A stretch of 64,000 nt of DNA from NCBI RefSeq assembly GCF_008729015.1, contig NZ_RKSM01000001.1, positions 248,001 through 312,000 of the forward strand, written 5' to 3'. This DNA is from Haloarcula sp. CBA1129 (GTDB taxonomy: Archaea > Halobacteriota > Halobacteria > Halobacteriales > Haloarculaceae). Made by a program: the position numbers and the translations under genes. Numbering within the stretch: the first letter of the stretch is position 1; each line of letters starts with the position of its first letter. Of this stretch, positions 1 through 64,000 are shown in pieces. Below the pieces are notes generated by a model. That model saw only the letters and a list, made by a program, of their open reading frames with translations. It did not search any database and was not told the origin of the DNA.

Positions 1-218
1 TCGCCGACGACGGACCGGGAATCCCATCCGAGAAACTGAACGATGTTCTCTCGGTTGACGGCCTCTCAGACAGTGACAACGGCCTCGGCCTGTCTATCGT
101 TGCCCAGATCACCGACGCTCACGGCTGGGACATTTCGGTGACCGAGAGCAGGGCCGGCGGCGCACGATTCGAAGTAACCGACGGAACGAAACCGGTCTCA
201 CCGTTTCACTCTTGGTAG
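1..218 (+). CDS. Histidine kinase, C-terminal end (partial)
   Basis: This is the last 71 codons of a sensor histidine kinase whose start lies before the window; the frame begins at base 3. The ATP-binding G1 box (ADDGPGIP) and the G2 box (NGLGLSIV) are both visible, followed by the family's usual end (GGARFEV) and a short tail. It would phosphorylate its own upstream His and pass the phosphate to a receiver, but the sensor part is not visible, so the signal is unknown. The same C-terminal pattern occurs in the kinase at 42968-44320, which suggests both belong to the same haloarchaeal class. Confidence 0.9.
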   Translation, partial: ADDGPGIPSEKLNDVLSVDGLSDSDNGLGLSIVAQITDAHGWDISVTESRAGGARFEVTDGTKPVSPFHSW

Positions 219-280
219 CGCGGCGGCGACTGGCAGGGTCCGAACCGGGTGTCCGTGCTGTCCGTGGCGGGATTGACAGA

Positions 281-288
281 TTTATTTG
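281..288 (+). promoter_or_regulatory. TATA-like element for the APH-type kinase
   Basis: TTTATTTG is centred about 28 bases before the GTG at 312. In haloarchaea a TATA box at that distance usually gives a leaderless transcript, so it supports starting the kinase at 312. The in-frame GTG at 249 lies upstream of the element. Confidence 0.5.
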
Positions 289-311
289 CTCGCCCACTAT
301 ATGATAGCTCA

Positions 312-1328
312 GTGCAGACTCCGGAACAGGACATCGAAGCCGTGCTAAAAGAGTCAGGCCCGGATTACGAGGGGTTCCAGTTCGAGGCACCGGGTGGGGG
401 CCACCAGAGCGATGTCTACATGGTAACGCTACGCCACAACGGCGAGACGTACGAGGTGGTCGTGAAGTTCAAGCCACAGGGCGATGTCCCGTTCGCGGTC
501 GAGCCCTGTCTCCACGACTTTGTCGCCGCCCGGACCGACGTTCCTGTTCCACGCATCCTCGTCTACGAGGACGACCCTGATGCCGACGTACCACCGTATT
601 TCGTGACCGAACGCATCCACGGCGAGAATCTGGCTGAGGAATTTGCCGGGCTTTCGACCGAGGACCGACGGCGAGTGCTAGCCCAGTCCGGACGGATCCT
701 CGGCGACATGCACTCCGAGATCGGATTCGAGGCGTTCGGCCGACTCACGCTCCACGACGACCGGATCATCGTGAGTGACTGGATGGGTAGCTGGCGGGAG
801 TACTTCGAGCGCCTCACCAGATCTCACCTCTCTCACCTCGATGGGACGCCCTTCGAGGACATGACAGACCGAGCGTGGGACTGCATCGAACCGGCTCTGG
901 ATATGGTGCCGGAAGACGGCGTCCCGCGTCTGGTACATGACGACTTCAGGCCGGCGAACCTGATGTTCGAGCGGACGGCGGACGCACCGATTACGGCCGT
1001 CCTCGACTGGCAGGACGTGCTCGCGGCACGGCCGGAGTACAACCTCGCACAGACCGAGTTCCTTTTCATCGACTCGTCGTTTCAGGACCCGGAACTGCGT
1101 GACTCGCTCCGAACGGCGTTCCACGAGGGGTATCAGGAGATGCGTCCGATGGAGTTCGGCGAAGGCTACGAGCAGCGACGACCACTCTATCAGCTCTCCA
1201 CGCTCCTGTGGCGGATGGCCGGCTTCGAGGCCGTCTTCGCCGACGAGTCCGGCCTCGCTGTGGCTCGTGCTGAAGCCCAGTACCGCCAGCAGTTCGAGCG
1301 ACTCGTCGAAGAGATACAGGCGGATTAG
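312..1328 (+). CDS. Aminoglycoside phosphotransferase (APH) family kinase
   Basis: The 338-residue protein has the APH/choline kinase fold signatures: the catalytic loop HDDFRPAN (H209, D211, N216) and the downstream VLDWQD metal-binding segment. The family moves phosphate from ATP to small hydroxylated compounds; the substrate cannot be told from sequence, and a resistance role is not implied. I chose the GTG at 312 because of the TATA-like element at 281-288; a GTG at 249 would add 21 residues. The stop codon overlaps the stop of the convergent PfkB gene by 4 bases, so the two share their 3' ends. Confidence 0.85.
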   Translation: MQTPEQDIEAVLKESGPDYEGFQFEAPGGGHQSDVYMVTLRHNGETYEVVVKFKPQGDVPFAVEPCLHDFVAARTDVPVPRILVYEDDPDADVPPYFVTERIHGENLAEEFAGLSTEDRRRVLAQSGRILGDMHSEIGFEAFGRLTLHDDRIIVSDWMGSWREYFERLTRSHLSHLDGTPFEDMTDRAWDCIEPALDMVPEDGVPRLVHDDFRPANLMFERTADAPITAVLDWQDVLAARPEYNLAQTEFLFIDSSFQDPELRDSLRTAFHEGYQEMRPMEFGEGYEQRRPLYQLSTLLWRMAGFEAVFADESGLAVARAEAQYRQQFERLVEEIQAD

Positions 1329-2203
1329 GCCGTTTCGGGAGACTGGCCGCCGTCGACTAGTTCCCACACAGAGTCCCAGTCGAGTGTCGTCTGTGCGCCG
1401 GGTGACCGCGTTGCGAGCGCGCCACAGGCATTAGCGACCGCGAGCGCCCGCTCTGTATCGGTCTCCTGTGCACTGGCGAGAAGGTATCCCGCGGCGAACG
1501 CGTCTCCCGCGCCTGCAGTGTCCACAGATTCTATGGGATACCCGGCGTTCGTGACTGTCCGGTCGTCGGTATACGCTGTTGCGCCGCAGTCCCCGTGTTT
1601 GACCACAACTGTCGGCACTGTCTCGAAGAGCCCGCTGTCTCTGGCATGGTCGGCCTCCCGGTCGTTGCAAAACAGGATGTCCGCATGTGAGAGGACTGCC
1701 GAGTAATCGCGGTACGGGAGCCGCCGGCCGGGGTCGAAGCTCACTGGGATGTCCGCGGTCGCGGCGTCGCGTGCGAGCGTCGCAGCTGTTGCAGGATCTT
1801 GGCCAGTCAGGTGGAGGTGGTCCGCCTCGGCCAGAGTCTCAGCCGGGAGGTCCGACGCGCAGAACGCCTCGTTAGCCCCGTCGTTTCCAAGCACCGCCAC
1901 ATCGCCGTTCTCGTCTACGATGAGATACTTCACCGCCGTCGACTCGTCCGACTCGACCAGTAGCGTCTCGACGCCGGTTGCTTTCAGTTCGCGCCGGGCC
2001 ATATTTCCGTGATCGTCTTGGCCGACACTGCCGAGGACGAGTGGGTCCGCATCAAGCCCGGCGAGTGCGACGGCCACGTTCGACGCGCTTCCGCCGCTGG
2101 ACTGCGACCGGTCGGTGATACGGCCTTCGCCGTCGGGCTCCGGGAGGTGGTCGACGTGGAGCGTCACGTCCCAGTTGATGTGGCCGGCACAGATGACGCG
2201 CAT
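1325..2203 (-). CDS. PfkB-family carbohydrate kinase
   Basis: This 292-residue protein has both PfkB signatures: GGSASN near residues 37-42, and DTAGAGDAF near residue 240, whose Asp is the catalytic base. The family phosphorylates sugars or nucleosides with ATP. The start at 2203 gives the canonical opening (MRVICAGHINWDV); an open frame continues upstream to 2380 but does not look like the family. It is convergent with the APH-type kinase. The substrate (ketohexose, KDG, ribose or nucleoside) is not decided by sequence alone. Confidence 0.88.
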   Translation of the reverse strand: MRVICAGHINWDVTLHVDHLPEPDGEGRITDRSQSSGGSASNVAVALAGLDADPLVLGSVGQDDHGNMARRELKATGVETLLVESDESTAVKYLIVDENGDVAVLGNDGANEAFCASDLPAETLAEADHLHLTGQDPATAATLARDAATADIPVSFDPGRRLPYRDYSAVLSHADILFCNDREADHARDSGLFETVPTVVVKHGDCGATAYTDDRTVTNAGYPIESVDTAGAGDAFAAGYLLASAQETDTERALAVANACGALATRSPGAQTTLDWDSVWELVDGGQSPETA

Positions 2204-2357
2204 GCCAACCGCTGGGAGGGGCGCTGTGATAGCAGTTTCCCACTGAGATATATGCAGCATATTTAACATTGCCCGGGACAGACCGGCGCACATGGCAATG
2301 GTCCCCGATACTGTCCTCCCGATGAGTGGTTGGGCCAGCATACGACGACTGCAGGTA

Positions 2358-2364
2358 GAGGTGA
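2358..2364 (+). promoter_or_regulatory. Strong Shine-Dalgarno site (GAGGTGA)
   Basis: GAGGTGA ends 7 bases before the ATG at 2372, in sequence that is otherwise a leader. It decides the start at 2372, which also begins a clean signal peptide, over the in-frame ATG at 2330. Confidence 0.7.
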
Positions 2365-2371
2365 CTGCGTG

Positions 2372-3865
2372 ATGCGCCACGGTGTGGCTGTCCTCGCCTG
2401 CTTAGTCGTCGTCGGCTCCCTTCCGCTGTCAGTGGCCGGCGCGAGCGTCAACGCGTCGATATCGAACGTCGAGGTGTCGCCGTCGTCACCCGCACCGGGT
2501 GAAACCGTCACGTTCGAGACGACGGTTCGAAACCTCGAGAACAGCGACGCTCCGCTCGAAATCAACGACATCGCGATCCGGAAATCCGGTGGGAGAGGTA
2601 TCACAGAGTACGAGCGCGTCTCGAATCTGGGCTCGATTTCGCCGGGCAGCACACTGGAAGTGCCCCTGACTGCCTCCTTCGATTCGTCCGGAAGCAAGGA
2701 CCTCCGCGTCATCGTATACGGCCGCGACCGCGGGACTGGCGACAACGTCGAACTCAGATATCCGGTGAAGCTCAACGTCGAAGAGCGTCACCCACAGGTA
2801 GATCTCACGGCCAGCGACTCTGTCGCCGGCGTCGAATCGACCGGGAACGTCACCGTCGCAAACGGGCTCGACTCCCAGATAACGAACGTCGAAGTCGTTG
2901 TCAAAGGCGACGACGTCGAAATGACACAGAGCCGAACAGTGGCGTCAAGTATCTCTCAGAATGGTTCCATGACCGCCCCGTTCCGATTCCGGCCTGAGTC
3001 CGCTGGCGAACACTCGCTGACCGCAACGGTCCACTACACGGTCGCTGGCGACACCACGCGCACCACGACCCGGACGACGGTCATCGAGTCTGATCCACTC
3101 CGGAACAGTGTGGAACTCGACACGACGGCGGTCGGTAGCGGCACCGACCGGGCGCTACGCGTTGCTGTCTCTAACGGGGCTAACGCTCCGATATCGGACG
3201 TCATGGTCAGTGCAACGTCGGAGAACGCGTCGTTCCAGCGTGTACTGCTCGAGAACATCTCAGCCAGTACGACCCGTCAGGTGCGACTGAACGCCACGAT
3301 GGATGAGCCTCGTGCGGATGTCACTGTTACGGCCAACTACGAACTCGGGACCGAAACGGAGCAGACGACCGCCGAAACAACGCTCCGGTCCGTCCCGGGA
3401 ACGATAGATCTCACCGGTCTCGACGTGATTCGGCAGGGGGGACGCCTCCAGATTTCCGGGAGTGCGAGCAACGTCGGCTCAACGGATGCTGACAGCGTCC
3501 TCGTCAGTGTCGTCAACACCGAGAACGTCACTCCGGCGACGCCGAATCGCGACTACTTCGTCGGCACGGTTCCGTCCAGTGACTTCGTCTCCTTCGACGT
3601 GTACGCCCGGACGGAGGGGAACGTCACGTCGGTGCCACTGGAAGTGACCTACCTCGTCGACGACACGCGGAAGCGACAGACGTTCGAAGTAAATACCGAC
3701 CAGATGGGCGGTGTGGCACCACAGCCCGACCAGAACGGCGACAGCGGGAGTAGTGACCAGAACAGTATGCTGCCGGTGTTCGTCGCTGGCGGGCTGGCGC
3801 TACTGGTCGTCGTCGGTGTCCTCGTGCGCCGCTACCGAAGCAGTGACGACGATATCGAGGTATGA
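2372..3865 (+). CDS. Secreted CARDB/COG1361-type exoprotein with C-terminal anchor
   Basis: The 497-residue protein opens with a signal peptide (MRHGVAVLACLVVVGSLPL, cut near SVAGA). It continues as several Ig-like beta repeats rich in Asn-x-Thr/Ser sites, of the kind found in CARDB and S-layer-related proteins. It ends with one membrane helix (VFVAGGLALLVVVGVLV) and a short cytoplasmic tail, so it should be displayed outside the cell. Its stop overlaps the ATPase start (ATGA), which indicates tight coupling. COG1361-type proteins often sit beside MacB-like exporters in archaea; I infer that it replaces the MacA adaptor or guides substrate. Confidence 0.8.
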   Translation: MRHGVAVLACLVVVGSLPLSVAGASVNASISNVEVSPSSPAPGETVTFETTVRNLENSDAPLEINDIAIRKSGGRGITEYERVSNLGSISPGSTLEVPLTASFDSSGSKDLRVIVYGRDRGTGDNVELRYPVKLNVEERHPQVDLTASDSVAGVESTGNVTVANGLDSQITNVEVVVKGDDVEMTQSRTVASSISQNGSMTAPFRFRPESAGEHSLTATVHYTVAGDTTRTTTRTTVIESDPLRNSVELDTTAVGSGTDRALRVAVSNGANAPISDVMVSATSENASFQRVLLENISASTTRQVRLNATMDEPRADVTVTANYELGTETEQTTAETTLRSVPGTIDLTGLDVIRQGGRLQISGSASNVGSTDADSVLVSVVNTENVTPATPNRDYFVGTVPSSDFVSFDVYARTEGNVTSVPLEVTYLVDDTRKRQTFEVNTDQMGGVAPQPDQNGDSGSSDQNSMLPVFVAGGLALLVVVGVLVRRYRSSDDDIEV

Positions 3866-4545
3866 CGGTTATCGACGCACAGGGGCTGGTCAAGCGGTAC
3901 CGCACCGGGGGCCAGACCCTCTATGCACTGGCTGGTATCGACTTCGCCCTCGAAGCCGGCGAGTTCGTTTCGATTATGGGGCCAAGCGGCAGTGGCAAGA
4001 CGACCCTGCTGAACATCCTCGGGCTGCTGGATACGCCGACCGAAGGAACCGTTCTGCTGGAGGGGCAGGACGTGACTGGACTCGGCGACAGCAAGCGGAC
4101 CGCGCTCCGCAAGCGGACGATCGGGTTCGTGTTCCAGCACTTCTATCTCCTGCCGACGCTGACTGCCGTCGAGAACGTCGAGGTCCCCCTGCTGTTGGAC
4201 AGTGACCCGAAGGTCAAAAAACGGGCCAGAACGCTCTTAGAGCGGCTCGGGCTCGGAGACCGACTCGACCACAAGCCCGACGAGCTATCGGGCGGCCAGA
4301 AGCAACGCGTCGCCATCGCACGCTCGCTCATCAACAGCCCGAAGGTCGTGCTCGCCGATGAGCCGACGGGCAACCTCGACAGCGAAACCGGGCGACAGAT
4401 ACTCGACGAGTTCCGCCGTATCGCCGACGAAGACGACGTGGCAATCGTCGCGGTCACCCACGACGACTTGGTCAACGAATACGTCGACCGGACCGTCCAT
4501 CTGGTCGACGGCACCATCGGGAGGGAACGCAAGAATGGCGGGTAG
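3862..4545 (+). CDS. ABC transporter ATPase, MacB/LolD type
   Basis: This 227-residue ATPase is complete: Walker A (GPSGSGKTT, 40-48), Q-loop Q92, signature LSGGQ (142-146), Walker B (VVLADEP, 162-168), D-loop and switch His (AVTHDD). The sequence places it in the MacB/LolD/FtsE group, which drives mechanical export or lipoprotein release rather than uptake. It overlaps the exoprotein gene by 4 bases and the permease by 11, so all three genes appear to form one operon. Confidence 0.93.
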   Translation: MTVIDAQGLVKRYRTGGQTLYALAGIDFALEAGEFVSIMGPSGSGKTTLLNILGLLDTPTEGTVLLEGQDVTGLGDSKRTALRKRTIGFVFQHFYLLPTLTAVENVEVPLLLDSDPKVKKRARTLLERLGLGDRLDHKPDELSGGQKQRVAIARSLINSPKVVLADEPTGNLDSETGRQILDEFRRIADEDDVAIVAVTHDDLVNEYVDRTVHLVDGTIGRERKNGG

Positions 4546-5668
4546 GTTCTTCCCGGCCGCGCTGATGGCGCGGCGCAACCTCACACGGACGAAGATGCGG
4601 TCACTGCTGGCGTCGCTGGGTATCGTCATCGGTGTCGTTGCCATCGCTTCGCTGGGGATGTTCGGCGTCGCACTCCAGTACTCATTTACCCAGAACCTCG
4701 GCAACGTCGGAAATCAGCTTACGGTATACCCGAACTCCGGCGAAAATATCACCGAGCTCAACGAACGCGATATCCGTTCGATTCGCAGAGAGACGAGCCC
4801 AACAGCGACTGTCTCACCGGTAAAGACGCGCGTGGAGCCGGTGTCGTACAACCGCGAGGACGCGGTACGGGAAACGATATACGGCGTCGAGGATCCGGCA
4901 GCACTGTACGAGGCCAAAGAGGGACGGGTATCGCCGTTCCGATCCGGTGCGCTCGTCGGGTCAGCAGTCGCGGAGGAGCACGACCTGCATCCGGGAAGTC
5001 AGATCACTGTCAACGGGACCAGCGTCCGTATCCGGGCCGTGCTCGAAGAAGGCGACCCGTTCTCCTCGACGAACCCCGATAACCGAATCATCATGCCGGC
5101 TACGTCGTTCAGCCAGCGGGGGTACTCGGAAGTGTACGTTATCGAGTCCACTGGGACGCAGGCCAACGAAACAGCCATGGGGATACGCGACTCGCTCAAC
5201 GACCGCGAGCAGCGGGTCTTCGTTCAGGAACTAGGCTCGCTCGTCGACACCATCGAAGAACAGTTCCAGATCATCAACACCGTTCTTGCCGGCATCGCAT
5301 CGATCTCGTTGCTCGTGGCCGGCATCTCGATCCTCAACGTCATGCTGATGTCCACTGTCGAACGCCGGGAAGAGATCGGCGTCCTCAGAGCAGTCGGCTA
5401 CCAGAAGCGGGATGTCCTCAAAGTGATGTTGATGGAAGCGACGCTGCTCGGGTTCCTCGGAGGCATCGCTGGCGTCATTCTGAGTGTCGGTGCCGGACTG
5501 GCAATAAACCACTATGCCGTCGGCGACGCGATGGCCGTCTTCAGGCTGCCAAACGCTTGGTACGTCGGTGCAGCGTTCTCCTTTGGGGTGCTGACGAGTA
5601 TCGTCAGCGGGCTGTATCCGGCTTGGAAAGCAGCGAGCGAGGAACCGGTCGACGCGCTACGCGGTTAA
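4535..5668 (+). CDS. ABC transporter permease, MacB/FtsX type
   Basis: The 377-residue permease has the MacB layout: one N-terminal membrane helix (near residues 22-45), an extracellular domain of about 200 residues, then three C-terminal helices. The cytoplasmic segment ERREEIGVLRAVGYQK is the typical FtsX/MacB coupling motif. The start at 4535 overlaps the ATPase end; an open frame further upstream is out of register with the family. Together with the two preceding genes it forms an exporter or extracellular mechanotransmission system with unknown substrate. Confidence 0.92.
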   Translation: MAGRFFPAALMARRNLTRTKMRSLLASLGIVIGVVAIASLGMFGVALQYSFTQNLGNVGNQLTVYPNSGENITELNERDIRSIRRETSPTATVSPVKTRVEPVSYNREDAVRETIYGVEDPAALYEAKEGRVSPFRSGALVGSAVAEEHDLHPGSQITVNGTSVRIRAVLEEGDPFSSTNPDNRIIMPATSFSQRGYSEVYVIESTGTQANETAMGIRDSLNDREQRVFVQELGSLVDTIEEQFQIINTVLAGIASISLLVAGISILNVMLMSTVERREEIGVLRAVGYQKRDVLKVMLMEATLLGFLGGIAGVILSVGAGLAINHYAVGDAMAVFRLPNAWYVGAAFSFGVLTSIVSGLYPAWKAASEEPVDALRG

Positions 5669-6177
5669 ATCGTCGCGTCGACGCCCGGTTCCAGCAGCGG
5701 GTCGGTCCGGTCGACCGACAGGGAGTCGAACTGTGCAAGCCAGTTTTCGTCGCCGCGCTCGAAGGCCTCCAGCGCGTCACCGACGGTGTAGGTCCGGGCG
5801 TCGTCCGAGCACGGGAACACGCCCTCCAGTTCGTCACCGTCGTAGATCGCCAGCGAGACGACCGGGAAGACGACAACGTCGTCGACGCGATCCATCCCGA
5901 CGTAACTCCGATTTCGCCGCTCGAAGGCCGGTTCGAGCGAGTGTCCGTTCTGGCCCGCCCAGTCTTTGAACTCTTCGTAGGTCTGGATGGCTTCGTCCCG
6001 CTTGTCTTCCGCCATTGTCCTGATCCGCTGCCACTCGCCAGCGACCATCGACTCGCTGAACACGCCGTTGGCCTCCAGTCGCTTTACGCGATTGAGTACC
6101 TGCTGTTGTGCGTCGAACGTGCCGTAGGTATCTCCACGAAGATACAGTTCCGCCCGAAGATGTGTGTCCCCTGTCAT
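5665..6177 (-). CDS. HTH_63-like haloarchaeal protein
   Basis: This 170-residue soluble protein resembles the haloarchaeal family annotated as HTH_63. It has a strand followed by helices (LYLRGDTYGTFDAQQQVLNR), a middle part ending FKDWAGQNGHSLEPAFE, and a C-terminal part with a VFPCSD segment and YTVGDALEAFERGD. The family assignment is from memory of its conserved pattern, and no function is established. It converges on the permease, with the stops overlapping by 4 bases. Confidence 0.6.
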   Translation of the reverse strand: MTGDTHLRAELYLRGDTYGTFDAQQQVLNRVKRLEANGVFSESMVAGEWQRIRTMAEDKRDEAIQTYEEFKDWAGQNGHSLEPAFERRNRSYVGMDRVDDVVVFPVVSLAIYDGDELEGVFPCSDDARTYTVGDALEAFERGDENWLAQFDSLSVDRTDPLLEPGVDATI

Positions 6178-6789
6178 AGCTTTCTCATCGCTAGCTTCTC
6201 CGGAGACCCTGAAAACTCTTTCCCAGACTCATGCGCTACCATACAACACACAATCTATACCAAGAACCAACAGTATGAGTCGCTCTATACGGATAATATG
6301 GAGTATTTACCTGACTGGGGAATCCCCTTATACTATTAAGATTCCAACAGCTATTTTCCTCTTAGGTCGATGTTAGTTTCGATATCTGTCGAACAAATCT
6401 GACGTGCATTCCTTCTAGTTGAGACGGAGAATTCATAGATTTATAAGAAACCGAATATTTGTCTGTCCGAGGCATTGGTGCTCAAACAGCCCCGTGACGA
6501 CCGGTTCGAGATTTCGCTGGCTGTGTGTTTCACAGTTCTTGTTCGACCCCGGACCCAGTAGTGACATCATATGTCTCTGTTACACTTGCCGGTTCAGGGA
6601 CAGATGCGCCCGAGAATATTCGATAGCTGCCGAAATTGGCGTCGGTCGATGTCGAAAATACGAGTAACCGAACCCGTTTGTTCTACCGGCCGCTCGCTAA
6701 TCGGCAGCGGGTATCGAAGTATAGGTGTCTTGCGGCTCACTCTGTTCGCCACTCGACTATTCGAGAGCCCCCACACGTTCGGGATCTCG
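6178..6789. other. Gene-free, comparatively AT-rich stretch
   Basis: No open frame here shows haloarchaeal codon use, acidic composition or a recognisable family. Bases 6180-6480 are clearly richer in A+T than the flanks, with several TATA-like runs (TACTATTAAG near 6331, ATTTATAAG near 6439). I see no tRNA or transposase. It may be promoter-rich spacer or the decayed remains of an accessory insert. Confidence 0.5.
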
Positions 6790-6918
6790 CTGCTCGCGGT
6801 TTTACCGCACGCTATTTCGAGGGCCGTTCACTGCGTTCGCGGCCCTCGCGGTTCGCGGCTCACGCCGTTCACCGCTCACATCCCGCGGTTCTCGCTCCCG
6901 CTGGTCGCTCAAACCGCG
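6790..6918. repeat. GC-rich palindromic tract
   Basis: The stretch is built from short words such as CTCGCGGTT, GCGGCTCAC and CGCTCACATCCCGCGG, which recur in both orientations. It holds a hairpin at 6818-6848 and a smaller one (GCGGT, TTT loop, ACCGC) at 6796-6808. It lies directly after the stop of the MetE-like gene at 6919. The same word family appears in the insert at 17029-17180. Transcript ending or decay control is a guess. Confidence 0.55.
6818..6848 (-). terminator. Hairpin after the MetE-like operon
   Basis: CGAGGGCCG (6818-6826) pairs perfectly with CGGCCCTCG (6840-6848) around a 13-base loop, about 70 bases past the stop of the minus-strand gene. There is no T-run after it, so it is not a bacterial-type terminator. 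It may stabilise or end the transcript. Confidence 0.4.
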
Positions 6919-7992
6919 CTAGTCGTCAGCGTGCGCTTCCGCACCACTCGCAACAACATCAATCTCGCCAGCGTCCAGTTCTTCTTCGATTTCGCGAGCG
7001 GCCTGCACCATATTCTCCATCTTGCCGCGGGCGACCTCGCGGGGCAGGAGCTTCACGCCACAGTCCGGGGAAACGGTGAGTCGTTCTGGCGGGACGACTT
7101 CCAGCCCTTTCTTGATGTTCTGCTTGATCTCTTCGACGGATTCGACCTCTGCCGTGTGTGCATCCAGCACGCCCATCGCGAAGTCCTTCGTGAACTCGTG
7201 CTCTTTGAACACGTCGAGCTGGTCGTAGTCGCCGTTAGCGAGTTCGAGGTCGTACTCGTGGACGGGGTAGTCGAGAATCTCGGGGTAGATTCGTGAGTAG
7301 TCGCCGTAACAGACGTGCAGGCCGAGGCGCACGTCTTCGGGGATCTCGTCGACGATGCGCTCCAGACACTCGCCGACGATGGCGTGGTCGTCCGGCGTCG
7401 TGGCGAGGGCCGGCTCGTCGATTTGGATGTAGCGAGCGCCGGCCTCGACCAGCGCCTCGATTTCCTCGTTGACGAGGTCGGCCAGTTCGTAGGCCAGTTG
7501 CTCCTCGCTGTCGTACACTTCGTTGAACGACCAGTTCGCCAGCGTGTACGGGCCCGTAATCGGGACTTTGACCGGCCGCTCGGCGACCTCGTCGGTGAAC
7601 TCGAACTCCTCGACGAGCCACTGCTCGCCGTACTCGACCTCGTCGGCGACGCTTGGCTTGTCGAAGTAGTTGTGGCCCCACACCTTCACGCGGCCGTTGA
7701 ACTCGTAGCCGTCGATGCGGTGGGCGAAGTACTCCACCATCTCGTTGCGGCGCATCTCGCCGTCACAGATAACGTCGAGACCCGCTCGCTCGTGCTCGTG
7801 GGTGATGAGCCGCGAGGCGTCGTCTTTCGATTCTTCCCACTCGTCTTCGCCGAAGTCGGCGTCCTCGTCCTCGAACAGCTCCCGCGCCCGGTCGTGCCAC
7901 TTCGGCTTGGGGTAGGAGCCGACGACGGTCGTCAGCAGGAAGTGGTCGTTCGGGTGGTCCGCCGGTTTGAACTGATCTCGTGGTCCTGTCAT
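6919..7992 (-). CDS. MetE-like methionine synthase, catalytic (C-terminal-type) half
   Basis: The 357-residue protein matches the C-terminal barrel of cobalamin-independent methionine synthase. It keeps the expected zinc set: H226 and C228 (HVC), E250 and C311 (SPDCG). The enzyme should activate homocysteine as a zinc thiolate and methylate it. It is far shorter than bacterial MetE (about 750 residues). The adjacent gene at 7995-8993, two bases upstream in the same operon, encodes a second MetE-like barrel. Whether the methyl donor is a folate, a pterin or a corrinoid protein cannot be read from the sequence. Confidence 0.9.
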   Translation of the reverse strand: MTGPRDQFKPADHPNDHFLLTTVVGSYPKPKWHDRARELFEDEDADFGEDEWEESKDDASRLITHEHERAGLDVICDGEMRRNEMVEYFAHRIDGYEFNGRVKVWGHNYFDKPSVADEVEYGEQWLVEEFEFTDEVAERPVKVPITGPYTLANWSFNEVYDSEEQLAYELADLVNEEIEALVEAGARYIQIDEPALATTPDDHAIVGECLERIVDEIPEDVRLGLHVCYGDYSRIYPEILDYPVHEYDLELANGDYDQLDVFKEHEFTKDFAMGVLDAHTAEVESVEEIKQNIKKGLEVVPPERLTVSPDCGVKLLPREVARGKMENMVQAAREIEEELDAGEIDVVASGAEAHADD

Positions 7993-7994
7993 CG

Positions 7995-8993
7995 TTATGC
8001 CTCCGCCGCCTCCAGATCAGCGGCGTTCGCGAGCGCTTCGAGTTTGTCTTCGAACTTGTTCACCGGGAGATAGAACGTTTCCGTGTTCGCCGTCGCGTAG
8101 ACGGTGTCGTAGGCGGTGTTGGTCTGCTGTTCGAACCAGTCGATACGGTCCCGAATCGTCTCTGGGGACTCGACGAGCGTGTTCTGGCCGTCGACGACAC
8201 CAAGCGCCACGTCGTCTTTCGTGCCGTACTCCTGAACGTTGTAGACGGTCTGGTCGTGGCTCGAAACGAGGTCGAAGCCGATGGCGTCCACGGCGGCGTC
8301 CATCAGGTGCGCGTAGGCCTTCTCCTCGATTGCGCCCCAGTAGGTGTGGGCGACGACCTCGGCGTCGGCGGCCGAGGCGACGGCATCGATTGCCGCGGCG
8401 GCGCGTTCGTCCTCGCCGTCAGCGGGGGCGTTCTCGACCAGCGACGGTTCCAGCAGGAACAGCGTCTCGACCTCGGGGAAGGCGTTCACTTCCTCGACGA
8501 GGAAGTCGGCGATGGCGTCGAGGAACTCGGCGTCGTCGCCGTAGTGCTCGTCGGTCGCGAGGTCGGCGAGCGAGTAGGGACCAGGCAGGACGGCCTGGAG
8601 CCCCGAGTCGACGAGGTCGGCCGCGGCACCGAGGTCTGCGGCGACGTCGCCGCCGTCAGCACTGAGGTCACCTTGCACGACCGGCTCTCGGTAGAAGTTG
8701 TTGTTGTCGTAGTAGCGGACGATGCCTTTCGTCTCCACGCTGTCGTGGACTGCAAGCGGGTGTGCGAGCATGTCATCCCAGCGGAGTTGGCCCTCGACCA
8801 CGCGGTCGAGTCCGGCGTCTTGCTGGATGGAGATGACGTCCTCGCGTGCCTCGTCGTAGGCCGCGACGACCTCGCCGGACTCGTCGCCCGAGATGAGATC
8901 GGTCTTCTGATGGCCTTTCAGATCTGCCAATTCGTCTTTGGCCCAGTCCGGAAGCGGAAAGAGCCCAGGGGTCGTGGCGATTACCTGTGTCAT
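7995..8993 (-). CDS. MetE-like protein without the zinc cysteines (N-terminal-type half)
   Basis: This 332-residue barrel is related to its neighbour but has lost the metal site. The HxC pair reads H216-T-Y218, and the last Cys region reads ATANTE near 300-305. That is the condition of the N-terminal barrel of bacterial MetE, a degenerate copy of the C-terminal one. It is first in a two-gene operon with the zinc-containing half, the same order as the domains of fused MetE. A TATA-like element at 9018-9028 lies about 30 bases before the start. I infer that the two proteins form one enzyme. Confidence 0.82.
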   Translation of the reverse strand: MTQVIATTPGLFPLPDWAKDELADLKGHQKTDLISGDESGEVVAAYDEAREDVISIQQDAGLDRVVEGQLRWDDMLAHPLAVHDSVETKGIVRYYDNNNFYREPVVQGDLSADGGDVAADLGAAADLVDSGLQAVLPGPYSLADLATDEHYGDDAEFLDAIADFLVEEVNAFPEVETLFLLEPSLVENAPADGEDERAAAAIDAVASAADAEVVAHTYWGAIEEKAYAHLMDAAVDAIGFDLVSSHDQTVYNVQEYGTKDDVALGVVDGQNTLVESPETIRDRIDWFEQQTNTAYDTVYATANTETFYLPVNKFEDKLEALANAADLEAAEA

Positions 8994-9017
8994 TGCCGTT
9001 GGGTAGGAAATGACGGG

Positions 9018-9028
9018 CTTTAATATTT
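9018..9028 (-). promoter_or_regulatory. TATA-like element of the MetE-like operon
   Basis: On the minus strand AAATATTAAAG is centred about 30 bases before the ATG at 8993, compatible with a leaderless or nearly leaderless transcript covering both MetE-like genes. Confidence 0.5.
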
Positions 9029-9055
9029 CCTATTCGATTTAATGCTTGTCGGTAA

Positions 9056-9667
9056 TCAAGCGCGGTAGAACCGCAAGACGACGAGCGCCTCGTATGGGTG
9101 TTTCTCACTCGCAAGCTGCTCGCTCGCTAGGCCGTGTTCGGTCGCGTACGCTCGCACTGCTTCCGGGTCCGTGAGACTGCTGACGAGCATGAGCGCCTCG
9201 CCGCTCGGGGTCAGCACGCGCTCGACGGTTTCGAGAAACGGGTCGACGAGTCGGCGGCCGTCGTCGCCGCCCGACAGCGCGTGTTCCATCCAGTCGTCCC
9301 ACTCCTGTTCGGGTGGCGTCGGCAAGTAAGGTGGATTGAACGCCACGAGGTCGAAGGCGTCTGCCCGGAACGGCTCGACGAGGTCGCCGCGAACGACCGG
9401 GACGCCGTTGTCGGCCGCCTCTCGGCAGGCCAGCGGACTCACGTCGACACCGACCGCCCGCGCACCGGCGTCTGCAAGTGTCGCGGCGACGTAGCCGGAG
9501 CCTGTCCCCACATCGAGAACGGTATCATCCGCGTCCACTCGCTCGCGGGCTGTTCTGGCCAGCAGGTCCGAGTCCTCGGCGGGCTGGTACACCGATTCGA
9601 CGCCGCGCTGATCGGCCAGCGATGGACGGTTCTCTGTGTCCTCTCGCTCACCGGACTCCTCACCCAT
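9056..9667 (-). CDS. HemK2/Mtq2-type protein methyltransferase
   Basis: This 203-residue class I SAM methyltransferase has the SAM motif DVGTGSGYV (near 52-60) and the catalytic NPPY (111-114) of glutamine N5-methyltransferases. The archaeal and eukaryotic short form (HemK2, Mtq2) methylates the GGQ glutamine of release factor aRF1. It sits one base past ksgA, in the conserved order seen next to RpoF and L21e in many archaea, which supports a translation role. Family membership is clear; the exact substrate is inferred. Confidence 0.88.
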   Translation of the reverse strand: MGEESGEREDTENRPSLADQRGVESVYQPAEDSDLLARTARERVDADDTVLDVGTGSGYVAATLADAGARAVGVDVSPLACREAADNGVPVVRGDLVEPFRADAFDLVAFNPPYLPTPPEQEWDDWMEHALSGGDDGRRLVDPFLETVERVLTPSGEALMLVSSLTDPEAVRAYATEHGLASEQLASEKHPYEALVVLRFYRA

Positions 9668-9668
9668 C

Positions 9669-10526
9669 TCAGGCCTCCGGTTGGCCGACCTCGTAGGCGA
9701 GCGTCGCCAGCGTGGCGAAGTCGGCCGGCGTCAGCTTCCCGGCACGGGCGCTCATGAGGTCTTCGTCGGCGGCCTCGACCACCGCGTCAGGGTCGCCCAG
9801 CCCGGAGATGTGGGCCGTGTTGCGGACGGCGTTGCGCATCGTCTTCCGGCGCTGGGTGAACACCGCCTTCAGGAAGTCCATGAAGAAGTCGTCGCTGGGA
9901 ACGGTGTAGTCGGGTTGTCGCGGCGTCGTCCGGACGAGCGCGCTCGTGACGCGCGGTTGCGGGTCGAACGCTTCTGGCGGCACTGTCTCGACCACTTCTA
10001 CGTCGGCGTAGTGGCCCGCCGTGACCGACAGCCGGCCGTAGTCGTCTGTCGCCGGGTCGGCGGCCATCCGTTCGGCGAACTCCTGCTGGAACATCAACAA
10101 GAGTGGGCGCTGCTCCGGCAGTAGCCGGAAGGCGATCTCCGACGACGCGCCGTACGGTAAGTTCGAGATGCTAGCGGTGAACTCGGGTAAGTCGACTTCG
10201 AGCGCGTCGCCCTCGACAACGGTGAGGCGGTCCGCTGCGATTTCGTCAGCGAACTCCTCGCGGAGATGGGCCGCGAAATCCGGGTCGCGTTCGATTGCGG
10301 TCACACGCTCGGCCGTCGCGAGCAGGCGGTCCGTCAGCGCGCCCGGGCCCGCACCGATCTCCAGCACGTGCGAGAGGTCAACGTCCGCATCTATTGCGTA
10401 CTCCGGAATGCGGTCCAGTACCCGGTCGTCGACGAGGAAGTGCTGGTCCTGCCGGGTGTCGGCCCGTTTGCCGGCCCGCCGGACGAGCGCGTCGGGGTCC
10501 CGAGTCCCTGTCTCTGTCGTAGTCAT
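9669..10526 (-). CDS. ksgA: 16S rRNA dimethyladenosine transferase
   Basis: The 285-residue enzyme carries the KsgA/Dim1 series: QHFLVDD near residue 30, the SAM motif EIGAGPGALT, and NLPY in the substrate pocket. It dimethylates two adjacent adenines near the 3' end of 16S rRNA during small-subunit maturation. The next genes upstream on the same strand encode DUF655, RpoF and L21e, the usual archaeal neighbourhood. The start at 10526 gives a normal haloarchaeal N-terminus of about 25 extra residues. Confidence 0.95.
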   Translation of the reverse strand: MTTTETGTRDPDALVRRAGKRADTRQDQHFLVDDRVLDRIPEYAIDADVDLSHVLEIGAGPGALTDRLLATAERVTAIERDPDFAAHLREEFADEIAADRLTVVEGDALEVDLPEFTASISNLPYGASSEIAFRLLPEQRPLLLMFQQEFAERMAADPATDDYGRLSVTAGHYADVEVVETVPPEAFDPQPRVTSALVRTTPRQPDYTVPSDDFFMDFLKAVFTQRRKTMRNAVRNTAHISGLGDPDAVVEAADEDLMSARAGKLTPADFATLATLAYEVGQPEA

Positions 10527-10607
10527 TAGCGAGCCGTAGCGGGTCGCGGTAGAAAAGGGTCGCCTTATACTGGTGGCTGTAAGTTCAGCTGATTGCAGCC
10601 GACCGTC

Positions 10608-11180
10608 TCAGGAGGACTGTTCCTCGCGCCGGACGAACAGCCGGTATTTGAGGTCGTCGTCCTGTAGCTCTTCGAGTATCCGTTCGACGAGCGTCTCTTT
10701 GGGGCTGTGGAGGCCGCTGACGCGCTCTTCGAGGTCTTCGAAGCTCTGGAAGGGCTTTCGCTTTCGCTCGTCGAGAATCGTGTTCCGGAGCTTCTTCCCG
10801 ATGCCCGGCAGGAGGTTCAACTGGTGGAGCCGAAGCGTGATCGGTTGGGCGTCGTTGTAGAAGTCGACGAACCGCTGTTCGTTCGCTTCGACAATCTCCT
10901 CGACGGCGTAGTCGAGCTCCGAGCGGGCACCGCTCGGGATATCCTCGAACTCGACTTCGGTCACGCGGCCGAACTCCGTCAGGTCAACGCGGTCACCGAA
11001 GGCGATGTCAACGTCCTTGTCGTCGAGCTGCAGCTCGTAGATGTAGAACTCGTCGATATCGAGCGCGTACGCGAGCGGCTCCTTCTGGTGTTGTGGCCGG
11101 TCGTCTCCGGGCCGCCCGTGTGGGAGGACATCGAGGACAGCCGCCATCATAGAGTCGCCGCCGCTCTCCGATTCAGTCAT
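10608..11180 (-). CDS. DUF655 family RNA/DNA-binding protein
   Basis: The 190-residue protein is a DUF655 member, with an OB-like middle (YELQLDDKDVDIAFGDRVDL) and a helix-hairpin-helix (LLPGIGKKLRNTILDERK). It is a conserved archaeal protein thought to bind nucleic acid, with no defined reaction. The start at 11180 follows the TATA-like element at 11203-11211 by about 27 bases; the longer open frame to 11285 is basic and unlike the family. It lies between rpoF and ksgA, as in many archaea. Confidence 0.88.
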   Translation of the reverse strand: MTESESGGDSMMAAVLDVLPHGRPGDDRPQHQKEPLAYALDIDEFYIYELQLDDKDVDIAFGDRVDLTEFGRVTEVEFEDIPSGARSELDYAVEEIVEANEQRFVDFYNDAQPITLRLHQLNLLPGIGKKLRNTILDERKRKPFQSFEDLEERVSGLHSPKETLVERILEELQDDDLKYRLFVRREEQSS

Positions 11181-11202
11181 GTCCGGCAGTACGAGCACAG
11201 CA

Positions 11203-11211
11203 CACTTAATG
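11203..11211 (-). promoter_or_regulatory. TATA-like element before the DUF655 gene
   Basis: On the minus strand CATTAAGTG is centred about 27 bases before the ATG at 11180. It suggests a leaderless promoter inside the information-processing block and supports that start. Confidence 0.5.
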
Positions 11212-11349
11212 CCGGTGGATACCCCGAACCGCTTCACGGGGCGCCGTCGCTGTCTTTGTGTTCGACGGCAGTGGAAAGCGACCACTGTCCGCGTGGCTGG
11301 TCGTCGTCGAAATCAGAGAAGAGCGGCGGCAGCCGAACTGACGGCGTCG

Positions 11350-11706
11350 TTACGCGTACTGCTTGACGATGTTGATGATATCGTCGAGTTCGTCGCCGTC
11401 GAGCGTGTACCGCTCCTGAGCGAACACGGCGCGGAGCTCGTCGCGGTCCAGCGGCCGGAGGTTCGCGATCTTGTAGGCCGTCGGCGTGTCGACCTTCTCG
11501 AGTTCTTCGAGCTCTTCGACCAGTTGCAGCGACTCCTCGGGGTCGAGGAGGGCAAACCGGTTGACGTGCTCGATGGCTCGCTTGAGCTCGTAGCGCATCT
11601 CGCGGTCCTCCTCGGCTGCCCGCTCCATCTCGAGGTCTTCGAGTATCTCCTTGGTCTCCGCGACCGTCAGGAACTCCTCACTGACTTTTTCTTTGAAGAT
11701 CGTCAT
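11350..11706 (-). CDS. rpoF: RNA polymerase subunit F (Rpb4-like)
   Basis: The 118-residue, mostly helical acidic protein matches archaeal RpoF, the Rpb4 counterpart, which pairs with RpoE to form the stalk of RNA polymerase. Recognisable parts are the N-terminal [13 protein letters not shown] and the C-terminal HRDC-like segment [17 protein letters not shown]. Its start overlaps the stop of the L21e gene by 4 bases (ATGA), the usual arrangement in archaea. Confidence 0.94.
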
Positions 11707-11993
11707 TCTTGCCGGCGCAGGTGCGCAGCGGTGACGATGATGGTCTTTTCCTTGCCACCGTCGACAATGTCGACCTTGTACGCGTCACCCTGCGTCCCTT
11801 CGACGGTTCCGGTCTGGCCGTCGAACCGCGGGTGGAAGCGGCCGTTGGGCACGGACGGGTCGATCTTGAGGTGGACTTTCTCGCCGTTGTCGAACTCTTC
11901 GACGGCGCGCTGGGGCGGCGACGTGCCGCGGTCGCGGGGCTTGTTCTTGAGCTTGCCTCGTGTTCCTTCGAGAGGTCCGTTTGAACTAGGCAT
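11703..11993 (-). CDS. rpl21e: Ribosomal protein L21e
   Basis: This 96-residue protein is a standard eL21. The basic start ([14 protein letters not shown]), the SH3-like core ([26 protein letters not shown]) and the C-terminal HLRRQE are all present. It is a large-subunit ribosomal protein, and its basic character is unusual among the acidic proteins around it, as expected. It opens an operon with rpoF. A TATA-like element (GTTTTATTA on the minus strand, 12021-12029) lies about 32 bases upstream. Confidence 0.96.
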
Positions 11994-12106
11994 TCTTGCT
12001 CTTCGCTAATCCGGTCGCCCTAATAAAACGTGCGTTCCGCGACCGTCGCTGGTCACGCTCTTGCAGTCGCTACAGACCCGAGTGGAAAACTACAGCGGCG
12101 AGTCGA

Positions 12107-12373
12107 TTACAGGCGACCGGTGCTCTCGACGGAGACCGACTCGACGTCGTCGACGTTCGCAAAGGCCTCTTCGACGGCTTCCGTGCCGCCAGTGTCGTCA
12201 GGGACGATGACCGTCGGCGTCAGCGCGACGAGGCCGAAGGCGACGTCCTCGCGCTCGAACCCGTTGATCTTCGTTCCTTCCGGAAGCACGCCCTCGAGAC
12301 GCTCCTGCAGGTCGTCGAGGTCGACTTCGGGGCTCTCCGGCATGACCTTGATCTTGGCTGCTACTTTCCCCAT
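12107..12373 (-). CDS. ef1b: Translation elongation factor EF-1 beta
   Basis: The 88-residue protein is archaeal EF-1 beta, the nucleotide-exchange factor for EF-1 alpha. It has the opening [19 protein letters not shown] and the family's [21 protein letters not shown] stretch. The start at 12373 was chosen because this N-terminus is invariant in the family; the frame continues upstream only as a shadow of the zinc-finger gene. Two bases separate it from that gene (12376-12555), so the two should be cotranscribed. Confidence 0.95.
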
Positions 12374-12375
12374 TG

Positions 12376-12555
12376 TTATGGCCCCATGAAGCCGCAGTCC
12401 GGGCACTTGTAGAGGTTGCTCTGCTTGCGGCAGGTGGCACAGCGGTAGATCTGCTGACCACAGTCCGGGCACTTGAACGCAGCGGCGTTCGTGCCGGCGA
12501 TGTTGATGCCACACGAGACGCACTTGCGCGCCTGTTTCTGTTGGCTCTCGCTCAT
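12376..12555 (-). CDS. Two-zinc-finger mini-protein, HVO_2753 type
   Basis: The 59-residue protein carries four CxxC pairs (CVSC, CPDC, CATC, CPDC), enough for two zinc fingers, and ends in GFMGP. It matches the haloarchaeal HVO_2753 type of small zinc-finger protein, studied in Haloferax volcanii as a real expressed mini-protein. Its place directly before EF-1 beta suggests a link with translation, but no reaction is known. The start at 12555 follows a TATA-like element (12577-12586) by about 27 bases. Confidence 0.9.
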
Positions 12556-12576
12556 ACCACTCCGTATCCGACCGCG

Positions 12577-12586
12577 GCTTTTAACG
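12577..12586 (-). promoter_or_regulatory. TATA-like element of the zinc-finger/EF-1 beta operon
   Basis: On the minus strand CGTTAAAAGC is centred about 27 bases before the ATG at 12555. It fits a leaderless transcript covering the mini-protein and EF-1 beta. Confidence 0.5.
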
Positions 12587-12627
12587 ATTGCCAAACGCGA
12601 CCGCCACCGCGAGGGACTGCCATGGCC

Positions 12628-13227
12628 CTAGTTCCCGGGCAGGATGTCACCGAGCGCAGCGCCGATTGCCATCGGGACGAACGCCACGGCACAGATGCAG
12701 GCAGACTCGTAGACGACTACGGGGTCAGACGACCACTCGACTAGCCCCCAGCCGGTAAGCAGCGCGACGGAGACGACGAGTGCCGTCCCGGTGACGCCGA
12801 CGAGTCGCCGCGGGATGAGTCCGAAAATCGGGTTCGCCACACGAACGTCCTGAAAGTCGGCAACGTATAGAATCGAGATGACTAGCCCGATGGCGATGAC
12901 CACTGTCGCGGCAAGGTACAGCGGGTGCTGGGCGATGTGCAAGCCGGCGTCGACCGTCCCGCCCTCGACAGCCATCGGAATCCCGAACAGCAGTGAGCCA
13001 AGCAGTGCCTCCGCGAGGTCGGACCGACCGAAGCCCCAGACGACCCGGCCGAAGGTCGCGGCCTCGTGGTCTTGGGAGTCCGCGGCCGCACGCATCGCGT
13101 CCCGGACCTGCTGTCGCTCGTCCTCGGAGTCGACGAGCTGCTCCAGTTCTTCGAGTTCGTCGAACAGCGTCGCGAACTCGTCGTCTTCGTCGCCCAACTC
13201 GACCGGAGGTCGATCAGTTTCACTCAT
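12628..13227 (-). CDS. DUF2391-type membrane protein
   Basis: The 199-residue protein has an acidic cytoplasmic start of about 60 residues with helical, Glu-rich sequence (DELEELEQLVDSEDE). Four hydrophobic segments follow (near 70-85, 105-125, 140-160 and 175-195). The pattern fits the haloarchaeal DUF2391 integral membrane family, for which no function is established. Its start overlaps the stop of the dehydrogenase-like gene by 4 bases, so the two are probably cotranscribed. Confidence 0.65.
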   Translation of the reverse strand: MSETDRPPVELGDEDDEFATLFDELEELEQLVDSEDERQQVRDAMRAAADSQDHEAATFGRVVWGFGRSDLAEALLGSLLFGIPMAVEGGTVDAGLHIAQHPLYLAATVVIAIGLVISILYVADFQDVRVANPIFGLIPRRLVGVTGTALVVSVALLTGWGLVEWSSDPVVVYESACICAVAFVPMAIGAALGDILPGN

Positions 13228-14096
13228 CGTCGGTCAGATTCGCTGTCTCGCGTCGGTACTTCTGGGTCCGGTTCGGCACCGGTCGTGGGGGTGCCGTTTT
13301 CCCAGACGTAGAACCCCTCGCCAGCGACAGCGCCTCGCTGTCCGTCGTCGACCTTCTGACGGAGCAATGCTGGCGGTTCGAACCGCTCGTCGAGCCGGTC
13401 GGCGAGATTTTCGAGCGCCGTCAGCACCGTTTCGAGCCCGTGCCTGTCGGCGCGGACGAGCGGCCCGTCGCGGTTCGAATCACCACGCTCGAACGTCTGG
13501 TCGATGTCGCGAACTCCGGCGACGCCGTCTTCCACCATCCGAACAGCTTCGGCGATGGTCGCGAGTTCGAGGCGTAGCGCGGCAAACCCCGGCGTGTCGC
13601 GGACGATGACCGGCGACGCGTCCAGACTTTCGACGAAGCCGGCGACTCGATCGCGGGTCGCCGCCGTCGTCTGCTCGGCGATGACAACCTCGGCGATAGC
13701 CCCATCCGGCGGGTCAACGAGGTTGAGGCCGACAGCCCGGCCGGGGTTTCGCAGTCCGGTCGCCACCGCAGTCACCGACAGCGATGTGTCGCTGACGGCA
13801 ATCAGCGTCTCCGCCTCGACCATCGTCTCCGTTTCGGCGACGACCTCTCGATGGGCGTCTGTCCCACCATCGGTTGCGTCGATGACGATATCGCTGCCGC
13901 TGACGGCGCTTTCGAGTCCAGTAGTCCCGTCGATACCGGCCGACACGTCCCCGTTGAGCGCGCGTCTGATATCGTCAACCCGGTCCATCACGTCGGTCGC
14001 GTCCGTCCCGCGAAGGCGCACCGCGTGGCCCGCGCGGACACAGCGCTGTGCGATATCCCGCCCCCGTTGCCCGGTCCCGAGTACGGCCACAATCAT
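13224..14096 (-). CDS. 3-hydroxyacyl-CoA dehydrogenase-like protein
   Basis: The 290-residue protein has an N-terminal Rossmann domain, with GTGQRGRDIA in place of the usual GxGxMGxGIA, and a C-terminal helical domain ending GEGFYVWENG. NAD-linked 3-hydroxyacyl-CoA dehydrogenases of beta-oxidation have this layout. The catalytic-region segment is loose (GLNLVDPPDG where a His-containing FFNP segment is common), so activity on acyl-CoA is uncertain. A TATA-like element (GGATTAACC on the minus strand, 14118-14127) lies about 26 bases before the start. Confidence 0.72.
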   Translation of the reverse strand: MIVAVLGTGQRGRDIAQRCVRAGHAVRLRGTDATDVMDRVDDIRRALNGDVSAGIDGTTGLESAVSGSDIVIDATDGGTDAHREVVAETETMVEAETLIAVSDTSLSVTAVATGLRNPGRAVGLNLVDPPDGAIAEVVIAEQTTAATRDRVAGFVESLDASPVIVRDTPGFAALRLELATIAEAVRMVEDGVAGVRDIDQTFERGDSNRDGPLVRADRHGLETVLTALENLADRLDERFEPPALLRQKVDDGQRGAVAGEGFYVWENGTPTTGAEPDPEVPTRDSESDRR

Positions 14097-14240
14097 GACA
14101 GTACCACCGCGCTCCCGGGGTTAATCCTTTACGCCACTGTTTGTCATAGCCTTGTCTTCGGCCTGTACTGCTTGTTAGCTGGCTAGCTGGCCTGTGGTCC
14201 CGGCAGTACGCTTTTTTCGGCACCGGTTGTATCGCCGGCC

Positions 14241-15209
14241 ATGGACATCGGTGTACTAACCGTTCCCCTCGGCGGACAGTCGCTCGATGAGGCACTGGCG
14301 TACCTCGACGATCTGGGCGTCGATGCGGTCGAGCTGGGGTGTGGCGGCTTCCCCGGCGACGACCACCTCGACCGTCAGGTGTATCTCGACAACAAGGAGA
14401 AGCAGGCCGAGCTGGAGGCGCTTCTCGACGAGCACGACCTCCGAGTGAGCGCGCTAGCGACCCATAATAATCCGCTCCATCCCGACGACGAGCGAGCCGC
14501 CGAGGCCGACCGGGAACTCCGGGAAGCGATTCGGCTGGCCGACCAGCTCGACGTGAACACCGTCACGGGCTTTTCCGGCCTACCCGCCGGCGGTCCTGAC
14601 GACGAAGTTCCGAACTGGATTACCGCGCCGTGGCCGACCGAACACGCCGACGCCCACGAGTACCAGTGGCGCGTCGCCGACGAGTACTGGTCGGACCTCG
14701 CGGCCCACGCGGGCGCACACGATGTGGATGTCGCCATCGAAATGCATCCCAATATGTTGGTGTACGAACCCCGCGGTCTGCTCGAACTGCGCCAGCGGAC
14801 GAACGACCGCATCGGCGCGAACTTCGACCCGTCGCATCTGTACTGGCAGGGCATCGACGTGACCGAGGCTATCCGCCTGCTCGGCGAACACGACGCCATC
14901 CATCACTTCCACGCCAAGGACACGAAGGTGTACGAGTCGAACGCTCGGGAGAAGGGCGTGCTGGACACTGCGCCGTATACGGACGAAGCGGACCGGTCGT
15001 GGCTGTTTCGCTCCATCGGCTACGGCCACGGGGAGTCCCACTGGAAGGACGTGGTGTCGACGCTGCGGATGGTCGGCTACGACGGCGCGCTCTCTATCGA
15101 ACACGAGGACTCGCTCACCAGCGCCCGCGAGGGGCTGGAGAAGGCCGTCGACGTGCTTGACCGCGCTGTCTTTGAGACCCAGCCCGGCGACGCCTACTGG
15201 GCAGAGTGA
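14241..15209 (+). CDS. Sugar phosphate isomerase/epimerase (xylose isomerase-like barrel)
   Basis: This 322-residue TIM barrel belongs to the AP endonuclease/xylose isomerase-like group of sugar isomerases. Probable metal ligands are the Glu in AIEMHPN, the Asp and His in NFDPSHLYWQG, His in FHAKDTK, and Glu in SIEHED. Such genes commonly pair with Gfo/Idh oxidoreductases in sugar or inositol catabolism, and one lies nearby at 17199. The precise substrate is not readable. A T-rich element near 14208-14218 lies about 28 bases upstream. Confidence 0.85.
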   Translation: MDIGVLTVPLGGQSLDEALAYLDDLGVDAVELGCGGFPGDDHLDRQVYLDNKEKQAELEALLDEHDLRVSALATHNNPLHPDDERAAEADRELREAIRLADQLDVNTVTGFSGLPAGGPDDEVPNWITAPWPTEHADAHEYQWRVADEYWSDLAAHAGAHDVDVAIEMHPNMLVYEPRGLLELRQRTNDRIGANFDPSHLYWQGIDVTEAIRLLGEHDAIHHFHAKDTKVYESNAREKGVLDTAPYTDEADRSWLFRSIGYGHGESHWKDVVSTLRMVGYDGALSIEHEDSLTSAREGLEKAVDVLDRAVFETQPGDAYWAE

Positions 15210-15309
15210 CCGATACGGCCGATAGCGCGGCGCTTTCGGGCACGTATGCTTACCCGTCGTTGTGAGAGCGGTTTCTTTATCATAGAACAGGAGATAGGAA
15301 TCACAACCA

Positions 15310-15585
15310 ATGAGTGAGGAACACGACGAGCCTAATTGGCTTGATGCAGTGCGGTTGGAACTGGAGCGGTATGAAGAGCAGTACGACGAAATCGTGCTCA
15401 CTCTGGATGAGCTCTATGAGTTCTCTGAGCACCGGCTTTCTTCCCAGTTTCCGGATAACGATCATGTGAGAGCGAAGATTCGACAACAGCTCCAGCGTCT
15501 GCGTGACCAAGGAGAAGTCGAATTTCTTGATGACAAGGGCACGTATCGAATCAACGCTGGGAACGACACGCATGAAATAGACTGA
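15310..15585 (+). CDS. Orphan winged-helix protein similar to the DpnI/Dam-replacing C-terminal domain
   Basis: The 91-residue protein has the pattern LTLDELYEFSEHRLSSQFP, then VRAKIRQQLQRLRDQGEVEF and a final wing strand KGTYRI. The winged helix at the C-terminus of DpnI and Dam-replacing restriction enzymes, which reads DNA, has this pattern. No nuclease domain is attached or nearby. The gene has visibly lower G+C and more neutral codon choice (aga, att, gat) than its neighbours, suggesting transfer. It may be a free-standing regulator or the remnant of a restriction enzyme. Family assignment is by pattern only. Confidence 0.6.
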   Translation: MSEEHDEPNWLDAVRLELERYEEQYDEIVLTLDELYEFSEHRLSSQFPDNDHVRAKIRQQLQRLRDQGEVEFLDDKGTYRINAGNDTHEID

Positions 15586-15744
15586 GCTATATTTATCCAC
15601 CAGCTGAATATCCGTCTCGACTGATCCGTCAGACCTGATTTGAATCGCTGTCCATTCGAGAGATGCATGCCGCATTGATCGGACAGGCGCTATTGGCCGT
15701 GAATGTTCACAACGACTGTTAAGTACTGTCTGTGAGATACTACG

Positions 15745-15764
15745 ACTGGATTACCGTATCCAGT
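15745..15764 (+). promoter_or_regulatory. Inverted repeat before the AIM24-like gene
   Basis: ACTGGAT and ATCCAGT form perfect 7-base arms around a 6-base spacer, ending 8 bases before the ATG at 15773. A TATA-like GTTAAGTAC (15718-15726) lies just upstream, so the repeat would sit at the transcription start. It could be an operator or a 5' hairpin. Confidence 0.45.
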
Positions 15765-15772
15765 GACACCCG

Positions 15773-16486
15773 ATGGACATCGAACTTACACACAAGCCCT
15801 CGTACACGCACGTCCGCGCCGACCTCGACAGCGGCGAATCGATACTCGCCGAACCCGGCGCGATGGTCAGCCACTCGCCAACCATCGAAATCGAAACGAC
15901 GACCAGCCGAGACGGCCTCCTCAGCTCCGCCAAATCGATGCTCGGCGGCGAGTCGCTGCTCGCAAACGAGTTCACGGCCCAAGGTGGCTCCGGCACTGTC
16001 ACCCTCGCGCCGCCGACGCCCGGCGACGTGCATCATCACGAACTCACCGGTGAGACGCTGTACGCCGTCGACGGGGCCTTCCTCGCGTCCGACCCCGACA
16101 TCGATATCGACTCGGAGTTCGGCGGTGTCAAGTCGCTACTGGCCGGCGCGAGCATCACGCCGTTGGCGCTGAAAGGGACCGGGAACGTCCTCATCGAGGC
16201 CTTCGGCGGGCTGGAAACTGTCGAGCTCGACGCCGGCGAGTCCTACACAATCGACAACGACCACGTCGTCGCTTGGGAGGAGTCAGTCAAGTTTGACGCC
16301 CACCGTGTTGGCGGCCTCAAGTCGACGCTACTCAGCGGCGAGGGCCTCGTGATGGACTTCACCGGTCCCGGAACGGTCTGGTATCAGACGCGCGGTCTCG
16401 ACTCGTTCACATCGGCTATCGCTGATGCGTTGCCCGGAACGGGTGACAACGACGGCGACGCGTCCGGTCTGGACGACTTCATCTGA
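15773..16486 (+). CDS. AIM24/TIGR00266 family protein
   Basis: The 237-residue beta-rich protein fits the AIM24 (TIGR00266) family. The N-terminal LDSGESILAEPGAMVSHS, the glycine-rich GGLLSS/MLGGESLLANEF area and the late GPGTVWYQTRGLDSF are family hallmarks. Members form beta-helix-like folds; bacterial and archaeal roles are unclear. It carries no signal peptide. It follows the low-GC patch, and its promoter region holds the inverted repeat at 15745-15764. Confidence 0.82.
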   Translation: MDIELTHKPSYTHVRADLDSGESILAEPGAMVSHSPTIEIETTTSRDGLLSSAKSMLGGESLLANEFTAQGGSGTVTLAPPTPGDVHHHELTGETLYAVDGAFLASDPDIDIDSEFGGVKSLLAGASITPLALKGTGNVLIEAFGGLETVELDAGESYTIDNDHVVAWEESVKFDAHRVGGLKSTLLSGEGLVMDFTGPGTVWYQTRGLDSFTSAIADALPGTGDNDGDASGLDDFI

Positions 16487-16509
16487 ATAGCCGCCGGAGA
16501 ATATCCGTT

Positions 16510-16890
16510 TTAGGAGAGCGCTTGCGTGATATCCGTCGAGGACACCATGCCGACGTAGTCCTGATGCTCGTCGATGACCGGGAGGTGTTTGATGTCGTAG
16601 GTCGTCATCATCGCGGCGGCCTCGCCCAGTTCGAGCGAGGTCGTCACCCGCTCGACCGGCGAGGTCATCACGTCGCCCACAGTCGCTGACGAGAGATCCT
16701 TCCCGGCCGCGACGGCGTCGACAATATCGGTGGTCGTGATGATACCCGCCTGCGCCCCCGGAACGAAGATACCGTTGATGTTCTGCGCTTGCATCTGCGT
16801 CGCGGCCGCTTTGACGGTTTCGTCGGCGGAAATCGTCTCTAACGGCGTCGACATGATGTCCTCGATGCGGACGGTGGTTTCAGTGGCCAT
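16510..16890 (-). CDS. Two-CBS-domain protein
   Basis: The 126-residue protein consists of two CBS domains (near residues 8-62 and 68-125), each opening with a DIMSTP or DVMTSP motif. Paired CBS domains bind adenine nucleotides and act as sensors, here without any fused enzyme. The start at 16890 gives MATETTVRIEDIMS; the frame continues upstream only into basic, non-family sequence. No partner is indicated by context. It converges on the AIM24-like gene. Confidence 0.88.
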   Translation of the reverse strand: MATETTVRIEDIMSTPLETISADETVKAAATQMQAQNINGIFVPGAQAGIITTTDIVDAVAAGKDLSSATVGDVMTSPVERVTTSLELGEAAAMMTTYDIKHLPVIDEHQDYVGMVSSTDITQALS

Positions 16891-16992
16891 GGCGGAGCAA
16901 CGCGCGCATCCGGTTTTGTCTTTTCCCTCGGTGGGGTCCGTCGCTCTGCCGTCACCCCGAGCGTTATTTCGGCCCCGAGTGAACAGGCGCAT

Positions 16993-17202
16993 ATGACACT
17001 GGATGTTGGGATGCTCGGCTATCGGTTCACGGCCACCTTTTTCCCGCTCGGGTGGCCTTCGGCCACCACTCGCGGCAAAAACGCGGTCTTGCTGAGCGGA
17101 GCGAAGCAAGGCTCGAAAGAGGAGCGACGCGAGTCTTTCGGTGGCGAAAAAGGCCGCTCGTTCGCTTCGCTCACTCGCGGTACAACTGAGGTGAAGGCAT
17201 GA
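16993..17202 (+). CDS. Small ORF duplicating the start of the next gene
   Basis: This 69-codon frame opens with MTLDVGMLGYRF, almost identical to MTLDIGMLGYRF at the start of the oxidoreductase at 17199. It then runs through a GC-rich insert and ends in a TGA overlapping the next ATG (ATGA). The two 12-codon copies differ at 8 bases, all but one codon synonymous. A TATA-like element (GTTATTT, near 16963-16969) lies about 27 bases before this copy, so transcription probably starts here and the oxidoreductase is reached by coupled translation. Whether the 69-residue product has any role is unknown. Confidence 0.5.
   Translation: MTLDVGMLGYRFTATFFPLGWPSATTRGKNAVLLSGAKQGSKEERRESFGGEKGRSFASLTRGTTEVKA
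17029..17180. repeat. GC-rich palindromic insert between duplicated gene starts
   Basis: The segment is built of repeated words in both orientations (GGTGGCC/GGCCACC, GAGCGGAGCGAAGC, TCGTTCGCTTCGCTCACTCGCGG in parts). These resemble the tract at 6790-6918. It separates the two copies of the oxidoreductase start. No transposase or clear target duplication other than the gene-start copies is visible. Confidence 0.55.
17188..17194 (+). promoter_or_regulatory. Shine-Dalgarno site (GAGGTGA) for the oxidoreductase
   Basis: GAGGTGA ends 4 bases before the ATG at 17199 and inside the preceding small ORF. It supports 17199 as the working start and a re-initiation mechanism, unusual among the mostly leaderless genes here. 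Confidence 0.65.
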
Positions 17203-18308
17203 CCCTTGACATCGGCATGCTCGGCTACCGCTTCATGGGCAAAGCCCACGCGAACGCACTGGACCGCCTGCCCATGTTCTTCCCCGAAGCACCGGCTGTC
17301 AACAAAGACGTGCTCGTCGGGCGCGACGAGGACGCGCTGGCCGAGGCAGCCGACCAGTTCGGCTTCGACCGGACCGCGACGGACTGGCAGGACATCGTCG
17401 ACGAGGTGGACGTGTTCTACAACCTCGGCCCGAACCACGTCCACGCCGAGCCGTCCATCGCGGCGCTTGCGGCCGGCACGCCGACGTTCTGTGAGAAACC
17501 GCTTGCGCCCACGCTCGACACGGCCGAGGAAATGGCTCAGGCCGCCGCCGACGCTGGCGTGCCCGCTGGCGCGGCGTTCAATTACCGTTTCGTCCCGGCG
17601 ATCCAGTACGCGAAGGGACTCATCGACGACGGGGAGCTCGGCGAAATTCACCACTTCCGCGGCCAGTACCTCCAAGACTGGCTGGTCGACCCCGACGCGC
17701 CGTGGTCTTGGCGCAACGACGCGGAGATGGCTGGCAGCGGGGCACTGGGCGACCTCGGTTCGCACACGGTTGATCTGGCGCGGTTCCTACTCGGCGACGC
17801 CGCCGGGGAGATAACTGACGTGAGCGGCCACCTCCGGACATTCACCGAGGAGCGCCCAGTGGAGGGGAGCGAGGACACGCGCCCGGTGACCGTCGACGAC
17901 GCCTACAGCGCTCAGATCGAGTTCGAAAACGGCGCAATGGGAACGCTGGAGGCCTCCCGCGTCGCCAACGGCCACAAGAACGCCCACACCATCGAAATCG
18001 AAGGGTCGAAGGGCGCGGTGAAGTTCGACCTCGAACGCCTGAACGAGCTGCAGGTGCTCACCGAAGGCGACCGGGGCTTCCAGCAGGTGCTCGTCACGGA
18101 CGCCGACGACCCGTACGTCGACCACTGGTGGCCCCCGGGCCACGTCATCGGCTGGGAGCACACGTTCGTCCACGAGAACTACGAGTTCCTCTCGGCCGTC
18201 GCCGAGGGTGGCGAACAAGAGCCGTCCTTCGCTGACGGACTCGCCGCACAGCGTGTCCTCGACGCCATCGAACGGAGCGACGAACGCGGCGAGTGGGTCA
18301 GCCTCTAA
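17199..18308 (+). CDS. Gfo/Idh/MocA family oxidoreductase
   Basis: The 369-residue protein has an N-terminal Rossmann fold (GMLGYRFMGKAHANAL), the family CEKP motif with its cofactor-contacting Lys, and the C-terminal domain start GSGALGDLGSHTVDLARFL. The family oxidises or reduces sugars, inositols or their amino derivatives with NAD(P). The sugar isomerase at 14241 is a plausible pathway partner. The start is preceded by a Shine-Dalgarno site and by a duplicated copy of its own first 12 codons at 16993. Confidence 0.92.
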   Translation: MTLDIGMLGYRFMGKAHANALDRLPMFFPEAPAVNKDVLVGRDEDALAEAADQFGFDRTATDWQDIVDEVDVFYNLGPNHVHAEPSIAALAAGTPTFCEKPLAPTLDTAEEMAQAAADAGVPAGAAFNYRFVPAIQYAKGLIDDGELGEIHHFRGQYLQDWLVDPDAPWSWRNDAEMAGSGALGDLGSHTVDLARFLLGDAAGEITDVSGHLRTFTEERPVEGSEDTRPVTVDDAYSAQIEFENGAMGTLEASRVANGHKNAHTIEIEGSKGAVKFDLERLNELQVLTEGDRGFQQVLVTDADDPYVDHWWPPGHVIGWEHTFVHENYEFLSAVAEGGEQEPSFADGLAAQRVLDAIERSDERGEWVSL

Positions 18309-18355
18309 GGCCGCGAACCGAAACCCCCTTTCGGCGGCCACTGGTAGCTGGTGGC

Positions 18356-19537
18356 ATGATATCTATCGCACTGGCCGGCAAACCGAACGCCGGCAAGTCT
18401 ACTTTCTACAAGGCGGCGACGATGGCCGACGTCGACGTCGGGAACTACCCGTTCACGACCATCGACGCCAACCGCGGCGTCAGCCACGTCCGAACGGAGT
18501 GCCCCTGTCTCGACCGAGAGGAGCGCTGTGGCGACGACAACTGCCGGGACGGGAAGCGCTACGTCCCGGTGGAACTCATCGACGTGGCCGGTCTGGTTCC
18601 CGGCGCACACGAGGGGCGCGGTCTCGGGAACCAGTTCCTCGACGAGCTATCGACGGCCGATGTCATCCTCAACGTCGTCGACGCCTCCGGCGGGACCGAC
18701 GCCGAGGGCGAACCCGTCGAGGTCGGCGAGCACGACCCTGTCGAGGACGTTCACTTTATCGAGGAGGAGATGGACCTGTGGCTCGCCAGCATCGTCGAGC
18801 GCAACTGGGAGTCCATCGAACGGCAGTCCCGCTCGCCGGATTTCAAGCTCGATGAGTCGCTCGTCGATATGCTGGCCGGCGTCGGAGCCTCGGAACTCGA
18901 CGTGGCGCGGACGCTGCGGGACTTGGAGTACCCCGAGGACCCCATTGCATGGTCCGACGAGCACCGCGAGGCGCTGGCGACGGAGATCCGTCAGCGAACG
19001 AAACCACTCGTCGTCGTCGCGAACAAGGCCGACATCGCGCCGGAAGAGAATATCGAGGCCCTGCAGGAGGCTGCCGACGTGGTCGTCTCCGCGACGGCCG
19101 ACGGCGAACTCGCCCTGCGCAACGCCGCGGAGGCCGGCGTCATCGACTACGACCCCGGCGACCCGGACTTCGATATCGTCGGCGACGTGAGCGACCAGCA
19201 ACGCGAAGGACTGAACCGCATCCGCGGCATCATGGGGGAGTACGGTGGTACCGGCGTTCAGGGTGCGCTGGATACCGCCGTCTACGACCTGCTGGACCAC
19301 CTGACGGCCTACCCTGTCCAGAACGAAACGCACTGGACTGACGGGCAGGAGAACGTCCTCCCCGACGCGTTCTTGCTGCGCCGCGGCGCGACGCCCAAGG
19401 ACCTCGCCTACGCCGTCCACTCGGATATCGGCGACGGCTACATCCACGCCGTCGACGCCCGCGAGAACCGCCGTATCAGCGACGAAACGGAACTCGAAGA
19501 AGGGTCGGTCATCAAAATCGTCAGCGACGCGAACTGA
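18356..19537 (+). CDS. OBG/YchF-type GTP-binding protein with TGS domain
   Basis: The 393-residue P-loop protein has G1 (GKPNAGKS, 8-15), G3 ([20 protein letters not shown]), a G4-like NKAD and a C-terminal TGS domain ([16 protein letters not shown]). It fits the archaeal branch of OBG/YchF-like translation-associated NTPases. A Cys cluster (CPCL, then CGDDNC) near residues 46-60 may bind metal. The start at 18356 gives the conserved [13 protein letters not shown] opening; the upstream frame is not family-like. Confidence 0.92.
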
Positions 19538-19567
19538 CGCGCCTGGCCCGCAACCGCTCTCTCACTG

Positions 19568-20494
19568 TCACTCCGGCAGCAAGTCCCGCAACGTCGCCCG
19601 AATGTCCTCACTGCCGGGGCTCTGTGGCACCTGTCCGAGTACGTCCCGTCCGAGTCGTTCCGTCGCCGCACTCACCGAAAGGGAATCCAGCAGATTCCCG
19701 TACTTCAGCGCTAGCCGCGGCGATACGTCGAACAGCAGGTCGCGCTTCCCGATGAGCGAGTGGGTTATCGACAGGACCTCGACGGCGTGACCGACGTACC
19801 GCTCTCTAGCGTCGTCGTCTCCGGAGTCAGCTAACGCGGTCAGGAGGAACCCTTCTAGTTCGTCTTCCCGGTCGTGGAGCGCGGGCGGGTCCGCGAGCAT
19901 CGTCGTTCCGTCGGGCCGTTCCGGGAGCATGCTCCGGCGGGGCGCATACGAGAGGACTGCCCCGGTGGTGGGCGTGGTCGCGGCGGGCAGCGGCACTTCG
20001 AGTCGCTTCGACGGGTTCGTATCGGTGAACACGACGTGGAGGTTCGCCGGCTCGCCACGCACCGGTTCGTCCCAGCCGTCGGGGGTGTGCGCGTAGCCCC
20101 GACGGAGTGCCTCCCGTAGCGTTCGCGGAATCCGCCCGGACTCGCCCTGCAGTTCCAGATGAAGCACAACGGGGCCACGGTCGCTCTCGTCGATGAGCGA
20201 CCACAGGGCCGGAAGCGCGTCCGCAGCACCAGCTGAGAGTTCGTAGCAGGCGGCGTCACGCTCTGCGGCCAGCAGTCGGGCGAGCGTGCTGCCTCGCCAG
20301 CCAGTCAGGTCAGCCACGTAGAACCACGGGAGCGCGTGTATCGGGCCGACGGCAGCGTCCCCGGCCGCCGCGTCGATAGTCGCCGGCAATGTTTCGAGAT
20401 AGCTGTCGATAGTGTCTAGCTCGGACGCGAAATAATCGGTCGCCGCCGCGGGCAGATCCGTCTTCCGGCGGCGATGGTCATCGACTGAGGCCAT
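19568..20494 (-). CDS. Haloarchaeal protein of unknown function
   Basis: I do not recognise this 308-residue soluble, acidic protein. The first half is mixed alpha/beta with WFYVADLTGWRGSTLARLLA near residue 60, and a GPVVLHLELQGESG strand near 120. The second half is mostly helical. It has no signal peptide, membrane segment or obvious catalytic motif. Codon use is typical of the chromosome, so it is a real gene. It ends 30 bases from the convergent GTPase gene. The start at 20494 was chosen because upstream sequence loses the acidic character. Confidence 0.7.
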   Translation of the reverse strand: MASVDDHRRRKTDLPAAATDYFASELDTIDSYLETLPATIDAAAGDAAVGPIHALPWFYVADLTGWRGSTLARLLAAERDAACYELSAGAADALPALWSLIDESDRGPVVLHLELQGESGRIPRTLREALRRGYAHTPDGWDEPVRGEPANLHVVFTDTNPSKRLEVPLPAATTPTTGAVLSYAPRRSMLPERPDGTTMLADPPALHDREDELEGFLLTALADSGDDDARERYVGHAVEVLSITHSLIGKRDLLFDVSPRLALKYGNLLDSLSVSAATERLGRDVLGQVPQSPGSEDIRATLRDLLPE

Positions 20495-20628
20495 ACCAGC
20501 TGTAAGCCCGAGTACCGGAAAACGGTGGCGAGAGACTGACGGGGTGCACTGGGTCCCCCACCTCACTTTCTGTTCGTTTCCGACCGACGAAGGGAAACCC
20601 GTTTTTTGCCCCGTCCCGAATCAGGTGT

Positions 20629-21900
20629 ATGAACGTACGGACGATAGCCGATCTGGGCCCCGACGAGCGGGCCGCCTTCTTCGACCGCGACGCCGGCGTG
20701 GATGCTGTCAGAGACGACGTGGCCGACATCGTCACACAGGTCCACGAGGAGGGTGATGTGGCCCTCCGACGCTTCGCCGAGGAGTTCGACGACGTCTCAG
20801 TAGGCAATATCGACATCACCGACGCCGCCGAGCGGGCCTACGAGGAAATCGACGACGAGGTTCGGGACGCCATCGAGGACGCCGCGGCGAACATCCGCGC
20901 GTTCCACGAGCAACAGGTCCCCGAGGACTGGCGCGGCGACTTCGAGGGGCGGGAACTGGGCCGTCGCTACCGGCCGCTTGACAGCGCCGGCGTGTACGCG
21001 CCCGGCGGGACCGCAGCCTACCCTTCGAGCGCGCTGATGGGCGTCATCCCGGCGAAGGTCGCTGGCGTCGAACACGTCGCTGTCGCCACCCCACCGGCCG
21101 ACGAGGTCAATCCCGTGACGCTGGCGGCTATCCACGTCGCCGGGGCCGACGCCGTCTATCAGGTCGGCGGCGCACAGGCCATCGCGGCGCTGGCCTACGG
21201 AACTGAAACCGTGAGCGCGACGGACATCGTCGTCGGCCCGGGCAACCGCTGGGTCACGGCGGCGAAAGCCGAGGTCCGCGGCGATGTGGCTATCGACTTC
21301 CTCGCCGGCCCCTCCGAAATCATGGTCGTCGCCGACGGCGACGCGGACCCGAATTTGGTCGCGGCCGACCTCGTCGCACAGGCCGAACACGACGAGAACG
21401 CCTCGGTCGTCGCCGTTACTGACGACGAGGCACTCGCCGAGAAAGTCGCGGCCGCCGTCGACGAGCAGGCCGACGGCCGGGAGCGCGAGGCGGTCATCCG
21501 CGCCGCGCTCGACAACGATGCCTCCGGCATCTTGCACGCTCGTTCGATGAGCGAAGCGGTCCTCTTCGCCGAGGAGTACGCCGCCGAACACCTCTCGATT
21601 CAGGCCGCCGACGACGAGGCCTTGCTGGAGCGAATCCCCTCCGCTGGGTCCGTGTTCCTCGGCCCGTACAGCCCTGTTGCGGCCGGCGATTACGCTACCG
21701 GGACGAACCACGTCCTCCCGACCGGCGGGAGCGCGCGGGTCACCGGCGGTCTCTCCGTGGACACGTTCGTCCGGTCGACGACAGTCCAACGGCTCTCCGA
21801 GGACTCGCTTGACGATATTGCGGACACGATTACGACGCTCGCCGAAGCAGAGGGACTGGAAGCCCACGCTGAGAGCGTCCGCAAGCGGTTCGAGGAGTAA
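20629..21900 (+). CDS. hisD: Histidinol dehydrogenase
   Basis: The 423-residue enzyme is full length for HisD, which oxidises histidinol to histidine in two NAD-dependent steps. Clear signatures are the cofactor region YAPGGTAAYPSSALMGVIPA, GPGNRWVTAAK, the AEHDENAS metal/base region, and the late TGTNHVLPTGGSARVTGGLS. It stands alone, as his genes often do in haloarchaea. A T-rich element near 20599-20608 lies about 26 bases before the start, consistent with a leaderless message. Confidence 0.97.
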   Translation: MNVRTIADLGPDERAAFFDRDAGVDAVRDDVADIVTQVHEEGDVALRRFAEEFDDVSVGNIDITDAAERAYEEIDDEVRDAIEDAAANIRAFHEQQVPEDWRGDFEGRELGRRYRPLDSAGVYAPGGTAAYPSSALMGVIPAKVAGVEHVAVATPPADEVNPVTLAAIHVAGADAVYQVGGAQAIAALAYGTETVSATDIVVGPGNRWVTAAKAEVRGDVAIDFLAGPSEIMVVADGDADPNLVAADLVAQAEHDENASVVAVTDDEALAEKVAAAVDEQADGREREAVIRAALDNDASGILHARSMSEAVLFAEEYAAEHLSIQAADDEALLERIPSAGSVFLGPYSPVAAGDYATGTNHVLPTGGSARVTGGLSVDTFVRSTTVQRLSEDSLDDIADTITTLAEAEGLEAHAESVRKRFEE

Positions 21901-21999
21901 CGCGGTTCCGGGGCCTTCTCGCCGGTCAACGCAGGACCTGTTTCTCCGTGCTGTCCTATCGGCGTCACTGTTAACACGTTCGGGCGTCCACGTAAGTGT

Positions 22000-22374
22000 A
22001 TGAGCAGCACAGCGGACGACGGCGACCCGAACCTCGGGGGCGAGGACGTGGCCGTCACCGAGCAGGCAGCGGGAGAGGCACTGGACCTCCTCGAAAGCGA
22101 GGGAATGGATGTCGAGGAATCCGGACTTCGCTTATACGTCCAGCAGGGCGGCTGTGCCGGCCTCTCATACGGGATGCGGTTCGAACACGCACCCGAAGAA
22201 GACGATGAAGTGTTCGAGCGCAACGGGCTCCGTGTGTTCGTCGACGACGCCAGCATCGACTACATCGAGGGATCGGTGCTGGACTACGAGGGCGGCCTGC
22301 AGGGGGCCGGGTTCCACGTCCAGAACCCGAACGTAGTCAGCGAATGCGGCTGTGGCGAGTCCTTCCGGACGTAG
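22000..22374 (+). CDS. IscA/ErpA-type iron-sulfur assembly protein
   Basis: The 124-residue protein has the HesB/IscA fold, with the three conserved cysteines in GGCAGL and the C-terminal ECGCG. It would carry and insert Fe-S clusters into apoproteins. The first 20 residues are an acidic haloarchaeal extension. A TATA-like GTTAACAC (near 21969-21977) lies about 27 bases before the start. It converges directly, without a gap, on the dodecin gene. Confidence 0.94.
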   Translation: MSSTADDGDPNLGGEDVAVTEQAAGEALDLLESEGMDVEESGLRLYVQQGGCAGLSYGMRFEHAPEEDDEVFERNGLRVFVDDASIDYIEGSVLDYEGGLQGAGFHVQNPNVVSECGCGESFRT

Positions 22375-22575
22375 CTACTCTTCGAGTTCGAACGCCACGA
22401 CGACTTCGGCCTGATACTCGCGGCCGTCGACGCCGGCGATTTCGACGCCGAGTTCCTCCACTTCGACCCATTTGAGATTGTCCAGTGTCGCCTCCGCACG
22501 CTCGATGGCGTCGTCAGCGGCTTTGTCGAAGCTTTCCGGACTGGTCCCGATGAGTGTGATCTTTTTGAAAACCAT
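22375..22575 (-). CDS. Dodecin (flavin-binding dodecamer)
   Basis: The 66-residue protein is a dodecin. W36 and Q55, the flavin-stacking and flavin-binding residues known from Halobacterium salinarum dodecin, are at the expected positions ([16 protein letters not shown]). It should form a hollow dodecamer that stores riboflavin or lumichrome and limits light damage. It is a single-gene unit, with a TATA-like GTTTTATGAC (minus strand, 22603-22612) about 33 bases upstream. Confidence 0.95.
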
Positions 22576-22622
22576 CTGCGTGCCATTTGTTCACACGGCC
22601 TTGTCATAAAACTACGGACAGG

Positions 22623-23282
22623 TCACTGCGACTGCCGGTCGAGCAACGTCTCGACGTGACTGACCACGCCGGTGAGGTGTGCGGTCCCCCAGATAGCCAC
22701 GATAACCGCACCGATAGCGTCGAACACGAGATCGAGCATCGTATCGCTGAGCCCGAACTGTGTCAGAATCGTGTCGTTCCCGGTTGCCGACGCGGCAAGG
22801 GTAATCGAGAACTCGATGACCTCCCAGAACACGCCGAAGGCCATCACGAACAGCAGGAGGAACACGAACATGAACCGCGAGGGAATCGAGATCTCGTCGG
22901 TGTGCTCGTCGAGCGCACGGACGGTAGTGTAGCCGACAGCGGCGACAACCGACGACGAGAGGGCGTGGGTGAAGTGGTCCCACCACCAGATGGTGACGTA
23001 GAAGTTCTCCTCGGCTCCGGGAAGGCCGACGGTGCCGAGCGCGTGGAAGAACGCCGCCGACGTGATCCAGAGGGTCAGTGCAGGGTCGAGTGCGATTCCG
23101 TAGTCCCGTTCCAACAATGCGGGGAGTTGCGTGACGAGGATGGCAACGGCCGAATTGACGATGATGCCGACGTTCCCGCGCTCGATACCGACCGCCAAGA
23201 GCCCGATGAGCGCGAGCGACAGGACTCGGGAGAGCAGCTGTTGCGTCGCTGTGCTGACCCGGAGGCGGTCACGGACTCTCAT
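22623..23282 (-). CDS. YjdF/DUF2238-like membrane protein
   Basis: The 219-residue protein has about six hydrophobic segments. Histidines and aromatic residues cluster in the middle (WWWDHFTHALSSS), and a FWEVIEFS motif sits in a later helix, as in the YjdF/DUF2238 membrane family. No function is established. Its start overlaps the end of the next membrane gene by 4 bases, so the pair is cotranscribed. Confidence 0.6.
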   Translation of the reverse strand: MRVRDRLRVSTATQQLLSRVLSLALIGLLAVGIERGNVGIIVNSAVAILVTQLPALLERDYGIALDPALTLWITSAAFFHALGTVGLPGAEENFYVTIWWWDHFTHALSSSVVAAVGYTTVRALDEHTDEISIPSRFMFVFLLLFVMAFGVFWEVIEFSITLAASATGNDTILTQFGLSDTMLDLVFDAIGAVIVAIWGTAHLTGVVSHVETLLDRQSQ

Positions 23283-23899
23283 ACGCCCGACTGGACCTCC
23301 TCAGGGACGCGACTGGTCCCGGCCTGCTGCCGGACGTAGTACGCGAACACCATGCCGGCTCCGATGCCGGCGATAGTCGATGCGACGAACTCCCACATCA
23401 GCGCCTCCTCGATGACGTGTTCGGACACTGTCGGGTCGAGGATGAAGGTCGTCCCGAGAAACCGGTCGGCCACCCAGCGAACGACCGCCCAGACGCCGGC
23501 GGTGGCCATCGTGGTGATGGCGACGAAAACGACGGCGAACCGGGGCGTCATCCGGACGGGCGTAAAGAGCTGGAGTTCGACGGCGAGGATGAGCGCGATG
23601 GCGGCAACCGAGAGGTAGGTCGCGAGATTGCCGGTCATCGAGAGCGTCGCAAACAGGCGGCCGACGACGGGCAGCGCCGCCAACAAGAGAATCTCCCATG
23701 GGAGCATGGCGTCTCGGTTACGCAACAGGGCCGGCGGAAACAGCGCCAGCGCCGAGACAGCGGCCGCAAACCCGGCCCACAACAGGTCGCCTTGGACAGC
23801 ACTTGTCACCGAAACAGCCGCGAGCATGGCGACAATACACCACGCAGCGAGGGCGTTGACGCGCCTGTCCCGGAGCAACTGCGCTACGTCTCGGCTCAT
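23279..23899 (-). CDS. Membrane protein of unknown function
   Basis: This 206-residue protein has around five to six membrane segments and a cytoplasmic basic start (RDRRVNALAAW). The late segment SEHVIEEALMWEFVASTIAGIGAGMVF echoes the WE-containing helix of its operon partner at 22623, so the two may be distant relatives or form one complex. I do not recognise a named family. A TATA-like element is not obvious before the start. Confidence 0.6.
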   Translation of the reverse strand: MSRDVAQLLRDRRVNALAAWCIVAMLAAVSVTSAVQGDLLWAGFAAAVSALALFPPALLRNRDAMLPWEILLLAALPVVGRLFATLSMTGNLATYLSVAAIALILAVELQLFTPVRMTPRFAVVFVAITTMATAGVWAVVRWVADRFLGTTFILDPTVSEHVIEEALMWEFVASTIAGIGAGMVFAYYVRQQAGTSRVPEEVQSGV

Positions 23900-23959
23900 A
23901 TTGCTTCGTGCGTCGCGACTGGAAAAACCCTATCGACCGATGCCGGTGGTGTGGGCTGT

Positions 23960-24874
23960 TCAGATAGCCCCATACGCCATGGCATACGCGAGCGCAGCGA
24001 TGGTTACCGCTGCTAGGCCTGTCACGATCGTTTCCAGCCAGTCGACGTCATCACTGAAGGGTCGAGTCGGCGCCCCGACGACGCCCAGTGCGAGGACGCT
24101 GAACACGAAGTGCGCCGACCGTTCGAGCGTCGGCGCTGGCAGGAACAGGACGGCCGCCCCGTAGCCGAGTCCCAGCGCGGCTCGGGGTCGGACGAGTTCG
24201 GTCAGCGTGTATCCGCGGAGGTGGACGTACGTCCAGACGGCGAGCCAGACCGTCGCCAGCTCGATAGCGAACGCCGCCAGAAGGTGCGTGGTCGGGTCGG
24301 GGTGGAGCAGCACCCGCTCGGCGACGAGCGTCACGTCGAAGGGGTACAGGAACGGCGGCGGGCCGCCGGTGAAGAGATCACCGAACGGGTGGGTAAGCAG
24401 TCCCAGTAGCGCCAGCCCGGTCACCGTCCGAGGGCTGATCTCACGGGACTGTGCCACTGTGGCGACACCGAGCACAGCTAGGACGAACACGAGCATCACG
24501 AGTCCGGCGATAGGACCGCTGAGAACGCCAGTAAGAACAGTCAGTGCGACGCCGACGGACAGTGATGCAAGTCGCGCGGCCCGTGAGTCAGTTGCCCAGA
24601 GGCCGGCCGTGACTGCGAGTACGACCCCCAGCACGAGCGAGTGCGTCGGCCCGCGGTGGACGACGTTCGCCGTCTCCCAGAATCCGTCCGCCGTCAGGTT
24701 CTCGGCGGCCCCGACGAGCAGCCCGAACGGGGCGTAGACGATGTCAACGTCAGGAGCTGCGGCGAACAGGCCGGCAACGACGCCCAACTGGACCGCTCGC
24801 TCGCGGGAGAGTCCCAGCCACCACGCGGCGAGGGCCCCGAGGGCGAACGCAAACAGCGCGTGCCCGACGAACAT
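23960..24874 (-). CDS. YdjM-type membrane-bound metal-dependent hydrolase family protein
   Basis: The 304-residue protein opens with MFVGHALFAFALGALAAWW and carries an APDVDIVYAPFG segment, then VHRGPTHSLVLG. The His/Asp pattern (H5, DxD, RGPTHS) is that of the YdjM (LexA-regulated inner membrane) family, which has a predicted metal site beside the membrane. Eight or so hydrophobic segments follow. The substrate is unknown; phospholipid or other lipid phosphate hydrolysis is possible but unproven. Confidence 0.8.
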   Translation of the reverse strand: MFVGHALFAFALGALAAWWLGLSRERAVQLGVVAGLFAAAPDVDIVYAPFGLLVGAAENLTADGFWETANVVHRGPTHSLVLGVVLAVTAGLWATDSRAARLASLSVGVALTVLTGVLSGPIAGLVMLVFVLAVLGVATVAQSREISPRTVTGLALLGLLTHPFGDLFTGGPPPFLYPFDVTLVAERVLLHPDPTTHLLAAFAIELATVWLAVWTYVHLRGYTLTELVRPRAALGLGYGAAVLFLPAPTLERSAHFVFSVLALGVVGAPTRPFSDDVDWLETIVTGLAAVTIAALAYAMAYGAI

Positions 24875-24941
24875 ACATCGAATATGGTGGCGAGAGGCTT
24901 AAACACCACGTGTGAACAGATAGCGCGGGTCCCGGGTCCGG

Positions 24942-25475
24942 TCAGGACTCGGATCCGACTTTCGTCCAGCGTTCTTCGATGGCCGCGTTGGCTCTGACGA
25001 CAGTATCGCCGTCGACCCGGAACCGCGTCTTTCGGAGTTCGATAGCGGCTACCTCACCGGTGGTGTCGCCGGCTTTGACAGTGTCGCCGGGATTGAAGTC
25101 GGGGTCCCGGAGGAGGTAGACGCCGGCCACGGCGTCCTTGATCATCTCCGAGAGCGCGTAGGAGACGCCGAGCGCGAGGAACCCCGTCGCCGTGCCCAGC
25201 GAGGCGGCGATGGCGGTCAGGCCGACGATAGAGAGGAAGGACAGCGCCACACCAAACCACAGGAACGCGAGGACGATGACCGCGAGAAACTGCCGATAGA
25301 CCGGCGATTCGCCGGGCAGCGACCGCTTCAGGACTGCTCGCACGACGAACATGATAGCTTTGATGCCGACGGCAGCGACCGCGAGAAAGACGACACCGGT
25401 TATGAGGCGCGGGAGCGCGTCGACGACGTTTGTGACTAGCTGTTCGAGCGCTCGATTGATGACACCGACTTGCAC
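24942..25475 (-). CDS. Short MscS-like mechanosensitive channel protein
   Basis: The 177-residue protein has three membrane helices, the last Gly/Ala-rich (ASLGTATGFLALGVSYALSEM) like the MscS pore helix. A beta domain follows (FNPGDTVKAGDTTGEVAAIELRKTRF) and the C-terminal domain is very short. It lacks the large cytoplasmic cage of typical MscS, so it may be a minimal channel or an accessory subunit. A full MscS-type gene lies at 28142-29203. Twenty-four bases separate it from the next gene on the same strand. Confidence 0.82.
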   Translation of the reverse strand: MQVGVINRALEQLVTNVVDALPRLITGVVFLAVAAVGIKAIMFVVRAVLKRSLPGESPVYRQFLAVIVLAFLWFGVALSFLSIVGLTAIAASLGTATGFLALGVSYALSEMIKDAVAGVYLLRDPDFNPGDTVKAGDTTGEVAAIELRKTRFRVDGDTVVRANAAIEERWTKVGSES

Positions 25476-25499
25476 GCCGGATGGTGGGCGGAGAGCCCC

Positions 25500-25832
25500 C
25501 TAAGTGTTGGCGTCGGCCGGTGCGGGGGTGTCGCCGGGATGCCGGACAACCTCGTAGTCACCGTCATCGGTGACGCCGATAACGGCCCAGTCGTACGATA
25601 CGTCCCGCCGGTCGAGACGGCGACTGAGGTGCGTCGCTTCGCCTGTCGGTGTGACGAAACAGCGCAAGTCGCCGCCGTCAGGTATCGGGTCCTGCGAGTC
25701 GAACACTGAGACAGTGACAACGCGCCAGTCGCGTTCCGCTCGCAGTTCGGTGCCAGTGCGCGACACGGTGTATCCGAGATCATCGAATATCGACCGGGCC
25801 TGCTCGTCAAGTGATGTGGTAACGGCCCCCAT
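25500..25832 (-). CDS. Small haloarchaeal protein, perhaps DUF7116
   Basis: The 110-residue soluble protein starts MGAVTTSLDEQARSIFDDLGY and contains a strand-rich middle (RDWRVVTVSVF, GDLRCFVTPTGEATHLSRRL). It may belong to the haloarchaeal DUF7116 group, but I hold that only weakly. I chose 25832 because the 16 residues of a longer start at 25880 look unlike coding sequence. No function is known. Confidence 0.6.
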   Translation of the reverse strand: MGAVTTSLDEQARSIFDDLGYTVSRTGTELRAERDWRVVTVSVFDSQDPIPDGGDLRCFVTPTGEATHLSRRLDRRDVSYDWAVIGVTDDGDYEVVRHPGDTPAPADANT

Positions 25833-26022
25833 CTGAGAGTCGATACCACTGGCTATCTCATAAACGTTCCCACTAGACACGTAGCTGACAGTTCACCCGA
25901 AGAGACGACTATGGAATAAGCGGTGCTGTCGGTGGCAGCGGAAACAACAGGGCCTCTCGGTGGCCGATTCGACCTTCCTCCGAGGAAGGACAGCAGGAAA
26001 TCTCAGTCGTCAGACCTGACTG

Positions 26023-26262
26023 TTACTCGTGGGCGGCGTCCCACTCCTCGGCCTTGCGGAGGTTCGAACAGTCGTTACAGCGGATGCGCCCCATCGAGTC
26101 CATCGCGTTGTTGAACGTCTCGCAGTTGCTACAGAAGTAGCCCCAGCGCCGCTCGCGGTCGGTGTCGCGGTAGACGACGTGAAACGCGCCTTTCGTGCCG
26201 ATGTCGCCGTCGCTCCTGTCGACGTACAGCGTCTCGCCGTCGGGACCTTCGAGTGCGTCCAT
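26023..26262 (-). CDS. DUF5816-like zinc-ribbon protein
   Basis: The 79-residue protein has two Cys pairs (CSNC and CNDC, near residues 44 and 62) around MDSMGRIR, forming a likely zinc ribbon. An N-terminal strand pair precedes it (ETLYVDRSDG, GAFHVVYRD). The arrangement matches the haloarchaeal DUF5816 family. It probably binds nucleic acid or a protein; nothing in the context narrows this. Confidence 0.72.
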   Translation of the reverse strand: MDALEGPDGETLYVDRSDGDIGTKGAFHVVYRDTDRERRWGYFCSNCETFNNAMDSMGRIRCNDCSNLRKAEEWDAAHE

Positions 26263-26328
26263 ACGGACGCATGACGGGCCAGCGGCTAAATCACTGCGGA
26301 AACCATTAGTGGCTGGTTCCCCTGTGCT

Positions 26329-27693
26329 GTGGGTGTGAGTCCCCGGCTAATCCAGTACTCTGACGTGGAGAAAGCGTACGATACGCCCGAGCGAATCGGT
26401 CGGTTTGCGGGGACAGTGGCCGCGGCGGACGGTCCGGATGCTCTGGTCGTCGGCACCGGGGACAACACCGGCCCGGGGGTGCTGTCGCTGGTCACCGACG
26501 GCGAGCAGTCGCTGGACCTCTTCACCGCCTTGACGCCTGCGTTCGAGACACTGGGCAACCACGATTTCGACCACGGACTCGACGCGACGCGGGACATCAT
26601 TGCCAGATCCTCCCAGACGTGGCTGACGGCGAACGTCGAGCAGGACGGTGAGCGCTTTGCCCGACGATTGACCCGGGCGTGGGCGAGTCGGACCGTCGAC
26701 GGACAGCAGATAGGCTTCGTCGGCGTGACCAGCCCCGATACGGCGTCGGCAAATCCACAGGCGACGACGCTGACGTTCACAGACCCCTTCGAGGCCGTCG
26801 CCGAGGCTACCACAGCGCTTCGAGAAGACGGAGCCGACGTTGTTGTCGTGCTCTCTCACCTTGGACGTACTGACGAGAAACTAGCTCGAACCTGCGACGT
26901 GGACGTTATTCTCGGCGGGCACGTCCACGAGCGCCGCATCGACCGCGTTGCCGGCACGCTACTCACCAGACCGGGGGCTAACGGCAAGACCGTCGTCGAA
27001 GTGGATCTCGGCGGGGCCGAACCGACTGCGCAGTTCCGTGAGACAGCTGACGGTCCCGTCGACGACCGCGTTGCGGCGGCCATCGAGGACAGGCTTTCCG
27101 CGGCAGGGCTCGACGAGGTCGTCGGGCACGTCGACAAGCCGCTGGACCGGAGTCGGGCGACGACCTACGGCGGCGAATGTCGCCTCGGAAACCTCGTCGC
27201 GGACGCGTACCGGTGGGCGACAGGCGCGGACGTGGGTCTCCAGAACAGCGGCGGCCTCCGGAACGACACGGTCCCGCTGGACGGGGCGCTGACGGTCGCA
27301 GATATGGTTTCTATCGTTCCTTTCGAGGAACCCTTGACTGTCGCCGAACTGACGGGCGCGGAGCTTCGGACGCTGTGTCGACAGGGTAGCGGGCGACAGG
27401 TCGAGTTCGGTGAACCGGACTGGTGGCACGCCCATCTCAGCGGCGTCGAACTGGTCTGGAACGACGACGCGCAGGCTATCGAGCGACTACGGGTCGACGG
27501 GCGACCGGTCCAAGACACCGAGACGTACACGCTCGCGACAAGCAACTACCTCTACTACACAGCGCTTGAGTTCCCAGTCCTGACGAGGTCACACCGGGTC
27601 AGCGTCGCTGACGTGCAGTACGAGGCGCTGGCCGACTACGTCCGGGAGACGGATATCGCTCCGACTGTCGACGGACGGCTCATTCGTCGCTAG
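26329..27693 (+). CDS. 5'-nucleotidase/UshA-type metallophosphatase without signal peptide
   Basis: The 454-residue protein has an N-terminal calcineurin-like domain with GTGD, GNHDFDHG, SHLG and GGHVHER. A C-terminal 5'-nucleotidase domain carries the GLRNDT and ATSNYLYY elements. Members hydrolyse nucleotides or related phosphodiesters with two metals. Two points differ: there is no signal peptide, so it should act in the cytoplasm, and the first metal motif is SDVE where the family usually has DxH. The start is a GTG at 26329; a second GTG at 26335 is equally possible. Confidence 0.85.
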   Translation: MGVSPRLIQYSDVEKAYDTPERIGRFAGTVAAADGPDALVVGTGDNTGPGVLSLVTDGEQSLDLFTALTPAFETLGNHDFDHGLDATRDIIARSSQTWLTANVEQDGERFARRLTRAWASRTVDGQQIGFVGVTSPDTASANPQATTLTFTDPFEAVAEATTALREDGADVVVVLSHLGRTDEKLARTCDVDVILGGHVHERRIDRVAGTLLTRPGANGKTVVEVDLGGAEPTAQFRETADGPVDDRVAAAIEDRLSAAGLDEVVGHVDKPLDRSRATTYGGECRLGNLVADAYRWATGADVGLQNSGGLRNDTVPLDGALTVADMVSIVPFEEPLTVAELTGAELRTLCRQGSGRQVEFGEPDWWHAHLSGVELVWNDDAQAIERLRVDGRPVQDTETYTLATSNYLYYTALEFPVLTRSHRVSVADVQYEALADYVRETDIAPTVDGRLIRR

Positions 27694-27725
27694 CGATTTA
27701 AACCTCGGCACGGTACATCTCGCCG

Positions 27726-28172
27726 ATGCCACAGCTCGTCGTCCCAGTCAGATACCCGCTCTCGGAGAACTCCCGGGCCACGCTTGCGGAGGCCATTCAG
27801 ATCGCCGACGAGGAAGACGCGGACCTCACTGTCTTGCATGTAAATCTCTACCAGAACAGCCACCGGGTCGACCGGACGGAACTCAAACGCGCCGTCGAGC
27901 AGTCCTTTGGCCACGTTCCGCGGACGCGGTACGTCGTCCGGTCGGGGATGCTTGTCGAGGAAACGATTCTCGACGAGGTCGCCGCACAGGACGCCGATAT
28001 CGTTGTTATCGGGAGCAAACAGGCGAGTCGCTGGCGGCAGATGATCCGTCGTCTTGTCGACGATCCCGATGTCGAACAGTTTCTCCGCGAGGAACTCGAC
28101 TGTGAAATCGTCACCGTCGAACCGGATGCCCAGTCCAGCCGTCACTCGTCGGCGAGTTCGTCAGGGTCCTGA
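27726..28172 (+). CDS. Universal stress protein (UspA family)
   Basis: The 148-residue protein has the single-Usp fold: a strand start (MPQLVVPVRYPL), VLHVNLYQ, and the late ADIVVIGSKQASRWR, which partly retains the ATP-binding loop pattern. A Ser-rich tail follows. The last 31 bases overlap the 3' end of the convergent MscS gene. A TATA-like GATTTAAAC (27695-27703) lies about 27 bases upstream, fitting a leaderless message. Confidence 0.85.
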   Translation: MPQLVVPVRYPLSENSRATLAEAIQIADEEDADLTVLHVNLYQNSHRVDRTELKRAVEQSFGHVPRTRYVVRSGMLVEETILDEVAAQDADIVVIGSKQASRWRQMIRRLVDDPDVEQFLREELDCEIVTVEPDAQSSRHSSASSSGS

Positions 28173-29203
28173 TGAGGTGGGACGGGCGAGTCTCCAGTGG
28201 GCGTGTGGGTCCGGTCAATGCCGTCTAGGCCACCAAGTCCGTTGTTGAGTGAGACGTTCATTTCCCCACTGGTGTCGTCGAAGTACAGGTGTGAGTGTGG
28301 GTAGGCGATTTCCACGTCAGCATCTTCGAGCCGTCTCCAGACGTTCGTCTGGACCGCTGAGCGTGCAGCGAGCAGTTTGTACGGTTCGGTCACCCAGTAC
28401 CGGAGCGTCAGCAACACGCCGTGGTCGGCGAAATTATTGATATACACCGTCGGCGAGGCGGGATACCGGGCCGCACCGACGCGGATGTCCGGCCCGCCAG
28501 AGATGACGTTGTCCACTTCTCGGGCCGCCGCTTCGATGAGGCTCCGCGCGGCGGCGATGTCACTCTCGTACGTGACCAGTACGTCGAGCGAGAGTCGTGT
28601 CCGTGAGTCTTCCGCCGAGTAATTGATAACATCCCGCTGGCGAATCTCCCCGTTGGGGATGACGAGAAACGTATTGTCGAGCGTGAACATCTTCGTGTGT
28701 CTGAGCGTGATGTCCTCGACGAACCCGCGTTGGCCAGTGTCTGCGAGTTCGATCATATCACCGATCTCGTAGGGCTGGTCGGCCAGCAAGAAGACGCCGG
28801 AGATCAGGCCCCCGAGAATCGGGGCCAGCACGACACCAACCACGGCAGAAAACACAGTAACTGAGAGTGCGATATCACCCAGTTGCAGACCATAAATGCC
28901 CAGAATGGTCAGCAACGCGAAAATGTACACACCGGCGCGGATGCCGCGCAGCACCGTCCGAGTGAGACTTGGCCGCCGGAACTGCTGAGCGACGCGTCGG
29001 CCGAGAAGGCGGACGAGAATTCGGGAGACGACGACGGCAAGCGCGATGACGACAAGTGATTCCCCGATATTCACGACCCACATCGGGATATCGAAGGGCA
29101 ACAGCCCGCCGATGTCGGTTGCCACTTCCGTTGTGACCTCGGTTGCGGCTTCGGTCGGTGTCGGAGTGGGTGTCCGCAACGGCCAGACAGGGCCAAAACG
29201 CAT
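28142..29203 (-). CDS. MscS-family mechanosensitive ion channel
   Basis: The 353-residue channel has an extended N-terminus, membrane helices near 30-60 and 85-110, and the pore-lining segment (VFSAVVGVVLAPILGGLISGVFLL). The beta domain (YEIGDMIELADTGQRGFVEDITLRHTK) and the C-terminal alpha/beta domain follow. It should open under membrane tension to release solutes on osmotic downshock. The C-terminal tail is acidic and overlaps the end of the uspA-like gene by 31 bases. Confidence 0.93.
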   Translation of the reverse strand: MRFGPVWPLRTPTPTPTEAATEVTTEVATDIGGLLPFDIPMWVVNIGESLVVIALAVVVSRILVRLLGRRVAQQFRRPSLTRTVLRGIRAGVYIFALLTILGIYGLQLGDIALSVTVFSAVVGVVLAPILGGLISGVFLLADQPYEIGDMIELADTGQRGFVEDITLRHTKMFTLDNTFLVIPNGEIRQRDVINYSAEDSRTRLSLDVLVTYESDIAAARSLIEAAAREVDNVISGGPDIRVGAARYPASPTVYINNFADHGVLLTLRYWVTEPYKLLAARSAVQTNVWRRLEDADVEIAYPHSHLYFDDTSGEMNVSLNNGLGGLDGIDRTHTPTGDSPVPPHQDPDELADE

Positions 29204-29280
29204 GACAGGGATTCGACCCTGCCACGAGAAAAGGATTCCCCTCCCGAACTACTTAGCCCCCTCATCCAGTCTGAAGTCAT

Positions 29281-30015
29281 ATGTCTCGCGACGACATTTC
29301 CGTGGTCGTTTCAGACGACCGGCCACCAGTCGATACACTGGCAGTCGGTGTCTCTGAGTACGGTCTCGCCGCCCTCACGGCCGTCGATTATCTCGCCGAC
29401 CAGCACTCGATGCGAGAGGTCGGCCATTTGCGGACGCCGGGACCGCCGTTCATTACCCCATTCGAGAACGGAACCCCGAGACATCACACACGGCTGTATG
29501 TCGACGAAGCGGCGTCGGTCGCCGTCTTAGTCGGCGAACGGTTCGTGCCACCAGCCCAAGCCAAGTCGCTTGCCGAGGCAATCGCGACCGCCGGGAGAAA
29601 ACTGGACGTTTCGAACATTACGATGCTCACCGGCGTCCCCATCGCGCACGGTCCGGACGACCACGCCCCGTTTTACATCGCGACGCCAGCGTATCAGGAC
29701 GCGTATCTCGACGATACCGACATCAGGCCGATGGGCAGCGGGTTCCTCGACGGACTGAGTGCGGAGCTTGTCACCAGAGGTATCGATGGCTCGCTGCCGA
29801 CCGGCGTTTTCACGACGCCGACACATCCGCAAGCGCCCGATGCCGCGGCCGCAATCAGACTGCTCACCGCGCTGAAAGAGACCCATGCGATCGATATCGA
29901 CACCGGTCCGCTAGAGGCCTTTGCCGCGAACATCGAAGCCCACTATCAGGCACTCGCTGAGCGGATGGATGCCGCCGATTCCGAGCGAATTTCGGATGAC
30001 CGAATGTACATGTAA
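29281..30015 (+). CDS. PAC2 family proteasome-associated chaperone
   Basis: The 244-residue protein has the PAC2 fold (MREVGHLRTPGPPFITPFENG near residue 50, the ITMLTGVPIAHG strand and the late GPLEAFAANIEAHYQALAERMD helix). The eukaryotic and archaeal families act on 20S proteasome assembly. The chain ends M242-Y243-M244, a hydrophobic-Tyr-X tail of the type that docks in the alpha ring. The context does not include proteasome genes. Confidence 0.87.
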   Translation: MSRDDISVVVSDDRPPVDTLAVGVSEYGLAALTAVDYLADQHSMREVGHLRTPGPPFITPFENGTPRHHTRLYVDEAASVAVLVGERFVPPAQAKSLAEAIATAGRKLDVSNITMLTGVPIAHGPDDHAPFYIATPAYQDAYLDDTDIRPMGSGFLDGLSAELVTRGIDGSLPTGVFTTPTHPQAPDAAAAIRLLTALKETHAIDIDTGPLEAFAANIEAHYQALAERMDAADSERISDDRMYM

Positions 30016-30023
30016 TAGCCAAA

Positions 30024-30036
30024 ATATGGGCCATAT
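30024..30036. repeat. 13-base palindrome after the PAC2 gene
   Basis: ATATGG-G-CCATAT is a perfect palindrome around one central base, starting 9 bases after the PAC2 stop. It could be part of the 3' end of that message or an operator for the downstream zinc-ribbon gene. Confidence 0.4.
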
Positions 30037-30140
30037 CTCCACATTTTCGGGGAGTAAAACTATACTAGTCCCACATTGTGCGTGAACAATCAAACATTCC
30101 GGCGACACCTTTTTCAGCCTACAGCGCATTCTTTTCTCTG

Positions 30141-30335
30141 ATGACCTCCACCGAAATCTACACGACCAGCGCGGTCGATTCAGACCCACCACCACAGTCG
30201 CGGTCCAAGACATCGCTGTTCTGCCCCGACTGTGGTCACGAGAGCGCAGTGACGGGCGACTGGACGGCCGAAGGGACCGAGAACAGTTTGCAGCTCCGGT
30301 GTCCGGACTGTGACACTGTCGTCCAGCAACGGTAG
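30141..30335 (+). CDS. Small zinc-ribbon protein (DUF8106-like)
   Basis: The 64-residue protein has a flexible start and two CPDC pairs (SLFCPDCGHES and RCPDCDTVV), a simple zinc ribbon of the kind annotated as DUF8106 in haloarchaea. The start at 30141 begins MTSTEIYTTS; an upstream ATG at 30078 in the same frame would add 21 non-acidic residues. Nothing is known of its function. Confidence 0.7.
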   Translation: MTSTEIYTTSAVDSDPPPQSRSKTSLFCPDCGHESAVTGDWTAEGTENSLQLRCPDCDTVVQQR

Positions 30336-30348
30336 GACCGCTACGTAA

Positions 30349-30570
30349 TTACGTTTGATCTTCTGTCGACGAGGAACTTCGGGAATTCTCAGCAGGCGCA
30401 TTCACTGTGATGAACTCAACGGCGAGATACACTATTGAGATGATGGCCAGTATGAGCAAGTAGCTCGCTTCTTCGGGACTCTGTAGACTCACTCCAACAG
30501 CGGCAAGGGTCGAAACGAGTACGGCGGTACACCGACGAATTGTCTGACGGAGGAGGGCAGTGTCGTCCAT
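30349..30570 (-). CDS. Small two-helix membrane protein
   Basis: The 73-residue protein has two membrane helices (TAVLVSTLAAVGVSL and LLILAIISIVYLAVEFITV) and a short Ser-rich cytoplasmic tail. The start at 30570 was preferred because sequence upstream to 30726 is basic and not gene-like. I do not recognise the family. It converges on the zinc-ribbon gene with a 13-base gap. Confidence 0.55.
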   Translation of the reverse strand: MDDTALLRQTIRRCTAVLVSTLAAVGVSLQSPEEASYLLILAIISIVYLAVEFITVNAPAENSRSSSSTEDQT

Positions 30571-30771
30571 ACGTGGCTTCTTCACTGCCAGCAACAAGAA
30601 CCTTCTACCCACTCTCCGCAGGAACATCCCGACGGACAAGCCCTGAGTGGCGACTGTAGCCGCTGTACTGACTGTTTCAGATCGGGTGTGCCAGTAGCCC
30701 CGTCTCACACTCGTTTGCCCGAGCATTCTCCTGCTGGGCGGTAATCCGGAAAGAAAGTGCAGCAGTCCGTC

Positions 30772-31623
30772 TCAGTACTCCTGAATCCCGTCGTCAGTGA
30801 CGACCGCATCAAGCAGGTGCGTCGGCGTGGCGTCGTAGGCCGGGTTTGCGATCTCGAATCCGTCTGCGGGCTCCCGGAGTACCTCCGACGGTGACCGGAT
30901 CTCGTTTTCGAAGGCAAAGGCCCCGTCAACGTACTTCGCAGCGGCCCCGACGACCGTCACTGGCACGTCGTTGTCCGCCGCCGCCGTCGCAATCGGATAG
31001 GTCCCGATGCGGTTGTACAGCGTGTCGTCGACGATGCAGTCCATGCCGACGAGCACGCGGTCGACCTGTGACATGAAGTGGCCGGCGGCGCTGTCGACGA
31101 TGAGCGTCACGTCGACGTTGTCCCGGTCAGCGAGGTGGCGCGTCATCTTTCGACCGAGGAAGCGTGGTCGGGACTCCGTAACGTACACCTCGAAACTGTG
31201 GCCGGCCTCGATGGCATCGTCAATGGCAGCAAGGACCGTCGAGGAGAAGTCATGCGTCAACAGCACGTCGTCGTCAGCAATCACCGACGCGGCGCGCGCA
31301 GCGGCGCGGTCTTTCGACGACTCCACCGACTCGATAACGTCATCGATAGCTTCGGTAGTCAGTTCCTTAGCGGTCGCCACGTCGTCGGGCTCCGCGTCCG
31401 AGACGGTGTTTATAATCCGGTTCTGGGTCGTATGGAGGGAGGCGTGTGAGGGGTTCGCTCGCCGGAGAGCGCTGCTGTTCCGGTCGAGCGAGCGGAGGTA
31501 ATCCTCGACCGTCGGGTACTCCCTGTCAGTCAGATCCCGGAGCGCCTGAGCGGCTTTGACTGCGACCACGGAGGAACTGTGGGTCTGCATCTCCGAGATC
31601 TCCTCGACAGTCTCGTCTATCAT
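30772..31623 (-). CDS. eIF2B alpha/beta/delta-like protein
   Basis: The 283-residue protein has the eIF2B/ribose-1,5-bisphosphate isomerase fold. The N-terminal part is helical. The C-terminal Rossmann-like half has DDVLLTHDFSSTVLAAI, VYVTESRPRFLGRK and DRVLVGMDCIVDD. The Cys-Asp region seen in sugar isomerases is only partly kept (GMDCIV). It could be a sugar-phosphate isomerase of nucleotide salvage or a regulatory relative; haloarchaea have several. A TATA-like element (minus strand, 31646-31654) lies about 27 bases upstream. Confidence 0.82.
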   Translation of the reverse strand: MIDETVEEISEMQTHSSSVVAVKAAQALRDLTDREYPTVEDYLRSLDRNSSALRRANPSHASLHTTQNRIINTVSDAEPDDVATAKELTTEAIDDVIESVESSKDRAAARAASVIADDDVLLTHDFSSTVLAAIDDAIEAGHSFEVYVTESRPRFLGRKMTRHLADRDNVDVTLIVDSAAGHFMSQVDRVLVGMDCIVDDTLYNRIGTYPIATAAADNDVPVTVVGAAAKYVDGAFAFENEIRSPSEVLREPADGFEIANPAYDATPTHLLDAVVTDDGIQEY

Positions 31624-31714
31624 ACCGGTGGCTGTGAGTTGAACCGATATGTGTCTTCCCCCTCGCCGTCGAACAGCATTTAACGCCGTCTCACATTAGG
31701 GGTGATAGACGGCT

Positions 31715-32146
31715 ATGGGACGGCTCAGCACGGACACAGTCGGGATGACAGAGAGCATCGGCGTCGCCGTACTCATCGGGCTGACGCTACTCGTGACGGC
31801 CATCGTCGGGCTAAACGTCCTCGTCATCGAGGACGACGACGGCGGTGGCCCACAGGCGAATTTCAGCTACGACTACATCTCGGATAATCAAGTCCTTATT
31901 GTTACACACGAACGGGGTGACGAGTTCGAAGCGGGGAACGTTGACATTCAGGGGCCCGACAATCGGGTTACTTGGGCAGAAGTGGCTGGCCGAGAACCGA
32001 AAGCGACCGTTGGACCCGGCGATGTTGTGCAATTGAGCAGCGGGAGTGCTTATCAGCAACAGGTGAGGGCGCAGGACACGATTATAATATACCACAACAC
32101 GAGCGGGAACCGGACCCGGCTGGACCAGTGGAACGGCACGAACTGA
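31715..32146 (+). CDS. Type IV pilin-like protein
   Basis: The 143-residue protein begins with a short charged segment and then GMTESIGVAVLIGLTLLVTAIVG, a class III signal/H-domain of archaeal pilins. The prepilin peptidase would cut near the Gly before MTES. The rest is a beta-rich head with a GNRTR glycosylation-type site. A Shine-Dalgarno site (GGGGTGAT, 31699-31706) lies 8 bases before the ATG. It is a lone pilin gene with no pilus motor nearby. Confidence 0.82.
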   Translation: MGRLSTDTVGMTESIGVAVLIGLTLLVTAIVGLNVLVIEDDDGGGPQANFSYDYISDNQVLIVTHERGDEFEAGNVDIQGPDNRVTWAEVAGREPKATVGPGDVVQLSSGSAYQQQVRAQDTIIIYHNTSGNRTRLDQWNGTN

Positions 32147-32169
32147 CTGGCGGTACTGCTGTGGACCGG

Positions 32170-33264
32170 TCAGTCCGCCGAAACCGACGTCTCCCGGTCG
32201 CTCTGTGCCGGCCGACCGAACCAGTTGTCAAAGGAGAGCGGCCCGGCACCCATCGTGAACACCGCTGAGGCCATTCCGAACAGTGTGATGTGAGCGAGCA
32301 CCGGGTCGTCCGGCAGGCCAAACAGCGTCGTGGTGAACAGGACAAAGGAGACGGCCGCGGCCCCGCGAGTCATGAAGCCGACGATCAACACCAGACCGAC
32401 CAGCATCTCGGTCAGGCCAGCGCCGAGCACCCACATCCCGGGGTCGACGGGCACGACTGCAGTAAGGTCGTACTTTTCGACGACCAGCAGCGCTTGGCCG
32501 GGCTCGGCGAGTTTCTGAATGAGCCCCAGATAGATGAACGTCACACCCATGCCCACGCGAACGATGACCGGGACGTACTCACGGAACTGGTCGGTTGTTG
32601 CGTCCAGAAACCGCTTGAGATGGTGTACTGGGTCGACGCGGCCGTAATAGGTCCCGTCGGTGCTGGCGACCTGCTGGAGCATGTGGTCCGCGCTCGGGCG
32701 ACCACCGCCCAGAATCAGCAGTGCCAGAAACGCCGGGACGTACTCCATAGCGAGAACGACACCGGGGTCGACGCTCAGCGCCCAGCCGAAGGTCGCCAGC
32801 CCAATCGTCGTGACGATACGGGTCGCAAGCCCGAACAGGAGGGTGAAACCCATCCCGATAAACAGAATACGAGCCAGTGGGTTCGTAGCCGGATCAAATG
32901 TCACTGTGGGGGCGAACAGATACCCCTGAAAGCCGGCGCCGACGAGTGGCAGTCCCACGCTGAGTCGGAGCATCCACGGGACGAGGTCCGAGTAGCCGAT
33001 GAGGACATCCCGGAGGATGACGATGTCCGCAATCGTCGGCCGGACCCAGAGATACGCCGCAAGACCCGCGGTCACTGCCAGACCCGAAACACCGAAAATA
33101 GCCGCATTCACTGGATTGGAGAGGACGGACAGCGCGAACTCGAGCGCGTCGAGCGCGTCGCCCGGCCCCTCGGTCACGTAGTCGACATGTGCCGCCGCAG
33201 GTCGCGAAAGGAGCGTGAAAACAAGCGCGACGATGCCGGCGAAACTCGGGATACGAGTGTCCAT
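32170..33264 (-). CDS. DoxX/DoxD-like membrane protein
   Basis: The 364-residue protein has about ten hydrophobic segments in two DoxX-like halves, the second with VRVGMGVTFIYLGLIQKL and TEMLVGLVLIVGFMTRGAA. DoxX-family proteins are associated with quinone or thiosulfate redox chemistry and stress, but the role here is unknown. An N-terminal helix may be a signal anchor. The last residues are polar and cytoplasmic. Confidence 0.78.
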   Translation of the reverse strand: MDTRIPSFAGIVALVFTLLSRPAAAHVDYVTEGPGDALDALEFALSVLSNPVNAAIFGVSGLAVTAGLAAYLWVRPTIADIVILRDVLIGYSDLVPWMLRLSVGLPLVGAGFQGYLFAPTVTFDPATNPLARILFIGMGFTLLFGLATRIVTTIGLATFGWALSVDPGVVLAMEYVPAFLALLILGGGRPSADHMLQQVASTDGTYYGRVDPVHHLKRFLDATTDQFREYVPVIVRVGMGVTFIYLGLIQKLAEPGQALLVVEKYDLTAVVPVDPGMWVLGAGLTEMLVGLVLIVGFMTRGAAAVSFVLFTTTLFGLPDDPVLAHITLFGMASAVFTMGAGPLSFDNWFGRPAQSDRETSVSAD

Positions 33265-33397
33265 ACCTGATAATTCGTGCGCTGGCTACCTAATGCTGTT
33301 CGTCCGTTCCGTGGTACTTTGCGGTGCAAGCGCCTCACGAGCGCCCCATCTCTGTAGGCGGTGGAATTATATCCACGCCTCCACTACTTATACGGCA

Positions 33398-33877
33398 GTG
33401 AGCGTCAACATCGAGACACAGATCGTCGAACGCGGGGACGACGAACACGTCGACGCGGCGTGGCGGCTCAAGGAGGCCATCCGCGAGTCCGACGGGGTAC
33501 TTCGACAGCGACGGGGGTTTTTTCGCGACGCCTACCGCCGGTCGACCACCTATCTCTACATCGACCGGTCGAAGGACTGCCTCATCGGCTTTGCCGCGGT
33601 TCGACGCGACGGCTACATTCTCTTTCTCGCGGTCGACGACGAGTACCGGGGCCACGGATTCGGCAAGCGACTCGTCGCCCGCGTCGCCGAGGACTACGGC
33701 AGCGTGACCTGTCACGCCCGAGCGACAAATCGTGAGGCAATTGGCTTCTACAAACACATCGGCTTCGAGATCAGGCGGCGCATCGACAACTACTACGAGG
33801 ACGGCGGCGACGCCTACTATCTCAAACTCGGCGAGGACACGATTACCGACAAACTGTCGAAGTTCCTGCGCAGTTAA
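33398..33877 (+). CDS. GNAT family N-acetyltransferase
   Basis: The 159-residue protein has the GNAT acetyl-CoA motif (ILFLAVDDEYRGHGFGKRLVARV) and the downstream NREAIGFYKHIGFE element typical of small-molecule or protein N-acetyltransferases. A GTG at 33398 is used as start because a TATA-like AATTATATCC (33365-33374) lies about 28 bases before it. The chromosome's usual frame upstream is not family-like. The substrate is unknown. Confidence 0.9.
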   Translation: MSVNIETQIVERGDDEHVDAAWRLKEAIRESDGVLRQRRGFFRDAYRRSTTYLYIDRSKDCLIGFAAVRRDGYILFLAVDDEYRGHGFGKRLVARVAEDYGSVTCHARATNREAIGFYKHIGFEIRRRIDNYYEDGGDAYYLKLGEDTITDKLSKFLRS

Positions 33878-33916
33878 GCGAACGCTTTTCAAGGGACCTC
33901 CCCAACGAGGTAGCCG

Positions 33917-35095
33917 ATGGAAGAGCGGACCCGCGCGTACCTCCGTGGCCGGTTCGGCGATCACTACCGACAGGCGTCCGTAACGCCGCCGCCGGCCGCC
34001 AACGAACGCGAATGGGGATTCATCCCGTGGACCGACGGCCCCGGCGAGACGATGGTCCGCCATCGTTCGCTGCTGGATCTCGGCGAGATCGAGGACTTCC
34101 TCGGTCGCCGGAAGCCCCGCCACGTCTACTTCTCCGCGGGCCGCTACGACGAACCGAGCGCCTCCACGATGTCGGACAAGGGCTGGCGCTCCTCTGACCT
34201 CGTGTTCGACCTCGACGCCGACCACCTGCCGAGCGTCGTGCTGGGCGAGGACAGCTACGCGGAGATGCTCGCGAAATGCAAGGACGCGCTGCTTCGACTG
34301 CTGGACTTCTTGGAGGACGACTTCGGCTTCGAGGATCTGACCGTCGTCTTCTCCGGCGGGCGGGGCTACCACGTCCACGTCCGCGACGAGCGCATCCGGC
34401 ATCTGGAGCGGGACGCGCGCCGGGAGGTCGTCGACTACGTCCGCGGCATCGGTCTGGAGTTCGATGAACTCGTTGACGAGGAGTCCGTCGCCGGCACGGC
34501 CGGCCGGTCAAGCCCGGCACAGAAGCGGACGCTCTCGACGGAGGGCGGCTGGAGCGCTCGCGCGCATCGCCACATGCTCGCCGTCGTCGACGACCTGCTC
34601 GCAATGGAGGAGGCGGACGCACTGGACCGACTACAAGAGTACGACGGCATCGGCGAGGGGAAAGCAACGGCGGCGCTGAACGCCGCCCGGTCGAACTACG
34701 AGCAGTTGGAGGCCGGCAACATCGACGTGCATCCGGCGTTCTACCAACTGGCGAAGATTCTCCTGCACGAGGTCGTCGCGGCGGACAACGCGCCGATTGA
34801 CGAGCCGGTGACGACGGACACGAACCGGCTCATCCGCCTGCCCGGGTCGCTACACGGCGGCAGCGGGCTGGAAGTCCAGCGCATCGACCGCGAGGATATC
34901 GACGCGTTCGACCCGCTGGTCGACCCCGTGCCGGAGACGTTCCGGGGTCACGACATCACCGTCGAGGTGACCGACGGCGGCCTCGTGGAACTAGATGGCG
35001 ATAGCTTTACACTGGAGGCGGGTAATCAGACTGTACCAGAGCACGTGGGCGTGTTTCTCATGGCCCGCGGGCGTGCCGAGAAGGGGAAGGAATGA
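33917..35095 (+). CDS. priS: DNA primase small (catalytic) subunit
   Basis: The 392-residue protein is PriS, the catalytic subunit that makes primers with PriL. The catalytic acidic motif DLDAD lies at 98-102, the SGGRGYHVHVRD motif near 145 and the RLPGSLHG motif near 310. It overlaps the GINS gene by 4 bases (ATGA), a replication operon found widely in haloarchaea. A TATA-like CGCTTTTCAAG (33883-33893) lies about 28 bases upstream. Confidence 0.97.
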   Translation: MEERTRAYLRGRFGDHYRQASVTPPPAANEREWGFIPWTDGPGETMVRHRSLLDLGEIEDFLGRRKPRHVYFSAGRYDEPSASTMSDKGWRSSDLVFDLDADHLPSVVLGEDSYAEMLAKCKDALLRLLDFLEDDFGFEDLTVVFSGGRGYHVHVRDERIRHLERDARREVVDYVRGIGLEFDELVDEESVAGTAGRSSPAQKRTLSTEGGWSARAHRHMLAVVDDLLAMEEADALDRLQEYDGIGEGKATAALNAARSNYEQLEAGNIDVHPAFYQLAKILLHEVVAADNAPIDEPVTTDTNRLIRLPGSLHGGSGLEVQRIDREDIDAFDPLVDPVPETFRGHDITVEVTDGGLVELDGDSFTLEAGNQTVPEHVGVFLMARGRAEKGKE

Positions 35096-36024
35096 ACGTA
35101 GACGAGCTCCAGTCCGTCCAATCACGCGAGCGCCAGACCGACCAGCTCCAGCAGCTGCGCGAGACGTTCTACGAGGACGCCGGACAGTTCATTCAACAGC
35201 TCCGGACGGAGCGCGACCGCGCGGCCGAGCGCGCCGAGGACCCGTTCGACTCACCCGAAGTCAACCGCCTGACCGACGATATCAAGACCGCCGAACAGAC
35301 TGTCGAAGCGGTTTACGAGCGCCGTGTCGGTAAAATCGTCAAGATGGCGTCGCTGGCTGCGGCCGATATGCCGACCGAGGACGACGGCCTCACACAGGAG
35401 GAGCGGGACCTGTTCGAGACGATGGTCGAGGCCATCGAGTCCAACCGAGGCCACGTCCTCGATGTAATCGCGGGAGAGGCTCCGACCGGTGCGGTCGGAG
35501 ACGAGTCGAACTCGGACGAGCGGCAGGCTCCCGATCCAAAACCACACCAGACGGCGGACGACGCGACAGCCGACCCGCCCGAGCCCGCATCGACACCGGA
35601 CTCGGGCGTCGACGCGGCCGACATGATGGGCAGCGGCGGGGACCAGTCGCCGCCACCGGACCGCGACGAACCGACGCCGCCCGATCTGGAGACGGACAGC
35701 GATCCCACTGCCGGCAGCCAGTCCGACCCGGCGGACGTGCCGGGCGGCGACGTTCCGGTCCCACCGGCCGAACCCGGTGCTGGGTCCGATTCCGGTCCGG
35801 CGGCGGATCCGACACAGGCCGACGGCGGAACGAAGTCGCCGGCCGGTTCTGACACAGCCGGGGCCGACGTGGACCGACGGACGGTCCGCATCACGGACGA
35901 CGTGGGCGAGATATTCGGCGTCGACCAGCGCGAGTACGACCTCTCGACGGACGACGTGGTGACACTGCCGGCCGACAACGCGGACCCGCTGGTCGAACAG
36001 GACGCTGCCGAGCCGTTAGAATAA
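35092..36024 (+). CDS. GINS complex subunit with long disordered linker
   Basis: The 310-residue protein has the GINS A domain at the N-terminus (helical, to about 125) and a small beta-rich B domain at the end (VRITDDVGEIFGVDQREYDL). About 125 residues of Asp/Pro/Ser/Gly-rich low-complexity sequence join them. GINS is part of the replicative helicase complex with MCM and GAN. Archaeal Gins51-type proteins have this A-then-B order; the very long linker looks like a haloarchaeal feature. It shares an operon with priS. Confidence 0.88.
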   Translation: MNVDELQSVQSRERQTDQLQQLRETFYEDAGQFIQQLRTERDRAAERAEDPFDSPEVNRLTDDIKTAEQTVEAVYERRVGKIVKMASLAAADMPTEDDGLTQEERDLFETMVEAIESNRGHVLDVIAGEAPTGAVGDESNSDERQAPDPKPHQTADDATADPPEPASTPDSGVDAADMMGSGGDQSPPPDRDEPTPPDLETDSDPTAGSQSDPADVPGGDVPVPPAEPGAGSDSGPAADPTQADGGTKSPAGSDTAGADVDRRTVRITDDVGEIFGVDQREYDLSTDDVVTLPADNADPLVEQDAAEPLE

Positions 36025-36123
36025 ATCGACCAACGGGCTCGAACCGGCTGCTGTGTGACGCGCCGCCGGACCATGTTCTGAGGCAGCGATTGACTATTTA
36101 TATACCGTCGTTCAGTTGGGAGT

Positions 36124-36555
36124 ATGAACACGCACGTCCGCATCGTCGTCGCCCTGCTTCTCGGTGCATTCGCGTTTGCCGTCACGACCGTCACAGTCAC
36201 CGCTGGCTTCGAACCGCAGATAGCGTTCTCACTGCTTGTTGGCCTTCCCGTGGGCGTGTCGGCTGGCCTGACTGGACTGTTTGCTGGATACGTCTTGCTG
36301 TGGTACCGCGACCGGGCAGCGGTGGGCGAAATCTCCAAGCGCGCGGTCCGCCTTCGACTGGCCGCGCTGGCGACCGTCGCGGACTTCGCCGTGGTCACTG
36401 CGGCTGGCGTCGCACTCTACGCGTTCGCCGGTTCGAGTCTCGGTATCAGCCTGCTGGTCGCGGGGCTTCCGGTGACGCTGCCGCTTGCTGCCGCCATCGG
36501 CTACTTCGCGGCCGGTAGCAACCGTCCCGAGCAGGGCGAGTTCCGGACACAATAA
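36124..36555 (+). CDS. Small membrane protein of unknown function
   Basis: The 143-residue protein has four hydrophobic helices (near 5-27, 35-58, 78-98 and 105-130), a basic loop and a polar tail. It is unrecognised. A TATA-like CTATTTATATA (near 36091-36102) lies upstream at a suitable distance. It converges on the HtrA-like gene. Confidence 0.55.
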   Translation: MNTHVRIVVALLLGAFAFAVTTVTVTAGFEPQIAFSLLVGLPVGVSAGLTGLFAGYVLLWYRDRAAVGEISKRAVRLRLAALATVADFAVVTAAGVALYAFAGSSLGISLLVAGLPVTLPLAAAIGYFAAGSNRPEQGEFRTQ

Positions 36556-36591
36556 TAGACTGGGACAGCGGAATCAGCCGACGGGAGCGCG

Positions 36592-37665
36592 TTATGGCTC
36601 TGGGCGCGAACCGAGTGTGAGTTCGACTGTCTCCTGTGTCCCGTCGCGCTCGACCAGTACGTCGACCGTCTTGCCGGGGCTGGTCTCCAGCGCGAGAAAG
36701 CTCCCCAGCGCCTGCCGCGTCGGTGTCGGCGTGTCGTCCATCTGTCTGACCACGTCACCCCCAGTGGGAATCGCCGTCCCGGAAACCATAGTTTCCCCGT
36801 CGCTCCCCTGCAGCACGCCCGCTGATGGACCATCACTGACGACACGAGTGATGTACACCCCGGACCCGGGATCCAGATTGTTCGCCTCGGCAAGCCGCGG
36901 AGACACACTCCGGAGTCCAACGCCCATGTACGGGTGGTCGTAGTCGCCAGTCTGGATGAGCGATGGGACGACGCGCTGGGTGAGCGGGGCCGAGATGGCG
37001 AAGGCGACGTTGTCGCCGCCGCCGGAGTTGATTACCCCGACCACGTCGCCGTCAAGCGTGACCAGCGGCCCGCCGCTGTTGCCCGGATTGACCGGTGCGT
37101 CGGTCTGAACCGCATCCGCGATGGAGAAGTTGTTGGCACTCTGGAGCGTGCGGTCGACGCCGCTGACGATGCCCGCGGACACCGAGCCGGAGAGGCCAAA
37201 CGGGTTCCCGATAGCCACGACTTCGGTTCCGACCGTCGGTTCGGTCTCGACAAACGAGAGGGGTGTCACGTCCGGCGTCGCGCCGATGCGAAGGACCGCC
37301 AGATCGCTGTATACGTCCGCGCCGACGACGGAGGCAGCGCGCCAGCCGGTCTCGGAGAAGCGGACGTAGTATTCGTCCCCGCCTGCAACGACGTGTTCGT
37401 TCGTGACGATATGCTCGTCGTCGATGAGGAAGCCGCTTCCCTGCCCGCCACGGGTGGTTTCGGAGTACACCCTGATTGAGACGACGGCATCGGCTACCTC
37501 CTGATACACGTCGGTGTAGACGCTTTCGGACTGCGCAACCGTGTCGGGCGACGCCGACTGGTCCGCAGTGTCACCGCTGGTTCCGAGACTCTGACAGCCA
37601 GCTGTGGCCGTGACGGCTGTCCCGAGGGCACCCAACATCGCCCGGCGCGTGAGAGACTGTTTCAT
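36592..37665 (-). CDS. HtrA/DegP-type serine protease, lipoprotein
   Basis: The 357-residue protein has a twin-arginine lipoprotein signal (LTRRAM, then TAGC with Cys24). The trypsin-like domain has catalytic H91 (VTNEHVV), D121 (YSDLAVL) and S197 (PGNSGGPL). One PDZ domain follows at the C-terminus. It should act outside the cell, anchored to the membrane, degrading or refolding damaged proteins. The arrangement is normal for haloarchaeal HtrA. Confidence 0.95.
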   Translation of the reverse strand: MKQSLTRRAMLGALGTAVTATAGCQSLGTSGDTADQSASPDTVAQSESVYTDVYQEVADAVVSIRVYSETTRGGQGSGFLIDDEHIVTNEHVVAGGDEYYVRFSETGWRAASVVGADVYSDLAVLRIGATPDVTPLSFVETEPTVGTEVVAIGNPFGLSGSVSAGIVSGVDRTLQSANNFSIADAVQTDAPVNPGNSGGPLVTLDGDVVGVINSGGGDNVAFAISAPLTQRVVPSLIQTGDYDHPYMGVGLRSVSPRLAEANNLDPGSGVYITRVVSDGPSAGVLQGSDGETMVSGTAIPTGGDVVRQMDDTPTPTRQALGSFLALETSPGKTVDVLVERDGTQETVELTLGSRPEP

Positions 37666-37810
37666 ACTGGGCCGTAGGTCTGGGCTGCGAAAAAAGCATG
37701 GTCAGGGGCCGTCGCCGCAACCGGGTGCTCAGCCGTCGTGTCTCGTGACTTTCAGTTTGGCCCGGAAACCGGGCATAAACTACAATCGTCCCGATAGCAT
37801 ACGGGGGCGC

Positions 37811-38074
37811 ATGGCAGAGGACTCATCGGGAACGAAAACGCCGACACCGGGGTTCGTGTTGCCCGGTCTGCGATGTGGTGTCGAGATGGCACTCGTCGGG
37901 ACAATTGTACTGCTCATCGGACTCCCGACCGAGGAGCCGATACGGCTGGGAATCGTCTTCCTGTCGGCGGTACTGGCGATGACAGTAGTACTGTTTTGGG
38001 CGGTCGGCCGGCATATGCGACGCTGGATTCGCTACGCGCAGGGCAAACCGACTCGGACGACACCGTTTGACTGA
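37811..38074 (+). CDS. Small two-helix membrane protein
   Basis: The 87-residue protein has two membrane helices (VEMALVGTIVLLIGL and LGIVFLSAVLAMTVVLFWAVG) and a basic C-terminal tail (RHMRRWIRYAQGK). It is unrecognised. A TATA-like CATAAACTA (near 37774) lies about 33 bases upstream. Its end is 136 bases before the P-type ATPase, and the intervening promoter indicates that the ATPase is transcribed separately. Confidence 0.6.
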   Translation: MAEDSSGTKTPTPGFVLPGLRCGVEMALVGTIVLLIGLPTEEPIRLGIVFLSAVLAMTVVLFWAVGRHMRRWIRYAQGKPTRTTPFD

Positions 38075-38114
38075 GAGCAGCGACATAGCCAACTGCCGAG
38101 TCGACACCGGCTAT

Positions 38115-38187
38115 ATTAATAAATAGGTGCAGATATTTTATTAATAACTCCCACTAAATGCCCCTATTTTAGCAGCTGGATTAATAA
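38115..38187 (+). promoter_or_regulatory. Promoter of the P-type ATPase with three ATTAATAA boxes
   Basis: ATTAATAA occurs at 38115-38122, 38140-38147 and 38180-38187. The last is about 27 bases before the ATG at 38211 and is a good TATA element for a leaderless transcript. The earlier two may be cryptic promoters or factor sites. The 100-base stretch is far more AT-rich than its surroundings. Confidence 0.55.
38121..38169. promoter_or_regulatory. Imperfect inverted repeat, candidate metal-response operator
   Basis: AAATAGGTGCA (38121-38131) is matched at 10 of 11 bases by the reverse complement of TGCCCCTATTT (38159-38169), with 27 bases between. A related GATAGGG follows the third TATA-like box. 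The arms flank the middle ATTAATAA box. A metal-sensing regulator is an inference from the gene that follows. Confidence 0.4.
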
Positions 38188-38210
38188 GATAGGGTCGTCT
38201 AGTACCGGTA

Positions 38211-40787
38211 ATGACGGAGTCCGACAGCTGTTCGGATGGCAGTGGGTGTGGCGACGCGGGTGCCGACGGTCCCCCGACAGCAACGGCTGAGGGACAGACG
38301 AGACGGGTCGTACAGCTGTCCGTCCCGGAAATGGACTGCCCCTCCTGTGCGGGCAAAGTGGAGTCGAGCGTCCGCGAACTGGCAGGTATTGTGGCCATCG
38401 ACCCGCAGGTGACGACGGGCCGGCTCACCGTCGAGTACGACGCGGCCGAGACCGACACAGTTGCGATTACGGAGCGCGTCGAAGCGGCGGGCTACACCGT
38501 TGCGGACGACGGCGGGGAGACGTTGCGGTTTCGTGTCCCGGAGATGGACTGTGCCTCCTGTGCCGGCAAGGTCGAGAACGCGCTTGACGGAGTTGACGGC
38601 ATCAGAAGCGCCGAAACGCATCCGACCACCGGGACGGCTGTCGTCGCGTACGACCAGAACACGACGACGGAGAGTGACCTCGTGGCGGCTATCGAGAGCG
38701 CCGGTTACGAGGTCGAAGAGACGACTGGGGAGAACGAGACAACGAACGGACAGCAGGACGACAACGGCTCGCTTTGGACCAGTCCGCGGGCGCTGAAGAC
38801 GTGGGTCAGCGGCGTGTTCGTCGCATTTGGCCTCCTCTTCGAGTTCTTGCTGCGCGGTGCGAACACGCAGGCCGGACGTGTTCTCGGGTCGCCGCTGCAC
38901 GTCGCCGATGTCTTGTTCCTCGTCGCTGTGGCCACCGGTGGTCAGGAAATCCTGCGTGGCGGCTACTACTCCCTGAAAAACCGGCAACTGGACATCGACC
39001 TGCTGATGTCTATCGCCATCTTGGGCGCGCTCACCGCGAGTCTGGCCTTTGGCGAGGCGCTGTATTTCGAGGCGTCCACGCTGGCGTTCCTGTTCAGCGT
39101 CGCGGAGTTGCTAGAACGCTACTCGATGGACCGCGCCCGAAACTCACTGGAGGAACTGATGGATCTCTCGCCCGACGAAGCAACGGTTGTGCGCGACGGC
39201 GAGGAGGTAACGGTCCCCGCCGACGACGTGCGCGTGGACGAAACTGTCGTCATCAGGCCCGGCGAGAAGATTCCGATGGACGGCGAGGTCACCGACGGGA
39301 CCAGCGCGGTCAATCAGGCTCCGATCACCGGCGAGAGCGTCCCCGTCGACAAGACCGAAGGTGACGAGGTGTACGCGGGCACCATCAACGAGGAGGGATA
39401 CCTTGAGGTACGAGTCACCGCGGCGGCCAGCGACAACACCCTCTCGCGCATCGTCCAGATGGTCGAGGACGCCCAGTCGAACAAGACCGAACGCGAGCAG
39501 TTCGTCGAGCGCTTTTCGTCGTACTACACGCCGGTCGTCGTCGCCTTCGCCGTTCTGGTGACGCTGACGAGTCCTGCCGTGTTCGGCGTGGCATGGTCGA
39601 CCGCTGTCGTGTACGGCCTGACGCTGCTGGTGCTTGCCTGTCCCTGCGCGTTCGTCATCTCGACGCCCGTCTCCGTCGTCTCGGGCATCACGAGCGCCGC
39701 AAAGAACGGCGTCCTGATCAAGGGCGGGAACCACCTCGAAGCGATGGGTGCGGTCGACGTGGTCGCCTTCGACAAGACGGGCACGCTGACGAAGGGCGAA
39801 CTCACGGTCACCGACGTGATTCCGCTGAACGGGAACACCGAGGACGAGGTCCTGCAGTGCGCCCGCGGACTTGAACAGCGCAGCGAACACCCCATCGGTG
39901 AGGCTATCGTCGCCGAGGCGGGGGCTGCTGGTGCCGGGAGGGCGGACATCGACGACTTCGAGAGCATCACCGGCAAGGGCGTCCGGGCGGACCTCGACGG
40001 GACGCCCCACTACGCCGGCAAACCGGGGCTGTTCGACGACCTCGGCTTCGACCTCTCGCACGTCCACGCGACTACTGACGGCGGTGTTGTCACCAAAACG
40101 ACCCAGCAACTCTGTGAGCGCACCAACTGTCTGGACTTGCTGGAAGACGCCGTCCCCGAACTTCAGGCCGAAGGCAAGACGGTCGTCATCGTGGGCACTG
40201 ACGAGGAGATAGAAGGGGTCATCGCCGTCGCCGACGAGGTACGGCCGGAGGCGAAAGCTACCGTGTCCCGACTCCGAGAACTGGGCGTCGAACGGACAGT
40301 GATGCTCACTGGCGACAACAAGCGCACTGCGGGAGCCATCGCGGCGCAAGTCGGCGTCGACGACTACAAGGCAGAACTCCTGCCCGACGAGAAGGTGGCG
40401 GCCATCGACGACCTCGTCGGCGAGTACGATGGTGTTGCAATGGTCGGAGACGGTATCAACGACGCGCCGGCACTGGCGAGTGCAACTGTGGGCGTCGCAA
40501 TGGGAGCCGCCGGCACGGATACGGCCCTCGAAACGGCCGACATTGCGCTGATGAGTGACGACCTGTCGAAGCTCCCGTACCTGTACGAGCTGGCGAACGA
40601 CGCCAACGGAGTTATCCGGCAGAACATCTGGGCCAGTCTGGCGGTCAAGGCCGGCCTCGCGCTCGGCGTTCCGTTCGGCCTCGTCCCCATCTGGGCCGCC
40701 GTGCTGGCCGGTGATGCCGGTATGACAACGGCCGTGACCGGCAACGCGATGCGGCTTTCGCGGATTCGGCCGAACAGCGGCGACTAG
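38211..40787 (+). CDS. Heavy-metal P-type ATPase, Zn/Cd (ZntA) type
   Basis: The 858-residue pump starts with a Cys-rich stretch and two HMA domains (MDCPSC at 41-46, MDCASC at 112-117). The TGES actuator, the membrane CPC (477-479), phosphorylation DKTGTLT (D521), an HPIGEA segment and GDGINDAP follow. The late helices carry the Lys of LAVKAG and the Asp of LAGDAG, the pair that marks zinc/cadmium/lead pumps (P1B-2) rather than copper ones. An extra loop (residues about 620-650) includes two more Cys. It should export toxic divalent metal from the cell. Confidence 0.9.
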   Translation: MTESDSCSDGSGCGDAGADGPPTATAEGQTRRVVQLSVPEMDCPSCAGKVESSVRELAGIVAIDPQVTTGRLTVEYDAAETDTVAITERVEAAGYTVADDGGETLRFRVPEMDCASCAGKVENALDGVDGIRSAETHPTTGTAVVAYDQNTTTESDLVAAIESAGYEVEETTGENETTNGQQDDNGSLWTSPRALKTWVSGVFVAFGLLFEFLLRGANTQAGRVLGSPLHVADVLFLVAVATGGQEILRGGYYSLKNRQLDIDLLMSIAILGALTASLAFGEALYFEASTLAFLFSVAELLERYSMDRARNSLEELMDLSPDEATVVRDGEEVTVPADDVRVDETVVIRPGEKIPMDGEVTDGTSAVNQAPITGESVPVDKTEGDEVYAGTINEEGYLEVRVTAAASDNTLSRIVQMVEDAQSNKTEREQFVERFSSYYTPVVVAFAVLVTLTSPAVFGVAWSTAVVYGLTLLVLACPCAFVISTPVSVVSGITSAAKNGVLIKGGNHLEAMGAVDVVAFDKTGTLTKGELTVTDVIPLNGNTEDEVLQCARGLEQRSEHPIGEAIVAEAGAAGAGRADIDDFESITGKGVRADLDGTPHYAGKPGLFDDLGFDLSHVHATTDGGVVTKTTQQLCERTNCLDLLEDAVPELQAEGKTVVIVGTDEEIEGVIAVADEVRPEAKATVSRLRELGVERTVMLTGDNKRTAGAIAAQVGVDDYKAELLPDEKVAAIDDLVGEYDGVAMVGDGINDAPALASATVGVAMGAAGTDTALETADIALMSDDLSKLPYLYELANDANGVIRQNIWASLAVKAGLALGVPFGLVPIWAAVLAGDAGMTTAVTGNAMRLSRIRPNSGD

Positions 40788-41998
40788 ATATCGCCGGCCC
40801 GGATGTCGGCGAGTCGCTGGCGGTCGTACAGTGTTTCGCCCCGGTCGAACTCCGTCGGGAACAACTGCTTCGCGGCCCGCTCGGTCTTTGAGAGGTTGAT
40901 AATCGGCCCTTGATACATCCCTCCGGCCGGATAGACATTACCGTTCTGTACGGCGGTCAGCTGGCTTGCCGTATCGTGGTTTCTGAGAAATGAGAGATAT
41001 GTCTCCTCGAACGACGACGGTGTCCGGTGCGTGTCAGTGTACAGCATCAGTACCTCGGGGTCTATCTCCAGCAACAGTTCGTAATCGATGGTCCCGCGGT
41101 CGGAGGTGAAGCTCTGGATGTCGCTCCCGGCGAGGGCGTCGCCAACCCCCAAGTCGTGCCAGTGCTTGTATGCCGTCCGCTCGCCGAGCCGATAGGGATA
41201 GAACTTCTCCGGCTCCGTCGACCCTGGTGACAGCAGCGCGATATCCGGGCGCTGGTCTGCAGCAGGCAGTCGGTCCTGAATCTGGTCGAGGAACTCATCG
41301 TGAAGGGTCGAGAGTGCCTGAAACCGGTCCTGACGCTGGAACACCGCTGCGACTTTTTCCGTCGCTTCGTACAGGCTGTAGTACGGATAGCTCTCGTGCC
41401 AGGAGTACGTCGAGAAACTGGTGTTGCCACAGAATGGGCCGACGCGGTCGTGCATCTCTTCGACGTCGGACTGGTCCCAGTCCGGAATCAGGTTCACCAT
41501 GTAGTTGGGGTCGATGAAGTGAACGTCTGCGTCGAGTTCGAGCACCAGTTCCTTCGAGATACCGTCCTGCCAGAGGGATACCATGTCGTCTTTCGCCGGC
41601 GAGAGCCCCGGTACGTCCTCGTAGTGCCACGTGCGGTATTCCCCGGTGAGAACGACAGCCTTGGGACTTGCCAAACCCAGCGCGATGCCCATGTCCGCCC
41701 AACTGGCGTTTTCCGCGACCCACGTCTGGGGCACTGCGTCGAAGGTCACCTCCCCCGCCGGTTCGATAGTGACGCTGTAGGACTTGTCCGCGGTCGGTTC
41801 GTCAGCGGCCGTCGAATCCGTCGGTGTTGACTCCGTCTCCGTCGACGAGGCCGTACCCGTAGTTGTCTCCGATTCTGCTGAGTCTGAGCCACTGCTTCCC
41901 GTACACCCGGCCAGCAATCCGCCACCGATGACCGTGCCGCCGTAGGCGACGTACTCGCGTCGTGTCAGCGCCGACTCCTCGCTGGATCTGTTCGACAT
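40784..41998 (-). CDS. Iron-type ABC transporter substrate-binding lipoprotein
   Basis: The 404-residue protein has a twin-arginine lipoprotein signal (LTRREYVAYGGTVIGGGLLAGC) and a Thr/Ser/Glu-rich spacer. The class III binding fold follows, with VWAENAS/VTFDAVPQTW in the first lobe and DPEVLMLYT in the second. Such proteins bind ferric siderophores, haem or cobalamin. The DtxR-like palindrome at 42001-42018 points to iron. No permease or ATPase gene lies beside it, so these must be elsewhere. It overlaps the end of the metal pump gene by 4 bases. Confidence 0.85.
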   Translation of the reverse strand: MSNRSSEESALTRREYVAYGGTVIGGGLLAGCTGSSGSDSAESETTTGTASSTETESTPTDSTAADEPTADKSYSVTIEPAGEVTFDAVPQTWVAENASWADMGIALGLASPKAVVLTGEYRTWHYEDVPGLSPAKDDMVSLWQDGISKELVLELDADVHFIDPNYMVNLIPDWDQSDVEEMHDRVGPFCGNTSFSTYSWHESYPYYSLYEATEKVAAVFQRQDRFQALSTLHDEFLDQIQDRLPAADQRPDIALLSPGSTEPEKFYPYRLGERTAYKHWHDLGVGDALAGSDIQSFTSDRGTIDYELLLEIDPEVLMLYTDTHRTPSSFEETYLSFLRNHDTASQLTAVQNGNVYPAGGMYQGPIINLSKTERAAKQLFPTEFDRGETLYDRQRLADIRAGDI

Positions 41999-42000
41999 AT

Positions 42001-42018
42001 TTTAGGCTTGCCTAAAAA
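42001..42018 (-). promoter_or_regulatory. DtxR/SirR-like iron operator overlapping the promoter
   Basis: TTTTAGGC-TT-GCCTAAAA is an 18-base palindrome with perfect 8-base arms. Its core TTAGGC..GCCTAA has the form of DtxR-family iron boxes. On the minus strand it lies between a TATA-like element (TTTATAATT, near 42017-42027) and the ATG at 41998, so a bound repressor would cover the transcription start. This is the expected layout for iron-repressed uptake. Confidence 0.75.
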
Positions 42019-42251
42019 TTATAAAACGTCTTCGGTTCCAGCAGCCACGCGTCCGTCTGAAGCGGTCCGAATGCCAGCAACGCGCAACTATAGACATATT
42101 TACTGGTTTGAAAGAGATTTCGAATCAATTTGTTGGGACGTTGTGACTGCGGCCGCTCCATGTCTGTAGAGAACGAAGCACCCAGTCAGCACCTATGCAG
42201 CGATGCCGCGGTGTACTATTAAGTAGGTCCCGGGAGTAGCGTGCACCCGAT

Positions 42252-42971
42252 ATGGAACTTACATGGTACGGTCATTCGACGTGGCACGTGACAGTTGACG
42301 ACACCGAGTTGCTTATTGATCCGTTCTTCGACAACCCCAAGACGGACACCGACCCGGAGGAACTCGACCCAGACTACGTGCTGTTGACCCACGGCCACGC
42401 CGATCACATCGGCGACGTGGACCGCTACGAGGGCTGCGGGCTCGTGGCGACGCCGGAAATCGTCGAGTACTGCGAGGACAACTTCGGCGATTTCGACGCC
42501 GTCGGCGGGATGGGGATGAACCTCGGCGGCACCGTCGAGATCGGCGACGCCTTCGTCACGATGCACCGAGCCGACCACACGAACGGCATGGACACCAGCT
42601 ACGGTACCAGCGGCGGGATGCCGGGCGGGTTCATCATCTCGGACACGAAGCCGACGCAGGTCAGCGACGCGGAGTCGACGACGTTCTACCACGCCGGCGA
42701 CACCGGTCTCATGACGGAGATGCGCGATGTCATCGGGCCGTTCCTCGAACCGGACGCCGCGGCGGTGCCGGTCGGCGACCACTTCACGATGGGACCGATG
42801 CAGGCCGCCGTTGCCGTCGACTGGCTGGATGTCGACCACGCGTTCCCGATGCACTACGATACGTTCCCACCAATCGAAATCGAGACACAGGACTTCGTGA
42901 ACGAGGTCAAAGGCACCGGCAGCGATGCGGAGGTCCACGTCCTCGACGGCGACGAGACCTTCGAGCTCTAA
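42252..42971 (+). CDS. Metal-dependent hydrolase, beta-lactamase fold (UPF0173)
   Basis: The 239-residue protein has the metallo-beta-lactamase site THGHADH (H47, H49, D51, H52), with HRADHTNG and [10 protein letters not shown] downstream. The short single-domain pattern is that of UPF0173, whose substrate is not established. A TATA-like ACTATTAAG (42213-42221) lies about 34 bases upstream. It converges on the kinase gene with a 4-base overlap. Confidence 0.88.
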
Positions 42972-44320
42972 TCCGGGCGTTCCACGTCGGTCACGGTGAA
43001 CCGCGCGCCACCGTCTTCGCTGTCATCAACGGACAGCGACCAGCCGTGTTCTTTTGCGATCCGGTTGGCGATGTAGAGGCCGAACCCGCTGTTTTGTTTC
43101 TCTGATGCGTACCCTGCTTCGAACACCCGCTCCGGTGGCGAGACATCGACGCCCGGTCCATCGTCTGCGACGAAGAATCCCGAAGACGTGGCGCCGACGC
43201 AAATCGAAACGTCGGGACCGCCGTGTTCGACGGCGTTCGAGAGCAGAATCTCGAGAAACAGGCGCATCGATTCCGCGTCCGCCAGCAGTCGCCTATCGGA
43301 CGTCACTTCGAGCGATGCGGCTTCGAGCGACAGCGAACTCCACACGTCCCAGACGACCGTCGAGAGCCACAGCTGTTCGGGTTCGAACCCCGGCGAGTCG
43401 CTTGACGCCAGCGAGACGACCTTGTCGACGATACCGGAAAGCTGGTCGATAGAATCCTCGACGGCGTCGATATGTTCGTCGTCGGCCTCGATCTGCGAGA
43501 GATGGCCGGTCGACACTTGGAGTTCGTTTCGGAGTTCGTGTGCGGCCAGCAACGCCACCTTCCGGAGGCGTTCGTTCTGTTGCCTGAGGAGGCGCTCGCG
43601 CTCCTTCTGGTCGGTGACATCCTGCGTAATGCCGATGAGACCGGCCAGCTCATCGGTTTCGTCGTACCACGGGACCTTCGACGTTCGGAGGTGTTTCCCC
43701 ATCGACGGGGAGAACTCGTGGACATCGAGGATGTCGGTCCCGTCGTTGATGACCTGTAGGTCGTCGCCGCGTGCTGCATCCAGATACGTGGCCCCAGCAG
43801 GGAGCCCGTCTTCGTCTCGCCGACCGAGTAGTTCTGGGGGCACATACGATGAATTATTGAGCAGCACGTAATGCCTATCATCGTCTTTCACGTACAGGTG
43901 TTCGGAGTACCGTTCGAACATCGTGGCGAGAATCGTCTCCGGCCGGGAAGCCGGACGGGCAGCAACCGTCTCACTTCGGTTTAGTGCTTCCCCGACTTCG
44001 GCTGCCAGTTCCGGCGACCCGATATCGCCGTCGGCGACCGTCTGAATGTGGGCTCCTCGGTCCGCCGCGGTGCCGTACAGTACCACTGGGAGGTCCGGGT
44101 AGAGACCGGTGGCCGCCTCCGCCAGATGTCCGCCCGCCATCCCTCCACACGTCACCGGGACGACGAGGCAGTCAACCGCAGTACGTAGCAGTGTCGTATC
44201 GACGCATTCGGGCGCAGTCGTCTCAACCGTTGCGTCGATTGCTGCCTGTTCAAGCGCCGCTTGTAACTGCTCTCCGACAGCAGTCTCGGTAGCGACGAGG
44301 AGGGCGGTCGGCGGGGACAT
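42968..44320 (-). CDS. PAS-domain histidine kinase
   Basis: The 450-residue protein has a receiver-like N-terminal domain (without the full set of receiver acidic residues), a PAS domain (about 130-245), the H-box (AAHELRNEL), the N-box (LLSNAVEHG), G1 (DDGPGVD) and G2 (GFGLYI). No membrane segment is seen, so the sensor is cytoplasmic. The partner regulator is not in the window. I chose 44320 over a GTG at 44332 because of the spacing to a TATA-like element (44345-44357). Confidence 0.9.
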
Positions 44321-44566
44321 CAACACGCCCACAATTTGTCTCGGGGTTGTAAATAGGTTTAGCAGTCATGATTAAAATAGAACAGGACACAACAGCGGGA
44401 CGATCCTCTACGGCCGAGACTTGACACTGCTATCCGACGGAACCGGTCGTCTTCTGTATCTTCGGTTAACTGGGCTGTCTGGCCGCTACAGGACCCTCTC
44501 ATATTTCGGTGGCCGTCTCCCAACTAGCGAACTGTGCAATGGTATTCGATAACAAAGGTGTCCAAG

Positions 44567-44887
44567 ATGCAGCCGACGCCCAATCATGATGGACAGGTGA
44601 AAGGATTCACAACATCCGAGTATCCGGACAGCGTATGGTCAGGTGTGTCCGAAACGTACGTGTGCGCCCGATGTCAGGACGCCGTCGAGCGGAACTTCGA
44701 GGTTCGGTCGATCATCAGGACCTGCAGCGAGTGCGGCGAGAACGGTCGGTTCCTTCACAGGTCACTGGTCGAGTCCCTCTCTGAAATCGCCGCGGAGAAC
44801 CAGCCGGACGGCTGGGACCAGATGACACTGGACGAGCGGTTCGAAGCGGCGCTCAAGCAAGGTCTCATCACAGTCACGCGGGGCTGA
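44567..44887 (+). CDS. Zinc-ribbon protein of unknown function
   Basis: The 106-residue protein has two Cys pairs (VCARCQD and CSECGEN, near residues 32 and 53) and a helical C-terminal half (SLVESLSEIAAENQ). It is unrecognised but has haloarchaeal codon use and composition. The start at 44567 follows a GGTG-like site; an in-frame GTG at 44534 would add 11 residues and could be a leaderless start (TATA-like CATATTT near 44500). Confidence 0.6.
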   Translation: MQPTPNHDGQVKGFTTSEYPDSVWSGVSETYVCARCQDAVERNFEVRSIIRTCSECGENGRFLHRSLVESLSEIAAENQPDGWDQMTLDERFEAALKQGLITVTRG

Positions 44888-44985
44888 GCCCGTGCCACCA
44901 CGCCGACGTGGTCGTTTCTGACGGCGACCTGATTTTGACCGGCGTGTCCGTTGCTCCACTGCCTCCGCAAGCGAATTTCGGGTTC

Positions 44986-46713
44986 TCAGTCCCACTTCGC
45001 GCCGGGGTTCGTCACGGCACCGTTGGCGGCAGAGCCGAAATCGTTGTGGTACTTCGCAAGTACGCCGCTGTCGTACGTCGGTTCGGGGTCGTAGTCCGCG
45101 AGGCGTTGCTCCATCTCGTCCTCGCTCAGATCGACCGAGAGTTCGTGGTTGTCGATGTCGATGGTGACGGTGTCGCCGTCCGCAAGAGCGGCGATGGGGC
45201 CGCCGACGAATGCCTCTGGTGCGACGTGACCAATCGAGAAGCCACGGGTCGCACCGGAGAAGCGACCGTCGGTGAACAGCGCCACGTCCTCGGCGTGGCC
45301 CTGCCCGGCGACGGCCGATGTCACGCCCAGCATCTCGCGCATACCGGGACCGCCCTGAGGGCCCTCGTTGCGAATACAGATCACGTCGCCGGATTCGACG
45401 TGGCCTTCCTGCACGTACTCCATAGCTCCTTCCTCCTGCTCGAACACTCGGACGGGGCCCTCGTGATGGAGGTGGTCCTCGCCGGTGATCTTGATGACCG
45501 CGCCGTCGGGCGCGAGGTTGCCCGAGAGGATGCGGATCGCGCCGCGCTCGTGGATCGGGTCCTCGACCGTGTTGAGATAGTCCACATCGAGGTCCTCGAC
45601 CGTTGGCGGATCGATCTGTTCGAGTTCCTCTGCAATCGTGTTGCCCGTGACCGTGAGCGCGTCACCATGGAGCAGGCCGGCGTCGTTCAGCGCCCGCAGC
45701 ACGACTGGGACGCCGCCGACCTCGTGGAGGTCGTTCATCACCCGCTCGCCGCCGGGCTGGAGGTCGGCGATTTTGGGCGTCCGGGCGCTTATCTCGTTGA
45801 ACGTCTCGATGTCGAGGTCGATACCGGCCTCCGCTGCGAGCGCGAGCAGATGGAGGACAGCGTTCGTCGAGCCACCGACTGCGACCTGCAGGGCGATGGC
45901 GTTCTCGAAGGATTCGCGGGTGAGGAAGTCGGAGGGACGGCGGCGCTCTTGCACCACCTCGACGGCGAGTTCGCCGGCTCGGCGGGCCTCCTCGTAGCGG
46001 GATTCGTGTTCGGCCGGTGGGGAGGCCGACCCCAGCGGTGCGAAGCCGAGCGCCTCGGAGATGGAGGCCATCGTGTTCGCGGTGAACATCCCGCCACAGG
46101 AGCCCGCACCGGGGCAGGCGTGGCGTTCCATCTCGTCGAGTTCGCCTTCGCTCATCTCGCCGTCGGCGACCGCGCCGACGCCCTCGAAGACGTTCTGGAT
46201 GGTGACCTCGCGGCCGTCGTGCTCGCCGGGCATGATGGAACCGCCGTAGAGGAAGACGCTGGGCAGGTCCGTCCGGATGGCGGCCATCATCATGCCGGGC
46301 ATGTTCTTGTCACAGCCGCCGATGGTGACGATGCCGTCCATGCGCTCGCCGAAGGTGACGAGTTCGACCGAGTCGGCGATTATTTCCCGGGAGATGAGCG
46401 ACGCCTTCATCCCCTCGGTCCCCATCGAGATGGCGTCGGAGATTGTGATTGTCCCGAACTCTATCGGCATTCCTTCCGTGTCGTCGATACCCTCGTAGGC
46501 GGCGTCAGCCACGTCGTCTAAGTGGACGTTACACGGCGTGATGTCGGCGGCTGGGTTCGCGATGCCGATCATCGGCGAGGAGAGGTCCTCGTCGTCGTAG
46601 CCCATCGCGCGGAACATCGCACGGTGGGGAGCTTTCTCGTATCCCTCGGTCACTTCGGTACTCCGGAGATCCGGGTCCTTCTCCGGACGTTCTTGCCGTT
46701 CCTGCTTGCTCAT
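44986..46713 (-). CDS. ilvD: Dihydroxy-acid dehydratase
   Basis: The 575-residue enzyme is full-length IlvD, which makes the 2-keto acids of valine and isoleucine synthesis. The three Cys that hold the Fe-S cluster are in [19 protein letters not shown] and [14 protein letters not shown]. The following part has the C-terminal [14 protein letters not shown] motif. It stands alone in the window, a common situation in haloarchaea. The start at 46713 gives an acidic N-terminal extension. Confidence 0.97.
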
Positions 46714-46833
46714 AGTTGAGCGTCGCCGTGAGCGACCTTAAATAACTTGTACTCGCGGTAACGTCCCACGTGGAGCGCGGCGAAACCCACCGGTGACAGC
46801 AGCTTCTTTTCTGTCGGGGACTTCCGCCGCCGT

Positions 46834-47799
46834 ATGCCGACGGTCACGACCGCCGCGCGACTCCACTTCGGGTTTCAGAACCTCTCGCTCGCCCACGAGC
46901 GCCTCTATGGCGGCGTCGGGCTCGCGCTCGACGAGCCGCAGCTGACCGTCGAGGCGACGCGGGCCGACACGATCCGGTGCGACGACCCGGCGACAGAACC
47001 GTACGTCCGGCGTGTCGTCGAGGCGCTCGATGTCCCCGGCGCGGCTGTCACTGTCGAGGAGCGGTTCCCGCGACACGTCGGCCTCGGAAGCGGAACACAG
47101 CTCTCGCTGGCGACCCTCATCGCCGTCGTACGGGCCTACGACCGGACTGCTGATGCCCGGACGTACGCGCCGGAGTTGGGACGGGGCGGCCGGAGCGGCG
47201 TCGGTGTCGCTGCGTTCGAAACGGGCGGGTTCATTGTCGACGGTGGACACCCGACCGAGCGGTTCACCGCCGAGCCGCCGGCCGAGGGCGACTGGGACGT
47301 GCCGCCGGTGCTTGCCCATCACGACGTGCCCGCGCACTGGCGCTTCGTCGTCGTCGTTCCGGACACCGACCCCGGACAGAGCGGGAGCGCGGAGGACCAG
47401 AGTATGCGGCAGGCCGTCGAACGTGCTGACCCCGGTATCGCCGACGAGATATCGACGCTACTGACCCGGCGACTCCTTCCCGCAATTGCGACCAGAAATC
47501 ATAGCGACTTCGGCCACGCCGCGGCGCGGCTGGGCCGACTCAACGGCGCGTGGTACGCCGACGAACAGGGCGGCGTCTACCGGCCGCCGGCCGGCACGCT
47601 TGTCGACTCTCTGTCGAGCGCCCCGGTCATCTCCGGGGCCGGACAGAGTTCTTGGGGGCCGACCGTCTGGGGCCTGACGACGGCAGACTACGGAGGGGAG
47701 GCCCACGAAGCCGGCGTAATGGCGCTCGACGAGGCCGGCGTCGAGGGGACGGTTCGGGTCGTCACGCCACGGAACACCGGGGCCTCACTGACCGAATAG
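46834..47799 (+). CDS. Beta-ribofuranosylaminobenzene 5'-phosphate synthase-like protein
   Basis: The 321-residue protein belongs to the GHMP superfamily branch of beta-RFAP synthase. It begins RLHFGFQNLS, has the GHMP glycine motif GLGSGTQLSLA, and the family's GRGGRSGVGVAAFETGGF. The enzyme joins aminobenzoate to PRPP in methanopterin synthesis. Halobacteria are not methanogens, so its product may feed a modified folate or pterin one-carbon carrier. Confidence 0.88.
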   Translation: MPTVTTAARLHFGFQNLSLAHERLYGGVGLALDEPQLTVEATRADTIRCDDPATEPYVRRVVEALDVPGAAVTVEERFPRHVGLGSGTQLSLATLIAVVRAYDRTADARTYAPELGRGGRSGVGVAAFETGGFIVDGGHPTERFTAEPPAEGDWDVPPVLAHHDVPAHWRFVVVVPDTDPGQSGSAEDQSMRQAVERADPGIADEISTLLTRRLLPAIATRNHSDFGHAAARLGRLNGAWYADEQGGVYRPPAGTLVDSLSSAPVISGAGQSSWGPTVWGLTTADYGGEAHEAGVMALDEAGVEGTVRVVTPRNTGASLTE

Positions 47800-47901
47800 G
47801 CGAAGCGGAACGACAGGGTGACCTGATGCGAGTCGCCGGCACTAACGACGACTCTTGCAGCCGCCATTGTGGTTATCCGTCTCGGCGGCGAACCCACGCC
47901 G

Positions 47902-49005
47902 ATGACTGCACTGTTCTCATCGCTGGAACTCCGCGAGACAACTGTCCCAAATCGCGTCATGGTCTCTCCCATGTGCCAGTACTCTTGTGAGGCCCGCGAC
48001 GGCCTCGCAACTGACTGGCACCGCACGCATCTGGGCTCTCGTGCCGTTGGCGGCGCAGGCTTAGTCATGACCGAGGCGACCGCCGTCGAAGCTCGCGGTC
48101 GCATCTCCCCGGAGGACTTGGGCATCTGGAGCGACGAGCACGCAGCGGCGCTGGAACCGATTACGGAGTTCATCACCGAACAGGGGAGCGTGCCGGCCAT
48201 CCAGTTGGCCCACGCCGGGCGGAAGGCTTCCATTGAACGACCGTGGGATGGGCACGACCCGCTCCAGCCCGACGACGGCGGCTGGGAGGTCGTCGGACCC
48301 AGTGACGACCCGTGGCCGTACGAAGGCGACGAGGCCCCACCGACAGCGGCGCTCGATCAGAACGGCATCGAGGACGTTATCGATTCGTTCCGCGCCGCCG
48401 CCGAGCGCGCGCTGGACGCCGGTTTCGAGGTCGCCGAGGTCCACGCCGCCCACGGCTACCTCTTGCATCAGTTCCTCTCGCCAGTGACGAACCACCGCGA
48501 GGACGGCTACGGCGGCGATTTCGAGGGGCGCACGCGGCTGGTCCGTGAAATCACGACCGCTGTCCGCGAGGTCTGGCCCGAGGACAAGCCGGTGTTCGTC
48601 CGTATTTCGGCGACCGACTGGCTCCCCGACCGCGACGCATGGACCGTCGACGACTCTGTCCGACTGTCGGACCAACTCGCTGACATCGGCGTGGACCTCA
48701 TCGACGTGAGCGGCGGCGGCATCCATCCCGAGTCCAGCCCCGGCTACGCCGGCCCGAACTACCAGCTCCGGTACGCCGAGCGGATTCGAGAGGAGACTGA
48801 GTCGGACATCGCCGTCGGCGCTGTCGGCGGCATCACGACGCCCGAACAGGCCGAAGCCGTCATCGCCAACGACCGGGCCGACATGGCTATTGTCGGCCGC
48901 GAACACCTGCGGGATCCGTACTTCACGATGACTGCCGCGAGAGATCTCGATGCGACCGACGAAATCGAGGGGCCACCACAGTACCGCCGCGCATGGGGAT
49001 TCTGA
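47902..49005 (+). CDS. NADH:flavin oxidoreductase, old yellow enzyme (YqjM type)
   Basis: The 367-residue TIM barrel has the YqjM markers: C25 and Y27 (SPMCQYSC), HAGRKAS, the flavin-side VHAAHGYLLHQFLSP with two His, and GGITTPEQAE. It would reduce alpha/beta-unsaturated carbonyls with NAD(P)H through FMN. The start at 47902 gives MTALFSSLEL; an upstream in-frame GTG at 47869 precedes sequence unlike the family. Confidence 0.93.
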   Translation: MTALFSSLELRETTVPNRVMVSPMCQYSCEARDGLATDWHRTHLGSRAVGGAGLVMTEATAVEARGRISPEDLGIWSDEHAAALEPITEFITEQGSVPAIQLAHAGRKASIERPWDGHDPLQPDDGGWEVVGPSDDPWPYEGDEAPPTAALDQNGIEDVIDSFRAAAERALDAGFEVAEVHAAHGYLLHQFLSPVTNHREDGYGGDFEGRTRLVREITTAVREVWPEDKPVFVRISATDWLPDRDAWTVDDSVRLSDQLADIGVDLIDVSGGGIHPESSPGYAGPNYQLRYAERIREETESDIAVGAVGGITTPEQAEAVIANDRADMAIVGREHLRDPYFTMTAARDLDATDEIEGPPQYRRAWGF

Positions 49006-49011
49006 CCCTCC

Positions 49012-50016
49012 TCAGATCTTGTCGAGGTCGAGGTCGACGGCGTACCAGTCGAGCGCGAGGAGAACGACCGCGCCGACAGTGGCGGCAGCGACAAACGCGA
49101 TGAGCACGTCGGTCGAGAAGCCGACCTCTTTCCGGACTTCGACGACTGGCGCGCGCAGTGCGCCGACGACCAGCGCGACGAGGAAGGCCAGTGTCGCCCG
49201 GCGGTTGTAGTCGAGCGCGCGGCGGACAACGCGGGCGATGGTGAACAGGCCGACCAGCCCGCCGAGAATGAAGGTTACGACCGGCACGGCAGTGGTGGTC
49301 ACGTCTTCGGTTGGGCCGCCGGTGGCAAGCGCGATGAGCGCGTCCACGAATTCGGTGAGTGCCGCCGACATCCTGTCGTACTGGCCGAGGATGATGAGTA
49401 ACAGTGACCCCGAAATGCCGGGCAGAATCATTGCACTGACACCGATCATGCCGGCGATGAAGACGAGCACGAGACCACCGCCGTCAGCCGCGGTGTTCGA
49501 CACACCGGAGACGTAGAACGCGAGCAGGAAGCCGACGACCCCGGTCCCGATCTGGACCGGTGAGTCGACCGTGAGACTGCGCAGTAACACCAGCGCCGAG
49601 GCGGCGATGAGTCCGAAGAAGAACCCAAAGAGGAGTTCCGGCGTCTCTTTGCTGGCGATAGTGACGATTCGAGTCACGATGACGACGGCGGTTGCGACAC
49701 CGCCGACCAACGCGATGAGGAACCAGATGTCGAGTTCGAGTAGTTCCGTGAACGCGCCACGGGGGTCAATGCCGCCATCCAGCGGGGTGAGTGCACGGAA
49801 AAACCGGATGATGCGGGCCGGCGTGACGGCAGTGATGGCGGCGATGAGCCGCTCGTATATCCCAGCGATAAGCGCAATCGTACCCCCGGAGACGCCGGGG
49901 ACGCCGTCCGCACTGCCCATACAGAGGCCGATGAGAAACGTTCGAATCCACGCACGAAGCGGTGGCACCGAGCCCCGAATCGTTGGTGGGTCCCGGTCGT
50001 CAAAGGTGGTCATCAC
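49012..50016 (-). CDS. DUF368 membrane protein (polyprenyl-phosphate flippase-like)
   Basis: The 334-residue protein has about ten hydrophobic helices and the DUF368 motifs GSADGVPGVSGGTIALI near residue 36 and PGISGSLLLIILGQY near 205, a pair of inverted repeats. Bacterial members (PopT) return undecaprenyl phosphate to the cytoplasmic side of the membrane. In an archaeon the lipid would be dolichyl phosphate, used for protein glycosylation; that transfer is inferred. The start is 50016, with an ATG one codon later. Confidence 0.9.
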   Translation of the reverse strand: MMTTFDDRDPPTIRGSVPPLRAWIRTFLIGLCMGSADGVPGVSGGTIALIAGIYERLIAAITAVTPARIIRFFRALTPLDGGIDPRGAFTELLELDIWFLIALVGGVATAVVIVTRIVTIASKETPELLFGFFFGLIAASALVLLRSLTVDSPVQIGTGVVGFLLAFYVSGVSNTAADGGGLVLVFIAGMIGVSAMILPGISGSLLLIILGQYDRMSAALTEFVDALIALATGGPTEDVTTTAVPVVTFILGGLVGLFTIARVVRRALDYNRRATLAFLVALVVGALRAPVVEVRKEVGFSTDVLIAFVAAATVGAVVLLALDWYAVDLDLDKI

Positions 50017-50119
50017 TGAACGCTTCCGGTATCACGCTCAAATCCCTTGTGGAGTTACATCGTGTTGTGGGATTGTCACATATGCAAAGCCGCAACTGAA
50101 TAAACAGTCTGCGAACGCG

Positions 50120-50371
50120 CTAGCTCCGCTGCGATAGCGTGAGCACGCCGTTCCGGAGTGTCTGGACCGCGCCGGCGGCGGGCAGGTCGATGTCGAACTC
50201 CGTCTGGAGGTGCGGGGCGTCAACGGCGACGATGGCCTCCGTTCCGATAACGTCGACTGTCACGTGGTCGTCGCTGACATGGAGCGAGTCGAGGTCGACG
50301 GCGACCGTCCAGCCGTCGTCGTGGTCGGTATGCGAGACGTGTAGCGGCGACCGTTCAGTTTGTGCGTCCAT
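50120..50371 (-). CDS. Small Hsp20/alpha-crystallin-like protein
   Basis: The 83-residue all-beta protein has the order of strands of an alpha-crystallin domain (DGWTVAVDLDSL, DHVTVDVIGTEAIVAVD, TEFDIDLP and GVLTLS). It lacks the N-terminal arm and the C-terminal I-x-I tail of true small heat-shock proteins. It resembles the haloarchaeal group annotated DUF7127. Its role is not known. Confidence 0.6.
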   Translation of the reverse strand: MDAQTERSPLHVSHTDHDDGWTVAVDLDSLHVSDDHVTVDVIGTEAIVAVDAPHLQTEFDIDLPAAGAVQTLRNGVLTLSQRS

Positions 50372-50460
50372 TCGTCAGCCATGAGTACGTGTTACACACG
50401 TAAAGGTCCCCGTTCGGCGCGTGCCAAAGAGATGTGGTTGATGGGTCAGGCACTACGTCG

Positions 50461-51771
50461 TTACGTAGCCGGGCCGAGATAGCCCCACGCCTGCAAACGA
50501 TCCCCATCACCGTCGACCCAACGCTCGCCGATGTCGTCGCGGTAGTACAGATTAGGGATGAGAATGTCATCGATACGCTCGTAGGCCTGCTCCCGCGCCG
50601 CCTGCATCGTTTCGCCTTTGCCCGTCACGACCAGTGGCATCCCGCTCTCGCCGGCAACCCGCCACTGCCCTTCGACCCGCTTTGCGTCCTCGATGTGGAT
50701 GCCCTCGCGGCTGTCGGACTGGAAGACGACCGCAGCGTTGCGGGAGTTCTCGTCGTAGGTCTCCGCGTCGTCGAACGGGAACGGCGGGAGGACGACTCGG
50801 ACCGCGATCTGATACCCACCGTGGACCGCAAGGCCGGGATCACGTCCGTTCGCTAGGTCGAGGAAGAACTGCCCCGTTCCGGATTCGAAGGACTCCTCTT
50901 GCAGCGTGATTGTGGGATACCCAAATCGCGGTGTGAACTCTAACGGATAGATACCGCTGTCGTTGACGATACAGTTGATGTCGATGCTGCCGACGTAGCC
51001 CTCGTCGGCAAGCCAGTCTTCCACCTTGCCGAGTGTCTCCGTGAACAGTTCGTTCCGTCCGGCCCAGAACATCGAGGTCCCCATCTCGCCGGTCGAGGGC
51101 CCGATGTTGCCCGGGAACAGTTTCTTGTGCTCGAAGTTGAAGTTGATCGGCTCGACGAACGATTCGCCGTTGAAGAACCCACAGACGGCGATTTCGACAC
51201 CCTCGACTTTCCGCTGCAGTTGGAAGCCCTTCATGCGGTGCCCCCACGCTTTCTTGTAGGCGCGAAGGACGTCGACGATGTCGCTGCCGTCGTCCTCGTT
51301 GCCGACGTAGAGGAGTCGCTTGACGTTCTGGACTTCTCCGAGCGGTTTGATGACGTACGGAGCCGGATTCGATTGGACGTGCTGGATGCCGGCGTCGAAG
51401 TCCTCGAAGACGTGATGCTCGATAGTGTTGACACCGTGGTCTTCGAGGACCTCCATGGCGTAGCCGCGGTCCTCTTCGAGCGTGTCCGTGTTGGGTGTCC
51501 CGCCAACGACGGCGTGGCCGTCGGCTCGGAGTTGCTGTGCAATCTCGCCGGTACCGATATCGCTGCCGACCCAGATATCGTCGAAGATGACGACATCGGT
51601 CCAATCGAGGTCCCCGCGCCAGTCGTCGGTTTTCGGGACGAATCCGTCGGCGATCTCCTGATCGCTGTCGGCCTCTATATAGTATCGAACGTCGTGGCCT
51701 TCTTTGGCGACTTGCCAAGCAATATCGCCGATGAGTGCTGCGTCAAGCGAACAGAAGAGAAAGTTTGCCAT
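50461..51771 (-). CDS. PurD-like ATP-grasp protein
   Basis: The 436-residue protein has an ATP-grasp core (PYVIKPLGEVQNVKRLLYVG, then GSIDINCIV and LEFTPRFGYP) and a C-terminal lobe like the end of glycinamide ribonucleotide synthetase. The N-terminal lobe lacks the GGREHA motif that opens true PurD, and the metal-site region differs. It may be a ligase with another substrate. The gene stands alone. Confidence 0.78.
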   Translation of the reverse strand: MANFLFCSLDAALIGDIAWQVAKEGHDVRYYIEADSDQEIADGFVPKTDDWRGDLDWTDVVIFDDIWVGSDIGTGEIAQQLRADGHAVVGGTPNTDTLEEDRGYAMEVLEDHGVNTIEHHVFEDFDAGIQHVQSNPAPYVIKPLGEVQNVKRLLYVGNEDDGSDIVDVLRAYKKAWGHRMKGFQLQRKVEGVEIAVCGFFNGESFVEPINFNFEHKKLFPGNIGPSTGEMGTSMFWAGRNELFTETLGKVEDWLADEGYVGSIDINCIVNDSGIYPLEFTPRFGYPTITLQEESFESGTGQFFLDLANGRDPGLAVHGGYQIAVRVVLPPFPFDDAETYDENSRNAAVVFQSDSREGIHIEDAKRVEGQWRVAGESGMPLVVTGKGETMQAAREQAYERIDDILIPNLYYRDDIGERWVDGDGDRLQAWGYLGPAT

Positions 51772-51947
51772 GGTACATCTGCAAGCGGGTACGGGGTAAA
51801 CGTTGCCCGTCCTGCCGACCGCAGGGCATTGCTATCGCGACGATGGGAAACAGGACTGTCATCCCTGCCTGATACCCGCTGGGTTCTGTAAATAAACCTG
51901 CTCCCGTAAGCCGAACCGTTTTAGTCCCCATCCGTAAATTGCCACGT

Positions 51948-52220
51948 ATGACACGCGACGAACTCGCGTCCGCGAGTGAACTGCTCGAGTCGGCGGCCGA
52001 AGACACTGACAGCGACGAGGCGAGTGACCGCCTCGCCGAACTCGCCGACCAGCTCGGCACCCTCGCGACCGACGAACGCGGCCCGGACCACGGCCGACTT
52101 GCGCGCATCCAATCGGCGCTCAACGACCTCAGTAGCGGCGACGCCGAAGACGTGACTGGAGCCATCGAAGACGCCGACGACCAGATCAACGAGTACCGGT
52201 CCGACCTCGAAGGGGTCTGA
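51948..52220 (+). CDS. Small helical haloarchaeal protein (DUF7553-like)
   Basis: The 90-residue acidic protein is almost wholly helical (MTRDELASASELLESAAED and the conserved-looking RGPDHGRLARIQSALND). I associate this pattern with the haloarchaeal DUF7553 group, tentatively. The start at 51948 is 3 codons after an alternative ATG. A TATA-like TTTAGTCC (near 51920) lies about 27 bases upstream, so it is likely leaderless. Confidence 0.65.
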   Translation: MTRDELASASELLESAAEDTDSDEASDRLAELADQLGTLATDERGPDHGRLARIQSALNDLSSGDAEDVTGAIEDADDQINEYRSDLEGV

Positions 52221-52298
52221 GGTGTCGTTCCTGCGCCAGCGCGTGGCCGTCTGGTGACTTCTCGATACGCACAGACTGGTCTCGAACGCGGCGGGTGC

Positions 52299-53126
52299 CT
52301 ACGATTCGGTCGCGGTTCCCTCATCGACCGGCTTGATTCGGTGTGTCGCGTCGTTGTGATCGTCCGGGGCCCGAAGGTGATACGTGACTTCGCGCGGTTC
52401 CGTATCGTCGACGTAGGGGCTCTTGGCATCGAGTGTAATACTCTCTGTTTCTCCCGGCTGCAGTTCGCCGTCAAACCGGCCGGCGGGGGCGTAGGCGACG
52501 CGTGGACCGGTTCGATTGAGCGCGATGACATACCGACCAGCGGTGTCGCCCGTGTTCGTGACCGTTATCTCAAGCGTCGGCATAGCGGGCTCAGTGACGC
52601 GCTCCGGTCCGTCAAGCGTGATGTCGAACGAAGGGAGCGGGGCTTCGAGTCTGTTCTGAACGGCCTCCGGCGGCGTCCACTCGCTGCCGGGCCAAGACAG
52701 TCGGGCGTCGCTGGCTGAGCCGGTTTCCGGGAGGTCGAAGACCAGCGGCCCACCGGTCTCGGTGAACTGTCGGCCCCATTCGCCGTCACGATACAGACCG
52801 TTTCTGAACGTCTCGGGGCTGTACGTCGACCCGTCGAATCTGAGCGAGAACGCGGCCCGGTCTACTCCCGAGCCCTTGCTAGTCGTTGTGAGCACGAGGA
52901 ACTGACCGGCTGTCGGTTCAACACTGATAGAGTCCGTGCCGGGAATCACGACGCCCGGCGTTACCACGGCGTCGGTGACTGTCACACTGGGCGGCGACTC
53001 CGTGTCGGTTTCGCTGACGGCAGGTGATGGGACCGGTGTCACTGTCTCGGAGTCAGCAGTCTCTCCTTGACAGCCCGCACCGGTGATGGCCAGTCCACAG
53101 AGTGCCAGAACGCGGCGGCGGTACAT
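52299..53126 (-). CDS. Secreted lipoprotein of unknown function
   Basis: The 275-residue protein has a twin-arginine lipoprotein signal (MYRRRVLALCGLAITGAGC, lipidation at Cys19) and a Thr/Pro/Ser-rich spacer. An extracellular beta-rich part follows, ending in an Ig-like segment (LEITVTNTGDTAGRYVIALNRTG). It should be anchored outside the membrane. No enzyme motif is visible. Confidence 0.75.
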   Translation of the reverse strand: MYRRRVLALCGLAITGAGCQGETADSETVTPVPSPAVSETDTESPPSVTVTDAVVTPGVVIPGTDSISVEPTAGQFLVLTTTSKGSGVDRAAFSLRFDGSTYSPETFRNGLYRDGEWGRQFTETGGPLVFDLPETGSASDARLSWPGSEWTPPEAVQNRLEAPLPSFDITLDGPERVTEPAMPTLEITVTNTGDTAGRYVIALNRTGPRVAYAPAGRFDGELQPGETESITLDAKSPYVDDTEPREVTYHLRAPDDHNDATHRIKPVDEGTATES

Positions 53127-53381
53127 GGCTTCGGGTTGCCCTGCTCTGGATAAATGCTTTCAGAAGGGTCGGACGCTGTTTTGACCGACTCGGTTCCCCG
53201 CTGGCCTAGAATAGCGCTGTCTCCGCGCTCTGAGTAGCATGTGTCACTGACAGCTCAGGGGATGTCAGATTAAATAACATCATAATTAATGTTTGTGGCT
53301 AACCAAAAGCTTTTGACAATTCCGTTAGTTCCAGTCAAATGTGTATCAGGTTGGGGGATTGAGCGGTGATACCTTCCCTAT

Positions 53382-53388
53382 GAGGTGA
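53382..53388 (+). promoter_or_regulatory. Strong Shine-Dalgarno site before the HTH protein
   Basis: GAGGTGA ends 5 bases before the ATG at 53394. The upstream 130 bases hold AT-rich elements (GATTAAATAAC near 53268) and a palindrome (AAAAGCTTTT near 53307), so this gene has a real leader. Confidence 0.65.
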
Positions 53389-53393
53389 CAGTA

Positions 53394-54212
53394 ATGAGCA
53401 AATCAACGAAGGGCCGAACGGCCCCTAAATCGATGCGTCACAAGCAAATACTCGATGTAGCGGCTGAAAACCCCGAGGCGTCCATCGCGGAGCTTGCGGC
53501 TGAAGTGCCGAGCGCAACAGCGGAGCTGGTCGAACGGGTACTCGAAGAACACGGCGACCCAGCTGAGACCGACGAGACGGACCCAACCGACCAGTCGCAG
53601 AGTGACCCGTCGACGGAGTCACAGTCGTACCCGGCCCCCGAAGACCTCTCGTCGACAGAACGTGAGACGCTCCAGACGATTCAGCAACACCCCACCGCGT
53701 CCCAGCGAGACCTCGCGGAGAAGCTCGGCGTCACCGCTTCAACGGTGAGCAACCGCGTCAACGGCATCGACGGGTTCGACTGGACGAACCGTGAAGCGTT
53801 CGCAAACGCCGTCTTCAGTGACCAAGAGACCGGGTCAGCGACGCCCTCGGACGAGACTGAAACCCAAGCATCCGAGACTCCGCCACCGGAGTCAACAGAT
53901 GCCCCCGACGAAGCCGACGGTCGGGTGTCAGCATCCGATACTGCGCCCGACGACGGCGACCGCTCGCCAGCCGAGATCGAGACAGCGGCCGGCGAGGTGA
54001 ACACCACACTGACTACGTTCCAGTCGACTGTCGAGGACCTTTCCGCACAACTGGCCGAACTCGAAGGGCAGGTGGAAACCGTCACCGACGGCGGCGGCTC
54101 GCCACAGCCGTTTCAGGACCCTGAACTCGTCCACAAGGTCGTTCATGCGTGTATGGACTCCGACAAGATATCTGAGGAAGAAGAACTCCGGATTCTGGAT
54201 TCGTTGCTTTAG
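53394..54212 (+). CDS. Winged-helix regulator with disordered linker
   Basis: The 272-residue protein has a helical N-terminal part, then a second winged helix near residues 85-130 (TLQTIQQHPTASQRDLAEKLGVTASTVSNRVNG, read in parts) of MarR/Lrp-like type. A long Asp/Pro/Thr-rich linker follows, and a C-terminal helical segment (VEDLSAQLAELEGQVETVT) that could form a coiled coil. It is likely a DNA-binding regulator. The long leader with a strong Shine-Dalgarno site suggests post-transcriptional control. The start at 53394 was chosen by that site. Confidence 0.78.
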   Translation: MSKSTKGRTAPKSMRHKQILDVAAENPEASIAELAAEVPSATAELVERVLEEHGDPAETDETDPTDQSQSDPSTESQSYPAPEDLSSTERETLQTIQQHPTASQRDLAEKLGVTASTVSNRVNGIDGFDWTNREAFANAVFSDQETGSATPSDETETQASETPPPESTDAPDEADGRVSASDTAPDDGDRSPAEIETAAGEVNTTLTTFQSTVEDLSAQLAELEGQVETVTDGGGSPQPFQDPELVHKVVHACMDSDKISEEEELRILDSLL

Positions 54213-54532
54213 TTGTACTCACGCCACCGGTGACCACACTCTTGGCACTTGAAGAACCGCGTCGGCGGTTCGTCGGCTGACCCGGTCTGTTTGATGGTGT
54301 ACCACGCTTTCCCGTGCCCGCATTCCTCACAGGTCACGTCGTCAGCTGTGGGCTTCCCCTCGAAATTCGAGCCTTCCTCGGTCTCTATCAGTTCGTCGCC
54401 GCTCTGTTCGGCCGTGCTGACGAACTCAGCCGCGCGGTCCTCGTCTTTGGTAACTCGCGTCCCACAGGACTGACAGACCATCTCGTCACCGTCAGCGTGC
54501 ATCATCGAGCCACAGTCGTCGCAAAACTGCAT
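54209..54532 (-). CDS. tfs: Transcription factor S (TFIIS/Rpb9-like)
   Basis: The 107-residue protein has an N-terminal zinc ribbon (CDDCG, CQSCG) and a C-terminal TFIIS-type ribbon (CEECG, CQECG). TFS makes RNA polymerase cleave its own transcript when backtracked. The acidic hairpin reads TGSADEP: D87 and E88 are kept, but the Arg usual before SADE is Gly84. It converges on the HTH gene, with the stops overlapping by 4 bases. Confidence 0.95.
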   Translation of the reverse strand: MQFCDDCGSMMHADGDEMVCQSCGTRVTKDEDRAAEFVSTAEQSGDELIETEEGSNFEGKPTADDVTCEECGHGKAWYTIKQTGSADEPPTRFFKCQECGHRWREYN

Positions 54533-54564
54533 ACACGCCCGTCGGACACCGAAACAAAAAGCCG

Positions 54565-55200
54565 TTACTGCTCGTCCTCGATTTCGTGTTGCTCGGCGAC
54601 GACCGGACAGTCCAGCAGCCGGACTGTCTCCATGTCGAGAAACTCCATGATTTCGGTCCCCTCGTTCGTGCAGTGTGCGTTCGGCGGTGCAGAGAAGTGT
54701 TCACACTGCTCGCAGTAGCGGTGTTTCGACACCTCCGCGTAGCGGCTCTCTGGCGTAGTCTCGCTATCGTCGTCCGCAGCGATTTCCGCCCACACCTTAT
54801 CCGCGTCGATGTGGTCGACGTCGACCCGCTCGAACGCGCTCTCACCGCTCCCGAAGGGGTCCTCGCCGCGGTCGTCCATCCCTGAGAAGGGGTCGTCCGG
54901 GTCAGGAGATGATCCGGAAAGGGGACTGCCAGATTCAGTCGCCGAATCCGAACGGAACTCCTCCGTATCGACGGCCGAGAGTAGGTCGTCAGCATCGGTT
55001 GTACCGGGTCCCGTCTCGGACGCATCGGCGGCTGATTCGTCGCTCGATTCACTACCCGGCCCACCGGCGTCGGGTGGCTGGCGTGTGTCTGTCGAGTCGT
55101 CCGTGTCGTCAGGCCCCGAATCGAGGCGCTCGAACGGGTCGCCCTCGCGGTCGTCGCCGGGGTCAAGCTCTTCGAAGGGGTCTCGCTCGTCGTCACTCAT
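54565..55200 (-). CDS. DPF-repeat acidic protein with C-terminal Cys cluster
   Basis: The 211-residue protein has an extended acidic disordered part with four DPF motifs (residues 7, 21, 103 and 114), several as DPFExL. A C-terminal folded part has Cys163, Cys166, Cys177 and Cys198. I do not recognise its family. DPF repeats look like short binding motifs. It overlaps the preceding gene by 8 bases, and with the KaiC-like gene it seems to form one unit. Confidence 0.72.
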   Translation of the reverse strand: MSDDERDPFEELDPGDDREGDPFERLDSGPDDTDDSTDTRQPPDAGGPGSESSDESAADASETGPGTTDADDLLSAVDTEEFRSDSATESGSPLSGSSPDPDDPFSGMDDRGEDPFGSGESAFERVDVDHIDADKVWAEIAADDDSETTPESRYAEVSKHRYCEQCEHFSAPPNAHCTNEGTEIMEFLDMETVRLLDCPVVAEQHEIEDEQ

Positions 55201-56065
55201 TGGTCTCGCCCGGTTCAAGCTGTGCTGCGGCCACCAGCCGCGCCTTCGAGCGGATAATGCCGCCCTCGGGCCGCACGTCCGACACCGTCGTATTGCAGTG
55301 TGGACACTGTGGCTCGGTCAGTAGCCCGATTTCGACCTGCTCGTCACAGTTCGAGCACCGGGCTGTCGAGATGTTCTCCTGTGCCGCGGCGCGTTTCAGC
55401 CGGTCGACCGCTTTCTGGTTCTGGTCCCGGCCACCCTGATCGTCGCGGAGGTCGCTGACGACCCAAGCGACGCGGGTGAGTTTGTCTTCGACATCGTCGA
55501 GCCGGTTACCGATGTCGGCGAGTCGCTCGTCTTCTGTTTCGAGTGAGTCGGTCACATCTCCCCGAAGCGCTTCGAGCTCCGCCTCTATCTGTTCAATCTC
55601 CTGTGAGAGTGCATCGATGCGGTCGAACTCCTCGTGGCTGTGGTCGGCTGGCGCTTTCGCGTCGGCCTCCCGTTTGACCTGCACGACGCGCTCGCGAACG
55701 TCTTCGATTTTTGTCTGAAAATCCGCTTCGAGCGCATCGAACCGGTCGGCGAGCTGGCGTTCCACCGTGTCGACGATATCGGGAATCTGGGAACTCACAG
55801 CGCTCTCGGTCGCCGCTTCGACTGAGCCGTTCAGCTTCTCGTCCACGGTCGCGGCGACGACAGCATCCAGTTCGTCCGCCGACGGCTGGAGGAGGTCGTC
55901 CATCTCATCGTCTGCATCGGCCGCTGTCATGTATGCGGCCAGCAGTTGCTCCATGACGGCGTCGCGAGGGACGCCGAGCGTCTCGGCCTGCTCGGTCAGC
56001 CACTCGTCTAGATCCGCAGATAGCTCGACGTACACTCCCCCCTCATCAGTCGACTCGGAGGACAT
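55193..56065 (-). CDS. RHH/coiled-coil/zinc-ribbon protein (CdrL-like layout)
   Basis: The 290-residue protein starts with a ribbon-helix-helix pattern (VYVELSADLDEWLTEQAETL, 11-30, then a second helix to about 48), a long helical coiled coil (about 85-225), and a zinc ribbon (C237, C240, C254, C257). The layout resembles the haloarchaeal cell-division regulator CdrL; I cannot confirm orthology without alignment. The start at 56065 gives MSSESTDEGG. It overlaps the DPF-repeat gene. Confidence 0.72.
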   Translation of the reverse strand: MSSESTDEGGVYVELSADLDEWLTEQAETLGVPRDAVMEQLLAAYMTAADADDEMDDLLQPSADELDAVVAATVDEKLNGSVEAATESAVSSQIPDIVDTVERQLADRFDALEADFQTKIEDVRERVVQVKREADAKAPADHSHEEFDRIDALSQEIEQIEAELEALRGDVTDSLETEDERLADIGNRLDDVEDKLTRVAWVVSDLRDDQGGRDQNQKAVDRLKRAAAQENISTARCSNCDEQVEIGLLTEPQCPHCNTTVSDVRPEGGIIRSKARLVAAAQLEPGETNE

Positions 56066-56188
56066 TACGACACCCTTGACGAACAAGACTGATAAGGGTT
56101 TGTCGCCGATTTCAGATACCGAGACCGGGAGCAAACCGTCAGCACGCCGCTCGTTGTTTTCTGTCGACAGTTGGCTTGCTGACTATCG

Positions 56189-57025
56189 CTACCGAATCTT
56201 GCGCACGTCGCTGATATCGAAGCCGGCATCGCCCAGTTCCGTTTCGAACTGGACGATGTCCTCGTCTTCGATCTGTGAGAGGACGCCCCGGAACTGTTGG
56301 ACGACGAGAGTCCGGGCCCGGGTGGAACCGCCGGATTCCCACGCGAACTCCATTGTGCCGTGGGATGCGTCGACGAGTTGTCCGTGCTGCACCGACGACA
56401 GCGTCTCTGGGTTGACGTGTAAGAGGATGAGGCCACCCCACTGGTGGGCTGCCTTCTGGATCCCTTGGACGAGCGAGCTGATGTCCGACCAGCTGACTTC
56501 CTCGTCCGTCGCGCTGACGAGGTCAGACAGCGAGTCGATGACGACGAGGTTGCCCGTCGCCACCTCGTTCAGCACCATGCCGAGCGTGCCAAGCAGGTCC
56601 TCCCGTTCGTGGCGCGCCCGGAGGTCGGTTATCGACGCGGTTTCGCTGGCGTACCAGTCTCGCGGCACCGGACTGATGTGGAAGTACCGCTCCGAGAGGT
56701 CGTGGAACTCGACTGCCTGACTCCCTTTGTCGACCACATCGTCGTCCATCGCCAGCCGCATCTCACTGACCAGTTGGGACTCGTTTGTGGTGAAAGAGAT
56801 GTAGTGAACTTCCTCCGGGGCGACGGCGTCGGCCGAGCGGTCGCCGTAGTAGAGGTCGTGCAGCTCCCCGTCTACCTGTTCGAGCCCGTTAATGAGTGCG
56901 CTCGTATGCATGAACTCCCGGGAGCCAGCGCCGGCCTCGCCGGAGAGCAGGACGACGCTCCCGGCGGGTGCCCCACCGTTGATGATGGAGTCGAGCTGGC
57001 GGATCCCGAACGGGATTCGATCCAT
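56189..57025 (-). CDS. KaiC/RadA-superfamily protein with altered P-loop
   Basis: The 278-residue protein has the KaiC-like order: FGIRQLDSIINGGAPAGSVVLL, a P-loop at 29-36, a DLYYGD strand area, and Walker B LVVIDSL at 160-166. The P-loop reads GEAGAGSR, so the Lys and Ser/Thr that bind ATP phosphates are S35 and R36. It is either a pseudo-ATPase or uses a different nucleotide mode. Archaeal FlaH and GvpD relatives keep the Lys. It sits 123 bases upstream of the RHH gene on the same strand. Confidence 0.78.
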   Translation of the reverse strand: MDRIPFGIRQLDSIINGGAPAGSVVLLSGEAGAGSREFMHTSALINGLEQVDGELHDLYYGDRSADAVAPEEVHYISFTTNESQLVSEMRLAMDDDVVDKGSQAVEFHDLSERYFHISPVPRDWYASETASITDLRARHEREDLLGTLGMVLNEVATGNLVVIDSLSDLVSATDEEVSWSDISSLVQGIQKAAHQWGGLILLHVNPETLSSVQHGQLVDASHGTMEFAWESGGSTRARTLVVQQFRGVLSQIEDEDIVQFETELGDAGFDISDVRKIR

Positions 57026-57110
57026 ACGTTCACCTACCTACGCGGTCGCTTAAACGCTTGGCCTGTCTCGACGGTTGTGAGCAGCGGGGTGACAGCGCGC
57101 CCCGAGGCGG

Positions 57111-57992
57111 TCACCGCCAGACAGCCCGACCGAGCCGCGTTTCCGAGAGGTCGAAGTCAAAGCGGTCCGTCCAGAGGAGGCCAGCCCCCAGCAGCGCGGC
57201 GAGGCCGACCGGCACCCAGTTCGCGTAAAAGAGGTTGATGCCACCCCACAGCAGGACGAAGCTCACGAGGTCGTCGAGCATGAACGGGCAGTCTCGGAGC
57301 CGCCGACGGAGCCCCGCGCGGTCGAACCCGAGGTCGAACAGCAGGACGGCGACCGACCCCGACAGGAGCCAGCCGGCGTAGTTCTGCCACGGGACGCCAT
57401 AGAACTGGCTCACGTCGTAGGTCCAGAAGCCGATGGCGACCGCACCGGGGTCGAGCACGAGGTCGACGAGCATCACCGTCGAAAGCGTCGCCAGCAGCCG
57501 AACGGCGGTTGATTCCGCGCGGTTGCCGAGCAACAGCAAGACGAGCAGGTACGCATTCAGGACCAGCGGGAAGAAAAACACCGGGAGGCCAAAGGGCACC
57601 TCGCCAAGCAGCATCGGGCCGAGGTCGACGCCGTAAGTGAACTCTCCGTAGGGCCAGCCGGTCCTGACGCCGACGAGTTCGATGCCGTAGGAGTACAGCG
57701 TCAGTGCGACCAGCGCCAGCCCGGCCCGGCGGTCAACGAGCGGAAAGACGCCGGCGACCAGCGGCAGGCGCATCACGAACGTCCCGAACAGGACGAAGTA
57801 GGGGTTGAACGCGAGCGGGTCGGGCAGCACTCCCTCGGCGCTGGCCAGCAGGGTCACCGCGCCGACGAGCGGGAACACGACAGCGATGGTAAAGCGGTTC
57901 TCGGTGACGAACCGGTCGAACCGCGCGGTCGCGTCAGCCCGTGTTTCCGGCAGCGTCCACCCCGCTACCTCCAAGCCCTTGCCGTCAGCCAT
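57111..57992 (-). CDS. cruF: Bisanhydrobacterioruberin hydratase (CruF)
   Basis: The 293-residue membrane protein has about seven helices and the carotenoid hydratase family's conserved PYGEFTYG and GFWTYDVSQFYGVPWQNY segments. It adds water to the C50 end groups in the last step to bacterioruberin. It overlaps the lyeJ gene by 8 bases, the last in a three-gene operon matching the one shown in Haloarcula japonica. Confidence 0.93.
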   Translation of the reverse strand: MADGKGLEVAGWTLPETRADATARFDRFVTENRFTIAVVFPLVGAVTLLASAEGVLPDPLAFNPYFVLFGTFVMRLPLVAGVFPLVDRRAGLALVALTLYSYGIELVGVRTGWPYGEFTYGVDLGPMLLGEVPFGLPVFFFPLVLNAYLLVLLLLGNRAESTAVRLLATLSTVMLVDLVLDPGAVAIGFWTYDVSQFYGVPWQNYAGWLLSGSVAVLLFDLGFDRAGLRRRLRDCPFMLDDLVSFVLLWGGINLFYANWVPVGLAALLGAGLLWTDRFDFDLSETRLGRAVWR

Positions 57993-58869
57993 ACAGCATC
58001 ACCCACAGCGCGATAAGTGTGAATACCATGCCGACGACGGTGTTGATCGCGGGATACCACCAGTAGGCCTCGTCAATGTCCACGCCGATACCGAGAATCC
58101 CGAAGACGAGGCCGGGGTAGACGAGCAGTAGGAGGCCGAACACCCAGTGGGTGAAATTGAACACGAACGCGGCCGTGAGCCAGCACATCACGCAGTAGTA
58201 GTAGGTGTTTGACTCGCCCATGAACGTTGCTGTCGTCTGGATACCGGCCTCGCGGTCGGGCTCGATGTCGGGAATCGCCGAGAACGTATGCATCCCCATC
58301 GCCCAGAGCCACGCGCCGGCGACCGCCGTCGCTGGTGGGGCCGCCCCCTCGATAGCGGCGTATCCGATGACGCCGGGCAGGATGTACAGTCCGTTCGAGA
58401 TGGAGTCCAGAAACGGCGTCGTCTTGAACCGCAGCGGCGGGGCCGAGTACTCCACCGACAGCGCAATCCAAGCGAGCAGGGCCACGACCCCGAGCATCGG
58501 CAGGCCGAGGACGAACAGCAACGCGAGCGCGCCGCTGGCGACGACGATGGCCGTGACGACGCTGTCGCCGCGGTAGCTCACCTCGCGGCCCTCGTCTTTC
58601 TTCGGATTGTGCTCGTCCACGTCGGCGTCGAAGATGTCGTTGACGCCGTAGAGAAAGACGTTCCCGGGGATGGTGAAGTACAGAAACAGCGCGATAGCCA
58701 GCGGCGAGAACAGTTCTCCCGGGCTGTCGGCCGCGTAGCTGACGCCGACGATGACCGGGCCGCCCAGATAGAGCCAGAAGCGCGGTCTGGAGAGCCGCAA
58801 CAGGTAGCCCACGAGCGTCTCCTCCGGCGGAACCACGGCTTCGATGCGGTCGGTCGGGAGTTCTGGCAT
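57985..58869 (-). CDS. lyeJ: Lycopene elongase/1,2-hydratase
   Basis: This 294-residue UbiA-type prenyltransferase has the two Asp-rich motifs (NDIFDADVDEHN near 94-105 and DIEPDREAGIQT near 212-222) and seven to nine helices. It adds C5 units to lycopene and hydrates them, the committed step to C50 carotenoids. It is placed between crtD and cruF with short overlaps, which supports the assignment. Confidence 0.93.
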   Translation of the reverse strand: MPELPTDRIEAVVPPEETLVGYLLRLSRPRFWLYLGGPVIVGVSYAADSPGELFSPLAIALFLYFTIPGNVFLYGVNDIFDADVDEHNPKKDEGREVSYRGDSVVTAIVVASGALALLFVLGLPMLGVVALLAWIALSVEYSAPPLRFKTTPFLDSISNGLYILPGVIGYAAIEGAAPPATAVAGAWLWAMGMHTFSAIPDIEPDREAGIQTTATFMGESNTYYYCVMCWLTAAFVFNFTHWVFGLLLLVYPGLVFGILGIGVDIDEAYWWYPAINTVVGMVFTLIALWVMLYG

Positions 58870-58872
58870 TAC

Positions 58873-60360
58873 TCAGGCGATGTCTTCGATAAGCGCCTCC
58901 GCGGTGTGTTCGCCGCTGATGAGACACATCGGCACGCCGATGCCGGGCGTCGTGAACGACCCCGTGAAGTAGAGGCCGTCGACGGCCGACGAGCGGTTGT
59001 TGGGCCGCAACAGGGCCGTCTGGCGAAGCGTGTGGGCCAGCCCGAGGGCGGTTCCCTCGGTGGCGTTGTACCGCTCGCCGAAATCGGAGACGGCGAACTG
59101 CTTCTCGTAGACGATGCGGTCGCGCAGGTCGACGCCGGTGTTGTCGGCGATGTCGGCCAGAATCTTCTCGCGGTACTCTTCGCGGATCTCGTCGCCGTCG
59201 TGCAGGCCCGGCGCGATTGGGACCAGCACGAACAGGTTCGAGTGGCCGTCGGGGGCGACGGTGTCATCGGTCTTCGAGGGAACACAGAGGTAGTACGCCG
59301 GGTCGTCGGGCCATGCGGGATCCTCGAAGATATCGTCGAAGTGCGGGTCCCAGTCCGTCGGTAGGACGAGCGTGTGGTGCTCTAACGGCTCTACGTCGCC
59401 TTCGACGCCCATGTACATGAGGAACGCCGACGGCGCGTAGGTCTTGTCGTCCCAGTAGTCGTCGTCGTACTGGCGCTCATGCTCGGGCAGCAGCTCCCGC
59501 TCGGCGTGGGCGTAGTCGGCGTTGACGACAACTTCGTCGGGATGTGTCGTGTCGCCGTGGACCGTCTCGACGAGAAACCCCTCTTTGCGCCGGGAGATCT
59601 CGTCGACCTCGGCGTCGGTTTCGTACGTGACGCCGAGTTCCTCCCCCAGCTCGACGAGGCCGTCGACGACCGCGCCGACGCCGCCGTCGGGGTAGTAGAC
59701 GCCGAGGTTGAAATCGACGTGGCTCATCATGTTGTACAGGGCTGGCGTTGTCTGGGGGGAACCCCCGAGGAAGACGAGGGTGTACTGCATTATCTGCTGG
59801 AGCTTCGGGTGCTCGAAGTAGTCCTCGACGTGGCCCTGCATCGAGCCGATGAGCTGGAGGCCGACCGGCGCGGCGGTCATTACGTCGAGGTCGACCCAGT
59901 CCCGTAGCTCCGAGCGGTCCTCGTAGACGAACTTGTTCATCGCCGTCTCGTAGTGGCGCTCGCTGGTCGCGAGATACTCCTCGAAGGCCTCGCCAGCGCC
60001 GGGTTCGTACTCTTCGAACTTCTGGGCCATCTGGTCGTTGTTGCCGGTCACGTCGATCTGGTCGCCGTCCTTGAAGAAGATGCGGTAGTGGGGGTCAAGA
60101 CGCTGGAGGTCGTAGTAATCGCGGGGCTCTTTACCGAAGTAGGCGAAGAAGCGCTCGAACACGTCGGGCATCAGGTACCACGACGGGCCCATGTCGAACC
60201 GGAACCCATCGACCTCCAGCCGGGAGGCGCGACCACCGAGTTGCTCGTTTTTCTCCAGAAGCGCGACATCGGCCCCTGCGTCTGCCAGATAGCACGCGGC
60301 GGAGAGGCCGCCGATACCGCCGCCGACGACAGTCACATCCTCACCGGACAAGTCACTCAT
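58873..60360 (-). CDS. crtD: Carotenoid 3,4-desaturase (CrtD)
   Basis: The 495-residue flavoprotein has the N-terminal FAD motif (VVGGGIGGLSAACYLADAG), then NEQLGGRAS, and a C-terminal TGSFTTPGIGVPMCLISGE. It is a CrtI/CrtD-type enzyme, here inserting the 3,4 double bonds of the bacterioruberin pathway. It is the first gene of the operon. The start at 60360 fits the TATA-like element at 60387-60396. Confidence 0.92.
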   Translation of the reverse strand: MSDLSGEDVTVVGGGIGGLSAACYLADAGADVALLEKNEQLGGRASRLEVDGFRFDMGPSWYLMPDVFERFFAYFGKEPRDYYDLQRLDPHYRIFFKDGDQIDVTGNNDQMAQKFEEYEPGAGEAFEEYLATSERHYETAMNKFVYEDRSELRDWVDLDVMTAAPVGLQLIGSMQGHVEDYFEHPKLQQIMQYTLVFLGGSPQTTPALYNMMSHVDFNLGVYYPDGGVGAVVDGLVELGEELGVTYETDAEVDEISRRKEGFLVETVHGDTTHPDEVVVNADYAHAERELLPEHERQYDDDYWDDKTYAPSAFLMYMGVEGDVEPLEHHTLVLPTDWDPHFDDIFEDPAWPDDPAYYLCVPSKTDDTVAPDGHSNLFVLVPIAPGLHDGDEIREEYREKILADIADNTGVDLRDRIVYEKQFAVSDFGERYNATEGTALGLAHTLRQTALLRPNNRSSAVDGLYFTGSFTTPGIGVPMCLISGEHTAEALIEDIA

Positions 60361-60386
60361 TACTAGCACTGAGGGGCTGGAACGTC

Positions 60387-60396
60387 AATAAATGGG
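60387..60396 (-). promoter_or_regulatory. TATA-like element of the bacterioruberin operon
   Basis: On the minus strand CATTTATTGA is centred about 30 bases before the ATG at 60360, compatible with a leaderless start. It decides that start over one 3 codons upstream. Confidence 0.55.
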
Positions 60397-60493
60397 CGGC
60401 CAAACTGCATCGGTATGGCATTCGTCGTCATATGCCGGACCACGGAGCGGCTCAGTGGAGACGTATATGGGGATGGGGGCCAGACTGGCACGT

Positions 60494-61669
60494 ATGGAAC
60501 CCGATTTCGCGGCACTGGACGCGTATCTGGATGACGCTGGCGTCGATGGCTACCTCCTTGATGCGGATTCCGAGGTGTCCGACCAGTACTACCTCTCCGG
60601 CTTCGACGCGCCGGACCCGTTCATTACGCTGTACGACGGCGATACACATCTGCTCTTCCCGCGGAGCCTCGAGTTCGGTCGAGCCAAGCGCGAGTCGAGG
60701 GCCGATACCGTCGAGCGGTACGTCGACTTCGGCCATCAGGAGAAAGTCGAGGAGTACGGCCCCGACGAGGCGGTCTCACACGTCCTCGCGGATTTCCTTG
60801 CGGCCTATGACGTGGAGAGCGTGGCCGTGCCACCGCGGTTCCCGCTCCGAACTGCCGACGGCCTGCGGGCACGCGGCGTCGACGTGGCGGCTGATACCGA
60901 TGGTATCGTCACGGAAATCCGGGCGACAAAAACCGAGGACGAGGTCGACCACATCCGAACGGCACAGCGGGCCAACGAAGCGGCGATGGATGCAGCCGAG
61001 TCGCTGCTCGAAGCGTCGAAAATCGCTGCTGACGACACGCTCGAAGTCGACGGGGAGACGCTGACAAGCGAGCGGGTGAAAGAGGAGATAGAGGTGACGC
61101 TGCTCCGACACGGCTGTTCGCTTGACGAGACAATCGTCGCCTGTGGTGCGGACGCCGCGGACCCTCACGACCGCGGAAGCGGTCCGCTCGCCGCTCACGA
61201 GCCGATCATCATCGACATCTTCCCGCAGGACAAGGCGACGAAGTACCACGCCGACATGACTCGGACGTTCGTCAAAGGCGAGCCAAGCGAGACAGTGCGC
61301 GAGTGGTACGACCTGACAGAGCGCGCGGTGGAAGCCGCGTTCGACGCGCTGGAACCCGGTGCGACCGGCAAGGACGTACACGACGCTGTCTGTGACGTGT
61401 ACGAGGACGCCGGCGAACCGACACTGCGTGACGACGAACGGACGGAGACAGGCTTCATCCACAGCACAGGCCACGGCGTCGGGCTGGATGTCCACGAACT
61501 CCCACAGCTATCACCGAATGGCGGCGAACTCGAACCGGGGCACATCGTCACTATCGAGCCCGGCCTCTACGACCCCGATGTCGGCGGCGTCAGAATCGAG
61601 GACATCGCCGTCGTCACTGCTGACGGCTACGAGAACCTGACCGAGTACGGGATTCAGCTAGTCGTCTGA
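60494..61669 (+). CDS. M24 family metallopeptidase (Xaa-Pro aminopeptidase-like)
   Basis: The 391-residue protein has an N-terminal creatinase-like domain and a C-terminal pita-bread domain with the metal set: Asp in IIDIFPQ, Asp in YHADMTR, His in STGHGVG, Glu in TIEPGLY and Glu in VRIEDIA. It would cleave the N-terminal residue before Pro, or act on a related dipeptide. The start at 60494 gives MEPDFAALDAYLDD; an upstream frame from 60392 is not family-like. Confidence 0.9.
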   Translation: MEPDFAALDAYLDDAGVDGYLLDADSEVSDQYYLSGFDAPDPFITLYDGDTHLLFPRSLEFGRAKRESRADTVERYVDFGHQEKVEEYGPDEAVSHVLADFLAAYDVESVAVPPRFPLRTADGLRARGVDVAADTDGIVTEIRATKTEDEVDHIRTAQRANEAAMDAAESLLEASKIAADDTLEVDGETLTSERVKEEIEVTLLRHGCSLDETIVACGADAADPHDRGSGPLAAHEPIIIDIFPQDKATKYHADMTRTFVKGEPSETVREWYDLTERAVEAAFDALEPGATGKDVHDAVCDVYEDAGEPTLRDDERTETGFIHSTGHGVGLDVHELPQLSPNGGELEPGHIVTIEPGLYDPDVGGVRIEDIAVVTADGYENLTEYGIQLVV

Positions 61670-61843
61670 TCCGGGCATTTCAGGGCCGTTCCATTTGTTT
61701 CCCATCGGATAACAGACCGTTCTGGCGTCTCCGGTCCGGGTCCCCAGAGCGTGTATTCGCGGAGTATGTTACCCCTTGACAATATTTTCCACCACTACAT
61801 CATGAACATTTATTATGGATGGGGCGAAAGGTGGTGATACTCA

Positions 61844-61933
61844 ATGCTTGTATCCATTGTACGCCCCGCACACACCTCCCCCACTGCACTGCCCACAAAC
61901 CACAGACGCCGGCCGACACGACCCCCAGGATGA
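61844..61933 (+). CDS. Possible 29-residue leader ORF
   Basis: The frame reads MLVSIVRPAHTSPTALPTN and ends Pro-Pro-Gly before a TGA that overlaps the next ATG (ATGA). A GGTGAT site lies 6-12 bases before the ATG, and a TATA-like ATTTATTATG (61808-61817) is about 25-30 bases upstream of the region. The product is short, basic and unlike a haloarchaeal protein, so it is a weak call; it may serve only to deliver ribosomes to the next gene. Confidence 0.3.
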   Translation: MLVSIVRPAHTSPTALPTNHRRRPTRPPG

Positions 61934-62094
61934 CAACACGAATCACGACCCCTCGAAACGACGACTCGTACCCGACAACCACGCTGCCGTTCGACGACGC
62001 GGACAGCGACTCCCGCCGCGCGCCGAAGATGTTCTCGCCGACCAATCACGCCACGATGGGCCAGTTCGACACGGAAGCTAGGGACCCGCGCTGA
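61930..62094 (+). CDS. Short acidic protein of unknown function
   Basis: The 54-residue frame (MTTRITTPRNDDSYPTTTLP..., ending MFSPTNHATMGQF then a short tail) has GC-rich codon use and acidic composition typical of real haloarchaeal genes, including DDADSDSRR. It overlaps the preceding leader ORF by 4 bases. No family is recognised. It precedes an RHH protein gene on the same strand. Confidence 0.55.
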   Translation: MTTRITTPRNDDSYPTTTLPFDDADSDSRRAPKMFSPTNHATMGQFDTEARDPR

Positions 62095-62138
62095 ACTGGG
62101 ACACAACGCATATCCCGACGGCACGCCTCCATGCCGAT

Positions 62139-62348
62139 ATGTCCGATTACACCACGGTATCGATTCCGAAGGACCTCGCGGAGCGCGTCGAAGAGACAAT
62201 TGAAGGAACGAGTTTCTCCAGCACCTCTGACCTCGTTCGGTTCCTGCTCCGGAGTATCGTCGTCGAACACCAGCGCGAAGGAGAACTGACCGAAGCGCAG
62301 TTTCAGGACATCACCGACCAGCTGCGGGATCTCGGCTATCTGGAGTAA
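62139..62348 (+). CDS. Ribbon-helix-helix (CopG-like) protein
   Basis: The 69-residue protein has the RHH pattern: strand TTVSIPKDLAERVEETI, a turn, then helix TSDLVRFLLRSIVVEHQ. The remaining 20 residues are helical. It likely binds DNA as a dimer, and could act on the small genes just before it. It carries no toxin partner visible nearby. Confidence 0.8.
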   Translation: MSDYTTVSIPKDLAERVEETIEGTSFSSTSDLVRFLLRSIVVEHQREGELTEAQFQDITDQLRDLGYLE

Positions 62349-62370
62349 CCGACACGACGGTAGCTGAGTG

Positions 62371-62796
62371 CTATTGCGGATACTTCTCGGGCGGTTCGAC
62401 GTCCAGAACCGTCACCTCTTGTTCCTGTCCGGCTCTATCGAAGGCTCCGAAGGCGTCGATATCCCACGGCGGGATGCCGACGAAGATCACCTCGTGCAGA
62501 TCGTCGGTCTTGCTGATACCCATATACCCGTCAGGGTGAGAGACGAACCGCCCCTGTGTCTGGCCGGCCGGCGTCCCCAGATCGACGCCGAACACTGCGT
62601 TCACCGAGGCCCCGGCTGAAGGGAGATAGAAGTCGGTGAACACTGGTGTCTCGTCCGGCAAATCTGCATCAGGAAGGTCTTCTGCAGGCGTGACGGCCAG
62701 CGAAATCGTCACGTCGTCAGGTTCGGCCTCGCTGGCGAGCCGCAACAGCGTTTCGACGAGTCCGCGTGTGACATAGACCACGCTATTCTTTCGCAC
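62371..62796 (-). CDS. Haloarchaeal protein of unknown function
   Basis: The 141-residue acidic protein starts with a helix (NSVVYVTRGLVETLLRLASEAEPDDV). A beta-rich half follows, with VFTDFYLPSAG and the late GRFVSHPDGYMGISKTDDLHEVIFVGIPPWD. It is not recognised. Composition and codon use support a real gene. It converges on the RHH gene. Confidence 0.68.
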   Translation of the reverse strand: MRKNSVVYVTRGLVETLLRLASEAEPDDVTISLAVTPAEDLPDADLPDETPVFTDFYLPSAGASVNAVFGVDLGTPAGQTQGRFVSHPDGYMGISKTDDLHEVIFVGIPPWDIDAFGAFDRAGQEQEVTVLDVEPPEKYPQ

Positions 62797-62828
62797 GGCC
62801 CGGGTAAAACGCCGTCGTTTACGTCGGT

Positions 62829-63509
62829 TTAGCCGAGCACGAGCGACTTGAGGTTTTTCGCGTACAGGCCCGGTGTCCGGCCGCGCGACCCGCGGAGCGC
62901 GTACGCGATGGCCTCAGTCGCGTCCTCCATCACGCCTTCTCCGTGGCCGACCAAGACCCGATCGGGGTCCAGTCGGGAGAGTTTCTTCGGGGGGAACAGG
63001 CGCAACATCGGGTGGACGCCGAGGCGCTCGTCGCCGGCGAGGAAGTAGTCCGCCGCCCCGACCGCCTCCGGGACGACCAACGTATCGTCTTCGTCGCCAT
63101 ACAGCGCGGCCTCTTGCCAGAACGTGTTCTCGATAATCTTGTGGACGCCGTAGTCCGTGCCCGGCAGCTGTCGGTGTATGCGTTCCACCGGCGCGTCGAT
63201 GTCCGCCTCGACACCCGACATCCACTCGGGGATGTACACTGACACATCGTGGCGGTTTGCAACGGCGGCGCTGTCGCGTTTGTGGCGGTCTAACAGGATG
63301 ACGACGCCGGCCACTTCGCCGAACTCGGCGAACAAGTCGTCGATGCCGTCGACGTCTATCGGGTCGACGACAAACACACCGGCGTCTGTCTTGAGAACGT
63401 GGCTCGCCCGGACCATCATCTCGTCGGGATACGGGATGTAGCTCACGCCGCGGTCCCAGCGGTTCGTCTCCGTCCACCCTGTCGTTTCGTCCTGACTGTT
63501 GGTTGGCAT
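62829..63509 (-). CDS. Degenerate metallo-beta-lactamase-like protein
   Basis: The 226-residue protein has the MBL-type strand pattern (GVFVVDPIDV, VAGVVILLDRHKRDSAAVANRH, and later VLVGHGEGVMED). The usual HxHxDH metal motif reads as D-R-H-K-R-D-S, so at least two ligand His are missing. It may be an inactive relative. It has no signal peptide and no partner in the window. Confidence 0.65.
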   Translation of the reverse strand: MPTNSQDETTGWTETNRWDRGVSYIPYPDEMMVRASHVLKTDAGVFVVDPIDVDGIDDLFAEFGEVAGVVILLDRHKRDSAAVANRHDVSVYIPEWMSGVEADIDAPVERIHRQLPGTDYGVHKIIENTFWQEAALYGDEDDTLVVPEAVGAADYFLAGDERLGVHPMLRLFPPKKLSRLDPDRVLVGHGEGVMEDATEAIAYALRGSRGRTPGLYAKNLKSLVLG

Positions 63510-63630
63510 ACGCCTCTATACGAGCCTGACGCGAATAAATGGTCGAGAACGGGAAACACGCGTGCGTGGGTTGTTCTGCCTTCGAAACGGCGTCCACAGC
63601 GGCTTTGTCGGTGGCGGTCGAAGCGCCGCT

Positions 63631-64000
63631 ATGCTCTCGTCGCCCGCTTGGCTCACGCTAGAGGTGAAGTATCCGGACCGTGCAACGGCGTTCTACGAGG
63701 CCTTTCTGGAACTCGATGTCGTCTCGGAGGCGTCCGACCAAGCCGTGCTCGCGGCCGGCGACACCGAACTCAGGCTCCGCGCGCCGGGAGCGGTTCCGCG
63801 CGGCGGGCTCCACACCCACTATGCGCTGACAATCCCCGAACGGGAGTACGACGACTGGTACGACCGACTGGACGAGCGCTTCGACCTCGTCGAGCATACG
63901 TTCGGGGACGCGCGGTCGCTGTACTTCTATGACCCGCAGGGGAACTGCGTGGAACTCGGCGAGCGGGCGGTAGACGGCGCTGGCGTCACCGGACTGTTCG
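63631..64000 (+). CDS. VOC/glyoxalase-like protein (cut by the window end)
   Basis: The visible 123 codons start MLSSPAWLTLEVKYPDRATAFYEAFLELD and continue into a beta-alpha-beta pattern (HYALTIPEREYDDWYDRL, then SLYFYDPQGNCVELGE) of the vicinal oxygen chelate fold. The usual metal residues are His in the THYALTIPE stretch and Glu in CVELGE. The gene runs past the window end. It may be a dioxygenase, a glyoxalase or a binding protein. Confidence 0.75.
   Translation, partial: MLSSPAWLTLEVKYPDRATAFYEAFLELDVVSEASDQAVLAAGDTELRLRAPGAVPRGGLHTHYALTIPEREYDDWYDRLDERFDLVEHTFGDARSLYFYDPQGNCVELGERAVDGAGVTGLF

Follow-up and report, generated by a model that had tools for sequence, protein, structure and literature searches.

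A dispersed palindromic element with terminator-like features and long gene-end duplications at the start of a haloarchaeal Gfo/Idh gene

Introduction

REP/REPIN sequences and Rickettsia palindromic elements are dispersed hairpins, and those of Rickettsia may sit in frame inside genes. Integrative elements (attL/attR) restore a tRNA or the 3' end of a gene on integration. Among haloarchaea, Haloquadratum walsbyi carries MITEs, which are related to transposons by their terminal repeats, as well as PATEs and SMRs, which lack target duplications (PMC3119063). Termination-reinitiation has been described for haloarchaeal gene pairs that overlap at ATGA, with a Shine-Dalgarno (SD) motif before the downstream start (PMC6728339, PMC10666635); such pairs are strictly coupled in Haloferax, and the SD motif has no role in de novo initiation in haloarchaea (PMC6728339). 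In a Haloferax reporter test, a T5C tract terminated 95% of transcripts, and the authors of that test pointed out that such a signal would harm any gene containing it (PMC7237163).

Here we describe a locus that recalls each of these systems, found in a 64,000-nucleotide stretch of the Haloarcula sp. CBA1129 genome (hereafter, the window), in which the start of a Gfo/Idh/MocA-family oxidoreductase gene is duplicated around a palindromic element. Like the Haloquadratum MITEs, PATEs and SMRs, this element is short, palindromic, dispersed, non-coding and haloarchaeal. It differs from PATEs and SMRs in its 35-100-nt duplications of gene ends and its fixed polarity, with direct repeats across the element in 71 of 155 copies (scoring above the 99% level of mismatched flanks), and from MITEs in that these duplications are variable (32 to >100 nt) instead of short and constant at a few nt. 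The element resembles REP/REPIN and Rickettsia palindromic elements as a dispersed hairpin, but those lack the long gene-end duplication, whereas this element adjoins a restored gene. As with attL/attR elements, a gene end is duplicated and the gene is restored on one side; in contrast to them, there is no integrase or cargo here, one element type occurs at many unrelated genes and a 5' end is also used. Finally, the locus shares with ATGA gene pairs the overlap itself and the SD motif before the downstream start, but its upstream frame is not a gene, being made up of the detached beginning of the downstream gene and a repeat element.

Results

The window locus comprises the following features.

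16964..16969, forward strand: TATA-like TTATTT, 24-29 nt 5' of the upstream ATG
16993..17028, forward strand: left, orphan copy of the duplicated gene start, MTLDVGMLGYRF; similarity reaches 17035
16993..17202, forward strand: 69-codon leader frame across the element, whose TGA stop (17200-17202) and the gene's start codon overlap as ATGA
17033..17086, no strand assigned: first hairpin of the element, CCACCTTTTT...AAAAACGCGG
17038..17043, forward strand: TTTTTC (T5C), the motif that acts as a haloarchaeal terminator in the Haloferax reporter test (PMC7237163)
17087..17144, no strand assigned: additional hairpin-rich module that marks the long form; ~60 nt are missing here from short forms
17145..17153, no strand assigned: CGAAAAAGG, which on the reverse strand is CCTTTTTCG, a second T5C
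17154..17180, no strand assigned: second hairpin of the element, on the gene side
17188..17194, forward strand: SD-like GAGGTGA preceding the real start
17199..18308, forward strand: Gfo/Idh/MocA-family oxidoreductase gene, 369 aa, which opens with the functional copy (36 nt)

The two gene starts (16993-17028 and 17199-17234) share 28 of 36 nt and 11 of 12 residues. Of 3000 random 36-mers of the 64-kb window, only one had so good a match (28/36 or better) in the 300 nt upstream of it, and the next-best match to the Gfo/Idh start across these 64 kb is 23/36, so a chance origin of the duplication is unlikely. The insert is palindromic, consisting of two hairpins and the 60-nt hairpin-rich module, and all the components listed in an earlier note on this DNA (the duplicated start with its 8 differences in 36, the 69-codon frame, the ATGA, the SD motif and the palindromic insert) are present. 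The copy in the window belongs to the long form, its two A tracts lying ~60 nt further apart; the same distinction is seen in the start-to-start spacings of other loci (206 nt in L021/L025 vs 146 nt in L028/L032).

The TATA-like motif is kept, as TTATYT, in both filled (element-bearing) and empty orthologues of the window's clade, so that transcription probably begins at the upstream ATG itself, without a leader. Empty relatives in this clade have the TATA-like TTATTT at 24-29 nt from their ATG and lack a strong SD motif, and for these reasons we infer that they, too, are probably leaderless. A gene encoding a xylose-isomerase-like TIM-barrel protein (window 14241-15209) directly precedes Gfo/Idh in one clade (L036-L050); in the window's clade the two are separated by an AIM24-family gene and a reverse-strand gene.

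Further copies in the window's genome, together with their flanks, define a dispersed family with the plan CCACCTTTTT-hairpin-AAAAACGTGG-GCGAAAAAGG-hairpin, in which CCACCTTTTT and AAAAACGTGG form an inverted repeat around the first hairpin only, the second hairpin lying outside that repeat. The stems are variable, with 118 distinct inner 12-mers among 145 elements, and first-hairpin arms fit each other within an element (mean score 7.0) better than arms taken from different elements do (4.5). Pattern searches identified 11 exact occurrences of an 18-nt core in the window's genome and none with 1-2 mismatches, whereas the full strict pattern returned 9 copies there, and 31 of the 32 genus genomes contained it, with zero hits for the controls. 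In a search of 391 genomes of the class, the core occurred mainly in the window's family, with few copies elsewhere, and no reversed-pattern control gave a hit; among its carriers are Haloarcula, Halomicroarcula, Halorientalis, Halosimplex, Halomicrobium, Halorhabdus and Salinibaculum. The element is thus REP-like in being a short extragenic hairpin present in many copies, which mostly adjoin gene ends. Eight element-bearing loci gave no Rfam match above the gathering threshold, viral contigs yielded no match to the element, and plasmids yielded weak partial matches only. The core sequence was absent from the literature searched, which comprised few subscription papers, and keywords led only to the Haloquadratum repeats; an earlier description may exist.

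The family also has the sequence hallmarks of an intrinsic terminator, with a T5C tract just after a stop codon: TTTTTC directly follows CCACC in 116 of 145 distinct elements, and same-direction left-hand genes end 0-6 nt before CCACC in 30 of 71 cases.

The direct repeats (score of at least 50 in 67 of 155 copies) are copied from the end of a gene, and in 64 of these 67 only 0-8 nt separate the end of the left copy from CCACC. Their length is variable, mostly 35-100 nt, and we know of no transposase that such duplications would fit. Using a simple open-frame and GC3 rule to call flanking genes, and considering as decidable those loci with only one repeat copy inside a predicted gene, the second-hairpin side holds the intact gene in 45 of 47 decidable cases, the other copy being an orphan. 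Most duplicated targets are 3' gene ends including the stop codon, as at the citrate synthase gene (element and duplication in 7 genomes of the genus; empty in the others read) and at a methyltransferase gene, and no clear 5' insertion besides Gfo/Idh was found among the 155 copies. Some loci are tandem arrays of element and gene end. At 3' ends, 83 of 120 differences between orphan and gene copies fall on third codon positions, a bias to be expected if alleles were exchanged on the gene side or if the two copies underwent gene conversion. Since these orphans are not obviously translated, a similar bias at the window locus is no proof of translation.

The array at L052/L053 (G000:C1:2115259-2115476) holds two intact elements and one decayed element, each accompanied by its own copy of one gene end; divergence is greatest in the outermost of these copies. 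At L195 (~395, minus strand), the element lies between two copies of a tRNA T-arm-like stretch (GGTTCGAATCC), as though it had targeted the 3' end of a tRNA. In several genomes (L065, L067, L070, L088, L142, L149, L161 and L176), the 3' end of what seems to be one gene (AGGTCGTG..) is accompanied by the element and an orphan copy, with a nearly constant junction; this would be a second hot spot.

Within the family, the element and the duplicated start occur at 11 of ~72 orthologous Gfo/Idh starts, in at least two gene neighbourhoods and two genera, which rules out a strain-specific accident. The junctions vary: the element lies after TTCA or TCCA; after TTYATG or TTCATTGG; after GACATCGGC; and after GGCGTACTG. 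Filled loci are scattered over the gene tree, where well-supported branches force at least 7 gains or losses, and some of this scatter may reflect losses by recombination between the repeats. The sister pair G024 and G003 is filled (copies 35/36 identical) and empty, respectively, at the same locus. A single ancestral insertion for all filled loci is supported by neither the junctions nor the tree, with losses by repeat recombination being possible. The earlier note had held that the duplication is not a fresh one in the window's strain, and that relatives should be compared; both points are borne out.

The leader frame is open in all 11 filled loci, frames through such elements being open anyway in 79% of cases, and its stop forms ATGA with the real start in 10 of them and lies 4 nt before the start in the remaining one, an arrangement in which stop and start overlap or are a few nt apart, as in termination-reinitiation. 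This phase is maintained across start-to-start spacings of 206, 206, 146, 146, 179, 137, 158, 158, 164, 155 and 145 nt. If all loci are counted (10/11) its probability is p=0.0001, and if filled loci are grouped by junction into ~6 independent insertions, of which at least 5 are in phase, it is p=0.02. The true significance lies between these values, because some loci share an insertion, even though their lengths changed while the phase held. The possibility raised before that the frame is accidental, with relatives lacking the upstream copy and the frame disrupted, is at odds with its presence in several relatives and with the finding of frame-disrupting changes in 0 of 11 loci. An SD motif of at least 5 nt precedes the gene in 7 of 11 filled and 11 of 57 empty loci (p=0.005).

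The peptide behaves differently. Downstream of the duplicated stretch, 6 codons distinguish L021 from L025, every one of them changing the amino acid, and changes in this region are mostly amino-acid changing overall, ruling out a conserved leader peptide; the peptide has no Pfam match. At the level of sequence, the openness and phase of the leader are conserved and its peptide is not, so that the protein-level selection previously suggested holds for frame and phase and fails for the peptide.

In an incomplete genome (L036, ~1440-1510), what is left of the element lies at the Gfo/Idh start and the original ATG is out of frame, which may reflect either a broken gene or faulty assembly. In G019, two Gfo/Idh paralogues (L044 and L218) bear the same element in the same place, and the insertion was probably copied along with the gene.

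Discussion

Taken together, we consider it likely that the element inserted with a long target duplication, that leader and restored gene are coupled by termination-reinitiation, and that in-phase insertions were retained. Starting from the element family, duplication, open frame and phase observed here, we infer a leaderless start, coupling and selection as follows. A double-hairpin, terminator-like element would enter the Gfo/Idh coding sequence ~36-45 nt in and duplicate its target, and the copy on the second-hairpin side would restore a complete gene, as the empty and filled sites of relatives support. The original start and promoter would then drive an open leader frame through the element, stopping on the restored start codon. 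Judging from the Haloferax experiments, Gfo/Idh would most likely be translated by termination-reinitiation at the ATGA, aided by the adjoining SD motif. Because the SD motif is inactive in new initiation and ATGA pairs are coupled in Haloferax, the gene would depend for its translation entirely on ribosomes that come off the leader frame, and insertions out of phase or containing a stop would silence the gene and be lost. Such coupling would explain the open frame, the phase and the SD motif before the real start without a conserved peptide.

That the duplication was born by insertion is supported by its recurrence at citrate synthase, by the contrast between empty G003 and filled G024, and by the closeness of upstream copies to the gene of their own genome. 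When each upstream copy is compared with its own gene and with 71 others, its own gene is at least as close as all of these, or all but one, in 9 of 11 filled loci (in L037, 30/30 against 26/30 for the next best), which points to an origin in place for most of them; the upstream copies of the window and L212 are more diverged from their own genes. In the import from a diverged homologue proposed in the earlier note, recombination would have placed a diverged strain's gene behind an older start, or the reverse, with the element riding along. In its favour, the copies in the window differ at 8/36, the upstream copy there is closer to the genes of 30 other genomes than to its own, and the third-codon-position bias elsewhere is what gene-side allele replacement would give. 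Most other upstream copies, however, carry the synonymous variants of their own genome, and the duplications of the element hit many unrelated genes. Import is thus ruled out as a general cause and is not needed for the duplication; we regard it as very improbable for the upstream copy. Somewhat less improbable, but still unlikely, is a tandem duplication in which a single element lay beside a gene end, hairpin-provoked slippage doubled element and gene end together, and decay of the outer element followed. Several 3' loci do have another element, in intact or decayed form, outside the orphan copy, and arrays occur at L052/L053, L066, L117, L151 and L174; at 3' loci insertion with a long duplication and tandem duplication with decay are not fully separated. 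At Gfo/Idh in the window's clade, by contrast, no outer element lies before the orphan copy, which, like the gene start of empty relatives, directly follows the native promoter region.

The element also places a T5C upstream of the gene in the Gfo/Idh leader. Because this is a strong haloarchaeal terminator motif, the locus may be attenuated; alternatively, following ribosomes would prevent termination. A more specific reading, an addition to the insertion and coupling model more than a rival to it, holds that leader frame and element form a selected attenuator, in which T5C ends the leader RNA unless ribosomes follow closely. The tract is kept in 9 of 11 filled loci, it terminates 95% of transcripts in Haloferax (PMC7237163) and the element is found repeatedly at this one gene; we nevertheless hold this reading to be doubtful, given that most Gfo/Idh orthologues lack the element, that T5C is changed in two filled loci (TTTTTA in L028, TTTCTC in L039) and that no leader peptide is conserved.

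Alongside the insertion and coupling model, we tentatively suggest, at somewhat less than even confidence, that the family represents an undescribed haloarchaeal class: a mobile bidirectional terminator that enters gene ends with 35-100-nt duplications and turns a constant face toward the restored gene, and that has repeatedly built a translated, terminator-bearing leader at one gene start. If so, terminators in these archaea would spread as insertions that copy the end of their target gene, such that the gene survives, and the long duplications and fixed polarity would call for a mechanism not known to us. The Gfo/Idh locus would then constitute a natural repeated experiment, in which a leaderless gene becomes dependent on reinitiation and filled and empty sister species can be compared.
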